Shown here one piece after another: positions 1-53,707 of a DNA stretch of 53,707 nucleotides (position 1 is the first letter of the stretch; each line of letters starts with the position of its first letter). The DNA is taken from positions 1 through 53,707 of the forward strand of contig JAUSJX010000086.1 of NCBI GenBank assembly GCA_030647435.1, given 5' to 3'. The stretch is from Candidatus Rokuibacteriota bacterium (GTDB lineage: Bacteria > Methylomirabilota > Methylomirabilia > Rokubacteriales > CSP1-6). The notes beneath the pieces are model-generated. The model was not told the DNA's origin, ran no database searches, and saw only the letters and a program-made list of their open reading frames with translations. Both the position numbers and the translations under genes were made by a program.

Positions 1-346
1 TGACCGTGCCGCTCCGGCATCCACGCTCACACGCTCACCATGGCCACCCCGATGTCGCGTCCAGGGCCCCGAACTCCCGTCCACGCGCCCGCAGGGCCGG
101 GCTGGCCACCACCGTCGGCATTCATGAATAATGCGGGCTAGTGAACTGGGTGACCACCGGTGTGAGGCCGGACGGTGACGACATCCTCACGCCTGCGGCC
201 GTCGCCGATTCCCAGTTCGGCTGCAAATTCTCGGTGTTTGGGCACGCTGGGTTCCCGGCCTGCTGATCTGCTGACGACCGGGCCGTGGGCTGGACGCGGC
301 CACCGAGGGGTCCGCCAGAGGACCCCTCGGAGCACCAGGCGCCGGC
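1..346. other. Window edge, no recognisable gene; contains a strong hairpin
   Basis: No reading frame here resembles a known family, and the open frames on both strands look like GC-driven chance frames. The clear structure is an inverted repeat, CCGAGGGGTCC (303-313) and GGACCCCTCGG (320-330), an 11-bp perfect stem with a 6-nt loop. It lies 17 nt beyond the stop of the minus-strand membrane/methyltransferase-fold gene and probably helps end or stabilise that transcript. There is no U-tract, so intrinsic termination is not certain. A gene cut off by the window edge could have its regulatory region here, but I cannot see one. Confidence 0.5.
303..330 (-). terminator. Hairpin downstream of the MFS/spermidine-synthase-like gene
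   Basis: A perfect 11-bp inverted repeat with a 6-nt loop (GCCAGA on the plus strand) follows the stop codon at 347-349 of the minus-strand gene. Stem strength suggests a terminator or a 3'-end stabiliser. No run of T follows on either strand, so factor-dependent termination or RNA protection is as likely as intrinsic termination. Confidence 0.5.
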
Positions 347-2965
347 TCAGCCCGGAGGACGCCTCGGCGCGACCTCGCGGGCCCGCTCGATGACGCCGCG
401 CAGATACGGGCTGCGGGCGATGACCTCCTGCGCCCCCCGGCCTTTAGGCAGCCGCAGCCCGCGCTGGCGAAACGCGGGGTCTCGATACACGCCGTCGAGG
501 ATCGCCAGGTAGACGTCGAGCCCCTCGACGGGGGGAACCGGCCGGGCCCCGGTGAAGCACTTCGGACACCAGGCGGAGACCCCGTCCACCTTGAAGATGC
601 TGAGCGGCGCCCCCGCCCTGCCGGGAGAGAAGCGTGACCGCGCGCCGTACTCCTGGATCGGACGGTCGTCCGTCGCCGCCGGCACGAGGCGGCTGGCCTC
701 CGCGAGCGCGCCGGCCGAGGCGATGAAGGTCCCCACGATCTCGGTCACGGTCCCGAGGTCGACACGCTCGAGGTCCCGCTGCACGGCCGGTGCCTCCCGG
801 AGGCGGACCGCCACCTGCGCAGGATCGATCTCGATGCGCGCGCCGTTGACGCCCATCAAGACCAGCTCGGCGTCGGCGCCCGAGAGGAGGACCGCCTGGG
901 GAAACACCGCGAGGAAGGCGCCGATCATCGCGAGCGTGGTCTCCGGCGGCACCTGCGCCACGGGCAGCCACTGGCTGGCGTAGCCTCCCGGCCGCAGGCG
1001 CGATCGCACCAGCCCGTAGAACTCCCGCGAGTAGAGCGAACCGACGCCTGCCAGCGCCACCGGCGGGGCCTCCAGGGTGATCAGGTCGTACGCCGCCGCG
1101 GACTGCATCCGCAGGTGCTGGCGGCCGTCGTTGACGTACACCGAGACCCTCGGATCGCGAAGCACGCCGTCGTTGGCCGCGGAGAAGTAGTCCGCGTGCG
1201 CGAGGACCTGGCGGGAGAGATCCACGACGTCGAGCCGCCGGACCGATGGGTGCAGCGAGGCCGCGTGCGCCGTATTCCCGACTCCGAAGCAGATCACGAG
1301 CACCCGCTCTGGCCGCTCGAGTGACAGGAGAGGCAGGTGGGCGAAGACGCGCATGTAGCGCTGCGTGAGCCGGGTCGTCGCGGACATGGGGTGGCCGTTG
1401 GTCCAGAGGCGTCGTCCTTCGCCGGGCACCTCCGTCACCGCCACGACCTCGTTGACCCCCTCGTGCATCGTGACCAGCGCCGCTGCCGGCGTCAGTAGGT
1501 CCTGGGCTCGTGCCAGGAGATACGTCGCCGGCAAGGTCAGCCAGAGCGCCACCGCGGCCAGCGCGCCCGCGATGGCGCCGCCGAGCGCGGCGCGCTCTCG
1601 CCAGCCCGGCGCGGCGACCCGGACGGAGGCGACGAGGAGGGGCACGACCGCCAGGGTCGCGGCCAGCGCCAGGACGGCCACGACCCGCTGCATGCCGAGC
1701 AGCGGCAGCAGGACGAAGCCGCACGCCAGCGATCCCGCCACGGCGCCCACGGTGTTGGCCAGGTAGAGGGCGCCCGCCCGGCCGCCGACGGCCGCCTCCG
1801 ACCGCTGAACCATCGCATTGCCGAGCGGGAAGGTCATGCCCATCACGAGCGCCGGTACCGCCGCCTCGCGCACGAGCGGACGCAGGTCGAGCCAGAGGGC
1901 CACCGCCGCGCGGATCCAGCCCGGCGCGGCCGCGAACGCCTCTGACCACGCGCGCTCGGCGTGCCGGATCCCGTCCAGATTCGTCGCGGCCAGCCCCGCG
2001 AGCGCCGACACGACGAAGGCAGCCTGCGCCAGAGCGAACCACAACGCCGGGTGCCCGAAGCGACGGTGAAGCCATCCGCCGGCGACCGAGCCGAGCCAGA
2101 TACCGACCAGGACGACCGTCAGCAGGAGGGAGAACACCGCGCGGTAGCCGCCGAGAACCAGGGTCATGTGGCGGAACCACAGGATCTCCATCCCCATCGC
2201 GGCGAAGCCAGAGAGCGCGAGCGCCAGCGCGACCAGGGGCAGCGAGCGGCGCGCGGTGGGGCCCGCCGCCAGCTCGACAGGTTGCGGGGCGCGGGACACT
2301 GACACCCTCCGCGTGGCGAGACGAAAGGCGCCGGTCGCGGCGAGCACGTTGAGCAGCACGGCGGTCATCTGGGCGGTCCCGAGACCCGCCACCGGTACGA
2401 GCAGGGCGTCGGTGAGGAAAGAGCCCAGGGCCGCGCCCGCCGTGTTGACGCCGTAGAGCGTGGCGACCCGCCAGCCCGCCGTGGAGAGGTGACCTGATAC
2501 GACCTCGCGGATCAGCAGCGTCAGCGTGCCGCCCATGAAGAAGGTGGCGGGTCCGACCAGCAGCACGGCCGCGACGTAGCGCCAGAGGTAGGACATCGCC
2601 GACATCGCGTACCAGCCGCCGGGCTCGTGGACATAGGAGGAGATCAGCGCCGACAGCGCGCCCAGATGGGGAAGCAAGAGGGAGATCAGCAGCCCCCACA
2701 GGCCGATGCCGAGCTCGAAGTATCCGTAGACCTTCACCAGCGAACGGTCCTGCGCGGCGTGCCGGCGGTCGGCCCACCGGCCCACCGCGTAACCGCCGGC
2801 CCCGAGGCCCAGCATGAAGACGGCGACGACGAGCGCGGCCGAGTGCACCGTGTTGCCGAAGATGTTGCCGAACTCCCGGACCCAGACGACCTCGTAGATG
2901 AGGCCGCTCGCCCCCGAGCAGAAGAAGAGGACATGGAGCATCGCGTGGGCCGGCGTCCGCGGCAT
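347..2965 (-). CDS. Fused MFS-like membrane / spermidine-synthase-fold protein (872 aa)
   Basis: The N-terminal two thirds are hydrophobic and resemble the MFS-like membrane half of the 'fused MFS/spermidine synthase' family, beginning with the typical FFCSGASGLIYEVVW stretch. The C-terminal third has a class I SAM-binding fold like aminopropyltransferases: a glycine-rich loop (VICFGVGNTA), an acidic VVDLS strand end, VNDGRQHL, and YDLITLEAPP. Real polyamine synthase activity is unproven in this fused family. I chose ATG 2965 over GTG 2968 because GGAGG sits 5 nt upstream of the ATG and only 2 nt from the GTG. It starts 14 nt after the tesA stop on the same strand, so the two are probably cotranscribed. 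Confidence 0.8.
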   Translation of the reverse strand: MPRTPAHAMLHVLFFCSGASGLIYEVVWVREFGNIFGNTVHSAALVVAVFMLGLGAGGYAVGRWADRRHAAQDRSLVKVYGYFELGIGLWGLLISLLLPHLGALSALISSYVHEPGGWYAMSAMSYLWRYVAAVLLVGPATFFMGGTLTLLIREVVSGHLSTAGWRVATLYGVNTAGAALGSFLTDALLVPVAGLGTAQMTAVLLNVLAATGAFRLATRRVSVSRAPQPVELAAGPTARRSLPLVALALALSGFAAMGMEILWFRHMTLVLGGYRAVFSLLLTVVLVGIWLGSVAGGWLHRRFGHPALWFALAQAAFVVSALAGLAATNLDGIRHAERAWSEAFAAAPGWIRAAVALWLDLRPLVREAAVPALVMGMTFPLGNAMVQRSEAAVGGRAGALYLANTVGAVAGSLACGFVLLPLLGMQRVVAVLALAATLAVVPLLVASVRVAAPGWRERAALGGAIAGALAAVALWLTLPATYLLARAQDLLTPAAALVTMHEGVNEVVAVTEVPGEGRRLWTNGHPMSATTRLTQRYMRVFAHLPLLSLERPERVLVICFGVGNTAHAASLHPSVRRLDVVDLSRQVLAHADYFSAANDGVLRDPRVSVYVNDGRQHLRMQSAAAYDLITLEAPPVALAGVGSLYSREFYGLVRSRLRPGGYASQWLPVAQVPPETTLAMIGAFLAVFPQAVLLSGADAELVLMGVNGARIEIDPAQVAVRLREAPAVQRDLERVDLGTVTEIVGTFIASAGALAEASRLVPAATDDRPIQEYGARSRFSPGRAGAPLSIFKVDGVSAWCPKCFTGARPVPPVEGLDVYLAILDGVYRDPAFRQRGLRLPKGRGAQEVIARSPYLRGVIERAREVAPRRPPG

Positions 2966-2979
2966 CACGGCCTCCGGGG

Positions 2980-3591
2980 CTATCGCGCGAGCAGCGGCTG
3001 GAGGAAGGGCCAGAGATGCTCCACAACGACGCGGTAGCCCTCGGCCGTGGGATGAATGCCGTCGGGCTGGTTGAGGCGCGGGTTGCCGGCGACACCGTCG
3101 AGGAGAAAGGGCATGAAGGCCGCGCCGCGCTTGCGGGCCACCTCGGCATACAGCCGGCGGAAGTCCGCCGCGTAGCTCGCGCCGTAGTTGGGCGGCACCT
3201 CCATCCCGGCAACGAGCACGCGCACGCCCGCCTTCTGGAAGCGCGCCACGATCGCGTCGAGGTTGGCGCGGACGGAGGCGAGATCCTGGCCGCGCAGCGC
3301 GTCGTTGGCGCCGAGCGCGACGATGACGATGTCGGGCCTGTTCTTGAGCGCCCAGTCCACCCGCCTGAGCCCGCCGGCGGTGGTATCGCCGGACGCGCTC
3401 GCGTTGACCACCCGGTAGGCATAACCGTCTGCGCGGAGCCTGGCCTGGAGACGCGCCGGGTAGGAATCTTCTGGTGTGACGCCGAGCCCCGCGGTCAGGC
3501 TGTCACCGAACGCGACGATCACACGCTCGACGGCGTGGGCCGGCGCGGCGAGCGCGAGCGCCGCGGCGAGGGCGGCGAGCAGAGGGCGCAT
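2980..3591 (-). CDS. tesA: TesA-like GDSL/SGNH esterase-lysophospholipase (203 aa)
   Basis: SGNH hydrolase of the TesA/arylesterase group. A signal peptide (about residues 1-20) precedes block I FGDSLTAG with nucleophile Ser31; block III GAND is at 94-97 and DGIHPTAEGY carries Asp177 and His180 of the triad. Length matches E. coli TesA. It is divergent from an ABC ATPase plus large FtsX permease, the arrangement of E. coli tesA-ybbA-ybbP, so a joint role in extracting or hydrolysing hydrophobic molecules at the inner membrane is likely. The start has no Shine-Dalgarno sequence; the minus strand instead reads TACACT-N6-ATG, suggesting a leaderless transcript. Confidence 0.88.
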   Translation of the reverse strand: MRPLLAALAAALALAAPAHAVERVIVAFGDSLTAGLGVTPEDSYPARLQARLRADGYAYRVVNASASGDTTAGGLRRVDWALKNRPDIVIVALGANDALRGQDLASVRANLDAIVARFQKAGVRVLVAGMEVPPNYGASYAADFRRLYAEVARKRGAAFMPFLLDGVAGNPRLNQPDGIHPTAEGYRVVVEHLWPFLQPLLAR

Positions 3592-3597
3592 GACGCT

Positions 3598-3603
3598 AGT
3601 GTA
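3598..3603 (-). promoter_or_regulatory. -10-like hexamer of tesA, six bases before its ATG
   Basis: On the minus strand TACACT (3603 to 3598) is followed by six bases and the tesA ATG at 3591. Only 14 nt separate the divergent start codons at 3591 and 3606, so each promoter must extend into the opposite coding sequence. I see no good -35 element. Confidence 0.4.
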
Positions 3604-3605
3604 GT

Positions 3606-4304
3606 ATGGATCGCGTCATGATCAGCGTCCGCGGCCTTGGCATGCGTCTCGAGAGCGGCGGCCGCCCGGTGGACGTGCTCACCGAGGTCTCCCTCGAGGT
3701 GCCGGCCCGCCAATTCGTCGCCGTGGCGGGAGCCTCCGGCAGCGGCAAGTCCACGCTGCTGGGCCTGATCGCGGGCCTCGACCGGCCCACGACGGGGCGG
3801 ATCGTGGTGAACGGGGTCGAGCTGACGGGCCTCGGCGAGGACGCCCTCGCGCGCTTTCGCAGCGACACCATCGGCTACGTCTTCCAGTCCTTCCACCTGA
3901 TCCCGACACTGACGGCGCTCGAGAACGTCGCGGTGCCGCTCGAGTTGGCGGCAGATCCTGACGCGCTCGAGCGGGCGCAAGCGCTCTTGAGAGAGGTGGG
4001 CCTCGAAGAGCGCGCGCACCACTACCCCGTCCAGCTCTCGGGAGGCGAGCAGCAGCGCGTGGCCGTGGCGCGCGCGGTCGCGCGGCGCCCGACGCTCCTC
4101 CTGGCCGACGAGCCGACGGGCAACCTCGACTCGGCCACGGGCAAGCAGATCATCGATCTCCTGGTCGCGCTGAACGAGAACCTCGGCAGCACGCTGGTGC
4201 TGGTGACCCACGATGCGGCGCTGGCCGCGCTCGCCGACCGCGTGATCACGCTCCGCGACGGGCGCATCGTGAGCGACGAGACGAGCAATGGCTGCGCGGC
4301 CTAG
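3606..4304 (+). CDS. ybbA: ABC transporter ATPase, YbbA/LolD-like (232 aa)
   Basis: A complete nucleotide-binding domain: Walker A GASGSGKST (about 42-50), Q-loop VFQSFHL, signature LSGGEQQRV, Walker B LLLADEPTGNLD, and H-loop VTHD. The DEPTGNLD form and the length are typical of MacB/LolD/YbbA ATPases that power FtsX-type permeases. ATG 3618 is an alternative start; neither has an obvious ribosome site. The 3' end overlaps the permease start by 17 nt, so the two are coupled. By family and context it should drive the YbbP-like partner and, with divergent TesA, act in the envelope. The transported substrate cannot be inferred. Confidence 0.88.
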   Translation: MDRVMISVRGLGMRLESGGRPVDVLTEVSLEVPARQFVAVAGASGSGKSTLLGLIAGLDRPTTGRIVVNGVELTGLGEDALARFRSDTIGYVFQSFHLIPTLTALENVAVPLELAADPDALERAQALLREVGLEERAHHYPVQLSGGEQQRVAVARAVARRPTLLLADEPTGNLDSATGKQIIDLLVALNENLGSTLVLVTHDAALAALADRVITLRDGRIVSDETSNGCAA

Positions 4305-6807
4305 TCTCGACTTCGTCTTGAAGCTCGCGTGGCGGGAGACGCGCGGCGCGGGGCGGCACTTCGCCTATCTCATCGCCTGCATCACGCTCGGCGTGGGCGC
4401 CCTCGTCGCGGTCGGCAGCTTCGCCTCGAGTCTCGAGCGCACGGTGGGCCGCTCCGCGCGCGCGCTCATGGGCGGCGACGTCGAGATCCGCAGCACCCAG
4501 CCGTTGTCGCCCGCCGGTCAAGCCGTCGTGGCGGAAATGGCGCGCGGCGGCGTCGAGGTCCTCCCCGTCCTGGAGCTGGTCGCCATGTCGGCGGCGGACG
4601 GGCGGAGCCAGATCGTGGAGCTCAAGACCGTCGGCGCCGGCTATCCGTTTTACGGGGACCTCATCACGGAGCCCGCGGCGCCCCTCGGGACGCTGGTCGG
4701 CAAGAACCGCGCCCTCGTCCATCCCTCGCTGCTCCAGAAGCTCGGAGCCTCGGTCGGCGACCACATGAAGATCGGCGAGGCCGACTTCGTCATCAGCGGC
4801 GTCATTCGCCAGGAGCCCGACCGCTCCGTCGGCGTCTTCTCGCTCGGGCCGCGTGTGATGATCGCGCCCGAAGACCTACCGGGCACCAAGCTGGTGCGCC
4901 CGGGCAGCCGGGTGCGCCATCGCGTGCTCTTCCGTGTGCCCGCCGGGACGAGCGCCGACGCGTTCAAGGACGCGCTTGCGGCACGGCTGCCCGACACGGT
5001 CGCGCGGATCACGACGTACGCGCAGGCCCAGCCGGGCGTGCGCCGCTTCTGGGACCAGCTGACGGTCTACCTCGGCCTCACGGGTCTCGTCGCCCTCATG
5101 GTGGGCGGCATCGGCGTCGCGACCAGCGTGCGGGCGTTCGTGCGCGGCAAGCTCGATACGATCGCGGTGCTGAAGTGCCTCGGCGCGGGCTGGCGTCAAG
5201 TGCTGGCCGCCTATCTCCTCCAGACGGTGCTCCTCGGGCTGGGCGGCAGCCTGCTCGGCGCCGCCCTCGGCTCAGCACTCCAGCTGGCGCTCGTGCCGGC
5301 GCTCTCGCCGCTTCTCCCCATCCCGCTCGAGGCGTCCATGTCTCTCCGCTCCGTGCTGGCGGGGCTCGGCATGGGCACGGGGCTCACGCTCCTGTTCGCG
5401 CTCTGGCCGCTGCTCGACGTCCGCCGCGTGCCGCCCGCGCTCATCCTGCGCCGTGACGTCGAAGCCCGGCTGCCGGGCCGACGGCCATGGCTCGTCGGGT
5501 TGCCGATCGTGGCGGGGCTCGCGGCCCTCGCCTTCTGGCAGGCAGGCTCGTTTAAGGTAGGCGGCCTCTTCGTCGGCGGCCTGGCGGGCGCGCTCGCCCT
5601 GCTCGGGCTCACCGCGCGGCTCGTCATCGCCGGCGCGAAGCGCCTCCCGCGCCTGCGTTCGCTCGCCTGGCGCCAGGCCGTGGCCAATGTCCACCGCCCC
5701 GGCTCTCACGCGGGCGTGGTCCTGGTCTCGCTCGGCGTGGCCGTGATGCTGATCGTCGCCGTGGCGCTCCTCGGGCAGAGCCTGCGCGCCGAGCTGGCCG
5801 ACCGCGGACCGGAGCGGTCACCTGCATTCTTCTTCATCGACATCCAGCGCGACCAGGTCGTGCCCTTCACGCGGCTCGTGACGGATCTCGCAGGACACGC
5901 GCCCGAGCTCACGCCCGTCGTCCGCTCGCGGCTTGCCACCGTCAACGGCGCCTCCGTCGCCGATGATCCGCGGCAGAAGCAGGAGGAGGTCTGGTACCTC
6001 TCGCGCGAGTACGTGCTGACCTGGGGCGCCGAGCCGCCCGCGCACAACGTCGTCATCGCCGGCCGCTGGTGGACGGCGGACGAGGCGCGTGGGGAGGCCT
6101 TGATCTCCGTCGAAGAGGATATCGCGAAGAACCTCGGGGTCACGATCGGCGGCACGCTGGGCTTCGACATCCAGGGCGTCACGGTGCAGGCGCGGGTCGT
6201 CAACATCCGCCACGTGGACTGGCAGACCTTCAACACCAACTTCTTCGTGATCTTCTCGCAGGGCGCGCTCGACGACGCGCCCTCGACCTGGATCGCGACC
6301 GCGCGCGCGGCGCCGGCCGACGAGAGCGTCGTCCAGTCGGCCGTCACCGCGGCCTTCCCGAACGTCACGGCCATCCCCGTGCGCGAGGTGCTCGAGCGCA
6401 TCGCCGGGGTCCTCGACCAGATCGCTCTCGCGATCCGGCTCCTGGCGGGCGTGAGCATCGCGACGGGTCTCATCGTCACGGCGGGCGCCCTTGGAGTCAG
6501 CCGCCACCAGCGGCTCTACCAGAGCGTGATCCTGAAGACGCTCGGTGCTACGCGCGGCTTCGTCGCGCGCGTCTTCGCCCTCGAGTACGCGATCTTGGGC
6601 GTGGCGGCAGGGCTCTGCGGCTCGCTCCTGGCCGCCGCGCTGGCCTGGAGCGTCGGCCACTGGGCGCTCGATATCGGCTGGGCGGGCTCGCCGCTGACCA
6701 TAGCTGGAGGCGTTGCGGCAGCGGCCTTGCTCGCGATCGGCGTCGGCTTCCTCGGCACCTTCCGGCTCCTCGGCCGGAAGCCTCTCGGCGTCCTGAGAGG
6801 CGAATGA
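4288..6807 (+). CDS. ybbP: Large FtsX/MacB-family permease, YbbP-like (839 aa)
   Basis: The N-terminal TM segment is followed by a large periplasmic domain, then two FtsX permease regions (about residues 250-380 and 720-835) flanking further TM segments and a second periplasmic domain. Length and double-FtsX layout match YbbP/lysophospholipid-exporter-type permeases rather than lolC/E (about 400 aa). The start overlaps the 3' end of the ATPase gene and the stop overlaps the next gene as ATGA, giving a coupled three-gene unit. The DELTGG-like export substrate class is unknown; hydrophobic compounds are likely, from the TesA link. Confidence 0.87.
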   Translation: MAARPSLDFVLKLAWRETRGAGRHFAYLIACITLGVGALVAVGSFASSLERTVGRSARALMGGDVEIRSTQPLSPAGQAVVAEMARGGVEVLPVLELVAMSAADGRSQIVELKTVGAGYPFYGDLITEPAAPLGTLVGKNRALVHPSLLQKLGASVGDHMKIGEADFVISGVIRQEPDRSVGVFSLGPRVMIAPEDLPGTKLVRPGSRVRHRVLFRVPAGTSADAFKDALAARLPDTVARITTYAQAQPGVRRFWDQLTVYLGLTGLVALMVGGIGVATSVRAFVRGKLDTIAVLKCLGAGWRQVLAAYLLQTVLLGLGGSLLGAALGSALQLALVPALSPLLPIPLEASMSLRSVLAGLGMGTGLTLLFALWPLLDVRRVPPALILRRDVEARLPGRRPWLVGLPIVAGLAALAFWQAGSFKVGGLFVGGLAGALALLGLTARLVIAGAKRLPRLRSLAWRQAVANVHRPGSHAGVVLVSLGVAVMLIVAVALLGQSLRAELADRGPERSPAFFFIDIQRDQVVPFTRLVTDLAGHAPELTPVVRSRLATVNGASVADDPRQKQEEVWYLSREYVLTWGAEPPAHNVVIAGRWWTADEARGEALISVEEDIAKNLGVTIGGTLGFDIQGVTVQARVVNIRHVDWQTFNTNFFVIFSQGALDDAPSTWIATARAAPADESVVQSAVTAAFPNVTAIPVREVLERIAGVLDQIALAIRLLAGVSIATGLIVTAGALGVSRHQRLYQSVILKTLGATRGFVARVFALEYAILGVAAGLCGSLLAAALAWSVGHWALDIGWAGSPLTIAGGVAAAALLAIGVGFLGTFRLLGRKPLGVLRGE

Positions 6808-7628
6808 GCCGGGCGACGCTGGCGGATCGGCTGCGCGCGCTCTTCCCGGATTCCTCGGGCCGGAGCCTCAAGCAGTGGCTCGAATCCGGGCGCGTCGAGG
6901 TCAACGGGCGCGTGGCCCGGGACGGGCGCGCGGTCATGCGCGCAGGCGACCGCGTCGAGCTCGGCGGGCGCGGCCGCATCCCCTTCCCGAAGGGTCTCGG
7001 CCTCGTGTACCAGGACGATGCGATCGTCGTCGTGGACAAGCCGGCGAGGCTCCTCACCATGGCGACCGAGCGCGAGCGCGAGCGCACCGCCTACCGACTG
7101 CTCTGGGACTATCTCCAGGCCCAGCGGCCGCGCACGCGCCCCTTCATCGTCCACCGCCTCGACCGCGAGACCTCGGGGCTCCTGGTGTTCGCCAAGTCCC
7201 CGGAAGCCAAGCAGCCCCTCCAGACCCAGTTCGAGGAGCGCACGGTCCAGCGCGTCTACACGGCGCTCGTGAAGGGCCACGTGCGCGAGCAGTCCGGGAC
7301 GCTCGAGAGCCGCCTCGTCGAGGACCGGAGCCTCCGTGTGCACACCGCGCGAGGCCCGGAAGGCAAGACGGCCGTCACGCGCTACCGGGTGCTCGCGCGC
7401 GGGCAGGACACGACGCTCCTCGAGCTCTCGCTCGACACGGGCCGGCGCAGGCAGATCCGCGTCCAGCTCGCGGCCATCGGCCACCCGATCGTCGGCGACC
7501 GCGAGCATGGCGGCCCCGGCGGCCAGTTCCGCCGGCTGTGCCTCCACGCGACCCGCCTCGGCTTCATCCACCCGGGCAGCGGCAAGGCCATGCGCTTCGA
7601 GAGCGCGGCGCCCGCGGCTTGGGTATAA
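6804..7628 (+). CDS. RluA-family rRNA pseudouridine synthase (274 aa)
   Basis: An N-terminal S4 RNA-binding domain (SLKQWLESGRVEVNG, about 22-36) is followed by the RluA catalytic domain with HRLDRETSGLLVFAK, whose Asp is the catalytic residue, and a C-terminal GRRRQIRVQ / GHPIVGD block. This order is that of RluC/RluD-type enzymes, which isomerise uridines in 23S rRNA. The start is ATG 6804, overlapping the permease stop as ATGA; the same frame stays open far upstream but without family similarity. I cannot tell which uridine is modified. Its stop codon lies inside a perfect -10 hexamer for the next transcript. Confidence 0.88.
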   Translation: MSRATLADRLRALFPDSSGRSLKQWLESGRVEVNGRVARDGRAVMRAGDRVELGGRGRIPFPKGLGLVYQDDAIVVVDKPARLLTMATERERERTAYRLLWDYLQAQRPRTRPFIVHRLDRETSGLLVFAKSPEAKQPLQTQFEERTVQRVYTALVKGHVREQSGTLESRLVEDRSLRVHTARGPEGKTAVTRYRVLARGQDTTLLELSLDTGRRRQIRVQLAAIGHPIVGDREHGGPGGQFRRLCLHATRLGFIHPGSGKAMRFESAAPAAWV

Positions 7629-7629
7629 T
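7624..7629 (+). promoter_or_regulatory. Perfect TATAAT -10 before the SDR gene
   Basis: GGGTATAATCC contains a consensus -10 that overlaps the pseudouridine synthase stop. No good -35 is seen at 16-18 nt. It would give a leader of about 115 nt carrying two hairpins (7679-7694 and 7708-7730) before the SDR start. Confidence 0.5.
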
Positions 7630-7678
7630 CCGCGCGTCGGAGGACTCCCCTTATCAATTCAGCCCTCGCCTCGCAGCT

Positions 7679-7694
7679 CGAGACGAGCGTCTCG
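7679..7694 (+). promoter_or_regulatory. Leader hairpin CGAGACG-AG-CGTCTCG
   Basis: A perfect 7-bp stem with a 2-base spacer in the presumed 5' leader of the SDR gene. It may be an operator or an RNA hairpin; nothing identifies a ligand or regulator. Confidence 0.35.
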
Positions 7695-7707
7695 GCTCGA
7701 AGGGCGA

Positions 7708-7730
7708 CCCTCTCCCCTCAGGGGAGAGGG
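7708..7730. repeat. REP-like hairpin CCCTCTCCCC...GGGGAGAGGG, copy 1
   Basis: A 10-bp perfect palindromic stem with a TCA loop, followed by TGAG. Related palindromes occur at 42178-42203 and 53655-53683, always between genes. This is the look of a dispersed intergenic repeat family rather than a gene-specific regulator. Confidence 0.6.
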
Positions 7731-7752
7731 TGAGCAGCGCACAGGAGGCACC

Positions 7753-8556
7753 ATGGCAACGTCGCCGTTCTCGCTCGAGAAGAAGGTCGCGATCGTCACG
7801 GGAGGCGGCGTCGGCATCGGCCGCTCCATCGCCATCGAGTTCGCCAAGGCGGGCGCCGATGTCGTGATCTGCAGCCGCAAGAAGGAGAACCTCGAGCCCG
7901 TCGTGGCCGAGATCAAGAAGCTCGGCCGGCGCTCCTTCTGCGAGGCCGTCGATGTCCGCCAGGAGGAGGCGGTCAAGGCGCTCGTCGAGCGCACCGCGAA
8001 AGAGATGGGGCGTCTCGACATCATGGTCAACAATGCCGGCGCCTCCTTCCGCGCCAAGGTCGAGGACATCAGCGCCAACGGCTGGAACACGGTGATCCAG
8101 ATCAACGTCAACGGCGTCTTCTTCGGCTGCAAGTGGGCGGGCAAGCAGATGATGGCGCAGGGCGGCGGCGGGGCGATCATCAACGTCTCCTCCATCGCCG
8201 GCGTCTACGGCTCGACGATGATGGCGCACTACGGCACGGCCAAGGCGGCCGTCATCAACTTCACCCGGGCGCTCGGCATGGCGTGGGGGCGCCAGGGCAT
8301 CCGCGTCAACTGCATCGCGCCCGGACCGGTCGAGACCGAGGGGTACCTGGGCGTGCTGACGAAGCAGGACCCGGCCGCCGCCAAGAAGGCCTACGACGCG
8401 GTGGCGAGCCGCACGGGCATGGGGCGCTGGGGCAAGGTGCACGAGATCGCCTATCCGTGCATCTTCCTCGCCTCCGAGGCCTCGGCCTTCATGACCGGCG
8501 CCACCATCATCGTGGATGGGGGCCCGAGCGCCCGCGAGGGCGACGAGGCCTCCTAA
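7753..8556 (+). CDS. SDR-family NAD(P)-dependent oxidoreductase (267 aa)
   Basis: Classical short-chain dehydrogenase: cofactor loop TGGGVGIG (16-23), NNAG (93-96), catalytic Ser147, Tyr160 and Lys164 (YGTAK). A GGAGG ribosome site lies 5 nt before ATG 7753. It is followed by a thiolase, so it may reduce or oxidise a 3-oxoacyl/3-hydroxyacyl intermediate (FabG/PhaB-like), but SDR sequence alone does not fix substrate. The 124-nt leader holds a perfect -10 and two hairpins. Confidence 0.85.
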   Translation: MATSPFSLEKKVAIVTGGGVGIGRSIAIEFAKAGADVVICSRKKENLEPVVAEIKKLGRRSFCEAVDVRQEEAVKALVERTAKEMGRLDIMVNNAGASFRAKVEDISANGWNTVIQINVNGVFFGCKWAGKQMMAQGGGGAIINVSSIAGVYGSTMMAHYGTAKAAVINFTRALGMAWGRQGIRVNCIAPGPVETEGYLGVLTKQDPAAAKKAYDAVASRTGMGRWGKVHEIAYPCIFLASEASAFMTGATIIVDGGPSAREGDEAS

Positions 8557-8562
8557 AAAGGG

Positions 8563-8568
8563 TATACT
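8563..8568 (+). promoter_or_regulatory. -10-like TATACT before the thiolase
   Basis: GGGTATACTCC sits 7 nt after the SDR stop and closely resembles GGGTATAATCC used before the SDR. No -35 is evident. It suggests the thiolase has its own transcript in addition to read-through. Confidence 0.4.
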
Positions 8569-8617
8569 CCCGGCAAACAGCCGCATTCAGACCAGCCGGT
8601 TCCAGAAAGGAGCCTTT

Positions 8618-9805
8618 ATGAGAGAGGCCGTCGTCGTCTCCAGCTCGCGCACCCCGCTCGCCAAATCGTTCCGGGGGTCGTTCAACATGACCCGCCCGGA
8701 TGACCTGGCCGCCCACTGCATCAAGGACGCGCTCGGAAAGGTCCCGCAGCTCGACAAGACCGAGATCGAGGACGTGATTCTCGGCTCCGCCCAGCCCAGC
8801 GGCGCCCAGGGCAACAACGTGGCGCGCGTGGCCCTCCTTCGCGCCGGCCTGCCCGTCTCCGTCGCCGGCACCACCGTCAACCGCTTCTGCTCCTCGGGGC
8901 TCCAGGCCATCGCCATGGCCGCCCACCAGATCATCGTGGGCGGGGCCGAGGCCGCCATCGGCGGCGGGCTCGAGAGCATCAGCATGATGAAGCGCGACGG
9001 CGACCCCAATCCCTGGGTCAAGGAGCACAAGCCCGGCCTCTACATGGTCATGGGCGACACGGCCGAAATCGTGGCCAAGCGCTACAAGATCAGCCGCCAG
9101 GCGCAGGACGAGTTCTCGCTGGCGAGCCAGCAGCGCACGGCGCGCGCCCAGCAGGAAGGCTTCTTCAAGGAAGAGCTGGCGCCGCTCCAGGTCGTGCGCG
9201 GCATCGTGGACAGGAAGACGGGTGAGATCACGGGCAAGGAGGACTACTACGTCGACAAGGACGAGTGCAACCGCGCCGACACGACGCTCGAGGGTCTGCT
9301 CAAGCTGGCGCCGCACTTCGACAAGGACAGCGGCCAGGGTTCGGTGACGGCCGGCAACTCCTCGCAGCTCTCGGACGGCGCCTCCGCCACCGTCCTGATG
9401 TCGCTCGACCGCGCCAAGGCGCTGGGCATCAAGCCCAAGCTGATCTTCCGCGGCTTCGCCGTCGCCGGCTGCGAGCCCGACGAGATGGGCATTGGACCCG
9501 TCTACGCGATCCCGAAACTGCTGAAGCGCATGGGCGTCAAGATGGACGAGATCGGCGTGTGGGAGCTCAACGAGGCCTTCGCCTCGCAGGTGGTCTACTG
9601 CCGCGACAAACTCGGCATCCCGATGGACAAGCTGAATCCCAACGGCGGGGCGATCTCCATCGGCCACCCCTTCGGCATGACGGGCTCGCGCATGGTCGGC
9701 ACCATCGCCAACGAGATGCTGCGGCGCAAGGCCAAGTACGGCGTGGTGACGATGTGCATCGGCGGCGGCCAGGGCGCCGCGGGTCTCTTCGAAGCCTGCC
9801 TCTAG
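8618..9805 (+). CDS. Acetyl-CoA C-acyltransferase (thiolase, 395 aa)
   Basis: Thiolase superfamily with all catalytic elements: nucleophile Cys91 in VNRFCSSG, His350 in NGGAISIGHPFGMTGSRM, and Cys380 in CIGGGQGAAG. The length is normal for FadA/AtoB-type enzymes. It condenses or cleaves 3-oxoacyl-CoA with CoA. AAAGGAG lies 7 nt before ATG 8618. With the preceding SDR it could form a minimal beta-oxidation or biosynthetic pair; the degradative direction (FadA-like) is the more usual for this subfamily, by inference. It is followed by a strong terminator-like hairpin. Confidence 0.9.
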   Translation: MREAVVVSSSRTPLAKSFRGSFNMTRPDDLAAHCIKDALGKVPQLDKTEIEDVILGSAQPSGAQGNNVARVALLRAGLPVSVAGTTVNRFCSSGLQAIAMAAHQIIVGGAEAAIGGGLESISMMKRDGDPNPWVKEHKPGLYMVMGDTAEIVAKRYKISRQAQDEFSLASQQRTARAQQEGFFKEELAPLQVVRGIVDRKTGEITGKEDYYVDKDECNRADTTLEGLLKLAPHFDKDSGQGSVTAGNSSQLSDGASATVLMSLDRAKALGIKPKLIFRGFAVAGCEPDEMGIGPVYAIPKLLKRMGVKMDEIGVWELNEAFASQVVYCRDKLGIPMDKLNPNGGAISIGHPFGMTGSRMVGTIANEMLRRKAKYGVVTMCIGGGQGAAGLFEACL

Positions 9806-9827
9806 ACGCCTGCTTCAAGACAAACAG

Positions 9828-9882
9828 AGGCCCGGGTGCCTGCGCGGGAGTCCCCGTCCCGCTGCCTGCGCCCGGGCCTTTG
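9828..9882 (+). terminator. Two-part hairpin terminator after the thiolase
   Basis: The outer stem AGGCCCGGG (9828-9836) pairs with CCCGGGCCT (9871-9879), and an inner stem GCGGGA (9844-9849) pairs with TCCCGC (9857-9862). The outer arm runs into TTT. It starts 22 nt after the thiolase stop. Confidence 0.65.
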
Positions 9883-10261
9883 CCTCGTCCGGCTCCCGGC
9901 CGCTAGGCCTGGAGCGGCCGCCCCCCAGCTTGAGGAGAGCGCTGAGCCAGCCCGCCTGACCTTATTAACCACGCCAGGATCGAGTAGTAGAAGCCGGACA
10001 CCAGGTCCGCCTGGCCCTCTCGCGGAACCGACACCCCGCGGGTCACGAGATACAGCACCTCACAGGAAGTTGGCCAGCATCTCGAGCTGCGTCCGGCTCA
10101 TCGCTCTTTCCCCTTTCGGCTTTGCCGCTTCTGTCCACTAGGACGCCGTCCTGTCTCCTTTTGTTTACAGACTCGCGGGCCGTAAACGGCGGCGGTCTGC
10201 CCGGCGTCTGGCCTGGTAGAGGGGACGCAGCCAGGCCCCCCGGGACACGGAGGACACAACG
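9883..10261. other. Intergenic stretch between thiolase and the 104-aa gene
   Basis: Apart from the thiolase terminator and the doubtful frameshifted ORF on the minus strand, I see only small dyads: AGGAC-GCC-GTCCT (10141-10153) and GTTTAC (10164-10169) with GTAAAC (10183-10188). They may be regulatory sites for the downstream gene. No convincing -35/-10 pair was found. Confidence 0.4.
9903..10101 (-). pseudogene. Possible frameshifted small gene (about 65 codons)
   Basis: On the minus strand ATG 10101 opens MSRTQLEMLANFL and then meets a stop. Skipping one T (after ...TTCCTG) continues with a plausible protein, EVLYLVTRGVSVPREG...SGFYYSILAWLI, ending at TAG 9903-9905. The total of 199 nt equals 66 codons plus one base, as expected for a single insertion. 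No family is recognised and codon evidence is thin, so this may be chance. If real, it is a small, partly hydrophobic protein broken by a +1 shift. Confidence 0.25.
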
Positions 10262-10576
10262 ATGAGGCTCAACGGGACCGTGAACATCGAACGAGACGAC
10301 AACGCCAACTACGTGCTCGGCTACGCGCCGCTAGGCGTGGACCACTTCGGCCGTCCCCAGCGCCGCTTCAAGGGCTGGCAGCAGATGGTCGCCTTCCTCC
10401 AGGGGCCGCTCCACGTGGGGGCGCAGGAAGTGCGCGCGGCGCTCAATGCGCTCTTGCGCAACGGCGCCTACTGCCTCGACGGCGTGTGGCTGTCGGAGGC
10501 GGAGATGCAGGAGCACGGCCTGGGCCGCGCGCTCTGCCTGGAAGCTCCAGGTGGGCTCGCTTACGCTCGCGCCTAA
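10262..10576 (+). CDS. Hypothetical protein, 104 aa
   Basis: I do not recognise a family. The start ATG 10262 has CGGAGG about 7 nt upstream, which supports a real gene. The protein is soluble-looking with mixed charge, contains a WQQMVAFLQ segment and a helix-rich middle (AQEVRAALNALLRNGAYCLDG), and has one Cys. It stands alone between a terminated thiolase gene and the FecR-like gene, and is followed by a perfect short dyad that could regulate the next gene. Confidence 0.55.
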   Translation: MRLNGTVNIERDDNANYVLGYAPLGVDHFGRPQRRFKGWQQMVAFLQGPLHVGAQEVRAALNALLRNGAYCLDGVWLSEAEMQEHGLGRALCLEAPGGLAYARA

Positions 10577-10602
10577 CGTGCCCGCCCTTATCCTGCGAGC
10601 GT

Positions 10603-10620
10603 ATTGGACCTTGGTCCAAT
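10603..10620. promoter_or_regulatory. Dyad ATTGGACC-TT-GGTCCAAT, possible operator
   Basis: An 8-bp perfect inverted repeat with a 2-base spacer in an AT-richer pocket 220 nt before the FecR-like gene. Size and symmetry suit a dimeric transcription factor (MarR, Rrf2 or similar). The factor cannot be named from the sequence. Confidence 0.4.
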
Positions 10621-10839
10621 GGAGGGACGGAATGGCGTCGCCCATAATTGGTTATCATGGAGTCCAGCCTGCCACGGTCGAGGTAGTGCGGTTGCCTCGG
10701 TGAGGCAGAGTGTGCAAGCTTTGGACATCGGGCCAGGGCCGGGTGTCTGTGATTGGCATCTTTGGAGTAGGGGCAGAGAGTGCAGTCAGGATTCACGCTC
10801 CGGGGCCCATCACCTAACCAGACGCAGGAGGATCCAGGT

Positions 10840-12834
10840 ATGCGGACCAGGCGGTGGATCGGGTTCATGGTGGTGCTCGGCGTCCTGACAGGAGCCGCAC
10901 CGGCCGCGCGAGCGGCCGACTCGCCGGACCCGCAGCAGACCGAGTTCGACCAGACCCCGCCGCGGCTCAGCTACGCGGACGGGAAGGTTTCGTTTTGGCG
11001 TCAGGGTGCCGACGACTGGTCGGCGGCCCAGGTCAATACTCCCCTCGCTCCGGGCGACGAGGTGTATACCGCGTCTCCGGCCAACCTGGAAATCCAGATT
11101 GGCTCCCGCGCCTTCGTGCGTACGTGGGCGAACACCCAGCTCGGTCTGGTCAACCAGGAGCCGGGTTTTCTCCAGTTCAAGGTGACAGCGGGTTCCGCCT
11201 CCTTTGACCTTCGCACAATCGAGCCCGGGACCACGGTGGAGGTCGCCACGCCGAACGCGGCCCTCACCATCGAGCACGCGGGCTACTACCGCGTGGACGT
11301 CACGGGGGAGCGCACGGCGTTCATCACCCGCCGAGGCGGCCAGGCCACCGTCACCCCAGCCAGCGGGGCGGCCGTTGTCATCACGCCGAGCGAGGAAGTC
11401 GTCGTCGAGGGCACGTCGAGCCCGCGACTTACCTCCTACGTGGCGCCGCAGCTCGATGACTGGGACAAATGGAACTACGCCCGCAGCAGGGCGCACCTGG
11501 ACGCGGTGAGCGCCCGCTACGTCTCCCCCGGAACGTACGGCGTGAGCGATCTCGACCGTTATGGGACGTGGCGAAACGTCCCCACCTACGGCTCTGTTTG
11601 GATCCCGACCACGGTGCAGTCCGGATGGGCCCCGTACACTACGGGATCCTGGACGCTCGATCCTACCTACGGCTGGACCTGGGTGGACACCGCGCCGTGG
11701 GGTTGGGCGCCCTATCACCATGGGCGCTGGGTCTCCGTGAACGGCTTCTGGGGCTGGGCGCCGGGGCCGCTGGTGGTGAGGCCGGTCTATGCTCCCGCCC
11801 TCGTCGCTTTCTTCGGCGGGCCCAGTCTGCGCGTCGGCATCAGCGTCGGCGGGCCGGTCTTGGGCTGGGTGGCGCTCGGGTGGGGTGAGCCGCTCGTGCC
11901 CTGGTGGGGGCGGCCGGGCTTCGTTCACGAGCCGTCGTGGGGCGGCTGGGGCGGCCCGCGCGTCGTGAACAACGTGGTCATCAACAACACGACCGTGGTG
12001 AACGTGCAGAACATCAACGTCTACGGCAACAGCAGCGTGCCGAACGCCGTGGTGGTGGTCAACGAGAATCGCTTCGGCCGCGGCCCCATCACGGCGGCGC
12101 GCGTCACCCAGGTGGACGTGAAGAGCCTCCAGCCGACCCACGCCGCGCCCCAGGTCACCGCCACGGCCGCGAGCTTCGTGCCCACGGCGAGCCGCGGCGG
12201 CCGGCCTCCAGAGGAGAGCCTGAAGCGATCGGTGGTCGCCACGCGCCCGCCGCATGCGGGGCCGGCATCGGGCGCCGGGGAGGAACGGAAGGCGGGGCCG
12301 CCGGGGACTCCCACGCCGGCGCCGCACCTCGTCTCGGCGCCGCCTCGGCACGAGCCCGATGCGGTGCCGGCCCGTCCGCCTCTCGGGCAGAGCAACGTCG
12401 AGCGCCGTACACCCGATGGCGCTCAGCCGCTCTCGCCTCCGAAGCCGCCCGTGGCTCGCCCGATGCCATTGCCGGCCCAGCGCGAGCCGCAGGTGGCCGC
12501 GCCGGTTCCGACGACGCCCTCACCGCCGGCCGCTCCCGCGACACCACCTGCGCCTCCGGGCCGTCGGCCTGAGCAGCCGCAGGTGGCGGCCCCGTCCGTC
12601 GCTCCCGCGACAGCGCCTCCGGCTCCGGCCCGTCGTCCCGAGAAGTCGCAGGTGGTTGCCCCGTCACCGGGTGCGCCCCCGTCGCCGGCCGCTCCCGCGA
12701 CAGCGCCTCCGGCCCCTGCCCGTCGTCCCGAGGCGGCGGCCCCGCCGGCCCGTCATCCGCTTCCGGGTGAGCCCGCCAATCGGCTCTCGCCGAATCGGGG
12801 CGAGACGCAGCCGCCCCCGCCCGCCCAGCGCTAA
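10840..12834 (+). CDS. FecR-domain, DUF6600-type exported protein with Pro-rich tail (664 aa)
   Basis: ATG 10840 follows GCAGGAGG and opens a signal peptide (about 1-26, ending ARAAD). Residues about 30-200 resemble a FecR-type beta domain (APGDEVYTASPANLEIQIG, VEVATPNAALTIEHAGYYRV). Residues about 230-330 are the Trp/Tyr-rich block with repeated PYT/WAPY/GWAPG motifs typical of DUF6600 proteins. The last 200 residues are low-complexity Pro/Ala/Arg. No TonB-anchoring or sigma-factor gene lies nearby, so this is not a classical FecIR system. A cell-surface or periplasmic structural role is likely but unproven. Confidence 0.75.
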   Translation: MRTRRWIGFMVVLGVLTGAAPAARAADSPDPQQTEFDQTPPRLSYADGKVSFWRQGADDWSAAQVNTPLAPGDEVYTASPANLEIQIGSRAFVRTWANTQLGLVNQEPGFLQFKVTAGSASFDLRTIEPGTTVEVATPNAALTIEHAGYYRVDVTGERTAFITRRGGQATVTPASGAAVVITPSEEVVVEGTSSPRLTSYVAPQLDDWDKWNYARSRAHLDAVSARYVSPGTYGVSDLDRYGTWRNVPTYGSVWIPTTVQSGWAPYTTGSWTLDPTYGWTWVDTAPWGWAPYHHGRWVSVNGFWGWAPGPLVVRPVYAPALVAFFGGPSLRVGISVGGPVLGWVALGWGEPLVPWWGRPGFVHEPSWGGWGGPRVVNNVVINNTTVVNVQNINVYGNSSVPNAVVVVNENRFGRGPITAARVTQVDVKSLQPTHAAPQVTATAASFVPTASRGGRPPEESLKRSVVATRPPHAGPASGAGEERKAGPPGTPTPAPHLVSAPPRHEPDAVPARPPLGQSNVERRTPDGAQPLSPPKPPVARPMPLPAQREPQVAAPVPTTPSPPAAPATPPAPPGRRPEQPQVAAPSVAPATAPPAPARRPEKSQVVAPSPGAPPSPAAPATAPPAPARRPEAAAPPARHPLPGEPANRLSPNRGETQPPPPAQR

Positions 12835-13050
12835 ACGGCGCCCGCCGGGCGAACGGCGAGACAGGGCCCAGAGCAGGCTCGCGGCCGTCAGCCTCGAGAG
12901 CCGGGAAGGCCATCGCCCCCCCTTCAGCTCTCGGGCCGTCAGCAGCCACCGGGGCCGCGCGGCGAGCGCAGGGTGTCCGAGTCGAAAGCCCGGCTACGCC
13001 TTACGCTCTCCGCGCGTGCTTGAGGCGCTGGTCAGCTTGGAGGGCGTCGG
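12835..13050. other. Convergent intergenic stretch, nothing recognised
   Basis: About 216 nt separate the FecR-like gene from the convergent ATP-grasp gene. I see no strong hairpin, promoter or coding signal. Confidence 0.4.
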
Positions 13051-14286
13051 TTAACGGATGGTGAAGTCCAGCAGTGCGTGGGCGTGGCGCAGCGAGGCTT
13101 CGGCATCGGCGGGCGTCGTGGCGCGGGAGAAGATGAAGCCGAGATAGCGCGATCCCTCGGGCAGCGGGACGACCGGGTGGCCCTTGGGGATGGAGATGGT
13201 GACGTCCTCGATACCGGCGACGGCCCGCGCGGCGTCGAGGCCGCGGACCTCTTCGAGGATGCCGCCGCGCGGGATCGGGATCATCATGACGCCCGCGGCG
13301 GGACGCTCACGCTCGAGCGAGGCGATCGGCCAGCCCAGCGCGTGGCGCAGGATGATCTCCTCGAGCGACATCCCGGTGCCGAAGCGCAGCGTGCGCGAGC
13401 ACAGCCCCCCGATGGAGCGCGCGGCCAGTTCGATGAGCCAGGGCCCCGCATCATTAATACGCATCTCGGCGTGGACGGGCCCGTCTGAAAGCCCGAGCGC
13501 CCGGGCGGCCTGCCCCGCAGACGCAGCGACCGCCCTTTGGGTCACCTCGGGCAGCCGGGAGGGCGTGACGTAGATCGTCTCCTCGAAGAAGGGCCCGTCG
13601 AGCGGATCCGGCTTGTCGAAGATTGCCAGCGTCGCCAGGCTCCCTTCCGTCAGCATCCCCTCGAGCGACACCTCGACGCCCGGCACGAAATCCTCCACGA
13701 GGATCTTCGACGCGCCGTCTCCCAGCGCCTGGACATCGGACTCGCTGAGGATGGCCGCGATGCGTGTCCACGACGCGGCGAACTCGGCCCGCGTGTCGGC
13801 GCGGATGACGCCGCGGCTCGCCGAGAGGACGAGCGGCTTGAGCACGCACGGGAAGCGCGCGCGCGCCGCGACGGCCTGCGGGTCGTCCGTGACGGAGAAG
13901 ACCGCGAAGCCGGGCTGGCGCACCCCACCCCGCGCCAGCGCCTCTCGCATGGCCTGCTTGTTCCGCGTGGCGGCGACTGCGGAGAGCGCGTTGGCGCGGA
14001 GCCCCAGCGCCTGGCCGATGGCGGCGCCCACCACGGTGGTCGCGTCGTCCACGGGCACGACGGCGGCGACCGGGCGGGTGCGCGCGTAGTCGCGCATGAG
14101 CGCGGCGGCGGCAGCCGGGTCGCCGAACGGCAGCGACAGGAGATGATCCGGGAGGGCTGCGGCCAGCGTGTTAGGCCGCTCCGCCGCCACCACCAGGTCC
14201 ACGTCGAGGCGGCGCGCCGCCTCCACGAAGTCCTCGGTGCGGTAGGTCGTCGTCGGGACCAGCAGGAGCAGTCGCGGCTGCGTCAC
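13051..14286 (-). CDS. ATP-grasp domain ligase (411 aa)
   Basis: ATP-grasp fold: N-terminal Rossmann-like part with VVPVDDATT (77-84), ATP-binding CVLKPLVLSASRGV (147-160), VEDFVPGVEVSLEGML (197-211), and metal-binding HAEMRI...WLIELAARSIGG (Glu274, Glu286, Arg290). This resembles the carbamoyl-phosphate-synthase-like or L-amino-acid-ligase group (carnosine-synthase-like), which joins a carboxylate to an amine through an acyl phosphate. Substrates are unknown. The GTG 14286 start has no Shine-Dalgarno sequence and lies 16 nt from the palindromic element at 14302-14428. Confidence 0.78.
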   Translation of the reverse strand: MTQPRLLLLVPTTTYRTEDFVEAARRLDVDLVVAAERPNTLAAALPDHLLSLPFGDPAAAAALMRDYARTRPVAAVVPVDDATTVVGAAIGQALGLRANALSAVAATRNKQAMREALARGGVRQPGFAVFSVTDDPQAVAARARFPCVLKPLVLSASRGVIRADTRAEFAASWTRIAAILSESDVQALGDGASKILVEDFVPGVEVSLEGMLTEGSLATLAIFDKPDPLDGPFFEETIYVTPSRLPEVTQRAVAASAGQAARALGLSDGPVHAEMRINDAGPWLIELAARSIGGLCSRTLRFGTGMSLEEIILRHALGWPIASLERERPAAGVMMIPIPRGGILEEVRGLDAARAVAGIEDVTISIPKGHPVVPLPEGSRYLGFIFSRATTPADAEASLRHAHALLDFTIR

Positions 14287-14301
14287 GGGTCAGTCGGCGC
14301 A

Positions 14302-14428
14302 GGCACTGGGTCAAGTTGCGAGCCAGACGAGGCCCGCGTGAGTCGGCAGCCCGAGACGTACGTGGGTGTACGTTGAGGGCTGCCGACGAGCGAGAACGAA
14401 GTATGGCGAAGCAAATTGGCCCAGTGCC
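14302..14428. mobile_element. Nested palindromic element, MITE-like (127 bp)
   Basis: The outer arms (14302-14319 and 14411-14428) are inverted repeats matching at 16 of 18 positions, starting GGCACTGGG. Inside is a perfect 11-bp stem, GTCGGCAGCCC (14342-14352) with GGGCTGCCGAC (14377-14387). That in turn encloses ACGTAC/GTACGT. No open reading frame or clear target duplication is seen. The architecture suits a non-autonomous transposon, a structured RNA or a strong bidirectional terminator between divergent genes. Divergent promoters for both neighbours would have to lie in or beside it. Confidence 0.5.
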
Positions 14429-14504
14429 ACATGGCGGCCCCATTGAGCCCCTGATGCTGTAAGGTGTCAAGCCGGGCCACGCGTCAGGCCAAGGAGGCAC
14501 ATCC

Positions 14505-14528
14505 ATGAAGGTCGGGATCATGCCATGA
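14505..14528 (+). CDS. Seven-codon leader ORF made by duplication of the next gene's start
   Basis: ATG 14505 has AAGGAGG at the right distance and encodes MKVGIMP before TGA 14526-14528, which overlaps the ATG of the LLM oxidoreductase (14525) as ATGA. Units 14505-14524 and 14525-14544 are a 20-bp tandem duplication with three differences. Because 20 is not a multiple of three, the ribosome site now serves the leader and the real gene depends on re-initiation. Confidence 0.65.
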   Translation: MKVGIMP

Positions 14529-15463
14529 AGGTAGGGATCATGATCGAAGGGCAGGAAGGGCTCACGTGGGAGCGCTGGTTCCGGCTGGCGCAGGCGGCCG
14601 AGGACCTGGGCTACGAGTCGCTGTGCCGCTCCGACCATCTCACGGGCCTCGGCGGCGAGTCCAAGCGGCCGTCGCTCGAGACGTGGACGTCGCTGACGGC
14701 GCTCGCGCTCCGCACGAAGCGCATCCGCTTCGGCCCTATGGTCTCGCCGCTGACCTTCTACCACCCGGCGCTCCTCGCCAAGATGGCCGCGGCGGTGGAC
14801 ACCCTCTCGGGCGGCCGGCTGGATCTCGGCCTCGGCGCCGGCTGGAACGAGCACGAGCACCGGATGTTCGGCGTGCCCTTCCTGACGGTCAAGGAGCGGC
14901 TCGACAGGCTCGAGGCGGGCGCGCGGCTCATCCGCTCGCTCGAGAAGGGCCAGCCTGTCACGTTCAAGCAGCCGCACTTCCCGTTGGAGAAGGCCGAGAG
15001 CTTCCCCCTGCCCGCAACGGGCCGCTACCGCATCGTCATCGGCGGGCGCGGCGAGAAGCGCACGCTCAAGATCGTCGCCGAGTTCGCGGATGAGTGGAAC
15101 GTGACGCGCGTGGACATCCCCGGCTTCGTCCAGAAGCGCGCCGTGCTGGCCGAGCACAGCCGCGCCTTCGGCCGCGACCCCGAGGCCATCGCGCGCTCGT
15201 TGATGATCCCCTGCGCCATCGGGCGCGATTCGGCCGAGGTCGCGAACCGTATCGCCGGCATGCGCGCCATCTTCCCCGCGCTGCCCGCCGACGAGGCCGC
15301 GTGGCACGCGGCGTCCTTCCTCGCGGGCTCGCCGGAGCGCATCGTCGCGGACCTCAAGGCCTGGAAGCAGGCCGGGCTCCAGCGCGTGCTGCTCCAGACG
15401 CTCGACCAGGAAGATCTCCCAGGCCTCGAGCTCTTCGCGCGCGAGGTCATGCCGAAGCTCTGA
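14525..15463 (+). CDS. LLM-class flavin/F420-dependent oxidoreductase (312 aa)
   Basis: Luciferase-like TIM-barrel protein: MKVGIMIEGQ start, CRSDHLTGL, LALRTKRIRFGPMVSPLTFYHPALLAKMAAAVDTLSGGRLDLGLGAGWNE-type core (about 60-115, typical of F420-dependent LLM enzymes), and C-terminal GSPERIVADL. Such enzymes use F420H2 or FMNH2 to reduce or oxygenate organic substrates; which cofactor is used cannot be decided here. The ribosome site is separated from this ATG by the duplicated leader ORF. It precedes an importer and a UbiD gene, so a role in the same catabolic route is plausible. Confidence 0.8.
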   Translation: MKVGIMIEGQEGLTWERWFRLAQAAEDLGYESLCRSDHLTGLGGESKRPSLETWTSLTALALRTKRIRFGPMVSPLTFYHPALLAKMAAAVDTLSGGRLDLGLGAGWNEHEHRMFGVPFLTVKERLDRLEAGARLIRSLEKGQPVTFKQPHFPLEKAESFPLPATGRYRIVIGGRGEKRTLKIVAEFADEWNVTRVDIPGFVQKRAVLAEHSRAFGRDPEAIARSLMIPCAIGRDSAEVANRIAGMRAIFPALPADEAAWHAASFLAGSPERIVADLKAWKQAGLQRVLLQTLDQEDLPGLELFAREVMPKL

Positions 15464-15482
15464 CGGTGCGAGTGTCGCGCGC

Positions 15483-15511
15483 TTGAATCCGTTCGCCCAC
15501 CCGCGTAATCT
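15483..15511 (+). promoter_or_regulatory. Sigma-70-type promoter before the importer operon
   Basis: TTGAAT (15483-15488), a 17-nt spacer and TAATCT (15506-15511) lie 32 nt before GTG 15543. The spacing is ideal and each hexamer keeps the most conserved bases. Confidence 0.45.
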
Positions 15512-15542
15512 AGCGCCGCACCCCCCACTAGGAGGCCAACCC

Positions 15543-16526
15543 GTGACACTGTTCGCGCGCCGGTGGATCCGCCTCGCCGCCCTGGCTGCATCTCTCGCGG
15601 TTCCGCTCCCGGCCTTTGCGGCCGAGGTCGTCAGGATGGGCGACCTGCCCGCGATCACGAACGCCGGGCTCTACATCGCGATCGAGAAGGGCTACTTCCA
15701 GGCTCGGGGCATCACGGTGGAGACCGAGCGCTTCGCCTCGGCGGGCAAGATGATCGCCCCGCTCGCCACGGGGCAGCTCGACGTCGCCGTCGGCGCGCCC
15801 TCGGCCGGGCTCTACAACGCCATCGCGGGCGGCATGGACTTCAGGGTCGTGGCCGACAAGGGGCAGCTGCGCCCCGGCGGGAGCTTCGTCCCGGTGATCG
15901 TCCGCAAGGACCTCGTCGATTCCGGCCGTGTCAAGTCCATCAAGGACCTCAAGGGCCTCAAGGTGGCGAACGGCGCCAAGGGCATCACCCTCGACTACCT
16001 CCTCGCCAAGTTGCTCGAGCAGGCCGGCCTGGGCTTCGACGCGGTCGACGTCGTGTACCTGTCCTATCCCGACGCCATCAAGGCGCTCGCGAGCAAGGCC
16101 GTGGACGCCGCCATCGCGCCCGAGCCCTGGGGCGTGCAGGCCGAGCAGCAGAAGGCCGGCGTGCGCCTCTTCCTCACCGAGCAGACCCCTGCCGTCGCCA
16201 CCTTCCAGGTGGGCGTGATCATGTACGCGGGCAAGTTCATCAAGGAGCGCCCGAAAGTGGCGCGGGAGTTCCTGCAGGCCTACGTCCAGGGCATCAAGTA
16301 CTACAGCCAGCGCGGGCTCAAGGATCCCGAGGTCGCCGGGATCCTGTCGAAGCACACCAAGGTCCCCGTCGAGACAATCCAGGCCACGATCCCCTTCTAC
16401 GTCGACCCCGGCGCGCGCCCGCGGGTGCAGGACCTGGCCACGCTCCAGGACTGGTTCCACCAAATGGGGTGGGTGAAGGAGAAGGTCCCGATGGAGCGGG
16501 TGGTCGACCTCTCCTTCCTCGAGTAG
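15543..16526 (+). CDS. NMT1/SsuA-type ABC substrate-binding protein (327 aa)
   Basis: Periplasmic binding protein of the NMT1/THI5-like family: signal peptide (about 1-22, ending PAFAAEV), then GDLPAITNAGLYIAIEKGYFQARGI, the usual opening of SsuA/TauA/ThiY-like proteins, and an LDVAVGAPSAGLYNA ligand-pocket loop. GTG 15543 is chosen because AGGAGG lies 7 nt before it and the signal peptide starts there. The ATPase and permease follow, making a complete importer. Candidate ligands are sulfonates, nitrate/pyrimidine-type compounds or aromatic carboxylates. The adjacent UbiD decarboxylase points to a carboxylate, by inference. Confidence 0.85.
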   Translation: MTLFARRWIRLAALAASLAVPLPAFAAEVVRMGDLPAITNAGLYIAIEKGYFQARGITVETERFASAGKMIAPLATGQLDVAVGAPSAGLYNAIAGGMDFRVVADKGQLRPGGSFVPVIVRKDLVDSGRVKSIKDLKGLKVANGAKGITLDYLLAKLLEQAGLGFDAVDVVYLSYPDAIKALASKAVDAAIAPEPWGVQAEQQKAGVRLFLTEQTPAVATFQVGVIMYAGKFIKERPKVAREFLQAYVQGIKYYSQRGLKDPEVAGILSKHTKVPVETIQATIPFYVDPGARPRVQDLATLQDWFHQMGWVKEKVPMERVVDLSFLE

Positions 16527-16535
16527 GCGGGACGC

Positions 16536-17324
16536 GTGCTCCTCGCCCTCCGCGACGTCGGCAAGGTCTGGCTCATCGAGCGCACCGGCGAGCGCGTGAG
16601 CGCGCTCGAGTCCATCACTCTCGACGTGGCGCCCGGCGAGTTCCTGATCCTGCTCGGGCCGTCGGGCTGCGGCAAGTCCACGCTCCTCCAGATCATCGCC
16701 GGCCTCGAGGCGCCGTCGTCGGGTGAGATCCGCTTTCCATCTGTTACGCGCGGCGTCTCGCCCTGCGCCAAGCCCAACGGCAAGCTGACGAGCATGGTCT
16801 TCCAGGACTATGCCCTCTTCCCGTGGCGGACCGTGATGGGCAACATCGTCTTCGGCCCCGAGGTGCGACACGTGGCTCGCGGCGAGCGCGAGGAGCGGGC
16901 GCGGCGGCTGATCGATCTGGTCAACCTCAAGGGCGCCGAGCACCGCTACCCCCACGAGCTCTCCGGCGGGATGCGGCAGCGCGTCGCGCTCGCGCGGGCG
17001 CTCGCCAACGATCCCCAGATCGTCCTCTTCGACGAGCCGCTGGCGGCCCTCGACGCCCAGACGCGGCGAGTCCTCCAGGACGAGCTCCTGCGCATCTGGG
17101 GCGAGACCGGCAAGACCTTCGTCTACGTCACGCACAGCCTGCAGGAGGCGGTGCTTCTCGGCAGCCGCATCGTCCTCATGACGGCGCACCCAGGCCGGAT
17201 CAGGCACATCGTGGACGTGCCCCTCGCGCGCCCGCGCCACCTGACGGGACGGGCGGAAGCGGACATGCTCGACCGCCTCGACACCGAGCTCAGCGAAGAG
17301 GTCCAGCGGGCGATGGTGACATGA
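16536..17324 (+). CDS. ABC importer ATPase, SsuB/TauB-like (262 aa)
   Basis: Walker A GPSGCGKST, Q-loop FQDYALFPWRTVMGN, signature LSGGMRQRVALARAL, Walker B VLFDEPLAALD and VTHSLQEAVLLGSRI are all present. The ALFPWRTV and SLQEAV(L) phrases are typical of nitrate/sulfonate/taurine-type ATPases. It starts at GTG 16536, nine nt after the binding protein, and its stop overlaps the permease start as ATGA. Confidence 0.88.
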   Translation: MLLALRDVGKVWLIERTGERVSALESITLDVAPGEFLILLGPSGCGKSTLLQIIAGLEAPSSGEIRFPSVTRGVSPCAKPNGKLTSMVFQDYALFPWRTVMGNIVFGPEVRHVARGEREERARRLIDLVNLKGAEHRYPHELSGGMRQRVALARALANDPQIVLFDEPLAALDAQTRRVLQDELLRIWGETGKTFVYVTHSLQEAVLLGSRIVLMTAHPGRIRHIVDVPLARPRHLTGRAEADMLDRLDTELSEEVQRAMVT

Positions 17325-18076
17325 CCGCGTCACACCTCCGGAAAATCGCCTCGGTCCTGGGGCTTCTCGTCGCGTGGCAGCTCCTCGTCCAGACGGGAAG
17401 GCTCAGCGAGCTCTTCCTGCCCGCGCCGCTCTCAGTCCTCGCCACCATGTGGGATCTGACGCGATCGGGCCAGCTGCCCTGGGCCGTGCTCGTGAGTCTC
17501 AACCGCGTGGTGCAGGGCTTCGTCTACGGCGCCGCCGTGGGCGTCTTCCTGGGCCTCTTGGCCGGAGCGATCGGCTGGATCGAGGATCTGCTCGACCCGT
17601 GGGTCGCGGCCGTCTACCCCATTCCCAAGTCGGCGCTCTTCCCGCTCTTCCTGCTCTGGTTCGGCCTGGGTGACCCGTCCAAGATCGCGACGATCGCGAT
17701 CGGCGTGCTCTTCCTCGTGCTGGTCAACACCATGGCGGGGGTGAAGTCCATCAACCCCGTCCTGCTCAAAGCCGCCCACGACCTCGGCGCGGGCCGGCTG
17801 CAGATCTTCACCAAGGTCATCCTGCCCGGCGCGCTGCCCAACATCTTCACCGGGCTCCGGCTCGGCGCGGGCATGGCGCTCATCCTCGTCTTCATCACCG
17901 AGATCGAGGCGACCAAGGCGGGGCTCGGCTTCCTCCTCTGGGAAGCCTTCCAGCTCCTCGACACCAAGCAGGTGTTCGCGGGCGTGGTCACTTTCGGCCT
18001 GCTCGGCGTCGCCTCAACCTGGCTGCTCCAGTGGCTGGAGCGCGTGGGCTGTCCCTGGATCCAACGCTCGAACTGA
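17321..18076 (+). CDS. ABC importer permease, SsuC/TauC-like (251 aa)
   Basis: Six hydrophobic segments and the cytoplasmic EAA-type loop (KAAHDLGAGRLQIFTKVILPGALPNIFTGLRLG is the region, about 147-179) identify a binding-protein-dependent inner-membrane permease. It overlaps the ATPase gene as ATGA. Together with the binding protein it forms a one-permease, one-ATPase importer, so both subunits are likely homodimers. UbiD follows after 11 nt. Confidence 0.87.
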   Translation: MTASHLRKIASVLGLLVAWQLLVQTGRLSELFLPAPLSVLATMWDLTRSGQLPWAVLVSLNRVVQGFVYGAAVGVFLGLLAGAIGWIEDLLDPWVAAVYPIPKSALFPLFLLWFGLGDPSKIATIAIGVLFLVLVNTMAGVKSINPVLLKAAHDLGAGRLQIFTKVILPGALPNIFTGLRLGAGMALILVFITEIEATKAGLGFLLWEAFQLLDTKQVFAGVVTFGLLGVASTWLLQWLERVGCPWIQRSN

Positions 18077-18087
18077 AGGAGCGACCG

Positions 18088-19446
18088 ATGGCTCAAGACC
18101 TTCCCGCGTATCTCGACCTGATCAAGCGCAGCAAGCCCGAGGAAATCGTCGTGATCTCGAAGGAGATCGACCCCGCGTACGAGCTGACCGCGCTCGTGGT
18201 CAAGCTCGAGCGCGAGGCGCGCCGCCGCCCGGTGCTGATCTGCGAACGCATGAAGGGCACGAAGTTCCCGGTGCTGACCAACCTCCACGCGAGCCGCTCC
18301 CGCCTGGCGCTCGCCATGGGCGCGGCTCCCGACCAGATGCTCGCGACGTACCTGCGCGCCATGGACAAGCCCATCCCGCCGACGATCGTGAAAGGCGGGC
18401 CGTGCAAGGACGTGGTGCTCACGGGTGACAAAATCAACCTCTACGATCTGCCACAGATCCTCCACCACGAGGGGGACGCGGGCGCATACCTGACGGCCGC
18501 GATCTCCTTTGCCAAGGACCCCACGCGCGAGATCTGGAACTGCGCCTACAACCGGCTGATGATCAAGGGGCGCGACACGACGTCCATCCACCTGACGGCG
18601 GGCAAGCACCTCTGGGAGTTCCAGAGGATCGCCGAGTCCCGCGGCGAGCCCCTGCCCGTGGCCTTCGCCATCGGCGTGCATCCCGCGATCGCGCTCGGCG
18701 CGCTGGCGATCGGCTCGATCGACGAGGACGAGCGCGCCATCATGGGCGCGCTGCTGCGGGAGCCGCTCGAGCTCGTCAAGTGCGAGACCTCCGACGTGCT
18801 GGTGCCGGCGCACGCGGAAATGATCATCGAAGCGGACATCCTTCCGGGCGCGCGCACGCCCGAGGGCCCCTTCGGCGAGTTCACCGGCTACAGCCTGGGC
18901 GAGCGCCCACGCGAGGTGGTCAAGGTCAAGGCCATCACCCACCGCGCGGGCGCCTTCTTCCAGGACATCTCGGTCGCCCACCTCGACCACATGCTGCTCT
19001 CGACGATCCCGATGGAGGCCAACCTCTACCGCGCCGTGCGCGCCATGGTGCCCTCGGTCAAGGCCGTCCGCGTCCCGGGCCCGTTCACCTGCTACGTCTC
19101 GATCGAGCAGCGGCTGCCGGGCCAGGCCAAGAACGCCATCCTTTCGGTCCTGGGCGCCGACCTCTACATGAAGCGCGTGGTCATGGTCGACCAGGACGTG
19201 GACATCTTCGACGACCGGCAGGTCACGTGGGCGATCGCGACGCGCTGCCAGCCCGACCGGGACATCGCCATCATCACCCACGCGCGCGGCTCAGACCTCG
19301 ATCCCTCGACCAAGGAAGACGGCTACTCCGCCAAGTGGGGCGTGGACGCGACGGCCAAGCCGTCGCTCGCCGCTTACACGCCGCGCCACCGCGTGCCGCC
19401 CGAGGCCTGGAAGCGGATCACCTTGAAGGACTTCGGGCTTCAGTGA
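18088..19446 (+). CDS. UbiD-family (prenylated-FMN) decarboxylase (452 aa)
   Basis: UbiD family: WNCAYNRLMIK (150-160), H198 in IGVHPA, and the hallmark EGPFGEFTGY (259-268), which holds the catalytic acidic residues near the prFMN. Length fits the family. UbiD enzymes (de)carboxylate aromatic or alpha,beta-unsaturated acids and need a UbiX partner; none lies in the window. GAAGGAG precedes ATG 18088 by 6 nt. The stop overlaps the ligase start as GTGA. An importer, decarboxylase and CoA ligase in a row suggest uptake and processing of an unsaturated or aromatic carboxylate, not ubiquinone synthesis. Confidence 0.87.
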   Translation: MAQDLPAYLDLIKRSKPEEIVVISKEIDPAYELTALVVKLEREARRRPVLICERMKGTKFPVLTNLHASRSRLALAMGAAPDQMLATYLRAMDKPIPPTIVKGGPCKDVVLTGDKINLYDLPQILHHEGDAGAYLTAAISFAKDPTREIWNCAYNRLMIKGRDTTSIHLTAGKHLWEFQRIAESRGEPLPVAFAIGVHPAIALGALAIGSIDEDERAIMGALLREPLELVKCETSDVLVPAHAEMIIEADILPGARTPEGPFGEFTGYSLGERPREVVKVKAITHRAGAFFQDISVAHLDHMLLSTIPMEANLYRAVRAMVPSVKAVRVPGPFTCYVSIEQRLPGQAKNAILSVLGADLYMKRVVMVDQDVDIFDDRQVTWAIATRCQPDRDIAIITHARGSDLDPSTKEDGYSAKWGVDATAKPSLAAYTPRHRVPPEAWKRITLKDFGLQ

Positions 19447-20864
19447 CGGAGAGCTTCGCCGCGCTGCTCGACGCCGCCGCGCGCCGGCGGCCCGACGCCC
19501 CCGCCCTCGTCTGGGACGGCGGCGCGCTCACGTGGCGCGAGCTCGACCTGCGGGCGGGCGGACTGGCGCGGCGGCTCTCGCGCCAGGGAGTCCGCGCCGG
19601 CGACACGGTCGCGCTCCTGCTGCCGAACGGCTGGGGCTTCGTCGCAGCTCTGTGGGGCGCGCTCAAGCTGGGCGCGACGGTGGCGCCGCTCAACCCGCTC
19701 CTCGCGGCCGGCGAGCGCGACAGGATCCTGGCCCACCTTGGGCCCGCCCTGATCGTGGACGAGGTGGGCGAGGAGGAGGTGCGGGAGGAGGAGGCTGTGA
19801 CGGACAGCGCGGACGGCAAGGCGCCCGCCCTCATCCTCTACACCTCGGGCAGCGCGGGCCGGCCCAAGGGCGCCGTCCTCTCCCACGCCGCGCTGAGCAA
19901 AGCCAACGCATCATGGGCCGGGCCCGTGATGCGCCTCACGCCGCAGGACGTCGTGCTGGCCGCGCTGCCGCTCGCACATTCCTTCGGGCTCAACGGGGCG
20001 CTCCTGGCGCCGCTGCTCGCGGGCGCCACCGTGGCGATCCAGGAGCGCTTCTCTCCCGAGGAGACGCTGCGCGCCATCGCGCGCCACGGAGTCACGGTCC
20101 TCCCCGCCGTCGCGACCATGTTCCAGCGGATGCTCGAGGTCCCCGGTGTCTCGGAGGCGGCATGCTCGAGCCTGCGCCTGGCGGTGTCGGGGGCGGCGCC
20201 TTGCCCGTGGGAGCTCAGCCAGGCGTGGCGGCGGCGCACCGGCGTGAGGATCGTGCGCGGCTACGGAATGACCGAGCTCTTCCGCCCGATCTCGTACCTC
20301 GCCGACGACGCGACCGACCTGCCCGACGCCATCGGCCGACCGGTGCCCGGCGTCGAGGCGCGCGTGGTCGACCCCGAAGGACAAACGCTCGCGCCAGGCG
20401 AGGCCGGCGAGCTCTGGATCCGCACGCCCGCCGCGATGGACGGCTATTTTCGCGCCGAGGAGGAAACCCGTGCGGTCATCCAGGACGGGTGGTTCAAGAC
20501 CGGCGACCTGGCGACAATCTCGCCCGAAGGGTTTGTGAGCGTCGTGGGACGAAAGAAGGACCTGATCCTTCGCGGCGGCTACTCCGTGGTGCCCGGCGAG
20601 GTCGAGGCCGCGCTGCTGGATCACCCCGCGGTGGCGGAGGCCGCCGTGATCGGGACACCGCACCCCGAGCTGGGGGAGGAAGTGGCGGCCTTCGTCACGC
20701 TGCGGCCCGGCGCCCGCGCCGACGCGGACGAGCTGGTGGCCTTCTGCCGCGAGCGGTTGGCCGCCTTCAAGTACCCGCGCAGCGTGACCCTCGTGGGCGA
20801 GCTGCCCAAAAGCGCGACGGGCAAGGTTCTCAAGTGGCGCCTCGGCGTCACCAAACCGGGCTGA
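19443..20864 (+). CDS. AMP-dependent acyl-CoA synthetase/ligase (473 aa)
   Basis: Adenylate-forming enzyme: P-loop YTSGSAGRPKG (133-143), YGMTE (274-278), WFKTGDLA (350-357), VGRKKDLILRGGY, and catalytic Lys461 in KSATGKVLKW. It is shorter than usual (about 500-550 aa) because the N-domain is trimmed around residues 95-125. GTG 19443 overlaps the UbiD stop as GTGA, so translation is coupled. It likely activates the carboxylate that UbiD makes or uses, forming an acyl-CoA. Specificity is unknown. Confidence 0.87.
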   Translation: MTESFAALLDAAARRRPDAPALVWDGGALTWRELDLRAGGLARRLSRQGVRAGDTVALLLPNGWGFVAALWGALKLGATVAPLNPLLAAGERDRILAHLGPALIVDEVGEEEVREEEAVTDSADGKAPALILYTSGSAGRPKGAVLSHAALSKANASWAGPVMRLTPQDVVLAALPLAHSFGLNGALLAPLLAGATVAIQERFSPEETLRAIARHGVTVLPAVATMFQRMLEVPGVSEAACSSLRLAVSGAAPCPWELSQAWRRRTGVRIVRGYGMTELFRPISYLADDATDLPDAIGRPVPGVEARVVDPEGQTLAPGEAGELWIRTPAAMDGYFRAEEETRAVIQDGWFKTGDLATISPEGFVSVVGRKKDLILRGGYSVVPGEVEAALLDHPAVAEAAVIGTPHPELGEEVAAFVTLRPGARADADELVAFCRERLAAFKYPRSVTLVGELPKSATGKVLKWRLGVTKPG

Positions 20865-20874
20865 GAGAGGGCCT

Positions 20875-20904
20875 TTGACACGGCTCCCCAAACCCGCGTA
20901 GACT
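20875..20904 (+). promoter_or_regulatory. Promoter TTGACA-N18-TAGACT for the P450 gene
   Basis: A perfect -35 (20875-20880) and a -10-like TAGACT (20899-20904) with an 18-nt spacer lie between the ligase stop and the P450 start, 41 nt before GTG 20946. It indicates a separate transcription unit. Confidence 0.6.
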
Positions 20905-20945
20905 CCCGCCAGTCTTCGCATCCAGCTCTGAAAGGCGGGCTCAAG

Positions 20946-22148
20946 GTGGCGTCCAGCGAGGTCGTGTTTAACCCGCTCCTGCCGGAGTTCCACGCGGATC
21001 CATACCCGTTCTACCGCCGGCTGAGAGAGGAAGACCCCGTCCATCAGAGCCCGCTCGGCATCTGGATCCTGACGCGCTACGACGACACGGTCATGGTGCT
21101 GCGCGACCCGCGCTTCGGCCGCGAGGGCATGGCCGAGCTCATGGAGGCCCGGCTCGGCGCAGGATCCGTTCGCCCCGCGAACACCCGCGACATGCTCTTC
21201 CGGGACCCGCCCGACCACACCCGCCTGCGCGCGCTCGTCAGCCGGGCGTTCACGCCGCGGGTCGTGGAGGCGATGCGCCCACATATCCAGGAGATCGTCG
21301 ACGGGCTGCTGGACAGGGTCGAGGGCGCCCGCGGCATGGACGTGATCGAGGACCTCGCCTACCCGCTCCCGGTGACGGTCATCTGCGAGATGCTCGGCGT
21401 GCCCACGGCCGACCAGGATGTCTTCAAGCAGTGGTCTGCGGACATCGCGCGAAGCCTCGATGCGTCGATCCTCCCGGCCGGGTCGGACGTCATCACGCGC
21501 GGCCAGGAGGCCGGCGACGCGCTGAGAGAGTATTTCCGCTCGCTCATTGCGGTGCGCCGAAAGAGTCCCCAGCCGGACCTGCTCTCGGCCTTGATCGCCG
21601 CCGAGGAACAGGGCGACAAGCTCAGCGAACCGGAGCTCGTCGCCACCTGCGTGCTGCTGCTCATCGCGGGCCACGAAACCACGGTCAACCTGATCGGCAA
21701 CGGCGTCCTCGCGCTGCTCCGGCATCCCGCGGAGCTGCGGGCGCTCGCGAACGACCCGGCGCTGATCCCAACGGCCGTCGTGGAGCTGCTGCGCTACGAC
21801 GGGCCCGTGCAGCGGACGGGGCGCAGGACCATGGCGGATGTCGAGATCGGCGGCAGGCAGATCCCCAAGGGCTCGATCGTCGCGGCCGTCATCGGCGCGG
21901 CCAACCGGGACCCGGCGCACTTCCCCGACCCCGACCGCCTCGACGTCGCCCGGCGGGAAAACCGGCACATCGCTTTCGGCTTCGGCATCCACTTCTGCCT
22001 CGGCGCCCCGCTGGCCCGTATCGAGGGCCAGGTCGCCATCGGCACCCTGCTGCGCCGCATGCCGGCGCTCAAGCTCGTCTCGGACACTCCGGAGTGGCGG
22101 GAGTCCTCCGTGCTCCGCGGGCTCAAGACGCTCCCGGTCACGTTCTGA
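20946..22148 (+). CDS. Cytochrome P450 (400 aa)
   Basis: Soluble bacterial P450: I-helix AGHETT (241-246), ExxR motif as E280-LL-R283, and heme-binding FGFGIHFCLG (344-353) with Cys351 as the thiolate ligand. Length and the DPYPFYRRLREEDPVH opening match CYP107-like class I P450s, which need a ferredoxin and reductase encoded elsewhere. The GTG 20946 start has only weak ribosome-site character. Its own promoter separates it from the ligase. It may hydroxylate the substrate handled by the neighbouring genes, but this is inference. Confidence 0.9.
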   Translation: MASSEVVFNPLLPEFHADPYPFYRRLREEDPVHQSPLGIWILTRYDDTVMVLRDPRFGREGMAELMEARLGAGSVRPANTRDMLFRDPPDHTRLRALVSRAFTPRVVEAMRPHIQEIVDGLLDRVEGARGMDVIEDLAYPLPVTVICEMLGVPTADQDVFKQWSADIARSLDASILPAGSDVITRGQEAGDALREYFRSLIAVRRKSPQPDLLSALIAAEEQGDKLSEPELVATCVLLLIAGHETTVNLIGNGVLALLRHPAELRALANDPALIPTAVVELLRYDGPVQRTGRRTMADVEIGGRQIPKGSIVAAVIGAANRDPAHFPDPDRLDVARRENRHIAFGFGIHFCLGAPLARIEGQVAIGTLLRRMPALKLVSDTPEWRESSVLRGLKTLPVTF

Positions 22149-22168
22149 CCACAGGAGGAGGAACAGAC

Positions 22169-23827
22169 ATGGACAATCCTCTTGTTTCCTCCGTCAGCCG
22201 TCGGGACCTGCTCAAGCTCGGAGGCATCGCGGCCGCGGCAGGCGCCGCGGGCTCCGGCCTGCATCTGTTCGATCCGGGCAGCGCCGATGCCCAGACGCCC
22301 AAGCGCGGCGGCACCTTCCGCGTCCGCTTCACCCTTGCCCCGCCCCACTTCGATCCGCAGCAGACGGTGGCGTTCACCACCATGGTGCCGCTGTCCTTCA
22401 CCCACAGCCGACTCGTCAGGGTGAAGGCCGGCCCGTCGGTGAAGCCCGGGACGCAGCCGCTCGAGCCCGACCTGGCCGAGTCGTGGACCCAGCCCAACGA
22501 CACCACGTACATTTTCAAGCTCCGCCGCGGCGTGCGGTGGCACCCGAAGCCGCCGGTCAACGGGCGCGAGGTGACGGCCGAAGACGTCAAGTACACCTTC
22601 GAGCGCTTCATGGGCCCGACCAATCCCAACCGCGGGATGCTCGAACAGGTGGACAAGGTCGAGGCGCTCGACAAGTACACGGTCAAATTCACGCTCAAGG
22701 AGCCGTTCGCCTGGCTGCTCGAGGCGCTGGCCTCGACCTCGACCTGGATCATCGCCAAGGAGGTCGTCGAGCAGCACGGGGATCTCAAGAAACCCGAGAC
22801 CTGCATCGGCACCGGACCCTGGATGCTCGAGCGCTACGAGCCGAACCTGCGCTTTACCTTCGTGCGCAACCCCAACTACTTCATCCCCGGACTGCCCTAC
22901 GCCGACGGCGTGGACATGGCGATCGAGACCGACCCGGCCTCGGCGTTCGCCGCGTGGCTGGCCGGCCGGTACGACTTCGCGCCCGAGTACGGGATGGTCG
23001 TGCGCCGGAGCGACCTCGAGGCGGCCAAGCAGCGCAAGCCGGGGCTCCAGATGCAGGACTACATCGTGGTCTTCGGCGGCATCACCTGGACGCACCTCGA
23101 CCAGGAGCCGTTCAAGGACGTGCGGGTGCGTCGGGCCCTCGCCATGGCCACGAACTGGAGGGAGGTGCTCGAGACCAACGCCTGGTCCCAGGGGCGAGGG
23201 GCGCCCAACCCGGCCATTCCCGCCGCCCTCAAGGACTGGTCCATCCCCATCGATCAGCTCCCGGCCGAGGGCCGCAGGCTCTACGAGTTCGACCCGGCCG
23301 CGGCCAAGCGCCTCCTCGCCGAGGTCGGCTACGCGAGCGGGTTCAAGACCACCCTCGAGACGACGGCCGGCTACGGGCCCGACTACATGGACGCGGTGGA
23401 GGTCACCGTGGCGGGCTGGAAGAAAGCCGGAATCGAGGCCGAGATCAAGCTCAAGGAGTACGGCGCCTTCATCTCGAGCACCATCTTCGGCAAGTTCGAC
23501 AAGATGGGCTGCGGGCTCTTCGGCGCCTGGACCGACCCCGACAGCTACCTCTACCGCACCTTCATCCCGGGGCAAGCGCTCAACGCCTCCGGCGTGAACG
23601 ATCCCAAGCTCACCGAGATGATCCGGCTCCAGCGCCGCACCTTCAACGTCGCCAGGCGCCGGGAGATCATCTACGACATCCAACGCTACGTCTCCCAGCA
23701 GGTCTTGGGCCTCTATGGCCCGTCCGTCAGCGCGATGGCGGCCTGGGAGCCGTACGTCAAGAACTTCGGCCCGAACATCGGCCACGACTACGGCGGGCGC
23801 CTGATGGCGGCCTGGCTCGATCGTTGA
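22169..23827 (+). CDS. Oligopeptide-type (SBP family 5) ABC binding protein, Tat-type signal (552 aa)
   Basis: Family 5 extracellular solute-binding protein. A twin-arginine-like signal (SRRDLLKLGG, about 10-19) is followed by a hydrophobic stretch and KRGGTFRV; the core has HPKPPVNGREVTAEDVKYTFER and EGRRLYEFDPAAAKRLLAEVGY. ATG 22169 has AGGAGGAGG upstream. No permease or ATPase accompanies it, so it is an orphan receptor or uses a transporter encoded elsewhere. Family 5 proteins bind peptides, nickel, opines, sugars and plant compounds; the ligand here is unknown. Confidence 0.86.
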   Translation: MDNPLVSSVSRRDLLKLGGIAAAAGAAGSGLHLFDPGSADAQTPKRGGTFRVRFTLAPPHFDPQQTVAFTTMVPLSFTHSRLVRVKAGPSVKPGTQPLEPDLAESWTQPNDTTYIFKLRRGVRWHPKPPVNGREVTAEDVKYTFERFMGPTNPNRGMLEQVDKVEALDKYTVKFTLKEPFAWLLEALASTSTWIIAKEVVEQHGDLKKPETCIGTGPWMLERYEPNLRFTFVRNPNYFIPGLPYADGVDMAIETDPASAFAAWLAGRYDFAPEYGMVVRRSDLEAAKQRKPGLQMQDYIVVFGGITWTHLDQEPFKDVRVRRALAMATNWREVLETNAWSQGRGAPNPAIPAALKDWSIPIDQLPAEGRRLYEFDPAAAKRLLAEVGYASGFKTTLETTAGYGPDYMDAVEVTVAGWKKAGIEAEIKLKEYGAFISSTIFGKFDKMGCGLFGAWTDPDSYLYRTFIPGQALNASGVNDPKLTEMIRLQRRTFNVARRREIIYDIQRYVSQQVLGLYGPSVSAMAAWEPYVKNFGPNIGHDYGGRLMAAWLDR

Positions 23828-23837
23828 CCGATCGCGC

Positions 23838-24674
23838 GTGAAACTTAAAGACCGGATCGCCCTCATCACGGGCGCAGGCTCGGGGATCGGCCGCGCGATC
23901 GCAACGCTGTTCGCTGAGGAAGGCGCGCGGGTCATCGCGAACGATGTGAACGAGAAGGCCGCCCGGGAGACCGTGGAGAAGCTGGGCGCGGCGGGATCGG
24001 GCGCCCGCGCGATCCAGGCCGACGTGGCCGACAGCGCGCAGGTCAAGGCGATGTTCGCCGAGGTCGAGCGCGAGTTCGGGTCGCTCGACGTGCTCGTCAA
24101 CAACGCGGGCATCGGCAGCGCCGGGACATCCTCGGCGGATCGCGACACGCTCCGTGATCGATCCGACGCCCGGATCATGGAGCTCCTGAGCGGCCAGGGC
24201 ATTCAGACCCACTGCGACATCACGCAGACGATGACGGACGAGACCTGGCACCGGATGATCGCGGTGCATCTCAACGGCACCTTCTTCTGCACGCGGGAGG
24301 CGCTCCGCCTGATGAGCCGCCGCGACCAGGGTGTCATCATCAACCTGTCGAGCGTCGCCGGGCTCATGGGCCTCGAGAACGTGCCGCACTACAGCGCGGC
24401 CAAGGCGGGCATCCTCGGCTTCACGCGGGCGGTCGCCCGGGAGGTCGGCTCGCGGAAGATCCGGGTGAACGCGATCTGTCCCGGGTTCATCGATACGCCC
24501 ATGACGCAGCCCATGTCCGACCTGATGCGCAAGGCCGTCATCGGGCGGACGCCGCTCGGCCGCTACGCGGAGCCTGGCGAGGTCGCGCAGACGGCGCTCT
24601 TCCTCGCCTCCGACGACAGCTCCTTCTTCACGGGCCAGTGGCTCTCCCCGAATGGCGGCCTCTTCATTGGATAA
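23838..24674 (+). CDS. SDR-family oxidoreductase with an internal insertion (278 aa)
   Basis: TGAGSGIG (11-18), NNAG (88-91), Ser171/172, Tyr185 and Lys189 define a classical SDR. Unlike its neighbours it has about 38 extra residues after NNAGIGS (roughly 95-132, SADRDTLRDRSDARIMELLSG), where most SDRs continue directly to the substrate-side helix. The insertion is charged and could cap the active site. GTG 23838 is the likely start; the upstream binding-protein gene ends 10 nt earlier. The last codons run into the 15-bp repeat array, whose first unit supplies the TAA stop. Confidence 0.83.
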   Translation: MKLKDRIALITGAGSGIGRAIATLFAEEGARVIANDVNEKAARETVEKLGAAGSGARAIQADVADSAQVKAMFAEVEREFGSLDVLVNNAGIGSAGTSSADRDTLRDRSDARIMELLSGQGIQTHCDITQTMTDETWHRMIAVHLNGTFFCTREALRLMSRRDQGVIINLSSVAGLMGLENVPHYSAAKAGILGFTRAVAREVGSRKIRVNAICPGFIDTPMTQPMSDLMRKAVIGRTPLGRYAEPGEVAQTALFLASDDSSFFTGQWLSPNGGLFIG

Positions 24675-24765
24675 CCCCTTTGGGGATAACCCCTTTGGGG
24701 ATAACCCCTTTGGGGATGACCCCTTTGGGGATGACCCCTTTGGGGATGACCCCTTTGGGGATGAT
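24669..24765 (+). repeat. 15-bp tandem array, six copies plus a partial
   Basis: The unit is GGATAACCCCTTTGG. Units 1-3 (24669-24713) have TAA and units 4-6 (24714-24758) have TGA at the same place, then a partial GGATGAT. Each contains the small dyad CCCC-TTT-GGGG. The array begins inside the final codons of the SDR gene, and every unit is five codons long, so an in-frame stop recurs in each. The A-to-G change in half the copies shows stepwise expansion. Confidence 0.9.
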
Positions 24766-24818
24766 CGGGCGACGTTGACCGGGGACAACTCTTACCAGCG
24801 ACAACCACGGGAGTGACC

Positions 24819-25811
24819 ATGGGAATGCTCGAGGGAAAGACCGCGGTGGTAACGGGAGCCGGACGGGGCATCGGCCGGGGCATCGCGCTCGCGCTGGCGA
24901 AGGCGGGCGCGAAGGTCGTCGTCAACGACCTCGGCACGGGGCTCGACGGCGAAGGCGTGGCGACGGGTCCGGCCGCCACGGTGGTGGACGAGATCGTGAA
25001 GGCGGGCGGCACCGCCGTCCCCAACTACGGGTCGGTCGCCGACTTCAAGCAGGCGACGGAGATGGTCGAGCAGGCGGTCAAGGCGTGGGGCCGGATCGAC
25101 ATCCTCGTGAACGTGGCCGGCATCCTGCGCGACCGCATGATCTTCAACATGAGCAAGGAAGAGTGGGACGCCGTCTTGGCAGTCCATCTCGACGGCACCT
25201 TCTTCTGCACCCGCGCCGCCTCCATCGCGATGCGCGAGCAGAAGGCCGGCCGCATCATCAGCATGTCGTCGGTTTCGGCGCTCGGCTCGCCCGGCCAGCC
25301 CAACTACGGCGCCGCGAAGGCGGGCATCATCGGCCTGACCTGGTCGACGGCGAACGCGATGGCGAAGTACAACGTGACGGCCAACGCGATCATGCCGAGC
25401 GGCGCGACCCGCATGATCGACTCGACTCCCAGAGGCAAGAAGATCTTCGACGAGACGGGCAAGTGGCCGAGCGAGCAGGCCATCGGCACCGAGCGCGACC
25501 CGGACAACGTGGCGCCGCTCGTCGTCTTCCTGGCGAGCGATGCCGCGGCCCACGTCAACGGGCAGGTCTTCCATTCCTTCGGCTACGGCTACACACTCCT
25601 GGCCCAGCCGCAGGCGATCCGCCGCATCGACGCCGACCGCCGGCTCGACCCCGAGGAGCTGGTGAAGCTCCTGCCCGAGACGTTCGGCCCGGGCCTCCAC
25701 GAACCGCCGGGGACGCTCTTCGGCAAGAGCCTGACCGAGCGCTCCAAGGACGAGTGGAAAGAGGTCGGGCGCGGCGTCCGCTTCTGGCAGTGGCCCCGGG
25801 AAGAGCGGTGA
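24819..25811 (+). CDS. SDR with C-terminal extension, 17-beta-HSD4-like (330 aa)
   Basis: TGAGRGIG (12-19), NVAG (98-101), Ser150/151, Tyr163 and Lys167 are present. The first 300 residues are closest in style to the dehydrogenase part of multifunctional 3-hydroxyacyl-CoA enzymes, with a long C-terminal tail (about 250-330) beyond the usual SDR. Start ATG 24819 is preferred because CGGGAG precedes it; GTG 24813 is possible. The stop overlaps the phosphatase start as GTGA. Likely an acyl-CoA or sterol-type hydroxyl dehydrogenase; substrate unknown. Confidence 0.82.
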   Translation: MGMLEGKTAVVTGAGRGIGRGIALALAKAGAKVVVNDLGTGLDGEGVATGPAATVVDEIVKAGGTAVPNYGSVADFKQATEMVEQAVKAWGRIDILVNVAGILRDRMIFNMSKEEWDAVLAVHLDGTFFCTRAASIAMREQKAGRIISMSSVSALGSPGQPNYGAAKAGIIGLTWSTANAMAKYNVTANAIMPSGATRMIDSTPRGKKIFDETGKWPSEQAIGTERDPDNVAPLVVFLASDAAAHVNGQVFHSFGYGYTLLAQPQAIRRIDADRRLDPEELVKLLPETFGPGLHEPPGTLFGKSLTERSKDEWKEVGRGVRFWQWPREER

Positions 25812-26293
25812 GGACCGTCCTCCTCGTCTGCCACGCCAACACCTGCCGCAGCGTGATGGCCCACGTGCTCCTCGAGAAAATGCTCGCCGAGCGCGAGGCC
25901 CGCGGGCGCGTGCTGGTGCGCTCGGGAGGGATCGCCAACCACGCCCGAGACGGGATGATCCCCTCGCTCGACGCGCGGATCGTCCTCCGCGAAGACGGGA
26001 TCCATCTCGCCGAGGACGCGATGACGTCGACGGACCTCCGGCGGCACCGCGACGTGATCGCCGAGGCGGACCTGATCCTGACCATGACCGCGCAGCAGAA
26101 GGAGATGCTTGAAACGTACGAGGAAGCGCGGGGGCGGCCGGTCTTCACCTTGAAGGAGTTCGCCGGCGAGGAGGGCGACATCGGCGACCCCTTCGACCAG
26201 GGGGAAGAGCGCTACCGCGCCTGCCGGGACGAGATCAAGCGCTGCCTCGCGAAGGGCGTCGACCGGTTGCTCGTGACGCTGTCCGCGCCCTAG
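25808..26293 (+). CDS. Low-molecular-weight phosphotyrosine-type phosphatase (161 aa)
   Basis: LMW-PTP family: P-loop VCHANTCRS with nucleophile Cys8, Cys13 and Arg14, and the general-acid loop DPFD (127-130). The second Cys in the loop and the absence of a kinase partner fit protein-tyrosine or protein-arginine phosphatases (YwlE-like) better than arsenate reductase, but this is not decisive. GTG 25808 overlaps the SDR stop as GTGA, so both are made together; no metabolic link between them is known. Confidence 0.85.
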   Translation: MRTVLLVCHANTCRSVMAHVLLEKMLAEREARGRVLVRSGGIANHARDGMIPSLDARIVLREDGIHLAEDAMTSTDLRRHRDVIAEADLILTMTAQQKEMLETYEEARGRPVFTLKEFAGEEGDIGDPFDQGEERYRACRDEIKRCLAKGVDRLLVTLSAP

Positions 26294-26330
26294 CTCCGCA
26301 GCCGGGCCGGTTGGACGCCCCGATCCCGCG

Positions 26331-27431
26331 CTACTGCGCGGTCTTCAGCACGTCGGGATGGAACCGGATGCCGTGGCCCGGCACGTCGAGCGGCCGGATC
26401 ATGCCGCGGTCGATCACGGGCGCCTGCTCGAAGATCCCGTCCACGAAGTACGGCAGGTACTCGATGTAGAGCGCGTTGGGCGAGGCGCCCAGGAGCGGCG
26501 TCATCAATTCCGGGAAGTGGTGCGGCGCCACCGGCAGGTTCTTCGCCTCGATGAGCCCGAAGGCGCGGAGCATGGGCGTGATGCCGCCCATGCGCAGGAT
26601 ATCGGGCTGGGCGATGTCGACGACGCCGTGCTCCACGAGCCGGCCGATGCCCTGCGGCAGATAGAGGCTCTCGCCCGCGGCGGTCTTGAAGGGCGCGCGG
26701 CGCCGGAACTGGCCGAGGTCCTCGATCTGGTAGGGCTGGAGCGGCTCCTCGATCCAGAAGACGGGCAGCTCCCGCAGCACGGCCATGCGGTCGAGGGCCT
26801 CGGACACCGTACGGAAGGCGCAGTTGGCGTCGATCATCAGCCGCCGCGTCGCCCCCACCAGTGACGCCACGGCGCGGACCCGCTCGAGATCCTGGCGCGG
26901 GTCCGGGTGCCCGATCATGACCTTCACGCCGTGGACGCCCTTCTCGAGAATCTTGGAGGTTTGCTGGCAGAGCTCGTCCAGCGAGAGGGAGAGGAGCCCC
27001 ACCGTGCCGTAGACGGGCAGCGGCCTGCCTTCGTGGCCGAGCAGGCGGTAGAGCGGCACCTTGTGCGCCTGCGCCGCCAGGTCCCAGCAGGCGATGTCCA
27101 CCGCGGCCATGGCGAAGGCGCCCACGCCCTCGGGTCCCACGAAGCTGAGCCGGCGCGCCATGGCCTCCCAGAGATCGCGCGGAGCGAGAGCCTCGGCGCC
27201 GACGACGGCGGACTTGAGCTCCTCGATGCACGCGCGGATGGCGCGGGCGCCGTGGCCGGGCGTGAAAGCGTAGCCGAGTCCTTCGAGATCTCCCGCCTTG
27301 AGCCTGACGGTGACGTAGTCGAGTGACGGCAGCGCCTTGGTGGCGGTGCCCAGCGGCTTCTGGAAACCGAGGCGGCTGGTGGAGAGGGACAGGTGGGCGG
27401 TGGTCAGATCGGTGATGGGCAGGGCTGGCAT
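26331..27431 (-). CDS. Enolase-superfamily (mandelate racemase/muconate lactonizing) enzyme (366 aa)
   Basis: N-terminal capping domain and TIM barrel. The metal ligands are visible: Asp201 in LMIDAN, Glu228 in IEEP, Glu254 in AGES. Lys170 in VKVMIG replaces the usual KxK with KxM, so the second lysine is missing, and APHHFPEL (302-309) supplies a possible catalytic His. This suggests a single-base dehydratase or racemase variant. The ATG 27431 start follows TTGACA-N17-CATATT on the minus strand with only 8 nt between, so the mRNA may lack a leader, although GGAG also precedes the ATG. Confidence 0.82.
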   Translation of the reverse strand: MPALPITDLTTAHLSLSTSRLGFQKPLGTATKALPSLDYVTVRLKAGDLEGLGYAFTPGHGARAIRACIEELKSAVVGAEALAPRDLWEAMARRLSFVGPEGVGAFAMAAVDIACWDLAAQAHKVPLYRLLGHEGRPLPVYGTVGLLSLSLDELCQQTSKILEKGVHGVKVMIGHPDPRQDLERVRAVASLVGATRRLMIDANCAFRTVSEALDRMAVLRELPVFWIEEPLQPYQIEDLGQFRRRAPFKTAAGESLYLPQGIGRLVEHGVVDIAQPDILRMGGITPMLRAFGLIEAKNLPVAPHHFPELMTPLLGASPNALYIEYLPYFVDGIFEQAPVIDRGMIRPLDVPGHGIRFHPDVLKTAQ

Positions 27432-27439
27432 GGCGCTCC

Positions 27440-27468
27440 AATATGGCCAGACGGCCCCGTGCTGTCAA
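27440..27468 (-). promoter_or_regulatory. Promoter TTGACA-N17-CATATT for the enolase-superfamily gene
   Basis: On the minus strand TTGACA (27468-27463), a 17-nt spacer and CATATT (27445-27440) end 8 nt before ATG 27431. The perfect -35 and ideal spacing make this convincing. Confidence 0.65.
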
Positions 27469-27508
27469 TGAGCTGCCTCTCGGGGGGCGCGCGGGGGCTG
27501 TTGGCTGC

Positions 27509-27535
27509 CTGACACTGTGTCAGATTCGCTGACAC
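27509..27535 (+). promoter_or_regulatory. GTGTC/GACAC repeats, possible PilR-type activator sites
   Basis: CTGACAC-T-GTGTCAG (27509-27523) is a perfect dyad, and CTGACAC recurs at 27529-27535. These give three GTGTC pentamers (either strand) about 120-150 bp before the start expected from the sigma-54-type promoter. PilR of Pseudomonas binds repeats ending in C/GTGTC at a similar distance upstream of pilA, as I recall it. The match is suggestive, not proof. Confidence 0.5.
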
Positions 27536-27631
27536 GGGATCTGACGCTCCGGCGACCCGTCCCGATCGGAGCCCTCGCGTCTTTGCCAGCCATTTCCCGT
27601 GTTTGCTCGCCCCCGTGCCGGAGCGCGCCGG

Positions 27632-27647
27632 TGGCAGGGAAGTTGCT
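27632..27647 (+). promoter_or_regulatory. Sigma-54-type promoter TGGCAG-N5-TTGCT of the minor pilin operon
   Basis: GG (27633-27634) and GC (27645-27646) are separated by exactly 10 nt within TGGCAG-GGAAG-TTGCT, close to the -24/-12 consensus TGGCAC-N5-TTGCW. Transcription would start near 27658, just before ATG 27664. RpoN control of type IV pilin genes is established in several bacteria. Confidence 0.6.
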
Positions 27648-27663
27648 CCTTTGATCAGTCGCC

Positions 27664-28131
27664 ATGCGCCAATCTACGGAACGCCCGCACCGGATCCGCA
27701 GCGCCGGCTTCTCGCTCTCGGAGCTTCTCGTGTGCCTCTCGGTCCTCGGGGCCATGGCGACCGTGGCCCTGCCCACCGCTTGGACCTACCTTCCCGCCGC
27801 GGCGGTCACCGGGAGCGCCCGGGAGATCCGCGCGATCCTGAGCCAGGCGCGAATGGTCGCCATCACCACACGCCAGAACATCTGCGTCCAGACCGTCGGC
27901 GGCGGCTTCCAGCTCCTCCAGGGCACCTGCGCCGGCGCGCCCTGGGTCGGGCCCGACACGAACGCCTCGGGCGTGATCGCACTCTCCAACAATGTCAGCT
28001 TCAGCGGGCCGGCCCCCGTGTTCACGGCGTTCGGCACCGCCAGCACCTCGGGCGTCGTCACCGTCTACCACGGCAGCGGCAACTCGCTCACCGTGACGGT
28101 GCAGCCCTCCGGCCAGGTGACCATTCCGTGA
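27664..28131 (+). CDS. fimT: GspH/FimT-type minor pseudopilin (155 aa)
   Basis: Type IV prepilin signature GFSLSELL (about 15-22): cleavage after Gly, N-methylated Phe, Glu at +5, then a hydrophobic helix. The remainder (SAREIRAILSQARMVAITTRQ...) is the GspH/FimT beta domain. It should be processed by a PilD-type peptidase and prime pilus assembly. No Shine-Dalgarno sequence precedes ATG 27664, and the sigma-54-type promoter would leave a leader of only about 6 nt. The stop overlaps the next gene as GTGA. Confidence 0.82.
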   Translation: MRQSTERPHRIRSAGFSLSELLVCLSVLGAMATVALPTAWTYLPAAAVTGSAREIRAILSQARMVAITTRQNICVQTVGGGFQLLQGTCAGAPWVGPDTNASGVIALSNNVSFSGPAPVFTAFGTASTSGVVTVYHGSGNSLTVTVQPSGQVTIP

Positions 28132-28175
28132 TTGCGCTCCGCGGGTCCGTGATTGCGCTCCGCGGGTCCGTGATC
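28128..28175 (+). repeat. 21-bp tandem repeat at the pilW start (two copies plus partial)
   Basis: Units 28128-28148 and 28149-28169 are identical, and a third partial begins at 28170. Each starts GTGATTGCGCTCC and so carries a GTGA, the same overlap that joins fimT to pilW. Being seven codons long, the repeat keeps frame and gives three possible GTG starts. Confidence 0.85.
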
Positions 28176-28940
28176 GCGCTCCTACGCGTCTTCGGCAACC
28201 GGCGCGGCTTCAGCCTGACCGAGCTCCTCGTCTCCTGCGGCGTCCTCGGCATGGTCCTGGCCGCGGTCGGCGGCGTCCTCGCCACGGGCAGCCAGGTCAG
28301 CCAGGACGGCGACAGCCGCGCCCAGGCGCAGCAGGCCGCGCGGGCGGGCATGATTCTGGAGGAGGACCTCAGGCTGGCCGGGGCGGGCTTCCCACCCGCC
28401 GCCGTCAAGATCACGGCGGCGACACCCACCAGCATCAGCTTCTGGGCCGATCTCACCGCCGCGTCAACGACGCTCACGGCCAACGCCAGCGTCAGCGACA
28501 CGACGCTCAACGTCGTGAATGCCTCGGGCTTCACGGCGGGCGACACCATCTATCTCATCAACACCGACCAGTTTTCGACCGGCACCGTGGGGTCGGCCTC
28601 CGGCACCGTGATCACCATCGGCCCGCCCGGAGTGCCGGTGGCCTATTCGCGGGGCGTCCAGGTGGGCCGGCCCAAGCTCGTCCGTTTCGTCTGGGACAGC
28701 GTCAGCACGATCTTCAAGGACGCCGGGACGGGCGCGGGGCTCCAGCCGCTCGCCACGGGCGTGACGGCCTGCGCGCTGACGTACTTCGACGTCAACGACA
28801 TCGCCATTCCACCCGGGGCCCTTCCCGCCAACCTGGGCAATATCCGGCGCATCGTGGTGACGATGACCGCGCAGTCGGCCGGCACCCTTGAGCAGCGCAC
28901 CTTCAGCCTGACCTCGTCGGTCCGCCCGAGGAACCTCTGA
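28128..28940 (+). CDS. pilW: PilW-type minor pilin assembly protein (270 aa)
   Basis: Prepilin motif GFSLTELL with Glu at +5 begins at about residue 26 (counting from GTG 28128), followed by a hydrophobic helix and QAQQAARAGMILEEDLRLAGAG, characteristic of PilW. It ends with a beta-rich domain. The start is ambiguous: GTG at 28128, 28149 or 28170 would give leaders of about 26, 19 or 12 residues before the cleavage site. The first overlaps the fimT stop (GTGA) and is favoured for coupling. Confidence 0.82.
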   Translation: MIALRGSVIALRGSVIALLRVFGNRRGFSLTELLVSCGVLGMVLAAVGGVLATGSQVSQDGDSRAQAQQAARAGMILEEDLRLAGAGFPPAAVKITAATPTSISFWADLTAASTTLTANASVSDTTLNVVNASGFTAGDTIYLINTDQFSTGTVGSASGTVITIGPPGVPVAYSRGVQVGRPKLVRFVWDSVSTIFKDAGTGAGLQPLATGVTACALTYFDVNDIAIPPGALPANLGNIRRIVVTMTAQSAGTLEQRTFSLTSSVRPRNL

Positions 28941-28957
28941 GGGCGGGGAGGACACCC

Positions 28958-30676
28958 ATGATGCCCCTCGCGCGTCTCCGTCAAGAGCGCCGCTCCGAGC
29001 GCGGCTCGGTGCTGCCCCTGGCCATGATCGCCATGCTGCTCTTCTCGGTCCTGGGCTTCACCCTCGTCGCCATGGGCACGACCGAGCTGACCATCTCGGG
29101 CAGCTGGAAGCAGTACAGCGCGGCCTTCTACGGCGCCGAGGCCGGGATCGAGTCGGCCGTCGTCGCGCTGCGAGACATCCTCGCCGGCACCCCGACGCCG
29201 ACGAGCGGTCAGTTGACCGGCATCACCGCGCCGACCTTGCCCGACCCCAAGCTCTCCTTCACGACGTTCTCGGTCACCCGCGTGGTGCCGACCCCGCCGT
29301 ACTCCTATCCCACGACCTTCACCACGGGCCCGTACGCGGGCTTCAGCGGCCAGGTGACGGACTACCTCATCACCTCGGAGGTCCAGGGCCAGAACGGCAC
29401 CCGGTCCCGCCTGAGCCAGATCGTCCGGTACGTCCAGGTGCCGCTCTTCCAGTTCGGCGTCTTCTACGGCGCTGGCGTGGACCTCGAGATCGCGCCCGGC
29501 GCCAACATGACCTTCAACGGCCGCGTGCACTCGAACAGCAACATCTACATGGGCGCGGGCGCGACGCTGTCCTTCGATTCGACCATCACGTCGGCGGGCG
29601 ACATCTTCCGGCGCATCAAGCGCGACAGCTCGATCCCGTGGGGCAACAACCCCCAGATCAAGGACTCGGCCGGCACGTATCGTCCGCTCAATTTCGACCA
29701 CGACTACCAGCCGGGCTTCGGCAGCACCTGGACGCCCTCCGCCTGGCAGGCCCAGGCGAGCAGCACCTTTGGCAACACGGTGCGCGATACGACCATGGGC
29801 GTGGGGCAGATCATCCCGCCCGTCCCCGCACTCTTCTACAACCCTTCGGACCCGGACGTCATCGCCCACCAGCTCATCGAGATCGCGGACGGGGGCGACG
29901 CGCCGGATCTCCAGGCGGCGAAGATGTACTCCAAGTCGGGGCTCCGGATCGTGGACGGCGCGGCCACCGACATGAGCAACAACCCGGTCTCACTGCCCGC
30001 GGGCGTCATCACGAGCAAGAGCTTCTACGACATGCGCGAGCTGAGGACGATGACCATCGTGGAGGTCAACGTGGGGCTCCTGCGCAGCACGGGCGCCGCG
30101 CCGGCCAACGGCGTCCTCTACGTCGCGAAGACCGGCACACCCGGGACCGCCGTCAGGCTCGTCAACGGTTCCCAGCTTCCGTCGCAAGGGCTGACCGTGG
30201 TCTCCGAGAACCCCGTGTACGTCCGTGGCGACTACAACACGGTCGCCAAGGTGCCGGCCGCGGTCCTGGCCGACTCCATCACGGTCCTGTCGAACAACTG
30301 GTCGGCGAACAACAGCGACACCAAGGGCGCGCTGGGGACCAGCACGCGGCCCGCCACGGCGACCACGGTCAACGCCGCCTTCGCGCTGGGACCCTCCGTC
30401 GAATCGACCTTCGGCAGCGGCAACGGCCAGCTCGAGAACGACATCCGCTTCCTCGAGGACTGGAACGGCCAGAACTTCACGTACCGCGGCTCGATCGTCG
30501 ATCTCTGGCACAGCCAGCAGGCGACCGGGCTCTGGCGCTGCTGCGGCACGGGCGGCACCAACTACTACACGCCGCCCACGCGCATCTGGAGCTACGACAC
30601 GCTGTTCAACACGAACCCGCCGCCCGGCACGCCCCAGGGCGTCCTGATCCTGCGCGGCCCGTGGGCCCAGAAGTGA
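28958..30676 (+). CDS. pilX: PilX-type pilus assembly protein (572 aa)
   Basis: The PilX N-terminal domain is clear: ERGSVLPLAMIAMLLFSVLGFTLVAMGTTELTISGSW-type segment at about 12-50, lacking a canonical prepilin cleavage motif, as in other PilX proteins, then AFYGAEAGIESA. It is much longer than most PilX (about 170-200 aa); the extra 370 residues are a beta-rich extracellular-looking domain (NGRVHSNSNIYMGAGATL). GGGGAGG precedes ATG 28958 by 6 nt. It may act as a tip adhesin or stand in for the missing PilY1. Confidence 0.78.
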   Translation: MMPLARLRQERRSERGSVLPLAMIAMLLFSVLGFTLVAMGTTELTISGSWKQYSAAFYGAEAGIESAVVALRDILAGTPTPTSGQLTGITAPTLPDPKLSFTTFSVTRVVPTPPYSYPTTFTTGPYAGFSGQVTDYLITSEVQGQNGTRSRLSQIVRYVQVPLFQFGVFYGAGVDLEIAPGANMTFNGRVHSNSNIYMGAGATLSFDSTITSAGDIFRRIKRDSSIPWGNNPQIKDSAGTYRPLNFDHDYQPGFGSTWTPSAWQAQASSTFGNTVRDTTMGVGQIIPPVPALFYNPSDPDVIAHQLIEIADGGDAPDLQAAKMYSKSGLRIVDGAATDMSNNPVSLPAGVITSKSFYDMRELRTMTIVEVNVGLLRSTGAAPANGVLYVAKTGTPGTAVRLVNGSQLPSQGLTVVSENPVYVRGDYNTVAKVPAAVLADSITVLSNNWSANNSDTKGALGTSTRPATATTVNAAFALGPSVESTFGSGNGQLENDIRFLEDWNGQNFTYRGSIVDLWHSQQATGLWRCCGTGGTNYYTPPTRIWSYDTLFNTNPPPGTPQGVLILRGPWAQK

Positions 30677-30692
30677 AGTTAGGGAGGCCGTG

Positions 30693-31079
30693 ATGCGGCG
30701 GCCGCGCGGAGATCAGTCGGGCATGACCCTCATCGAGGTGATGCTGGCCGTGACGTTCCTCGCGGTGTCCCTCGTGGCGCTGCTGAGCATGCTCGCCCAG
30801 GGCTCGGTCAGTGTGGTCGCCGGCGGCGGCCAGTCCAAGGCCACGGCCTTCGCGCGGCAGATGATGGAGCAGCTGAAGAACCAGCCCTTCGTGCCCGGAA
30901 CGACGAACGGCACGGACACGCCCGAGCCGGGCATCACCCGCTCCTGGTCCATCACGCCGACGGGGCCGACCGTCCCGCCCAACCGGCTCGCGACCATCCA
31001 GGTCATCGTGCGCGTCGACCGCGCTGCGGCCACGCTCGGCGCCCAGAACATCACACTGACCACGATGCGCGCGGAGTAG
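30693..31079 (+). CDS. pilV: PilV-type minor pilin (128 aa)
   Basis: Prepilin motif GMTLIEVM (about 10-17) with Glu at +5 and a hydrophobic helix, followed by a short C-terminal domain typical of type IV pilus modification protein PilV. AGGGAGG lies 5 nt before ATG 30693; GTG 30690 is too close to it. Last gene of the fimT-pilW-pilX-pilV set. The major pilin, PilY1 and the assembly ATPases are not in the window. Confidence 0.8.
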   Translation: MRRPRGDQSGMTLIEVMLAVTFLAVSLVALLSMLAQGSVSVVAGGGQSKATAFARQMMEQLKNQPFVPGTTNGTDTPEPGITRSWSITPTGPTVPPNRLATIQVIVRVDRAAATLGAQNITLTTMRAE

Positions 31080-31088
31080 CGGCGCGCC

Positions 31089-31787
31089 TCAGGCCTCGAT
31101 CGGCAGCCGCTCGCCGGGCTGGTGCCAGGTCGGCTCCTGCCCTCGCCGGAAGATCTTGATCCTCGCCGTGCCCCATGCCGTGACGGTTCCAGCCTCGAGG
31201 CGCGCGATGGCTCCCTCCTCGAGCCCCACGACCGGATTGGCGTTGACGACGTTGTACTCCCGGATCCGGTCGTCCCGCGTCTCGCTGCCCGGCGCCATGG
31301 CGGGATCGATCTCCTTGTAGTGCGGGTTGACGTTGAACCCGACGAGCCCGAGGGCGTCGAAGCGGTCGAGCGCGACCACGTTCCAGTCATTGGTCGACAG
31401 GATCGTCGGCCCCGCGACGTTGGAGCCCGCGCTCGCGCCGACATAGGGCATGCCCGCCTCGACCCTCGCCCGAATCGCAGGCAGGAGGCCGGCCTCGCGC
31501 AGCCGCTTGAGAAGCGCGTACGTATTGCCCCCGCCCATAAAGAGCGCCTCGGCGCGCCCCAGCGCGTCGAGCGGCCGGTCGTTCCAGCGGAGGTGCAGGA
31601 GCTCGAGCCCCGCGCCCTCGGGCGGCGGGACGCCGAGCAGGCTCTAGACACGGGCGAAATAGGCCGACTCGTCGTGGAGGCTGGCGGCGGTGACGAAGGC
31701 TACCCGGTGGCGCCCGCCCAGGAAGTCCAGGATCTCGCGCCGGCCGCCGGGGCCGAGCGGTCCTCCGGAATGCAGCAGGACCCGCAT
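31089..31787 (-). pseudogene. pepE: Peptidase E (S51 dipeptidase) gene with one in-frame amber codon
   Basis: Read through, the frame encodes 232 residues, the normal length of alpha-aspartyl dipeptidase PepE: MRVLLHSGGPLGPGG, ALFMGGGNTYALLKRL, and the nucleophile elbow GASAGSNVAGPTI with the catalytic Ser. Codon 48 is TAG (complement 31644-31646) in ...AYFARV*SLLGV; a CAG, GAG or TGG codon is one change away. Both sides are otherwise intact, so the loss is recent, an assembly error, or suppressed. The start ATG shares its A with the HAD phosphatase stop (TGATG). Confidence 0.8.
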
Positions 31788-32590
31788 CAGGGAGTGCGCG
31801 TTTCCAGGAGTCGGCGCAGCTGGCTCATGGACTTGACCATGTAGTGGGCGACGCCGTCGAGACCGCCCTTTGGGGCCAGGAACACGGCCGTCAGCCCCAC
31901 GCGGCGCGCCCCGCGGATGTCGGAGTCCACGCTATCGCCCACCATGGCCGCGTCCTCGGCGGTGAGCCCCATGCGCGCGAGCGCCAGCTCGAACAACGGC
32001 GGCTCCGGCTTGCCCACGACGAGCGGGCGCAAGCCCGCAGCGGCTGCCACGGCCTCGACGATCGCGCCGCAGCCCGGGAGGAAGTCGTCGCCCTCCACGG
32101 GCAGCCGCGGATCGAGATTGGGCGTGAGGAAGGCTGCCCCGCCGGCGACGGCCCGAGAGGCGGCCGTCAGCCGCTCGTAGGAGAAGTCGAAGTCGTTGCC
32201 GACGACCACGGCCTGCGCCTCGCGGTAGTGGTCCATGGGCACCAGGCTGTGCGAGCCGTCCACGACCGCGGCTTCGAGCTCGGGGCCGCCAATGGCGAGC
32301 ACCCGCGAGGCCGGGCCGACGTGCGTGTCGAGCACGCGACCGAGGATCTCGAGCGGGGTCAGCACCTCGTTCACGGCCGCCTGGATGCCCAGCCGCTCGA
32401 GCTTGGCCTGCATGGTCGCCGCGCGTGCCCGCGAGTTGTTGGTGAGGAACGTGAGCGCCCTGCCCTGGCTCCGTAAGAGGGCCAGCACGTCGGCGGCGCC
32501 CGGTATCAGCGCGTCGCCGGTCCACACGCAGCCGTCGAGATCGAAGATGAAGCCGCGCATCTCGCGCAGCCCGCGCCGGGATCGGGTCAC
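31787..32590 (-). CDS. HAD-IIA (NagD-like) phosphatase (267 aa)
   Basis: HAD superfamily IIA: motif I FIFDLDGCVWTGD (Asp nucleophile, and Asp two positions on), motif II TFLTNNSRA, Lys in VVGKPEP, and motif IV MVGDSVDSDIRGA. Matches NagD / 4-nitrophenylphosphatase / sugar-phosphatase relatives; substrate unknown. The GTG 32590 start, rather than the internal ATG at 32560, is supported by TAAAAT-N6-GTG on the minus strand, pointing to a leaderless mRNA. Its stop is joined to pepE as TGATG. Confidence 0.85.
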   Translation of the reverse strand: MTRSRRGLREMRGFIFDLDGCVWTGDALIPGAADVLALLRSQGRALTFLTNNSRARAATMQAKLERLGIQAAVNEVLTPLEILGRVLDTHVGPASRVLAIGGPELEAAVVDGSHSLVPMDHYREAQAVVVGNDFDFSYERLTAASRAVAGGAAFLTPNLDPRLPVEGDDFLPGCGAIVEAVAAAAGLRPLVVGKPEPPLFELALARMGLTAEDAAMVGDSVDSDIRGARRVGLTAVFLAPKGGLDGVAHYMVKSMSQLRRLLETRTP

Positions 32591-32596
32591 GGCCGG

Positions 32597-32602
32597 ATTT
32601 TA
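32597..32602 (-). promoter_or_regulatory. -10 TAAAAT six bases before the HAD phosphatase start
   Basis: On the minus strand TAAAAT (32602-32597) is followed by six bases and GTG 32590. No -35 is evident. The distance is that expected when transcription starts at or next to the initiation codon. Confidence 0.5.
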
Positions 32603-32676
32603 CCATGTGGGCCCGCGCGCGGGGCGGGCTGCGGGTCGGGGCGAGGAAAAATGTGCGTCCTGCGACGCTCCCGCGC

Positions 32677-32682
32677 TAGAGT
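32677..32682 (+). promoter_or_regulatory. -10 TAGAGT six bases before the two-TM protein gene
   Basis: TAGAGT is followed by six bases and ATG 32689. No Shine-Dalgarno sequence or clear -35 is present. Same geometry as the divergent HAD gene. Confidence 0.45.
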
Positions 32683-32688
32683 CGAGCC

Positions 32689-33405
32689 ATGGCGAGAGCC
32701 GCCAAAACCCGCACCTACACGCTCAGACGGGCTTCCTCGGTCGTCTTCGCGCTGATCTCCGTCCTGCCGCTGCTCCTCTTCGCCTACACGCTCTACGCCC
32801 TCGACGTGCTTCACCACAACGTCGCCCAGATCGGCCTGGGCTCGGCGCTGGTCCTCTCCATGATCGGCTTCTACATCTACTCGGTCATGATGTCGCGGCT
32901 GTCCGACATCCTCCGCGACCTCGAGGCCGACGAGTCAGCGCAGCCGCCCTCAGGTGCGACCCACGGCGCGACCCAGGGCCCGGTCGTCACGATGGCCGTC
33001 GAGCCCGGTCCGAGCGGGCCGATGGCGGAAAGCCACACGGCCGGCGCATCGCGCCAGGTCCCCGCGCCGCCCTCGGGGCGGCCCAGTCCCTTCGCAGTCA
33101 GGGGGCGCTCAGGCGCCGGCGGCCGCGGCGGGCTTGTCGTTCCCGGCATGGGTCGCATCACCGAGCTCAAGCCGGCGGCCGCGAGCGCGTTGTCGGATTT
33201 GGACTCCATGTGGAGGGCCGAGGCCGAGCCGCTCCTCGGCAAGCGCGTCCTGGTGGCCGTGCGCAACGCGCCTGATCCCATGAAGGGCATCCTGGCCCAG
33301 GTCACGCAGGACGGCCTTATCCTCGACCAGAACGGCACCAGGGTCGGCATCAGCTACGCGCGGGTGTCGGCCATAGAAGCGGACACGACCCCCGACCCGG
33401 CCTAG
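32689..33405 (+). CDS. Hypothetical two-TM protein with a C-terminal Sm-like segment (238 aa)
   Basis: Two hydrophobic segments (about 18-38 and 47-66) with a cytoplasmic-looking linker rich in Pro/Gly/Ala (80-150). The C-terminal 60 residues (LLGKRVLVAVRNAPDPMKGILAQVTQDGLILDQNGTRVGISYARVSAIE region) resemble an Sm/RimP-like small beta-barrel. No family is recognised. The TAG stop lies in the CTAG target of the MITE that follows, and would have overlapped the stop of the convergent ChaN-like gene before the insertion. Confidence 0.65.
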   Translation: MARAAKTRTYTLRRASSVVFALISVLPLLLFAYTLYALDVLHHNVAQIGLGSALVLSMIGFYIYSVMMSRLSDILRDLEADESAQPPSGATHGATQGPVVTMAVEPGPSGPMAESHTAGASRQVPAPPSGRPSPFAVRGRSGAGGRGGLVVPGMGRITELKPAAASALSDLDSMWRAEAEPLLGKRVLVAVRNAPDPMKGILAQVTQDGLILDQNGTRVGISYARVSAIEADTTPDPA

Positions 33406-33545
33406 GAGCGTGTCGGAATAATGGGTTTCGACGGTATGCAACAGAACATGCGATCGCACATTTGGCTCAGGTTCGAAGATCTCGGCCTCGCTAATGCGTT
33501 TCGATCCCGTCGAAATCGAAGTCGGGTCATTTCTCCGACACGCTC
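33406..33545. mobile_element. 140-bp MITE with CTAG target duplication
   Basis: Terminal inverted repeats begin GGAGCGTGTCGGA on both ends (33406-33418 and complement 33545-33533), 17 of 19 outer bases matching. The element is flanked by CTAG at 33402-33405 and 33546-33549, fitting a 4-bp target duplication of IS5-type (YTAR) specificity. It is too short for a transposase. A stop-free minus-strand frame with EIFEPEPNVRSHVLLHTVE could be a relic of a parent element, or chance. Confidence 0.75.
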
Positions 33546-34421
33546 CTAGCGGTTTCTGAGCGGCGCGCAGGGGTCGGGACGCTCGACGGGAGGCCTTGGC
33601 CAGACGATGTGGCTGCCCGGCGCTGGCCGTCCCGCCTCGTCTGACCCAGCCTCGACAAAGTCCACGATCAGCTGTCGGGTACCGGATCGCAGCGCGTCGA
33701 CCTGATCGGCAAGCCCCCCCGGCGCCTGATGCCCTCGCCCGACGATGACCACCACCTGCGGCGCCCGCTCGAGAGCCTGGAGGATCCGCCGCGCCATGGT
33801 GACGTTGCGCGCGTGCCAGGCGTCCACCATGCCGGGCACCGCGCCCGCCGGCAGGAGGCCGCAGTGGGCGGCCTCGATGTCGCGCGCGATGCCCCGCTCG
33901 CGATCGGCTTCCGGAGCCAGGCGCGAGACGAGCCGGCTTCGCTCGTCGGCGGGCAGGGCGCCCAGCCCTTCCTTGGCGATGCGGTGCACCGTCTGCTGGT
34001 CCAGGTCGATCGCGACGACCGGCAGGCCGTAGCGCCTTGCCTGGTCGAAGAGCGGCCGGTACATCTCGAAGTCGGGCCAGCGGCGGTCAACCCACCCAAG
34101 ACGCTTTCCGGCCGCGGCCGGGTCGGCGCCGTCGCGCAACGCCTCGTCCGCCGCGGGCTGCTGGTCCTGGGCCAGCATCTCGAAGGCGAGGGCCGGCCGC
34201 GCGCCTCCGGCCAGCATGGCCTCGAGCACGCGCGCCTGGTCCATGTGGTGGTAGGGGTTGTCGTGGGATTCGCCGAGATAGACGATCTGGACGTCCCGCG
34301 CCCGGGCCGCGATACGGCGCGCCACAGCAGCGGGATCGTCGTCGAGCGATGGCGCCGCCGCGGCGCAACCCGCCATGGCGAGCGCGGCAGCGATGCGCCG
34401 GGCAGCCGAAGCCCGGATCAC
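33546..34421 (-). CDS. ChaN/Tiki-superfamily lipoprotein (291 aa)
   Basis: Signal with lipobox MAGC (Cys19) and then the ChaN (PF04187-type) domain: IVYLGESHDNPYHH (47-59), ALAFEMLAQDQQ and VVIVGRGHQ. ChaN of Campylobacter binds haem; the Tiki/TraB fold uses the GE...H residues for metal binding or proteolysis, so either role is open. GTG 34421 overlaps the VOC gene stop as GTGA. Last gene of a four-gene coupled operon. Its TAG stop is preserved by the CTAG duplication of the adjacent MITE. Confidence 0.8.
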   Translation of the reverse strand: MIRASAARRIAAALAMAGCAAAAPSLDDDPAAVARRIAARARDVQIVYLGESHDNPYHHMDQARVLEAMLAGGARPALAFEMLAQDQQPAADEALRDGADPAAAGKRLGWVDRRWPDFEMYRPLFDQARRYGLPVVAIDLDQQTVHRIAKEGLGALPADERSRLVSRLAPEADRERGIARDIEAAHCGLLPAGAVPGMVDAWHARNVTMARRILQALERAPQVVVIVGRGHQAPGGLADQVDALRSGTRQLIVDFVEAGSDEAGRPAPGSHIVWPRPPVERPDPCAPLRNR

Positions 34422-35206
34422 CCGAAGCTGAGCCGGGCGCCGTGGGTGAGGTGCGGATCGAGCGCGGCGCCAGGCGGGCCCCCGGTGAAGCGCGCGGCGT
34501 AGGTCCCGGGCCCGCGCGAATCGACCCACTGGCCGATCGGCCCGCGTTCGGTTCTGGGCTGCCCGCGTTCGGTTCTGGGCTGAAGGAATTCCAGCGCGTG
34601 CGGGCCAATCGCGAAGCGCACACCGTCGGCGTCGAGGTTGTCGCGGTGGAGCGCCTCGCCCGGGCGCCCCAGCACCGCCTCGTACCAGTCTCTCGCCTCG
34701 CCCACGCTCGGCACGGCCACCGTCACCGCCGAGAGACCCGTGACGCCGTTAGCATGTCGGCTCTCGGGCGGCACGCGCTCGGCCCGCGGCCCGTCATCTC
34801 GGATGAGAAATGGCGCGACTCCGCGCTGCGGCCCTTCCGCGAGCGCCAGCACCCACCTGACAGCAAAGCCGTCGGGGCGCGTGCGCACCGAGGGTTTCGG
34901 ATCCGTCATCGCTACCCCGGCGCGTCGGAAGGCCCCAGTGTCGGCGGCGAGGTCGTCGGTCTGCAGGCAGTAGTCCACGAGCCCGCCGCCGCGCCCGAGC
35001 GCCGTCCACCAGCGGTGCTCAGGGTACGGCTCGTGGAAGGCGATCAGCTCGATGTAGGCGCCGTCGGCGAGCGCGATGAGCGCATTGTGGGTGCCGGCGG
35101 CGTGGCGACCGCCCGGCACGACGGAAAAGCCGAGCGCCGCATAGTCGCGCATCGCCGCCGCGAGATCGCCGACGGCGATGACGAAATGGTCCACGCCGAG
35201 GAGCAT
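34418..35206 (-). CDS. VOC/glyoxalase-like domain protein (262 aa)
   Basis: Starts MLLGVDHFVIAVGDLAAAM, the standard opening of vicinal-oxygen-chelate proteins in the 'glyoxalase-like' group, with a second betaalpha module after TGLSAVTVAVPSVGEARDWYEAVLG. ATG 35206 joins the TPR stop as TGATG. Near residues 208-221 a seven-residue unit (QPRTERG) is duplicated by an exact 21-bp repeat at 34541-34582, evidently recent. Enzymatic activity is unknown; metal ligands are not obvious in the first module beyond His8. Confidence 0.78.
   Translation of the reverse strand: MLLGVDHFVIAVGDLAAAMRDYAALGFSVVPGGRHAAGTHNALIALADGAYIELIAFHEPYPEHRWWTALGRGGGLVDYCLQTDDLAADTGAFRRAGVAMTDPKPSVRTRPDGFAVRWVLALAEGPQRGVAPFLIRDDGPRAERVPPESRHANGVTGLSAVTVAVPSVGEARDWYEAVLGRPGEALHRDNLDADGVRFAIGPHALEFLQPRTERGQPRTERGPIGQWVDSRGPGTYAARFTGGPPGAALDPHLTHGARLSFG
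34541..34582 (-). repeat. Exact 21-bp tandem duplication inside the VOC gene
   Basis: Two identical units, 34541-34561 and 34562-34582, add seven residues (QPRTERG twice) without breaking frame. Perfect identity implies a recent slip. Confidence 0.9.
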
Positions 35207-37239
35207 CAGGCTCGGATCCTTCGGCGGAGCGCGTCCAGCGCGTGGCGGTAGCGCGCGTCGCCGGGCTCCAGGCGCGCGGCTTCCCGGCACGCGGCCAAGG
35301 CTTCATCCGTTCGGCCGAGCCTCTCGAGCACGGCGGCCAGCCGTGCATGGGCCTCAGCGTGCTCCGGTCTGATCCGTATGGCCTCGCGGTAGGCCACCTC
35401 GCACTCGGCGTGCTTGCCCTGTTTCTCGAGCGCCGCCCAGAGATTGAAGTGGCTCTGCGCGTCTCCGGGGCGGAACCTGAGGGCTTCGCGGAGCGCCGCC
35501 TCGGCTTCCGCATCGAGCCCCAGGGCCAGCAGGACGCGCCCCAGGCCCCGGTGCGATCCGACCCGCTGCGGCTTGACGCGAACGGCCTCGCGGAATATCT
35601 CGGCGGCCTCGGTGAGCCTTCCCTGCTCGCTCAGGAGCTCGCCCAGGTCGGCCCATGCCCGCGCATAGGCGGGATTGAGCCTCACCGCCTCGCGGAACGC
35701 GGCCTCGGCCGGCTCGTAGCGTCCCAGGAAGTAGAGACCCATGCCCAGGCCCCGGTGAAGCGCCGCGCCGTCCGGCTTGAGTCTCAACGCCTCGCGATAT
35801 GCCGCCTCGGACTCCGCGTAGCGCCCCTGGCGGCCCAGGCCCAATGCCAGGTTGCCCCAGGCCACGATGTCGGACGGGCTCAGCCGTATGGCCTCGCGCA
35901 GGGCCGCTTCGGCCTCGGCGTGGCGCCCCTGGCGGCCGAGCGCGATGCCGAGGTCGAGGTGGTGGTCGGGATTCTCGGGCGCGAGCCGCACCGCCTCGCG
36001 GAAAGCGGCCTCGGCATTGGCCTCGAGCCCTTGGGCCTCGAAGGCGACGCCGAGCTCCGCGTAGAGGTGGGCGTCGGTGGGACGGAACGCCAGCGCGCGC
36101 GCATAGGCCTGTGCCTCCTGCTCCCAGTCGCCCTGGCGCCGGCACACGGCCGCGAGACCCAGCCAGGCCGCGACGTCGTCACCGTCAAGCTGGAGCGCCT
36201 GCTCGAAGGCCGCCGCGGCATCGGGTAGCCGGCCCAGTCTCTCGAGGACGAGCCCGAGCCACCGGTGCCATAGCCCGCGCGCGGACTCCAGGCGCGTCGC
36301 ATCACGCCACGCGCCTGCCGCCTCGCCGTAGCGTCGGAGCCGCCACAGCGTGAGGCCCAGGCAGCCGTGGAGCCGCGCGAGACCCGGCCGCTGGCGGATC
36401 GCTTCGCGGTAGCGCGTCGCCGCCTGGCTAGAGCGACGCGCGCGCCTGAGCGCATCGGCCAAGTGGACGAGGGTCCGAAGCCGCGCCGGCTCGATACGGT
36501 GCGCTTCTTCAAGCGCGTGGGCCGCCTCATCGAGACGGCCCTGGGCCATCAGCACCACGCCCAGCCCGTCGTGCGCTATCGCGTGGCGAGGAGCGCGGGC
36601 GAGGGCCTCGCGGAATGCGGCTTCGGCCTCGGCGTAGCGCCCTTGAACGGCAAGCGCCTGGGCGAGGTTGACGTGCGCGTCGGCCAGAGCCGGGGCCAGC
36701 CCGACGGCGTGGCGGAGCGCAGCTTCCTCTTCCGCCGCCCGACCCTGGCGCCGGCACACGAGCCCGAGACGCAGATGCGCCAGCGCATGCCGCGGCTTGA
36801 GCCGCGCCGCCTCACGGTACGCGGCCTCGGCGTCGGCCCACAGCCGCATATGCTCCAGAGCCAGGCCGAGCTTGAAGTGGGCCTCGACCGTGCGCGGCGC
36901 GAGACCGAGCGCCGCGCGGAGGGCCGCCGCGGCCTCGCCCCAGCGGCGCTGCTCGAGCAGGACCGCGCCCAGATCCACATGCGCGGCGGGCGAGCGCGGC
37001 CAGAGCCGCGCCACCTCGCGGAACTCCGCCTCCGCCTCCTCCGGGCGGCGCTGGCGGCGGAGCGCCGCGCCGAGAGTGGCGCGGAGCTGGGCGTGGCGGG
37101 GATTGCCGGCGAGCGCCGCGCGGCAGAGGCTTTCCGCCTCGGCGAAGCGGCCGCCGGTGAGCGCCCGCGCCGCCTCCTTGAGCGCGGCCGCGCCCGGCGC
37201 GCCCGGCGCGGTGACGCGCTCAGAGCGCGATGGGCTCAT
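35206..37239 (-). CDS. Tetratricopeptide-repeat protein, about 18-19 TPRs (677 aa)
   Basis: Almost the whole protein is 34-residue TPR units with the pattern G-R-Y-x-E-A-E-A-A-F-R-E-A-x-R-L-x-P and paired acidic/arginine helices; no catalytic or membrane domain is visible. It is a long alpha-superhelix for protein binding, like the TPR half of SEC/OGT proteins but without the transferase. The start at 37239 overlaps the cupin gene by 20 nt (GTG 37215 is an alternative). The stop is coupled to the VOC gene as TGATG. Partners may be encoded by the same operon. Confidence 0.85.
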   Translation of the reverse strand: MSPSRSERVTAPGAPGAAALKEAARALTGGRFAEAESLCRAALAGNPRHAQLRATLGAALRRQRRPEEAEAEFREVARLWPRSPAAHVDLGAVLLEQRRWGEAAAALRAALGLAPRTVEAHFKLGLALEHMRLWADAEAAYREAARLKPRHALAHLRLGLVCRRQGRAAEEEAALRHAVGLAPALADAHVNLAQALAVQGRYAEAEAAFREALARAPRHAIAHDGLGVVLMAQGRLDEAAHALEEAHRIEPARLRTLVHLADALRRARRSSQAATRYREAIRQRPGLARLHGCLGLTLWRLRRYGEAAGAWRDATRLESARGLWHRWLGLVLERLGRLPDAAAAFEQALQLDGDDVAAWLGLAAVCRRQGDWEQEAQAYARALAFRPTDAHLYAELGVAFEAQGLEANAEAAFREAVRLAPENPDHHLDLGIALGRQGRHAEAEAALREAIRLSPSDIVAWGNLALGLGRQGRYAESEAAYREALRLKPDGAALHRGLGMGLYFLGRYEPAEAAFREAVRLNPAYARAWADLGELLSEQGRLTEAAEIFREAVRVKPQRVGSHRGLGRVLLALGLDAEAEAALREALRFRPGDAQSHFNLWAALEKQGKHAECEVAYREAIRIRPEHAEAHARLAAVLERLGRTDEALAACREAARLEPGDARYRHALDALRRRIRA

Positions 37240-37864
37240 CCACGTAGACCGTGTACGTCCGGGGCTTGCTGCGCGCGGCGTCGCCCGGGTCCACGTACAT
37301 CATGGAGCTCTTGCCGCGGATCTCGGCAGGCAGCACGGAGACCCGGATGAACGAGGTCTCCTCGTCCTTGGCGGACACGGCCAGCACCGGCTCCTTGCCG
37401 CTCTCGAACCACGCGTCCCACGGGCGCATGGCCCGCGCCGTCCCCTGCCCTACGGTCACGTCGAGGCGCCCGTTCAGGAGACAGCGGATGCCGCCGCCCC
37501 GGTGACGGTGCGGCAGGGCGATTCCGCCACGGTCGAAGTCCACGCGATCGCAGCGCAGGAGCCACGACGCGCGAGGGTCCAGCGCCATCGGGTGCTCGAG
37601 GAGCACGCGGCCGCCCGCGGGAGGCGGCGGCTGGCGGACCAGCTCAAAGCGGAGCACGCGGGCGCCCGAGGCCCCGGCGACGGCGGCGCCGACCTTGGCG
37701 GCGAGATGCGCGCGGCCGGGCTCGAGCGGGCCGCTTGCGGCGCCGCCCTCGATGCGAAGGTCTCCCGCCGCCAGGTAGAGCACGCCCGCGGCCGAGGCGA
37801 GCGCGGGCTTGTAGCGCGCGCCGGGGGCGAGCGTGTCTTCGATCAACCGCAGCGAGTAGGGCAC
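37220..37864 (-). CDS. Cupin-like protein (214 aa)
   Basis: The GTG 37864 start follows GGAGGT by 7 nt. The protein shows a cupin-like HRHRGGGIRCLLNGRLDV segment (about 118-135; His-containing metal site followed by the typical GRL...V turn) and a preceding first beta-barrel half. It resembles small-molecule-binding cupins, but no enzyme subclass is recognised. First gene of the coupled cupin-TPR-VOC-ChaN operon. A perfect minus-strand -10, TATAAT (37908-37903), lies about 40 nt upstream. Confidence 0.65.
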   Translation of the reverse strand: MPYSLRLIEDTLAPGARYKPALASAAGVLYLAAGDLRIEGGAASGPLEPGRAHLAAKVGAAVAGASGARVLRFELVRQPPPPAGGRVLLEHPMALDPRASWLLRCDRVDFDRGGIALPHRHRGGGIRCLLNGRLDVTVGQGTARAMRPWDAWFESGKEPVLAVSAKDEETSFIRVSVLPAEIRGKSSMMYVDPGDAARSKPRTYTVYVDEPIAL

Positions 37865-37902
37865 GGAAAGACCTCCGGTCTCCTGAGAGTGAGTCTGGGG
37901 AC

Positions 37903-37908
37903 ATTATA
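37903..37908 (-). promoter_or_regulatory. TATAAT -10 of the cupin/TPR operon
   Basis: On the minus strand CGTATAATGT gives a consensus -10 about 38 nt before GTG 37864. No consensus -35 at 16-18 nt, so an activator may be needed. It lies back to back with the EamA promoter. Confidence 0.5.
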
Positions 37909-37914
37909 CGAGAG

Positions 37915-37944
37915 TTGACACGGGCGCCGGGGCGCCCGTAGGGT
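37915..37944 (+). promoter_or_regulatory. Promoter TTGACA-N18-TAGGGT, six bases before EamA
   Basis: A perfect -35 (37915-37920) and TAGGGT (37939-37944) are followed by six bases and GTG 37951. The expected transcription start coincides with the start codon, so this is a strong leaderless-promoter candidate. Confidence 0.6.
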
Positions 37945-37950
37945 TGGCCG

Positions 37951-38805
37951 GTGACAGGCGCGGCGTTGATGCTGGTGCTGGGCGCGGCAGTCATCCACGC
38001 GACGTGGAACGCGATGGCCAAGCGCGCGCGCGACCCGATGGCGATGCTCTGGTGGGCGGGGGCGCTCTCCTCGCTGCTCCTGGCGCCGCCGGCGCTCTAC
38101 GTGCTGGCGAGAGACGGCTTCTCACCGGGCGCCCTGCCCTTCGTCGTCGCCACCGTCATCCTCCACAGCGTCTACTTCTTCGTCCTCGGCAAGGCGTACC
38201 AGACGGGGGACTTCTCCCTCGTCTACCCGATGGCGCGGGGCCTGGGCGTGGCGCTCGTGCCCGCGGGCGCCTTCTACTTCTTCAACGAGCAGCTCTCGGC
38301 GCTCGGCATCCTGGGCATCGCGCTGATCCTCGCGGGGATCTTCGCGCTCCACTGGCGGCGCGGCGCCTGGAGCGAGGATGCGCTCTTCAACTCCGGCACC
38401 GGATGGGCGGTCGCCACCGGATTCTGCATCGCGTCCTACTCGCTGGTGGACAAGGTGGGCGTGTCGCACATCAACCCGCTGCCCTACCTCTGGACGATGA
38501 TGGTGGGCTGCTGCGTCTCCCTGCTGCCGCCGGTGCTGGCGCGCCGCGGCTCGCTCGCGCGCGAGTGGCGCGAGAACCGGGTCGCGGTGCTGCTGTCGGG
38601 GGTGCTGAGCCCGGGCGGCTATCTCCTCGTGCTCTTCGCCTTCCGGCTTTCGAAGGCGGGCTACGTCGTGGCGGGGCGCGAGGTCTCCATCGTGATCTCG
38701 GCGCTGATCGGGAGTCTCCTGTTCAAGGAGGGCGCCCTCGGCCAGCGCCTGGTCGGCGCCGCCATCGTCGCGAGCGGCGTCATCTGCGTCGCCCTCGCCC
38801 GCTGA
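37951..38805 (+). CDS. EamA/DMT-family transporter (284 aa)
   Basis: About ten hydrophobic segments in two EamA repeats (AVIHATWNAMAKR near the start is typical), the size of drug/metabolite-transporter superfamily members, which export amino acids, nucleotide sugars or other metabolites. GTG 37951 has no ribosome site but directly follows a good promoter. The next gene starts 38 nt later on the same strand, so they are likely cotranscribed. Substrate unknown. Confidence 0.85.
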   Translation: MTGAALMLVLGAAVIHATWNAMAKRARDPMAMLWWAGALSSLLLAPPALYVLARDGFSPGALPFVVATVILHSVYFFVLGKAYQTGDFSLVYPMARGLGVALVPAGAFYFFNEQLSALGILGIALILAGIFALHWRRGAWSEDALFNSGTGWAVATGFCIASYSLVDKVGVSHINPLPYLWTMMVGCCVSLLPPVLARRGSLAREWRENRVAVLLSGVLSPGGYLLVLFAFRLSKAGYVVAGREVSIVISALIGSLLFKEGALGQRLVGAAIVASGVICVALAR

Positions 38806-38843
38806 CGCGGGCCAACAACTCACTCCGGAAAGGACAACTCGAC

Positions 38844-39677
38844 ATGGCCACATACGCGGAGAAGTCAGCGGCCTTCCGGGCCCTGCATGAGCGCCCGGGG
38901 GCCTTCGTGATCCCGAACCCGTGGGATGCCGGCACCGCGCGGCTCCTGGCCTCGCTCGGCTTCGAGGCGCTCGCGACGACGAGCCTCGGGCTCGCGAACT
39001 CGCTCGGGCGCGCCGACGGCACGGGAGCGGTGAGCCGCGACGAGGTCCTGGCGAACTGCCGGGCGATCGCGGGCGCCACCGACCTGCCCGTCAACGCGGA
39101 TCTGGAGAACTGCTACGCCGACGAGCCGGAGGCCGCCGCCGGGATGATCCGGCTGGCTGCCGAGGCGGGCGTTGTCGGCGGCTCCATCGAGGACGCGACG
39201 GGCGACCCGCTGAATCCGATCTATGACTTCGAGCTGGCGGTGGAGCGCGTGCGCGCAGCGGCGGAGGCGGCGCGGTCGCTGCCCACCCCGTTCATGCTAA
39301 CGGCGCGGGCGGAGAACTTTCTCCATGGCCGTCGCGACCTCGACGACACGGTCCGCCGGCTCCGGGCCTTCGAGGCGGCCGGCGCCGAGGTGCTCTACGC
39401 GCCGGGACTCAGGGATCTCGCGTCGATCCGCACGGTGACCGCCGCCGTCGGCAAGCCGGTCAATGTGGTGATGAGCGCGGCCGACCCGTCGATCACCGTC
39501 GCGCAGCTGGCCCTAGCCGGGGTGAAGCGCATCAGCGTCGGCGGCGCCCTGTCCCGCCTGGCGCTCGCGGCCTTCCTCAAGGGCGCCCGCGAAATGAAGG
39601 AGCAGGGATCGTTCACGTATATGCGTGACACGGTCCCGTCGGCTGAGCTCCGGCAGACCTTCGCCGCCTGGCGGTGA
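38844..39677 (+). CDS. Isocitrate lyase/PEP mutase-family enzyme (277 aa)
   Basis: TIM-barrel enzyme of the ICL/PEPM superfamily: FVIPNPWDAGTARLL, LPVNADLENCYAD (metal-binding Asp/Glu), GSIEDATGD and LTARAENFLHG match the oxaloacetate-decarboxylase/phosphonomutase-like branch. The usual ENGFGD or EAGYGD is ENCYAD here. Classical 2-methylisocitrate lyase lacks this pattern, so the reaction (C-C or C-P bond chemistry on an oxaloacetate-like acid) is unassigned. AAAGGA precedes ATG 38844. Confidence 0.83.
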   Translation: MATYAEKSAAFRALHERPGAFVIPNPWDAGTARLLASLGFEALATTSLGLANSLGRADGTGAVSRDEVLANCRAIAGATDLPVNADLENCYADEPEAAAGMIRLAAEAGVVGGSIEDATGDPLNPIYDFELAVERVRAAAEAARSLPTPFMLTARAENFLHGRRDLDDTVRRLRAFEAAGAEVLYAPGLRDLASIRTVTAAVGKPVNVVMSAADPSITVAQLALAGVKRISVGGALSRLALAAFLKGAREMKEQGSFTYMRDTVPSAELRQTFAAWR

Positions 39678-39776
39678 CGAGGGAATCGCGGCCGGATCGT
39701 GGGTCCATGCTCGATTCGGCGGCGCTTTCCGCGCGAAAGGCTCGGTGCTACCCTCGCCGCGGAAATCGGGAGGTCA

Positions 39777-39958
39777 GCCGCGGTAGGTGATCCAGTAGAT
39801 CGCCCCGGCGAGATCGTCGGACACCAGCAGCGAGCCGTCTGAGCGTTGTCGACGTGGGCCACCAGCTCGATCGCGAATCCCTGCGGGAGCCTGATCGTCT
39901 CGAGCGGCAGCGGCTTCGGCTGCGCGGCCGCGATGGATGCGAGCAGCAGGGCGGAGAT
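39777..39958 (-). pseudogene. Remnant of a PQQ-dependent sugar dehydrogenase with a large internal deletion
   Basis: The minus strand encodes the start of such a protein (signal-like SALLLASIAAAQ, then IRLPQGFAIELVAHVDNA) and, directly joined in another frame, its usual C-terminus (DGSLLVSDDLAGAIYWITYRG and stop). The several hundred codons that normally lie between are missing. No start codon is visible at the 5' end. This is a clear relic of a sorbosone/glucose-dehydrogenase-like gene rather than a small gene. Confidence 0.7.
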
Positions 39959-40003
39959 CCCGCAGCCGGACGAAGGATGGCTGCGCGCCCGGGAGGGGGC
40001 GGC

Positions 40004-40288
40004 CTACCGGTCCGGCGTGATGGTGGTGGCGATCACCCTGTTTCCGTCGCCCGAGACGACCCCCACGACCGTGATGGCGTCGCCGCTTTTCAGAAACTCG
40101 TAGGAGGTCTGATCGACCTTCGACACGTCCTCGTCGAAGCTGCCCCCGCTGTCGGGTGCGAAGGCCATCGTCGTGCCCTGGACCCAGATGACGCGACCGT
40201 GGAAGACCCGGACCTCTTCTGCGATCGCCGCGCAGACGAGCCCCAGCAACAGAAGGGCCGCCAGGGCACCGCGGGCCGCGCTTCTCAT
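40004..40288 (-). CDS. Small exported protein (94 aa)
   Basis: Signal peptide (about 1-23, ending CAAIAEE) and a mature part of about 70 residues that looks like one small beta-barrel (VRVFHGRVIWVQGTTMAFAP, DAITVVGVVSGDGNRVIATTI), similar in feel to OB-fold DUFs of periplasmic proteins; not assigned. The minus strand carries TTGACG-N17-CATTAT-N6-ATG, a good promoter that would give a leaderless mRNA. Confidence 0.65.
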   Translation of the reverse strand: MRSAARGALAALLLLGLVCAAIAEEVRVFHGRVIWVQGTTMAFAPDSGGSFDEDVSKVDQTSYEFLKSGDAITVVGVVSGDGNRVIATTITPDR

Positions 40289-40294
40289 CGGCCC

Positions 40295-40323
40295 ATAATG
40301 TGACGGGGCGCCGCGCCCGTCAA
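40295..40323 (-). promoter_or_regulatory. Promoter TTGACG-N17-CATTAT, six bases before the small exported protein
   Basis: On the minus strand TTGACG (40323-40318), a 17-nt spacer and CATTAT (40300-40295) end six bases before ATG 40288. Five of six -35 bases and five of six -10 bases agree with consensus. Confidence 0.65.
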
Positions 40324-40357
40324 GGAGCCGGGCCTGGGCACAGCGGGCACCCGCAGC

Positions 40358-41263
40358 CTACTCGCCCCTCAACGTCGGGTCGAGGACGTCCCGGAGCCAG
40401 TCGCCCGTGCGGCTGATCACGATCGTCGTGATCATGAGCACGATGCCGGGGCAAGTCGAGATCCACCACGCCGAGTCGAGGTAGTCACGCCCCTCCTGGA
40501 TCATGCCTCCCCACGAGGGCGTGGGCGGCTGGATCCCGAGCCCCAGAAAGGACAGCGTCGCCTCCAGCACGATGGAGCGCGCCAGCTCGAGGGTGGCGAC
40601 CACGACGAGCGACGCCAACACGTTGGGCAGGACGTGGCGCAGGACGACGCGCACCGTCGAGCCGCCGAGCGCGCGGATCGCCTCGACGAACTCGCGCGAG
40701 CGAAGCACGAGCACCTGGGCGCGGAGGATGCGCGCGTAGCTGACCCAGCCCGAGAGCCCGATGACGACGACCAGCGTCGGGAAGCTCGGGCCCAGGACGG
40801 CGATGATGCCGATCGCGAGCAGGATGAAGGGGAAGGCCAGCTGGGCGTCCGCCACCGTCATGATGACGGCATCCACAGGGCCGCCGCGGTACCCCGCCGC
40901 CAGGCCCAGCGCCGAGCCGATGAGGCCGCCCACGAGCACGGCCGACAGGCCGACCACGAGCGACACCCGCGAGCCGTAGATGACGCGGGCGAGGATGTCA
41001 CGCCCGAGGTGGTCCGTACCGAGGAGATGCGCGCGGCCGTCAGCGCCCTCGACCGTCGGCGGCCGGAGCCGCGTGCGCAGCGACTGGCGCTCGGGGTCCT
41101 GCGGGATCACCCACGGCGCCACGACCGCCAGCAGCGCAAGAAGCGCCACGAAGCCGAGCCCCAGCCGCATGAGCCAGGGCATGCGCCTGCCGCGGGGGCG
41201 AGCCTCGTGCAGCGCCGACAGCACCAGCTCAGCCGGCGCGGGCGCGGGGATCGAGGACGCCAT
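40358..41263 (-). CDS. dppC: DppC-type ABC permease (301 aa)
   Basis: Oligopeptide/dipeptide-type permease: N-terminal TM segment, the GTDHLGRDILARVIYGSR motif characteristic of DppC/OppC (about 82-99), four or five further TM segments, and the EAA loop (EAIRALGGSTVRVVLRHVLPN region). It overlaps dppB by 35 nt. The start is provisional because no ribosome site is seen, as is common for such overlaps. It pairs with DppB to move the ligand held by the binding protein upstream. Confidence 0.87.
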   Translation of the reverse strand: MASSIPAPAPAELVLSALHEARPRGRRMPWLMRLGLGFVALLALLAVVAPWVIPQDPERQSLRTRLRPPTVEGADGRAHLLGTDHLGRDILARVIYGSRVSLVVGLSAVLVGGLIGSALGLAAGYRGGPVDAVIMTVADAQLAFPFILLAIGIIAVLGPSFPTLVVVIGLSGWVSYARILRAQVLVLRSREFVEAIRALGGSTVRVVLRHVLPNVLASLVVVATLELARSIVLEATLSFLGLGIQPPTPSWGGMIQEGRDYLDSAWWISTCPGIVLMITTIVISRTGDWLRDVLDPTLRGE

Positions 41264-42155
41264 AGAGGAGATCCACGGCGAAGTTGATGACGATGAACAT
41301 GACCGCGGCGAGGAAGACCGTGCACTGGACCACCGGGTAGTCTCGGTTGTAGATGGACTGGACGGCCAGCCGGCCGATGCCCGGCCAGGCGAAGACCGTC
41401 TCGGTCACCACGGCGCCGCCCAGGAGCGTGCCGAACTGGAGCGCCGTGATCGTCAGAATCGGGATAGAGGCGTTCTTGAGCGTGTGCTTGACGACGACGA
41501 TCACCTCGCCGAGTCCCTTGGCGCGCGCCGTACGGATGTAGTCGGCGCGCAGCACCTCGAGGACGGCCGAGCGCGTCAGACGGGCGATCGAGGCCATGGT
41601 GAAGGCCCCGAGCGTGAGCGCGGGGAGCACCAGGTGCTGCCAGCCGCCGCGCCCGGAGGTGGGGAAGAGGTCGGCCTTGAGCGCCAACAGCAGGATGAAG
41701 AGGATGCCGAGAAAGAAGGTCGGCGCCGACTGGCCGATGAGCGCCAAACCCATGGCCGCATGGTCCAGGATGGAGTTGCGCCTCATGGCTGAGAGGAGCC
41801 CGATCGGCACGGCGAAGACCGCCGCCAGCACAAAGGCCGTGAGACCCAGCTCGAGCGTGGCCAGGATGTAGCCGCGCACGACGGTGAAGGCCGGCTGGCG
41901 GAAGTGCAGCGACCTGCCGAAGTCGAGCCTGACCGTGTTGCCGAGGAAGACCGCGTATTGGACCGGCAGCGGCCGGTCGAGGCCCAGCTCGTGGCGCACG
42001 CGCTCCATCTCGCTGATGGGCGCGTCGGGCGGGAGGAGGAGCGGCACGGGGTCGCCCGAGAGCCGCATGACGACGAAGACGACCGTGGAGACGAGCCAGA
42101 GGGCGATCAGGGCGCGGAAGAGCCGCTGGGCGAGGAACGGGAGGAGTCCGCGCAT
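41229..42155 (-). CDS. dppB: DppB-type ABC permease (308 aa)
   Basis: DppB/OppB family: LLPFLAQRLFRALIALWLVSTVVFVVMRLSGDP start, LGLDRPLPVQYAVFLGNTVRLDFGRS, and the EAA loop YIRTARAKGLGEVIVVVKHTLKN-type segment. Start ATG 42155 is a choice; GTG 42173 is in frame, and the GGGGG/CCCCC dyad just before the ATG obscures the ribosome site. A REP-like hairpin lies between it and the binding-protein gene. Confidence 0.83.
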   Translation of the reverse strand: MRGLLPFLAQRLFRALIALWLVSTVVFVVMRLSGDPVPLLLPPDAPISEMERVRHELGLDRPLPVQYAVFLGNTVRLDFGRSLHFRQPAFTVVRGYILATLELGLTAFVLAAVFAVPIGLLSAMRRNSILDHAAMGLALIGQSAPTFFLGILFILLLALKADLFPTSGRGGWQHLVLPALTLGAFTMASIARLTRSAVLEVLRADYIRTARAKGLGEVIVVVKHTLKNASIPILTITALQFGTLLGGAVVTETVFAWPGIGRLAVQSIYNRDYPVVQCTVFLAAVMFIVINFAVDLLYGVLDPRARAG

Positions 42156-42177
42156 GGGGGAAAGCCCCCTCACCCTG

Positions 42178-42203
42178 CCCTCTCCCCCAAGAGGGGGAGA
42201 GGG
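42178..42203. repeat. REP-like hairpin CCCTCTCCCCC...GGGGGAGAGGG, copy 2
   Basis: An 11-bp perfect stem with an AAGA loop sits between the dpp binding-protein gene and dppB. Such a hairpin could protect the upstream mRNA and let the binding protein be made in excess of the permeases. Confidence 0.65.
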
Positions 42204-42219
42204 AGGGATGGGAGCAGCT

Positions 42220-43764
42220 CTACGCGCGGCGGAACTTGAAGTTGAAGCGACGGATCTCGAACTGCTGGTTCGGGTTCGGGGTCCACTCCACGTACTTCTG
42301 GAGGCCGTAGTCCTCGTAGGGCTGGATCACGGGGATCCACGGGAAGTTCTCGAGGAAGACCTTGGTCATCTCGCGGTAGGCATCGGCGCGGAACTTCTCG
42401 TCGACCGAGAAGCGCGCGGCGTTGCCCAGCTCATCGAACTTGGCCTCACGCCAGTAATCCTGCGGGCCGCCGGGGCCGAGCAGGCGCCACATCATGCCGT
42501 CCGGATCGCCGAGCGTGGAGGTCGGGTCGGACCAGTACATGCCCTTGAAGGTCTTCTCACGGTTCTTCTGCGCGCGCACCGAGTACTCGATCACCTCGAC
42601 CTTGACGTTGACGCCGACGTCCTTCCACATGGCCGCGATGGCTTCGGACATGGCCTTGTCCTGCGCGGTGTAGGCGACGGTGGTCTCGATGAAGATCTCC
42701 TCGCCCTTGTAGCCGGCCTTCTTCAGCCTCTCGCGCGCTTCCTTCGGGTTGTACGCGAGCGCGGGCAGTTTGGGATCAAAGTGGTTGTCACCCTTGGCGA
42801 TGGGCCCGCTCGGCACGATGCCGCGCCCCTTCCACAGCTCCTTGACGATCAGGTCCCGGTCGATGGCCAGCGACAGCGCCTGCTTGACCAGCGGGTTGTC
42901 CAGCGGCGGCCGCTTGCTGTTGACGGCCAGGACGTACAGGCCCGCGTAGAGGGCGCCCTCCACCCGCGTGGTGGCATTGGCCTTGACGCGATCCTCCTGA
43001 TCCGGCGGCAGTTGGGTGATGATGTCCACCTCGCCCTTGAGCAGGGCCGCGACCCGCGGCGCCGTCTCGGGGATGGCGCGGACGATCCAGCGGTCGAAGT
43101 CGGGCTTACCGCCCCAGTAGCCCGGGTTCGCGTCGAATACGGCCTTGTCGTCCTTGACCCACGAGCCGAAGCTGACGGGCCCGGTGCCGACGGGCTTGGC
43201 GTTGAAGGTATCGTTGCCGACCGACTCGACGTACTTCTTCGGCACGATCTGGCCGCCGTAGAAGGCCAGCCGCGCGGGCAGGAGCGGATCGGGCTTCTTG
43301 GTGTGGATGACGAGCGTGGACGGGTCCGGCGCCTCGATCCGGTCGATGGTGCTGAGCGCCGTGGCGACCATGGTCTTGGCGTTCGGGTTGTAGGTGCGCT
43401 CGATGCTGAACTTGGCGTCGGCCGAGGTGAAGGGGTCTCCGTTGTGGAACTTGACGCCCTGGCGCAGCTTGAACCTCCAGGACGTCTGCCCCTCGAGCTT
43501 CCACTCGGTTGCCAGACCCGGGTACAGCTTGCCGTCCGGGTGCCGGCTCGTCAGGTTGTCGAACAGGTTGAACGAGACCCGGATGTCGTTGGAGGACGTG
43601 CTGTAGTGCGGGTCGAACTTGGCGATGTCGCCCCCCTGGGCGGTGATGAGCTCTTTCTTCTGGGTGGTCTGGGCCTGCGCCGAGCCAGAGAGCGCCTGGG
43701 GCAGCGCCCCGGCGACTCCGAGGGCTGCCGCGCCCTTGAGCAACTCGCGTCGAGTGACCTGCAT
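42220..43764 (-). CDS. DppA-type ABC substrate-binding protein, Tat-type signal (514 aa)
   Basis: Family 5 binding protein with a twin-arginine-like signal (TRRELLKG, 4-11) and AQA cleavage region, followed by KFDPHYSTSSNDIRVSFNLFDNLT and KLRQGVKFHNGDPFTSADAKFSIER. ATG 43764 has GGAGGTG about 7 nt upstream. It leads the dpp-type operon but the two ATPase genes (dppD/dppF) are absent, so the transporter must borrow ATPases encoded elsewhere. Ligand (peptide, opine or other) is unknown. Confidence 0.87.
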   Translation of the reverse strand: MQVTRRELLKGAAALGVAGALPQALSGSAQAQTTQKKELITAQGGDIAKFDPHYSTSSNDIRVSFNLFDNLTSRHPDGKLYPGLATEWKLEGQTSWRFKLRQGVKFHNGDPFTSADAKFSIERTYNPNAKTMVATALSTIDRIEAPDPSTLVIHTKKPDPLLPARLAFYGGQIVPKKYVESVGNDTFNAKPVGTGPVSFGSWVKDDKAVFDANPGYWGGKPDFDRWIVRAIPETAPRVAALLKGEVDIITQLPPDQEDRVKANATTRVEGALYAGLYVLAVNSKRPPLDNPLVKQALSLAIDRDLIVKELWKGRGIVPSGPIAKGDNHFDPKLPALAYNPKEARERLKKAGYKGEEIFIETTVAYTAQDKAMSEAIAAMWKDVGVNVKVEVIEYSVRAQKNREKTFKGMYWSDPTSTLGDPDGMMWRLLGPGGPQDYWREAKFDELGNAARFSVDEKFRADAYREMTKVFLENFPWIPVIQPYEDYGLQKYVEWTPNPNQQFEIRRFNFKFRRA

Positions 43765-43830
43765 GGTGTGCACCTCCGTTAGGTTTGGTTCGGGCACAGC
43801 CTGATCCTGCCACAGCGGTATGTGGCGACG

Positions 43831-43859
43831 TTTATAGGGCCTTCCCGGGGGCCTGTCAA
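43831..43859 (-). promoter_or_regulatory. Near-consensus promoter TTGACA-N17-TATAAA of the dpp operon
   Basis: On the minus strand TTGACA (43859-43854), a 17-nt spacer and TATAAA (43836-43831) lie 67 nt before the binding-protein ATG. This is the best sigma-70-type promoter in the window. Confidence 0.8.
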
Positions 43860-43915
43860 GCGTGTCACAATCGCGGCGACCGGCCGGGCCGACCCCACGC
43901 GGAGGAGTCGAACCC

Positions 43916-45099
43916 ATGGCGAGCGCGGACGTAGTCATCATCGGCGGAGGCGTCAACGGCGCCAGTCTCGCCTTCAGCCTGGCGAGTCTCGGCGTCAGGC
44001 GCGTCACGGTCGTCGAGCGGCGCCACCTGGCCGCCGGCGCCACCGGGAAATCGGGCTCGCTCGTCCGGATGCACTACACCAACGAGGTCGAGTCCCGCCT
44101 CGCATGGGAGAGCCACAGGGTCTTTCGCGATTTCGCCAACGTCGTGGGCGGGGACTGCGGCTTCGACGCCACGGGCTTCGTCCAGATCGTCGGCGCCGCC
44201 CACGCGGGCGACCTGGCTGCCAACGTGGCCATGCAGCAGCGGATCGGCATCGACACGCGTCTGGTGTGTCGAGAAGCGAGCTGAGCGTGATCTCTCCCGA
44301 CCTTCGCGTGGACGACATCGGCGCCGCCGCCTACGAGCCCGGCTCGGGCTTCGCCGATCCCAACACCACCACGTTTGCCTTCGCCGAGGCCGCGCGGCGG
44401 CTCGGCGCCACCATCGAGACGGGCTCTGAGGCGCTCCGCATCGTCACCGAAGGCGGCCGCGTCGCCGGAGTGGAGACGAGCCGGGGCAGGATCGCCGCGC
44501 CTGTCGTCGTCGCGGTACCGGGGGCCTGGGCCGGGCGCCTCCTCGAGCCTCTCGGGCTCGACTTCGGCCTCACGCCCTATCGCATCCAGGTCTCGATCTT
44601 CCGCTGGCCCGACGGCTTCACACGCCGCCACCCAGTGGTCATCGACGCCATGCACCGCGCCTGGATGCGCCCCGAGGGGCGCGGGTGCACCCTCATCGGG
44701 GTCGAGCTGGGCTCGGGGCACGCGGATCCGGAGAAGTAAGACGAGGGCGTGGACCCGAGCTACGTGGCGCTCTGCCGCGAGCGGCTCGCCGGGCGCTTCC
44801 CGGCCTTCGACCGCTCGACCATGCGCGGCGGCTGGGCGGGCATGATCATGATGAGCCCCGACGGCCGCCCGATCATCGACCAGATCCCCTCGGTGCCGGG
44901 CCTGTGGGTCATGCTCGGCGACTCCGGCACTTCCTTTAAGACGGCGCCGGCCATCGGCCGCTGTCTCGCCGAGTGGATCGTCAAGGGCAAACCCGAGACC
45001 GCGGACCTCTCCCGCTTCCGCTCCACGCGCTTCGCCGAGGGAGCCCTCTGGGTCGACCCGACCGGCTACGGCATCGAGCGGCTGACCATCTCGCGCTAG
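43916..45099 (+). pseudogene. FAD-dependent oxidoreductase (sarcosine-oxidase-like/DAO family), frameshifted and with a nonsense codon
   Basis: The product would have the FAD-binding VVIIGGGVNGASLAFSLA, an ATGKSGSLVRMHYTNE segment of DAO-family enzymes, RVAGVETSRG, and C-terminal GGWAGMIMMSPDGRPIIDQIP...LWVMLGDSGTSFKTAPA. It is broken twice. A GTGTGT run (44264-44269) has an apparent extra TG that shifts the frame after ...GIDTRLV, and codon TAA 44737-44739 interrupts ...DPEK*DEGVDPSYV where relatives have Tyr. The span is 394 codons plus 2 nt, as expected. The 3' end overlaps alkA's stop in a shared CTAG. Confidence 0.82.
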
Positions 45100-45734
45100 C
45101 GCTTGCGTAAGGCCGGGCGCTTGGCGCGGTCGGCGGCGCGCCAGAGATACCAGGCCGCGGTCGTCCGGTGCGGCCGCCAGCGCTCGCCGAAGGCCAGGAG
45201 CGCCTTGGGCTTGGGCTGCTTCCGCAGGCCGTAGGCGACGCGATACCCTTCGCGCACGCCGAAGTCGTCGACCGGCAGGACGTCTTCCCGGCCCAGCGTG
45301 AAGATCAGGAACATCTCCACTGTCCAGCGTCCCACTCCGCGGGCCGCCGTGAGCCGCGCGACGAGCTCATCGTCGCTCAAGCGCGCGGCGGCGCGCCGAG
45401 TCGGCACGACGCCCGCCGCTGCCTTCCTCGCGATGTCCCTGATGGCGCGGGCCTTCGCGCGCGAGAGCCCGACGCGCCGCATCCGTCGGGGATCGACCGC
45501 GAGAACGGCCGCCGGGCTCGGAAATGCCCGGCCGTCGAAGAGGGCGATGAATCGGTCAAGGATCGCCTTGGCCGCGCGGCCGTGGAGCTGCTGGTAGACG
45601 ACGGCACGAACGAGCGCCTGAAAGGGCGTCCAGCGGAGGCGATGCGGTTCGAGCGTGCACGGCCCGATCGCGCGGATGATCCGGCGCATGACCGGATCGG
45701 TTCGCGAGAGATGCTGGAGGGCGCTGGGCGTCAC
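45096..45734 (-). CDS. alkA: DNA-3-methyladenine glycosylase II, AlkA-like (212 aa)
   Basis: HhH-GPD superfamily: helix-hairpin-helix LTAARGVGRWTVEMFLIFTLGREDVLPVDDFGV region, with the catalytic Asp in the VDD step. Removes alkylated bases and starts base-excision repair. The length equals short AlkA forms without an N-terminal domain. GTG 45734 overlaps the stop of the 49-aa peptide as GTGA; the same frame is open further upstream but shows no family similarity there. Its TAG stop shares CTAG with the convergent oxidoreductase pseudogene. Confidence 0.85.
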   Translation of the reverse strand: MTPSALQHLSRTDPVMRRIIRAIGPCTLEPHRLRWTPFQALVRAVVYQQLHGRAAKAILDRFIALFDGRAFPSPAAVLAVDPRRMRRVGLSRAKARAIRDIARKAAAGVVPTRRAAARLSDDELVARLTAARGVGRWTVEMFLIFTLGREDVLPVDDFGVREGYRVAYGLRKQPKPKALLAFGERWRPHRTTAAWYLWRAADRAKRPALRKR

Positions 45735-45880
45735 CCGGCGGCCTCCGGACGGAGGCGGTAGAGGCGGACGGGACGCTCGACGCCCTTGAGCTCGCGCGCC
45801 ACGAGGGCGCCCAGCAAGAGCAGCAGCGTCGCCACCGTGAGGGCGACCAGGCTCCACGCGCGCGGATGCCGGCTGACCAT
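45731..45880 (-). CDS. 49-aa single-TM protein coupled to alkA
   Basis: MVSRHPRAWSLVALTVATL starts a peptide with one hydrophobic helix (about 9-28) and a basic C-terminus (ELKGVERPVRLYRLRPEAAG). ATG 45880 follows a minus-strand TATTAT (45897-45892) after 11 nt, so the mRNA leader would be only a few bases. The stop overlaps the alkA start as GTGA. No family is recognised; it may anchor or regulate, or simply couple translation to the repair gene. Confidence 0.5.
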   Translation of the reverse strand: MVSRHPRAWSLVALTVATLLLLLGALVARELKGVERPVRLYRLRPEAAG

Positions 45881-45966
45881 GATCGCACCAGATAATACGC
45901 GCGAGCCGAGATATGCGGGGGCGCCGGAACGCGCAACGGGCGTTGCGCACATGCATTGTTGCGCTC

Positions 45967-45988
45967 GGGCGGGAGCCAACTCCCGCCC
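45967..45988. promoter_or_regulatory. Perfect hairpin GGGCGGGAG-CCAA-CTCCCGCCC
   Basis: A 9-bp stem with a tetraloop in the divergent region. It may insulate the two transcription units or be an operator; there is no T-run on either strand. Confidence 0.45.
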
Positions 45989-46164
45989 ACCCCCATCTTG
46001 CTCGGCGGCTCCCAGCCCGACCTCCGCGTTTTGGTACTTCGCCCGCCCTAACTGACAAATTACGATGTCCCGGCCGCTCGTATTAGGGTAAGTAAGAAGG
46101 AATCGTGGATCGAAAAACCTTATTGGACAGTCAGATAGGACATGGGTCGAAGCCTGAGGAACCC

Positions 46165-46180
46165 TGGCACCCGGCTTGCT
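46165..46180 (+). promoter_or_regulatory. Sigma-54-type promoter TGGCAC-N5-TTGCT upstream of mlaA
   Basis: TGGCAC-CCGGC-TTGCT places GG and GC exactly 10 nt apart and matches the -24/-12 consensus TGGCAC-N5-TTGCW at every scored base. Transcription would start near 46192, leaving a leader of about 205 nt before mlaA. Confidence 0.6.
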
Positions 46181-46397
46181 TGGCTCTGGTACCATGCGAG
46201 AACTCAGCGCGAGGCAGACGGAGAACAGCCTGGCCTCAGCGTGGCCCGTCAAGGGCGGCCCGCGCGGCTTTCTCGGGCTCGCAAGAAAAAGGGCTGGCAT
46301 AACGTCCGTTTTCAGGCTAGTCTCGCGCCGTTGTGCAAATAGGTTCAAGGTGGCGGGTTCGAACGCGGCAATGACGTTCAGAACAAGAGGAGGCACG

Positions 46398-47336
46398 GTG
46401 CGCTCGAGCTCGCGGGTCTGGCCGGTCCTGATCGTCTTCGCAATCCTCGGCTTCGCTTTCGGCGGTTGCAGCACGTTGTCGTCGAGCTTGGCCAGCGAGA
46501 GCTCCGTGCTCGCTTCCCGCGCGCCGGTCGCGGCGCCGGCTGAGCCTGCGATGCCCGAATCCGACGTCTCCGCGAACACGGACGAGTCCGTCGCCGCTCC
46601 CGTTGTCGTCACCTACGATCCCGTCACCAGCGAGAACGCTCCCAACTGGGTCGTCGCGCTCTCCGGACCCGTTGACCCCTCGCTGCGCGGCACTCCGGAC
46701 ACCGTGCCGCCGGACCCGGACGTGGAAGAGTACGACCCGTGGGAGAAGTTCAACGAGAAGATGTTCAGCTTCAACTACAACATGGACAAGTACGTGTTGA
46801 AGCCGGCGGCGAAGGGCTACAACTTCGTCGTGCCGGACATGTTCCAAACCATGATCGACAACGCCTTCACGAACCTGCGCATGCCGTCGCGATTCGTGAA
46901 CAAGGTGTTGCAGTGGAAGCTCCTCGACGCCACCAAGGAGATGGGCCGCTTCCTCATCAACTCCACGCTCGGGGTCGGCGGGCTCTTCGACGTTGCGCGC
47001 CAGGAGATGGGACTCGAGCGGCAGAAGGCCGACCTCGGCCAGACGCTCGGCATCTGGGGCATCGGGCCCGGGCCGTACCTCGTGCTGCCCCTGCTGCCGC
47101 CGCTGACCGTCCGCGATGGCATCGGCTTCGCCGGCGATGGAGCGATGAACCCACTCTACTACTACATCCCCTTCTTTGTCGATCAGTTTGCGATGAAGGC
47201 CGGCGACACGATTAACGATCGTTCGCTCAACCTCGACCTCTTCCAGGGCATCGAGGAGTCGACGGTCGATCTGTACAGCTCCGTCCGCAACGGCTATCTC
47301 CAGCGCCGCAACCGGCTGATCAAAGAAGGCAGGTAG
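46398..47336 (+). CDS. mlaA: MlaA-family (VacJ) lipid-asymmetry lipoprotein (312 aa)
   Basis: GTG 46398 is preferred over ATG 46371 because AAGAGGAGG lies just upstream of it. A signal with a lipobox-like AFGGC ending (the -3 residue is unusual) is followed by a low-complexity linker, then the MlaA domain: EYDPWEKFNEKMFSFNYNMD, MPSRFVNKVLQ, FLINSTLGVGGLFDVA and LGIWGIGPGPYLVLPLLPPLTVRD. MlaA removes misplaced phospholipids from the outer leaflet of the outer membrane. MlaBCDEF genes are absent here. A sigma-54-type promoter upstream suggests regulated expression. Confidence 0.87.
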   Translation: MRSSSRVWPVLIVFAILGFAFGGCSTLSSSLASESSVLASRAPVAAPAEPAMPESDVSANTDESVAAPVVVTYDPVTSENAPNWVVALSGPVDPSLRGTPDTVPPDPDVEEYDPWEKFNEKMFSFNYNMDKYVLKPAAKGYNFVVPDMFQTMIDNAFTNLRMPSRFVNKVLQWKLLDATKEMGRFLINSTLGVGGLFDVARQEMGLERQKADLGQTLGIWGIGPGPYLVLPLLPPLTVRDGIGFAGDGAMNPLYYYIPFFVDQFAMKAGDTINDRSLNLDLFQGIEESTVDLYSSVRNGYLQRRNRLIKEGR

Positions 47337-47339
47337 CTC

Positions 47340-48206
47340 TCAGCGCTTGGGCTCCAGCAGCCCAAGGAGCCCCGAGCTGTCGAGCCTTCCCAGGCCCGCC
47401 TCGCGGGCCTGCCCGTAGAGCTTCCAGGCTTCCCGCCCAACGGCGGTCTTCGCTCCCGCAGCGGCCGCCAGCTCGAGTCCCAAGCCGAGGTCCTTCCACG
47501 CGAGATCCACGAAAAAGCCCGCCTTGTAGTCCCGCTCGACCATGGCCCCGAGCTTGCGCTCGAGGATGAACGACGCGCCGGAGCTCTTGCCCACGACCTC
47601 GCCCACGGTCTGCCGCGGGATGCCGAGCCGGTCGGCCAGCGCCATGGCCTCGCAGAGCACGGCTTGGTTGGACAGCGCGACGTAGTTGTTGAGGAGCTTG
47701 AGGATGTTCCCCCGTCCGACTTCGCCAAGGCGGAAGAGGCTGGTGCCGATAGCGCCCAGGACCGTCTCGTAGGGCGCCACGGCCGCAGCATCCGCTCCGA
47801 TCATCACGGCGAGCGTTCCGGCCTCGGCGCCGCTCACGCTGCCCGAGACGGGCGCGTCGATCAGCCGCACGCCCCGCTCGGCCATCCGCGCGTGCTGCGC
47901 CCGGGTGCTCTCGGGCCCGACCGTGGACAGATCGAACACCACGTCGCCGGACCGGGCGCCCTCCATGAGCCCCGCCGGACCCCACAGGGCGGCCTCCACC
48001 GCCCGCGCGTCGGGCAGGCTCATGAGCGTGACGCGGACGTCTCGCGCGAGAGACGGCAGGTCCGCCGCCCGGCGCGCGCCGAGCGCCTCGAGCGGCGCCG
48101 TCGCCTCGGGCCGGAGATCGAAGACGGTCATCTGATGCCCGGCCTTCAGGATGTTCTTGGCCATGGGACGGCCCATGTTTCCGGTACCGACGAAGCCGAT
48201 GTGCAT
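47340..48206 (-). CDS. 3-hydroxyisobutyrate dehydrogenase-family NAD(P)-dependent enzyme (288 aa)
   Basis: Beta-hydroxyacid dehydrogenase family: N-terminal GFVGTGNMGRPMA (Gly7, Gly9, Gly12), substrate-binding DAPVSGSVSGAEAGTL, and GNILKLLNNY with the catalytic Lys. ATG 48206 is preferred because AAAGGAG lies just upstream; ATG 48227 would overlap the NYN gene. Typical reactions are 3-hydroxyisobutyrate, tartronate or succinic semialdehyde oxidoreduction; specificity is not fixed. Confidence 0.86.
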   Translation of the reverse strand: MHIGFVGTGNMGRPMAKNILKAGHQMTVFDLRPEATAPLEALGARRAADLPSLARDVRVTLMSLPDARAVEAALWGPAGLMEGARSGDVVFDLSTVGPESTRAQHARMAERGVRLIDAPVSGSVSGAEAGTLAVMIGADAAAVAPYETVLGAIGTSLFRLGEVGRGNILKLLNNYVALSNQAVLCEAMALADRLGIPRQTVGEVVGKSSGASFILERKLGAMVERDYKAGFFVDLAWKDLGLGLELAAAAGAKTAVGREAWKLYGQAREAGLGRLDSSGLLGLLEPKR

Positions 48207-48216
48207 AGACGCTCCT

Positions 48217-48747
48217 TTAATGGGCATGGGGGTGGCGGCCGGGGCCCAGGCGGCCGAGAGCTCGTTGGGTAGCCCGGTCTTTCTTGCTGAGCCGCCGCGG
48301 GTTGCCCTTGCGCGGTCCGCGACTGGGCTCCTCCTCGTCGCCGTCCATCAGGTCCGCTGGGGCTTCGGGCGGGAGCCGGCGAGCCTGGTCGAGGCGCGCC
48401 AGGAACTGGTCGGTGGTGACGACGGTGGCGCCGGCGCGCTCGGCTGCCCTGCGCACTTCCCGGTCGTTTGAAACGACGGCGCCCCCATCGCGCGCCATGC
48501 GCGCCAGCACACTGTCGGCGGACTCGCGGGCGCTCGAGAAAATCACGCTGACGCCGGAGCCTCCGCCCGCGCGCCCGCCCGCCTGGGCGCCATCGAAGAC
48601 AACGGTGAAGCTGTCCCCTGACACGCGTGCGACCTCGACCAGCAGCGCGCAGAGCGCCTGGCGACCCGCTTCGAGGCTCTCCTGCTCTCGCGATTTGAGC
48701 TCCGGCGCGCGCCTGATTACGTTGTAGCCGTCCACGAGCCAGCGCAT
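48217..48747 (-). CDS. YacP-like NYN-domain ribonuclease-type protein (176 aa)
   Basis: NYN (PIN-like) domain: WLVDGYNVIRR (3-13) with the conserved Asp and Asn, VVFDGAQ, ESADSVLARMA and VSNDREVRRAA. YacP/Rae1 relatives cleave ribosome-bound mRNA in Firmicutes; activity here is inferred from family only. The tail is basic (RGPRKGNPRRLSKKDRA), suited to RNA or ribosome contact. A minus-strand TAGAAT lies nine bases before the ATG. Confidence 0.8.
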   Translation of the reverse strand: MRWLVDGYNVIRRAPELKSREQESLEAGRQALCALLVEVARVSGDSFTVVFDGAQAGGRAGGGSGVSVIFSSARESADSVLARMARDGGAVVSNDREVRRAAERAGATVVTTDQFLARLDQARRLPPEAPADLMDGDEEEPSRGPRKGNPRRLSKKDRATQRALGRLGPGRHPHAH

Positions 48748-48823
48748 AGCGGCCTCATTCTAATGCTCTGGTGCATCAACGCACCGCGCTAAACCCAGAA
48801 AAGAGGAAACCACCAAATAAAGG

Positions 48824-48853
48824 TTGACTTAGTCTAGCCGGGCACAATATGTT
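48824..48853 (+). promoter_or_regulatory. nrdJ promoter TTGACT-N18-TATGTT
   Basis: TTGACT (48824-48829) matches the -35 at five positions; TATGTT (48848-48853) is a -10 with the invariant TA and final T after 18 nt. The -10 lies inside the NrdR-box-like palindrome, as expected for repression. The leader to ATG 49013 is about 150 nt. Confidence 0.5.
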
Positions 48854-48858
48854 GTGCC
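48841..48858 (+). promoter_or_regulatory. NrdR-box-like palindrome GGCACAA-TATG-TTGTGCC
   Basis: A perfect 7-bp dyad with a 4-base centre. The inner 16 bp resemble the NrdR consensus (ACAC-WATATATW-GTGT style) and overlap the -10 of the ribonucleotide reductase gene. Only one clear copy is visible; NrdR usually binds two boxes about three helical turns apart. Confidence 0.5.
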
Positions 48859-49012
48859 TCACGCGCAGTTCATCTTTCACGGTTCTCCAGACGGCGGCGC
48901 GCAATCGGGGGCGAATTTTCGTGGCGGTAGCCTCCGCGGGCGCGGTCCGCGGCGGGGCGGACGGCGGCCGGGCGGAAACCGCAGCGGACGGCGTCCAGAA
49001 GAGGAGGGATGT

Positions 49013-52000
49013 ATGAGAGTTACCCGGCGATTCACCGCGGAAGGCCGAAGCCCCTATACCGGCATCGAGTTCGCCCAGAGGAACTCGGAGATCCGGAACC
49101 CCGATGGGACCTCGGTCTTCCGTCAGGATGCCATCGCCGTGCCGGCCGAGTGGTCGTCGGTGGCTGTGGATATCCTGGCCCAGAAGTACTTCCGCAAGTC
49201 GGGGGTGCCCCAGGTCGGCCCCGACGGCAAGCCCCTCCTCGACAAGGAAGGGCAGCCCGTCCTCGGGGGCGAGCGGGACGCCCGGCAGGTCTTCCACCGC
49301 CTGGCAGGCTGCTGGACCCACTGGGGCGAGCGCTACGGCTACTTCGACTCCCCGGCGGACGGCGGCGCCTTCTACGACGAGCTCTGCCACATGCTGGCGG
49401 CGCAGATCGCGGCGCCCAACTCGCCACAGTGGTTTAACACGGGGCTGCACTACGCCTACGGCCTCTCGGGGCCGGCCCAGGGCCATTACTTGGTCGACCC
49501 CGACACGGGCGTCCTGACCCGCGCCTCGAGCGCCTACGAACGCCCGCAAGTTCATGCCTGCTTCATCCAGTCAGTCAGCGACGATCTGGTCAACGACGGC
49601 GGGATCATGGACCTCTGGACCCGCGAAGCGCGCATCTTCAAGTACGGCTCGGGCACCGGCTCCAACTTTTCGGCCCTCCGGGGCGAGAACGAGCCGCTCT
49701 CGGGCGGCGGCAAGTCCTCGGGGCTCATGTCCTTCCTTAAAATCGGCGACCGGGCGGCCGGGGCGATCAAGTCGGGCGGCACCACGAGGCGCGCGGCCAA
49801 GATGGTCTGCCTCGACATCGACCACCCGGACGTGATGCAGTTCATCCGCTGGAAGGTGGTCGAGGAGCAGAAGGTGGCCGCGCTGGTGGCGGGCTCTCGG
49901 CTGGGCAAGCGCCGGCTCCAGGCGCTCCTGCAGGCGGCGCGCGTCGGCGACCGGATCGAGGCCGACCCCAAGCAGAACGCGGGGCTGCGCGCGGCCGTGC
50001 GCGAGGCACGCGCAGCCTTCGTGCCCGAGGCCTACATCCAGAAGACGCTCCATCTGGCCGCCGAGGGCGTGACCGAGATCGTCTTCCCGGAGTACGACAC
50101 CGACTGGGACAGCGAGGCCTATCTGACCGTCTCGGGCCAGAACTCCAACAACTCGGTCCGCGTGCCCAACGGCTTTTTCGAGGTGCTGGACAAGGGCGGC
50201 GACTGGGAGCTCAAGCGCCGAACCGACGGCAAGGTCGCCAAGAAGGTCGCGGCCGCCGACATCTGGAGCGAGATCGCCTACGCGGCCTGGGCCTGCGCGG
50301 ACCCGGGCGTGCAGTACGACACGACCATCAACGAGTGGCACACCTGCCCCGAGGACGGCCGCATCAACGCCTCGAACCCGTGCGTGACGGGCGACACCCT
50401 CGTCGCGACAGCCGACGGCTGGCAGCGGATCGACAGCCTCGTAGGCAAGTCCGCGCTGATCATCGGCGCCGACGGCCAGCCCCATCTGGTCACCCGCATT
50501 TTCCCGACCGGCCGCAAGCCCGTATTCCGGCTGACGACCCGCGCCGGTTACCGAGTACAGATCACCGGTGACCACCGGGTGCTGACCGTGGAGCGAGGTG
50601 ATGTCGCGGTCAAAGATGTTCGGTCGGGTGAACGGCTGATGCTCCAAGGCCCCGGCTTCGGTAGGCGCACGCTCCCGACCGATCTCGCGCTCGGAATCGG
50701 GGTGGCCGTCGGCGACGGCTGCCTCACCCGTTCGGTCATCCGCGGCCGAGAGCAGAGGGTTGTCATCCTCACCATGCACGCCCAGGAGGCGGGCGTGCTG
50801 GCCTCGGTCGCCGAGGCCGTCAATGCGTCGAAGGCCGCGCTGAAGGTGGTTGGCTCTGTGGGCCGCAACGACGGTGTGCAGGTGACGCGGAGTGCCACCG
50901 GGACCCGGCTTGCCTTCGGCTCCGGCCCCGTGGTGGAGCTGTTCCGTCAGTTCGCGGTGCTCGACGAAGGCTCCGAGGCCAAGCGCTTCACGCCGGCCGT
51001 GTTCGAGCTGGACCGTCCCGCCCTGGCCGCGGTCCTGCGGGGCCTCTTCACGGCCGACGGCACCGTCGCCAACTACGGGGACAAGTCCCAGTACGTGGGC
51101 CTCGATTCCACGCCGGAGGAGCTCCTCCGCCAAGTCCAGCTGCTGCTGCTGTCCTTCGGAATCAAGTCCAAGCTGTACGCAAACCGGCGCGGCGAGACGA
51201 CGCTCTCGCTCCTTCCGGACGGCCGCGGCGGCCTGCGGCAGTATCCCGTCCAGCCGATGTTCTCGCTCCGGATCAGCCGGTCTTCGCGCCTCCTCTTCGA
51301 GCGCGAGATTGGATTCCATCCCGCGAGCCCGAAGGCCGCGGCGCTGGCGCGGCTGAACGCCGAGGTGACTACCTACCGGGACGATCTCACCGACGAGGTC
51401 GCTTCCATCGAGCCTGCCGGTGATGCGGACGTGTTCGACCTGACCGAGGAGGCTACGCATCACTTCGTGGCCGGAGGGGTCGTCGTCCACAACTGCTCGG
51501 AGTACATGTTCCTCGACGACACGGCCTGCAACCTGGCGTCCGTCAACCTGGTCAAGTTCCTCCGGCCCGACGGCAGCTTCGACGTCGAGGGCTTCCGCCA
51601 CGCCTGCAGGCTGTGGACGATGGTGCTCGAGATCAGCGTCCTCATGGCCGCCTACCCGAGCCCAATCATCGCGCAGAAGAGCTGGGACTTCCGGACGCTG
51701 GGGCTGGGCTACGCCAACATGGGCACCGTGCTGATGCGCAGCGGCATCCCGTACGACTCCGCTGAGGCCGCGGCCATCTGCGGCTCGATCACGGCCATCA
51801 TGCACGGCGAGGCCTACGCGACGTCCGCCGAGATCGCCAAGGACCTGGGACCCTTCCCCGGCTACGCCAAGAACCGGGCGCACATGCTGCGCGTCATCCG
51901 CAACCACCGGCGGGCCGCCTACAACGCGCCCGCGAGCGACTACGAGGGGCTGACCATCACCCCCAGGGGCCTCGACCCCGAGCGCTGCCCACAGCGGCTC

Positions 52001-53614
52001 CTGCAGGCCGCGCGCGAGACCTGGGACCGGGCGCTGGAGCTCGGCGAGGCGCACGGCTTCCGCAACGCCCAGGTGACGGTCCTGGCGCCGACGGGCACCA
52101 TCGGCCTCGTCATGGACTGCGACACCACGGGGATCGAGCCCGACTTCGCCCTGGTCAAGTTCAAGAAGCTGGCGGGCGGTGGCTACTTCAAGATCATCAA
52201 CCAGAGCCTACCCGTGGCGCTCCAGGCGCTCGGCTACCCGCCGAACCAGATCGAGGAGATCGTGGACTACTGCGTGGGGCGCAAGACCCTCGACGGCGCG
52301 CCCTTCATCAACCACGACACGCTCCGGGCCAAGGGCTTCGACGACGAGGGACTGGCCAAGATCGAGGCCTCACTCAAGGGCGCCTTCGAGATCCAGTTCG
52401 TCCTCAACTCCTGGACGCTCGGCGACGGTTATGTCGCCGAGAAGCTCGGGATCAACGACGCGCGGTTGGCCGAGTGGAACGGCAACCTGCTCCGCGCGCT
52501 CGGCTTCACGCCGGCCGAGATCGAGGCCGCCAACGACTTCTGCTGCGGGACCATGACGGTCGAGGGCGCGCCCTTCCTCAAGCCCGAGCACCTGCCGGTC
52601 TTCGACTGCGCCAACCGCTGCGGCCGCAAGGGCCAGCGCTTCATCGCGGTCGCGGCCCACATCCGCATGATGGCCGCCGCCCAGCCCTTCCTGTCAGGGG
52701 CGATCAGCAAGACCATCAACATGCCGCAGGACGCCACGGTCGAGGAGGTCAAGGACGCCTATCGCGCCTCGTGGCAGTCCATGCTCAAGGCGGTCGCGCT
52801 CTACCGCGACGGCTCCAAGCTCTCCCAGCCGCTGAACACCGTCAGCGACGACGAGGAGCAAGCCGCGGCGGCCGACGTGGAGAAGGTGGCCGAGCGCATG
52901 ACCGAGCGGGTGGTAACCAAGTACCTGCGCGAGCGGCACCGGCTGCCGGACCGCCGCGCCGGCTACACCCAGAAGGCCGTTGTCGGCGGCCACAAGATCT
53001 ACCTCCGCACGGGCGAGTACGAGGACGGCACGCTGGGCGAGGTCTTCCTCGACATGCACAAGGAGGGCGCGGCTTTCCGCTCCCTCATGAACTGCTTCGC
53101 CATCGCCATCTCGCTGGGGCTCCAGCACGGCGTGCCGCTCGAGGAGTTCGTGGACGCCTTCGTCTTCACCCGCTTCGAGCCCAACGGCATGGTCAAGGGC
53201 AACGACCGGATCAAGATGTCCACCTCGGTCATCGACTACGTCTTCCGCGAGCTGGCCATCACCTACCTCGGCCGCACCGATCTCTCCCATGTCGCCGAAG
53301 AGGACCTCCGCGGCGACACGCTCGGCGCCAAGATTCCCCATGGTCCGGCCGGCCAGCGCGGCATCCCGCGCGTCGAGCCGCCCGCGCCGGCCTTCGAGCC
53401 GTCCGCGGCCACGCCCGTCACCTCGCGCGCCGCGAGCCCTGACAGTGGCGGCAGCGGCGCGCTGGCGCAGGCCAAGGCGCTCTCGGCCTCCGAGATCGCG
53501 CGCCTCAAGGGCTACGAGGGCGATCCCTGCGGCGACTGCGGCCAGTTCACCATGGTGCGCAACGGCACGTGTCTCAAGTGCATCACCTGCGGCACGACGA
53601 CCGGGTGTTCTTAG
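49013..53614 (+). CDS. nrdJ: Class II (adenosylcobalamin-dependent) ribonucleotide reductase with intein (1533 aa)
   Basis: B12-dependent Nrd[17 protein letters not shown]-type region, [21 protein letters not shown] with the active-site Cys (split by the intein), and a C-terminal TSCPD-type Cys cluster (CGDCG...CLKCITCG) typical of class II enzymes. Precursor 1533 aa; without the 371-aa intein the mature enzyme is 1162 aa, in the family range. GAGGAGG lies 6 nt before ATG 49013. Reduces ribonucleotides to deoxyribonucleotides independent of oxygen. No NrdA/B or NrdD genes are nearby. A hairpin follows the stop. Confidence 0.93.
50381..51493 (+). other. Intein with LAGLIDADG homing endonuclease, in nrdJ (371 aa)
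   Basis: Spans residues 457-827 of the precursor. Block A is CVTGDTLV with Cys1; block B is TGDHRVLT (518-525); two LAGLIDADG-like helices are [10 protein letters not shown] (560-569) and [10 protein letters not shown] (675-684); block F is [16 protein letters not shown] (807-822); it ends VVVHN with His826 and Asn827, followed by extein Cys828. All splicing residues are present, so it should be active. It sits between NP and CSEY of the substrate-binding active site, a known kind of insertion site for reductase inteins. Confidence 0.92.
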
Positions 53615-53654
53615 GCGGCTGCTCAGAGCGGCCGACTGAGCCTCCGCGGATCCG

Positions 53655-53683
53655 ACCCTCTCTCCCTTGTGGGGGGAGAGGGT
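53655..53683 (+). terminator. REP-like hairpin after nrdJ, copy 3, terminator-like
   Basis: ACCCTCTCTCCC (53655-53666) pairs with GGGGGGAGAGGGT (53671-53683) with one wobble, followed by TTCGTGT. Same family as the hairpins at 7708 and 42178. It lies 41 nt after the nrdJ stop. Confidence 0.6.
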
Positions 53684-53707
53684 TTCGTGTCTCAACCCCT
53701 CCTTCGT

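Follow-up and report, generated by a model that had tools for sequence, protein, structure and literature searches.

How a mobile element can come to lie between two convergent genes without damaging the stop codon of either, and whether such a site is chosen as a target, are the questions raised by a short insertion in a 53,707-nucleotide stretch of a Candidatus Rokuibacteriota genome (contig JAUSJX010000086.1, referred to here as the window). They have been addressed by comparing the window and further contigs of its source genome (G000, hereafter the own genome; C67 and C168 among its contigs) with a set of 57 genomes of the family.

The element and its insertion site

At positions 33402-33549 the window reads CTAG, 140 bp and CTAG again, with perfect terminal inverted repeats. 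The left CTAG (33402-33405) supplies the TAG stop of a plus-strand gene (32689-33405) whose 3' end is ...CCG GCC TAG, and the right CTAG (33546-33549) contains the stop, also read as TAG, of a minus-strand gene (33546-34529). The former encodes a 238-aa protein that is kept across the genus, has two TM stretches according to the preliminary description of this DNA, and gave no match in Pfam or NCBIfam. The latter, with a putative start codon, encodes a protein of the ChaN / Cofac_haem_bdg family (Pfam PF04187, E=5e-45). Reading of the gene ends corroborates the earlier proposal that both genes keep their stops, and the unoccupied convergent CTAG stop overlap to which the locus had been likened is indeed present in the same window at 45096-45099.

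The body of the element (33406-33545) is gene-free and 140 bp long, or 142 bp with a TA duplication. It folds into a hairpin of nearly its whole length (-65.1 kcal/mol, z -6.3), which might serve as a terminator; no Rfam match was obtained at the element. Its left terminal inverted repeat, GGAGCGTGTCGGA, lies on the plus strand at 33405-33417 and has its first G in common with the CTAG, and the right repeat, the reverse complement of the left one, lies on the minus strand at 33534-33546. The position of the boundaries depends on how the duplication is read. A 4-bp CTAG duplication leaves 12-bp inverted repeats (GAGCGTGTCGGA) and an element at 33406-33545, whereas 13-bp repeats (GGAG...) extend the element to 33405-33546 and reduce the duplication to the TA inside CTAG. 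Perfect 13-bp repeats and 4-bp CTAG flanks had been described side by side; together they count one base per side twice. A full-length IS in genome G092 (L258), with the borders ATA/GGAG...CTCC/TAG, fits the TA duplication better, although one base change would equally account for that arrangement.

Related genomes provide the empty site. Removal of the element and one CTAG from the window yields GGCCTAGCGGTTTCT, and exactly this sequence is carried by a sister species of the same genus (G024, L091), in which the stops of both genes fall on a single CTAG (...GACCCCCGACCCGGCCTAGCGGTTTCTAAGCGG...). The ChaN protein is 91% identical between the two genomes and the other gene about 88%. Once the element and one CTAG are removed, the window and G024 can be aligned across 1490 bp (93% identity) without a gap at the junction, whereas the alignment of the intact window splits in two at that point. 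Neither the MITE nor its ends were found anywhere in the G024 genome. G022, a further species of the genus, also has the gene pair without the element, and there the first gene ends in TGA. The empty site in G024 and the element-free pair in G022 indicate that the element most likely arrived in the lineage of the own genome, by insertion into a CTAG that served as a shared stop, as the preliminary description had supposed.

Copies of the element and autonomous partners

The ends of the element recur across the family. The 16-mer CTAGGAGCGTGTCGGA has 23 matches in 14 of the 57 genomes and the reversed control pattern has none in any of them, so the end pattern is not a product of chance. Further copies of the MITE lie at unrelated loci, one of them full-length on contig C67 of the own genome (79% identity) and others in G025 (79%) and G048 (71%), and a 161-bp subfamily occurs in G030, G053 and G054. 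Full-length IS elements that have these ends and are likewise flanked by CTAG were found in G055, G028, G014, G027, G020 and contig C168 of the own genome. In G028, G020 and other genomes their ends conform to GGAGCSTGTCGGAGAAA, and those in C168 and G055 are near-identical. The IS of G055 is 1.71 kb long, and the transposases of G055 and G028 belong to the IS1182 family, with 350 and 342 bits against an NCBIfam IS1182 cut-off of 270; the protein on C168 is 77% identical to the G055 transposase. Because the MITE and the IS elements resemble each other only over about 20 terminal bases, their interiors being unrelated, the identity of the IS that mobilises the element is putative. Judged from its sequence, the element is a MITE, as originally proposed, given that it is short, bears terminal inverted repeats and lacks a transposase gene, that it shows a target duplication (read as CTAG or TA) with an empty site in G024, that it has several copies at unrelated loci (C67, G025, G048), and that it has its ends in common with an autonomous partner.

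A contig scan for both ends with 104-134 bp between them returned only two contigs, both from Synergistaceae (MAG loci L120 and L121). They carry a MITE of 160 bp whose 13-bp ends are identical to those of the window element and whose interior is AT-rich; one copy is bordered by CTAG, the other by CCAG. This interior is unrelated to that of the window element, and the two contigs were excluded from the counts.

CTAG as target and the question of shared stops

Within the phylum, 44 of 45 IS or MITE ends adjoin CTAG and the remaining one ATAG. Some of these loci had first been picked with a pattern containing CTAG; later patterns were free of it, and CTAG was again found adjoining the ends. The genomic background of the word was established in a 454-kb sample of the own genome (L192-L211 and the window), where composition predicts 1310 CTAGs and 148 are present, a depletion of about nine-fold. 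With element borders excluded, the 142 CTAGs of the own genome comprise 6 convergent overlaps, 43 single stops, 43 in-gene and 50 intergenic occurrences, and the 201 CTAGs at the loci of relatives comprise 1, 71, 58 and 71, respectively. About a third of the remaining CTAGs are stop codons, and convergent shared stops make up 0.5-4%. Genes were called with a simple codon-usage caller and the numbers are small (16 sites, 40 ends).

The 16 insertion sites consist of 1 convergent overlap, 6 single stops, 3 positions inside called reading frames and 6 intergenic ones, or of 2 overlaps and 5 single stops if a site in G027, scored by the automated caller as a single stop, is reassigned; either way, most insertions lie at single-stop or intergenic CTAGs. 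At the G027 site a full 1.55-kb IS separates LigA (Pfam 7e-10), which ends in the left CTAG, from a partial conserved gene, a 44-codon open frame at the contig edge that ends in the right CTAG. This frame is probably a real gene, because a relative of its peptide, 55% identical, is present in G003. G027 probably holds a second shared-stop insertion, here of a full IS. The corresponding empty site was not found through LigA homologues.

The proposal that shared-stop overlaps are a chosen target, and a general niche for CTAG-targeting elements, finds only partial support in that form, since the insertion sites match the CTAG background. In the tabulation of overlaps, these account for 1-2 of 16 insertion sites compared with 6/142 and 1/201 of background CTAGs, all of them small numbers. 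That convergent shared-stop CTAGs are nevertheless a preferred niche, in which insertions survive or are targeted more than elsewhere, we consider unlikely. The window element and the probable second case in G027 speak in its favour, as does the comparison of 2/16 with the pooled background of 7/343 (p=0.056); against the own genome alone (6/142), however, the same count gives p=0.19, the automated caller recognises only one such site in 16, and stop ends overall are not significantly more frequent at insertions (11/40) than among background CTAG strands (64/296; p=0.42). Two shared-stop cases in 16 are therefore suggestive at most. Genes as such are very strongly avoided, only 3/16 insertions lying inside them although 91% of the sample is coding (p about 1e-11). 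This avoidance follows from where CTAG itself lies, and the in-gene share of insertions does not differ significantly from that of background CTAGs (43/142; p=0.40). On this sequence evidence, shared-stop insertions are better seen as following from CTAG targeting than as a demonstrated preference, because the target is CTAG, a word that is rare in these genomes and clustered at gene ends. A more ambitious notion, which we regard as possible but doubtful, is that CTAG targeting amounts to built-in safe-site selection. As CTAG is purged from coding sequence and kept at stops and between genes, a 4-bp word would avoid genes nearly as well as a dedicated system, and convergent overlaps would be the best niche, the duplication regenerating both stops.

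Some further repeats were considered as shared-stop insertions and rejected. They consist of one IS1182-type end followed by two GC-rich hairpins, belong to a different, order-wide repeat, in many cases do not adjoin CTAG, and were excluded from the statistics. This two-hairpin repeat (GAGCGCGGGCTTCGCCCGCGC ... TCGGAGGGGGCCGTCGAGGCCCCCTCCGA) is very abundant (L150-L179 and L212-L229, in G047, G051, G052 and others) and follows stop codons closely on their downstream side, in many cases at 4-5 bases from a TAG; the excess of TAG is biased because the loci were picked with a query ending in CTAG. Of 46 loci, 18 are convergent and 2 divergent, whereas the 369 gene pairs of the own genome include 57 convergent and 55 divergent ones; the repeat looks like a putative bidirectional terminator that is mobile or repeatedly copied. 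Those at L042, L046, L047, L055, L153 and L159 start with CTAGGAGCGTGTCGGAGTAA, as if a single IS1182-type end had been joined to a hairpin repeat. Separately, three IS1182 or MITE insertions (the right side of the C67 copy, L083; L230; L231) adjoin the same sequence, CACAGTAGTACTAG. In G020 this sequence adjoins an IS701-family transposase gene, and the CTAG bordering IS701 therefore seems to have been reused as a target.

Proposed mobilisation and relation to known systems

Taken together, these observations make it very probable that the element is a non-autonomous MITE moved in trans by a CTAG-targeting DDE transposase of the IS1182 family, and that the shared stop was hit through its CTAG and not through recognition of the overlap. 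The transposase would recognise the roughly 13-20 bp of end sequence common to the MITE and the full-length IS, and would join the MITE to CTAG with duplication of 4 bp (or of TA within CTAG). Here the target was the 4-bp stop overlap of two convergent genes. It would have been hit simply as a CTAG, the few copies of that word in this genome being mostly located at gene ends or between them. The duplication gave each gene a complete stop of its own, because the word is palindromic and reads TAG on both strands; no residue was lost from either protein, and the insertion would presumably be neutral. Mobilisation by another CTAG-using family, of IS701 or IS5 type, is very improbable. An IS701 element does occur in G020, its end sequence adjoins the three nested insertions, and a CTAG-targeting MITE of IS5 type is known (PMC3189936); however, the ends of the MITE are identical to IS1182-family ends over 13 or more bp, and CACAGTAGTA, which borders the IS701 element, is unrelated to them. 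Hardly credible is an ancestral spacer, for example a bidirectional terminator, precisely deleted in G024: the strong hairpin and the position between convergent genes would suit it, but homologous copies at unrelated loci in the own and other genomes largely refute it, G022 also lacks the 140-bp stretch, and the ends match those of autonomous IS elements.

With its empty site identified, the locus is a clean illustration that a target word of very few bases can direct a transposon away from genes. Thirteen of 16 sites lie outside called frames although about 91% of the sampled genome is coding sequence; the scarcity of CTAG and its placement explain this without extra machinery. As this case warns, insertions at stop codons should be compared with a background matched for the target word before targeting is claimed. 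No paper on MITEs in the overlapping stops of convergent genes turned up in the literature collection searched.

Three known systems bear comparison. The IS701 family targets 4-bp YTAR. In the relative G020 it is bordered by CTAG, and the three nested cases have the same border, but its ends are unrelated to those of the element and its transposase is of a different family. IS1272 represents the IS1182 family (PMC5678879), with the same transposase family (NF033551), a length of 1.5-1.8 kb and short terminal inverted repeats; some members have been reported to target palindromes. IS1272 replaces inverted-repeat targets without duplication, whereas the elements described here have CTAG on both sides. 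A further parallel is MITEPsy1 of Pseudomonas syringae, a 100-bp MITE for which, in the accessible part of PMC3189936, no occurrence at shared stops is mentioned. It resembles the window element in its short inverted repeats and in a duplicated target of 4 bp (CTAG or YTAA), but MITEPsy1 has different ends and is tied to the IS5-family ISPsy2. CTAG-duplicating MITEs were thus already known, and it is the MITE itself that is new.
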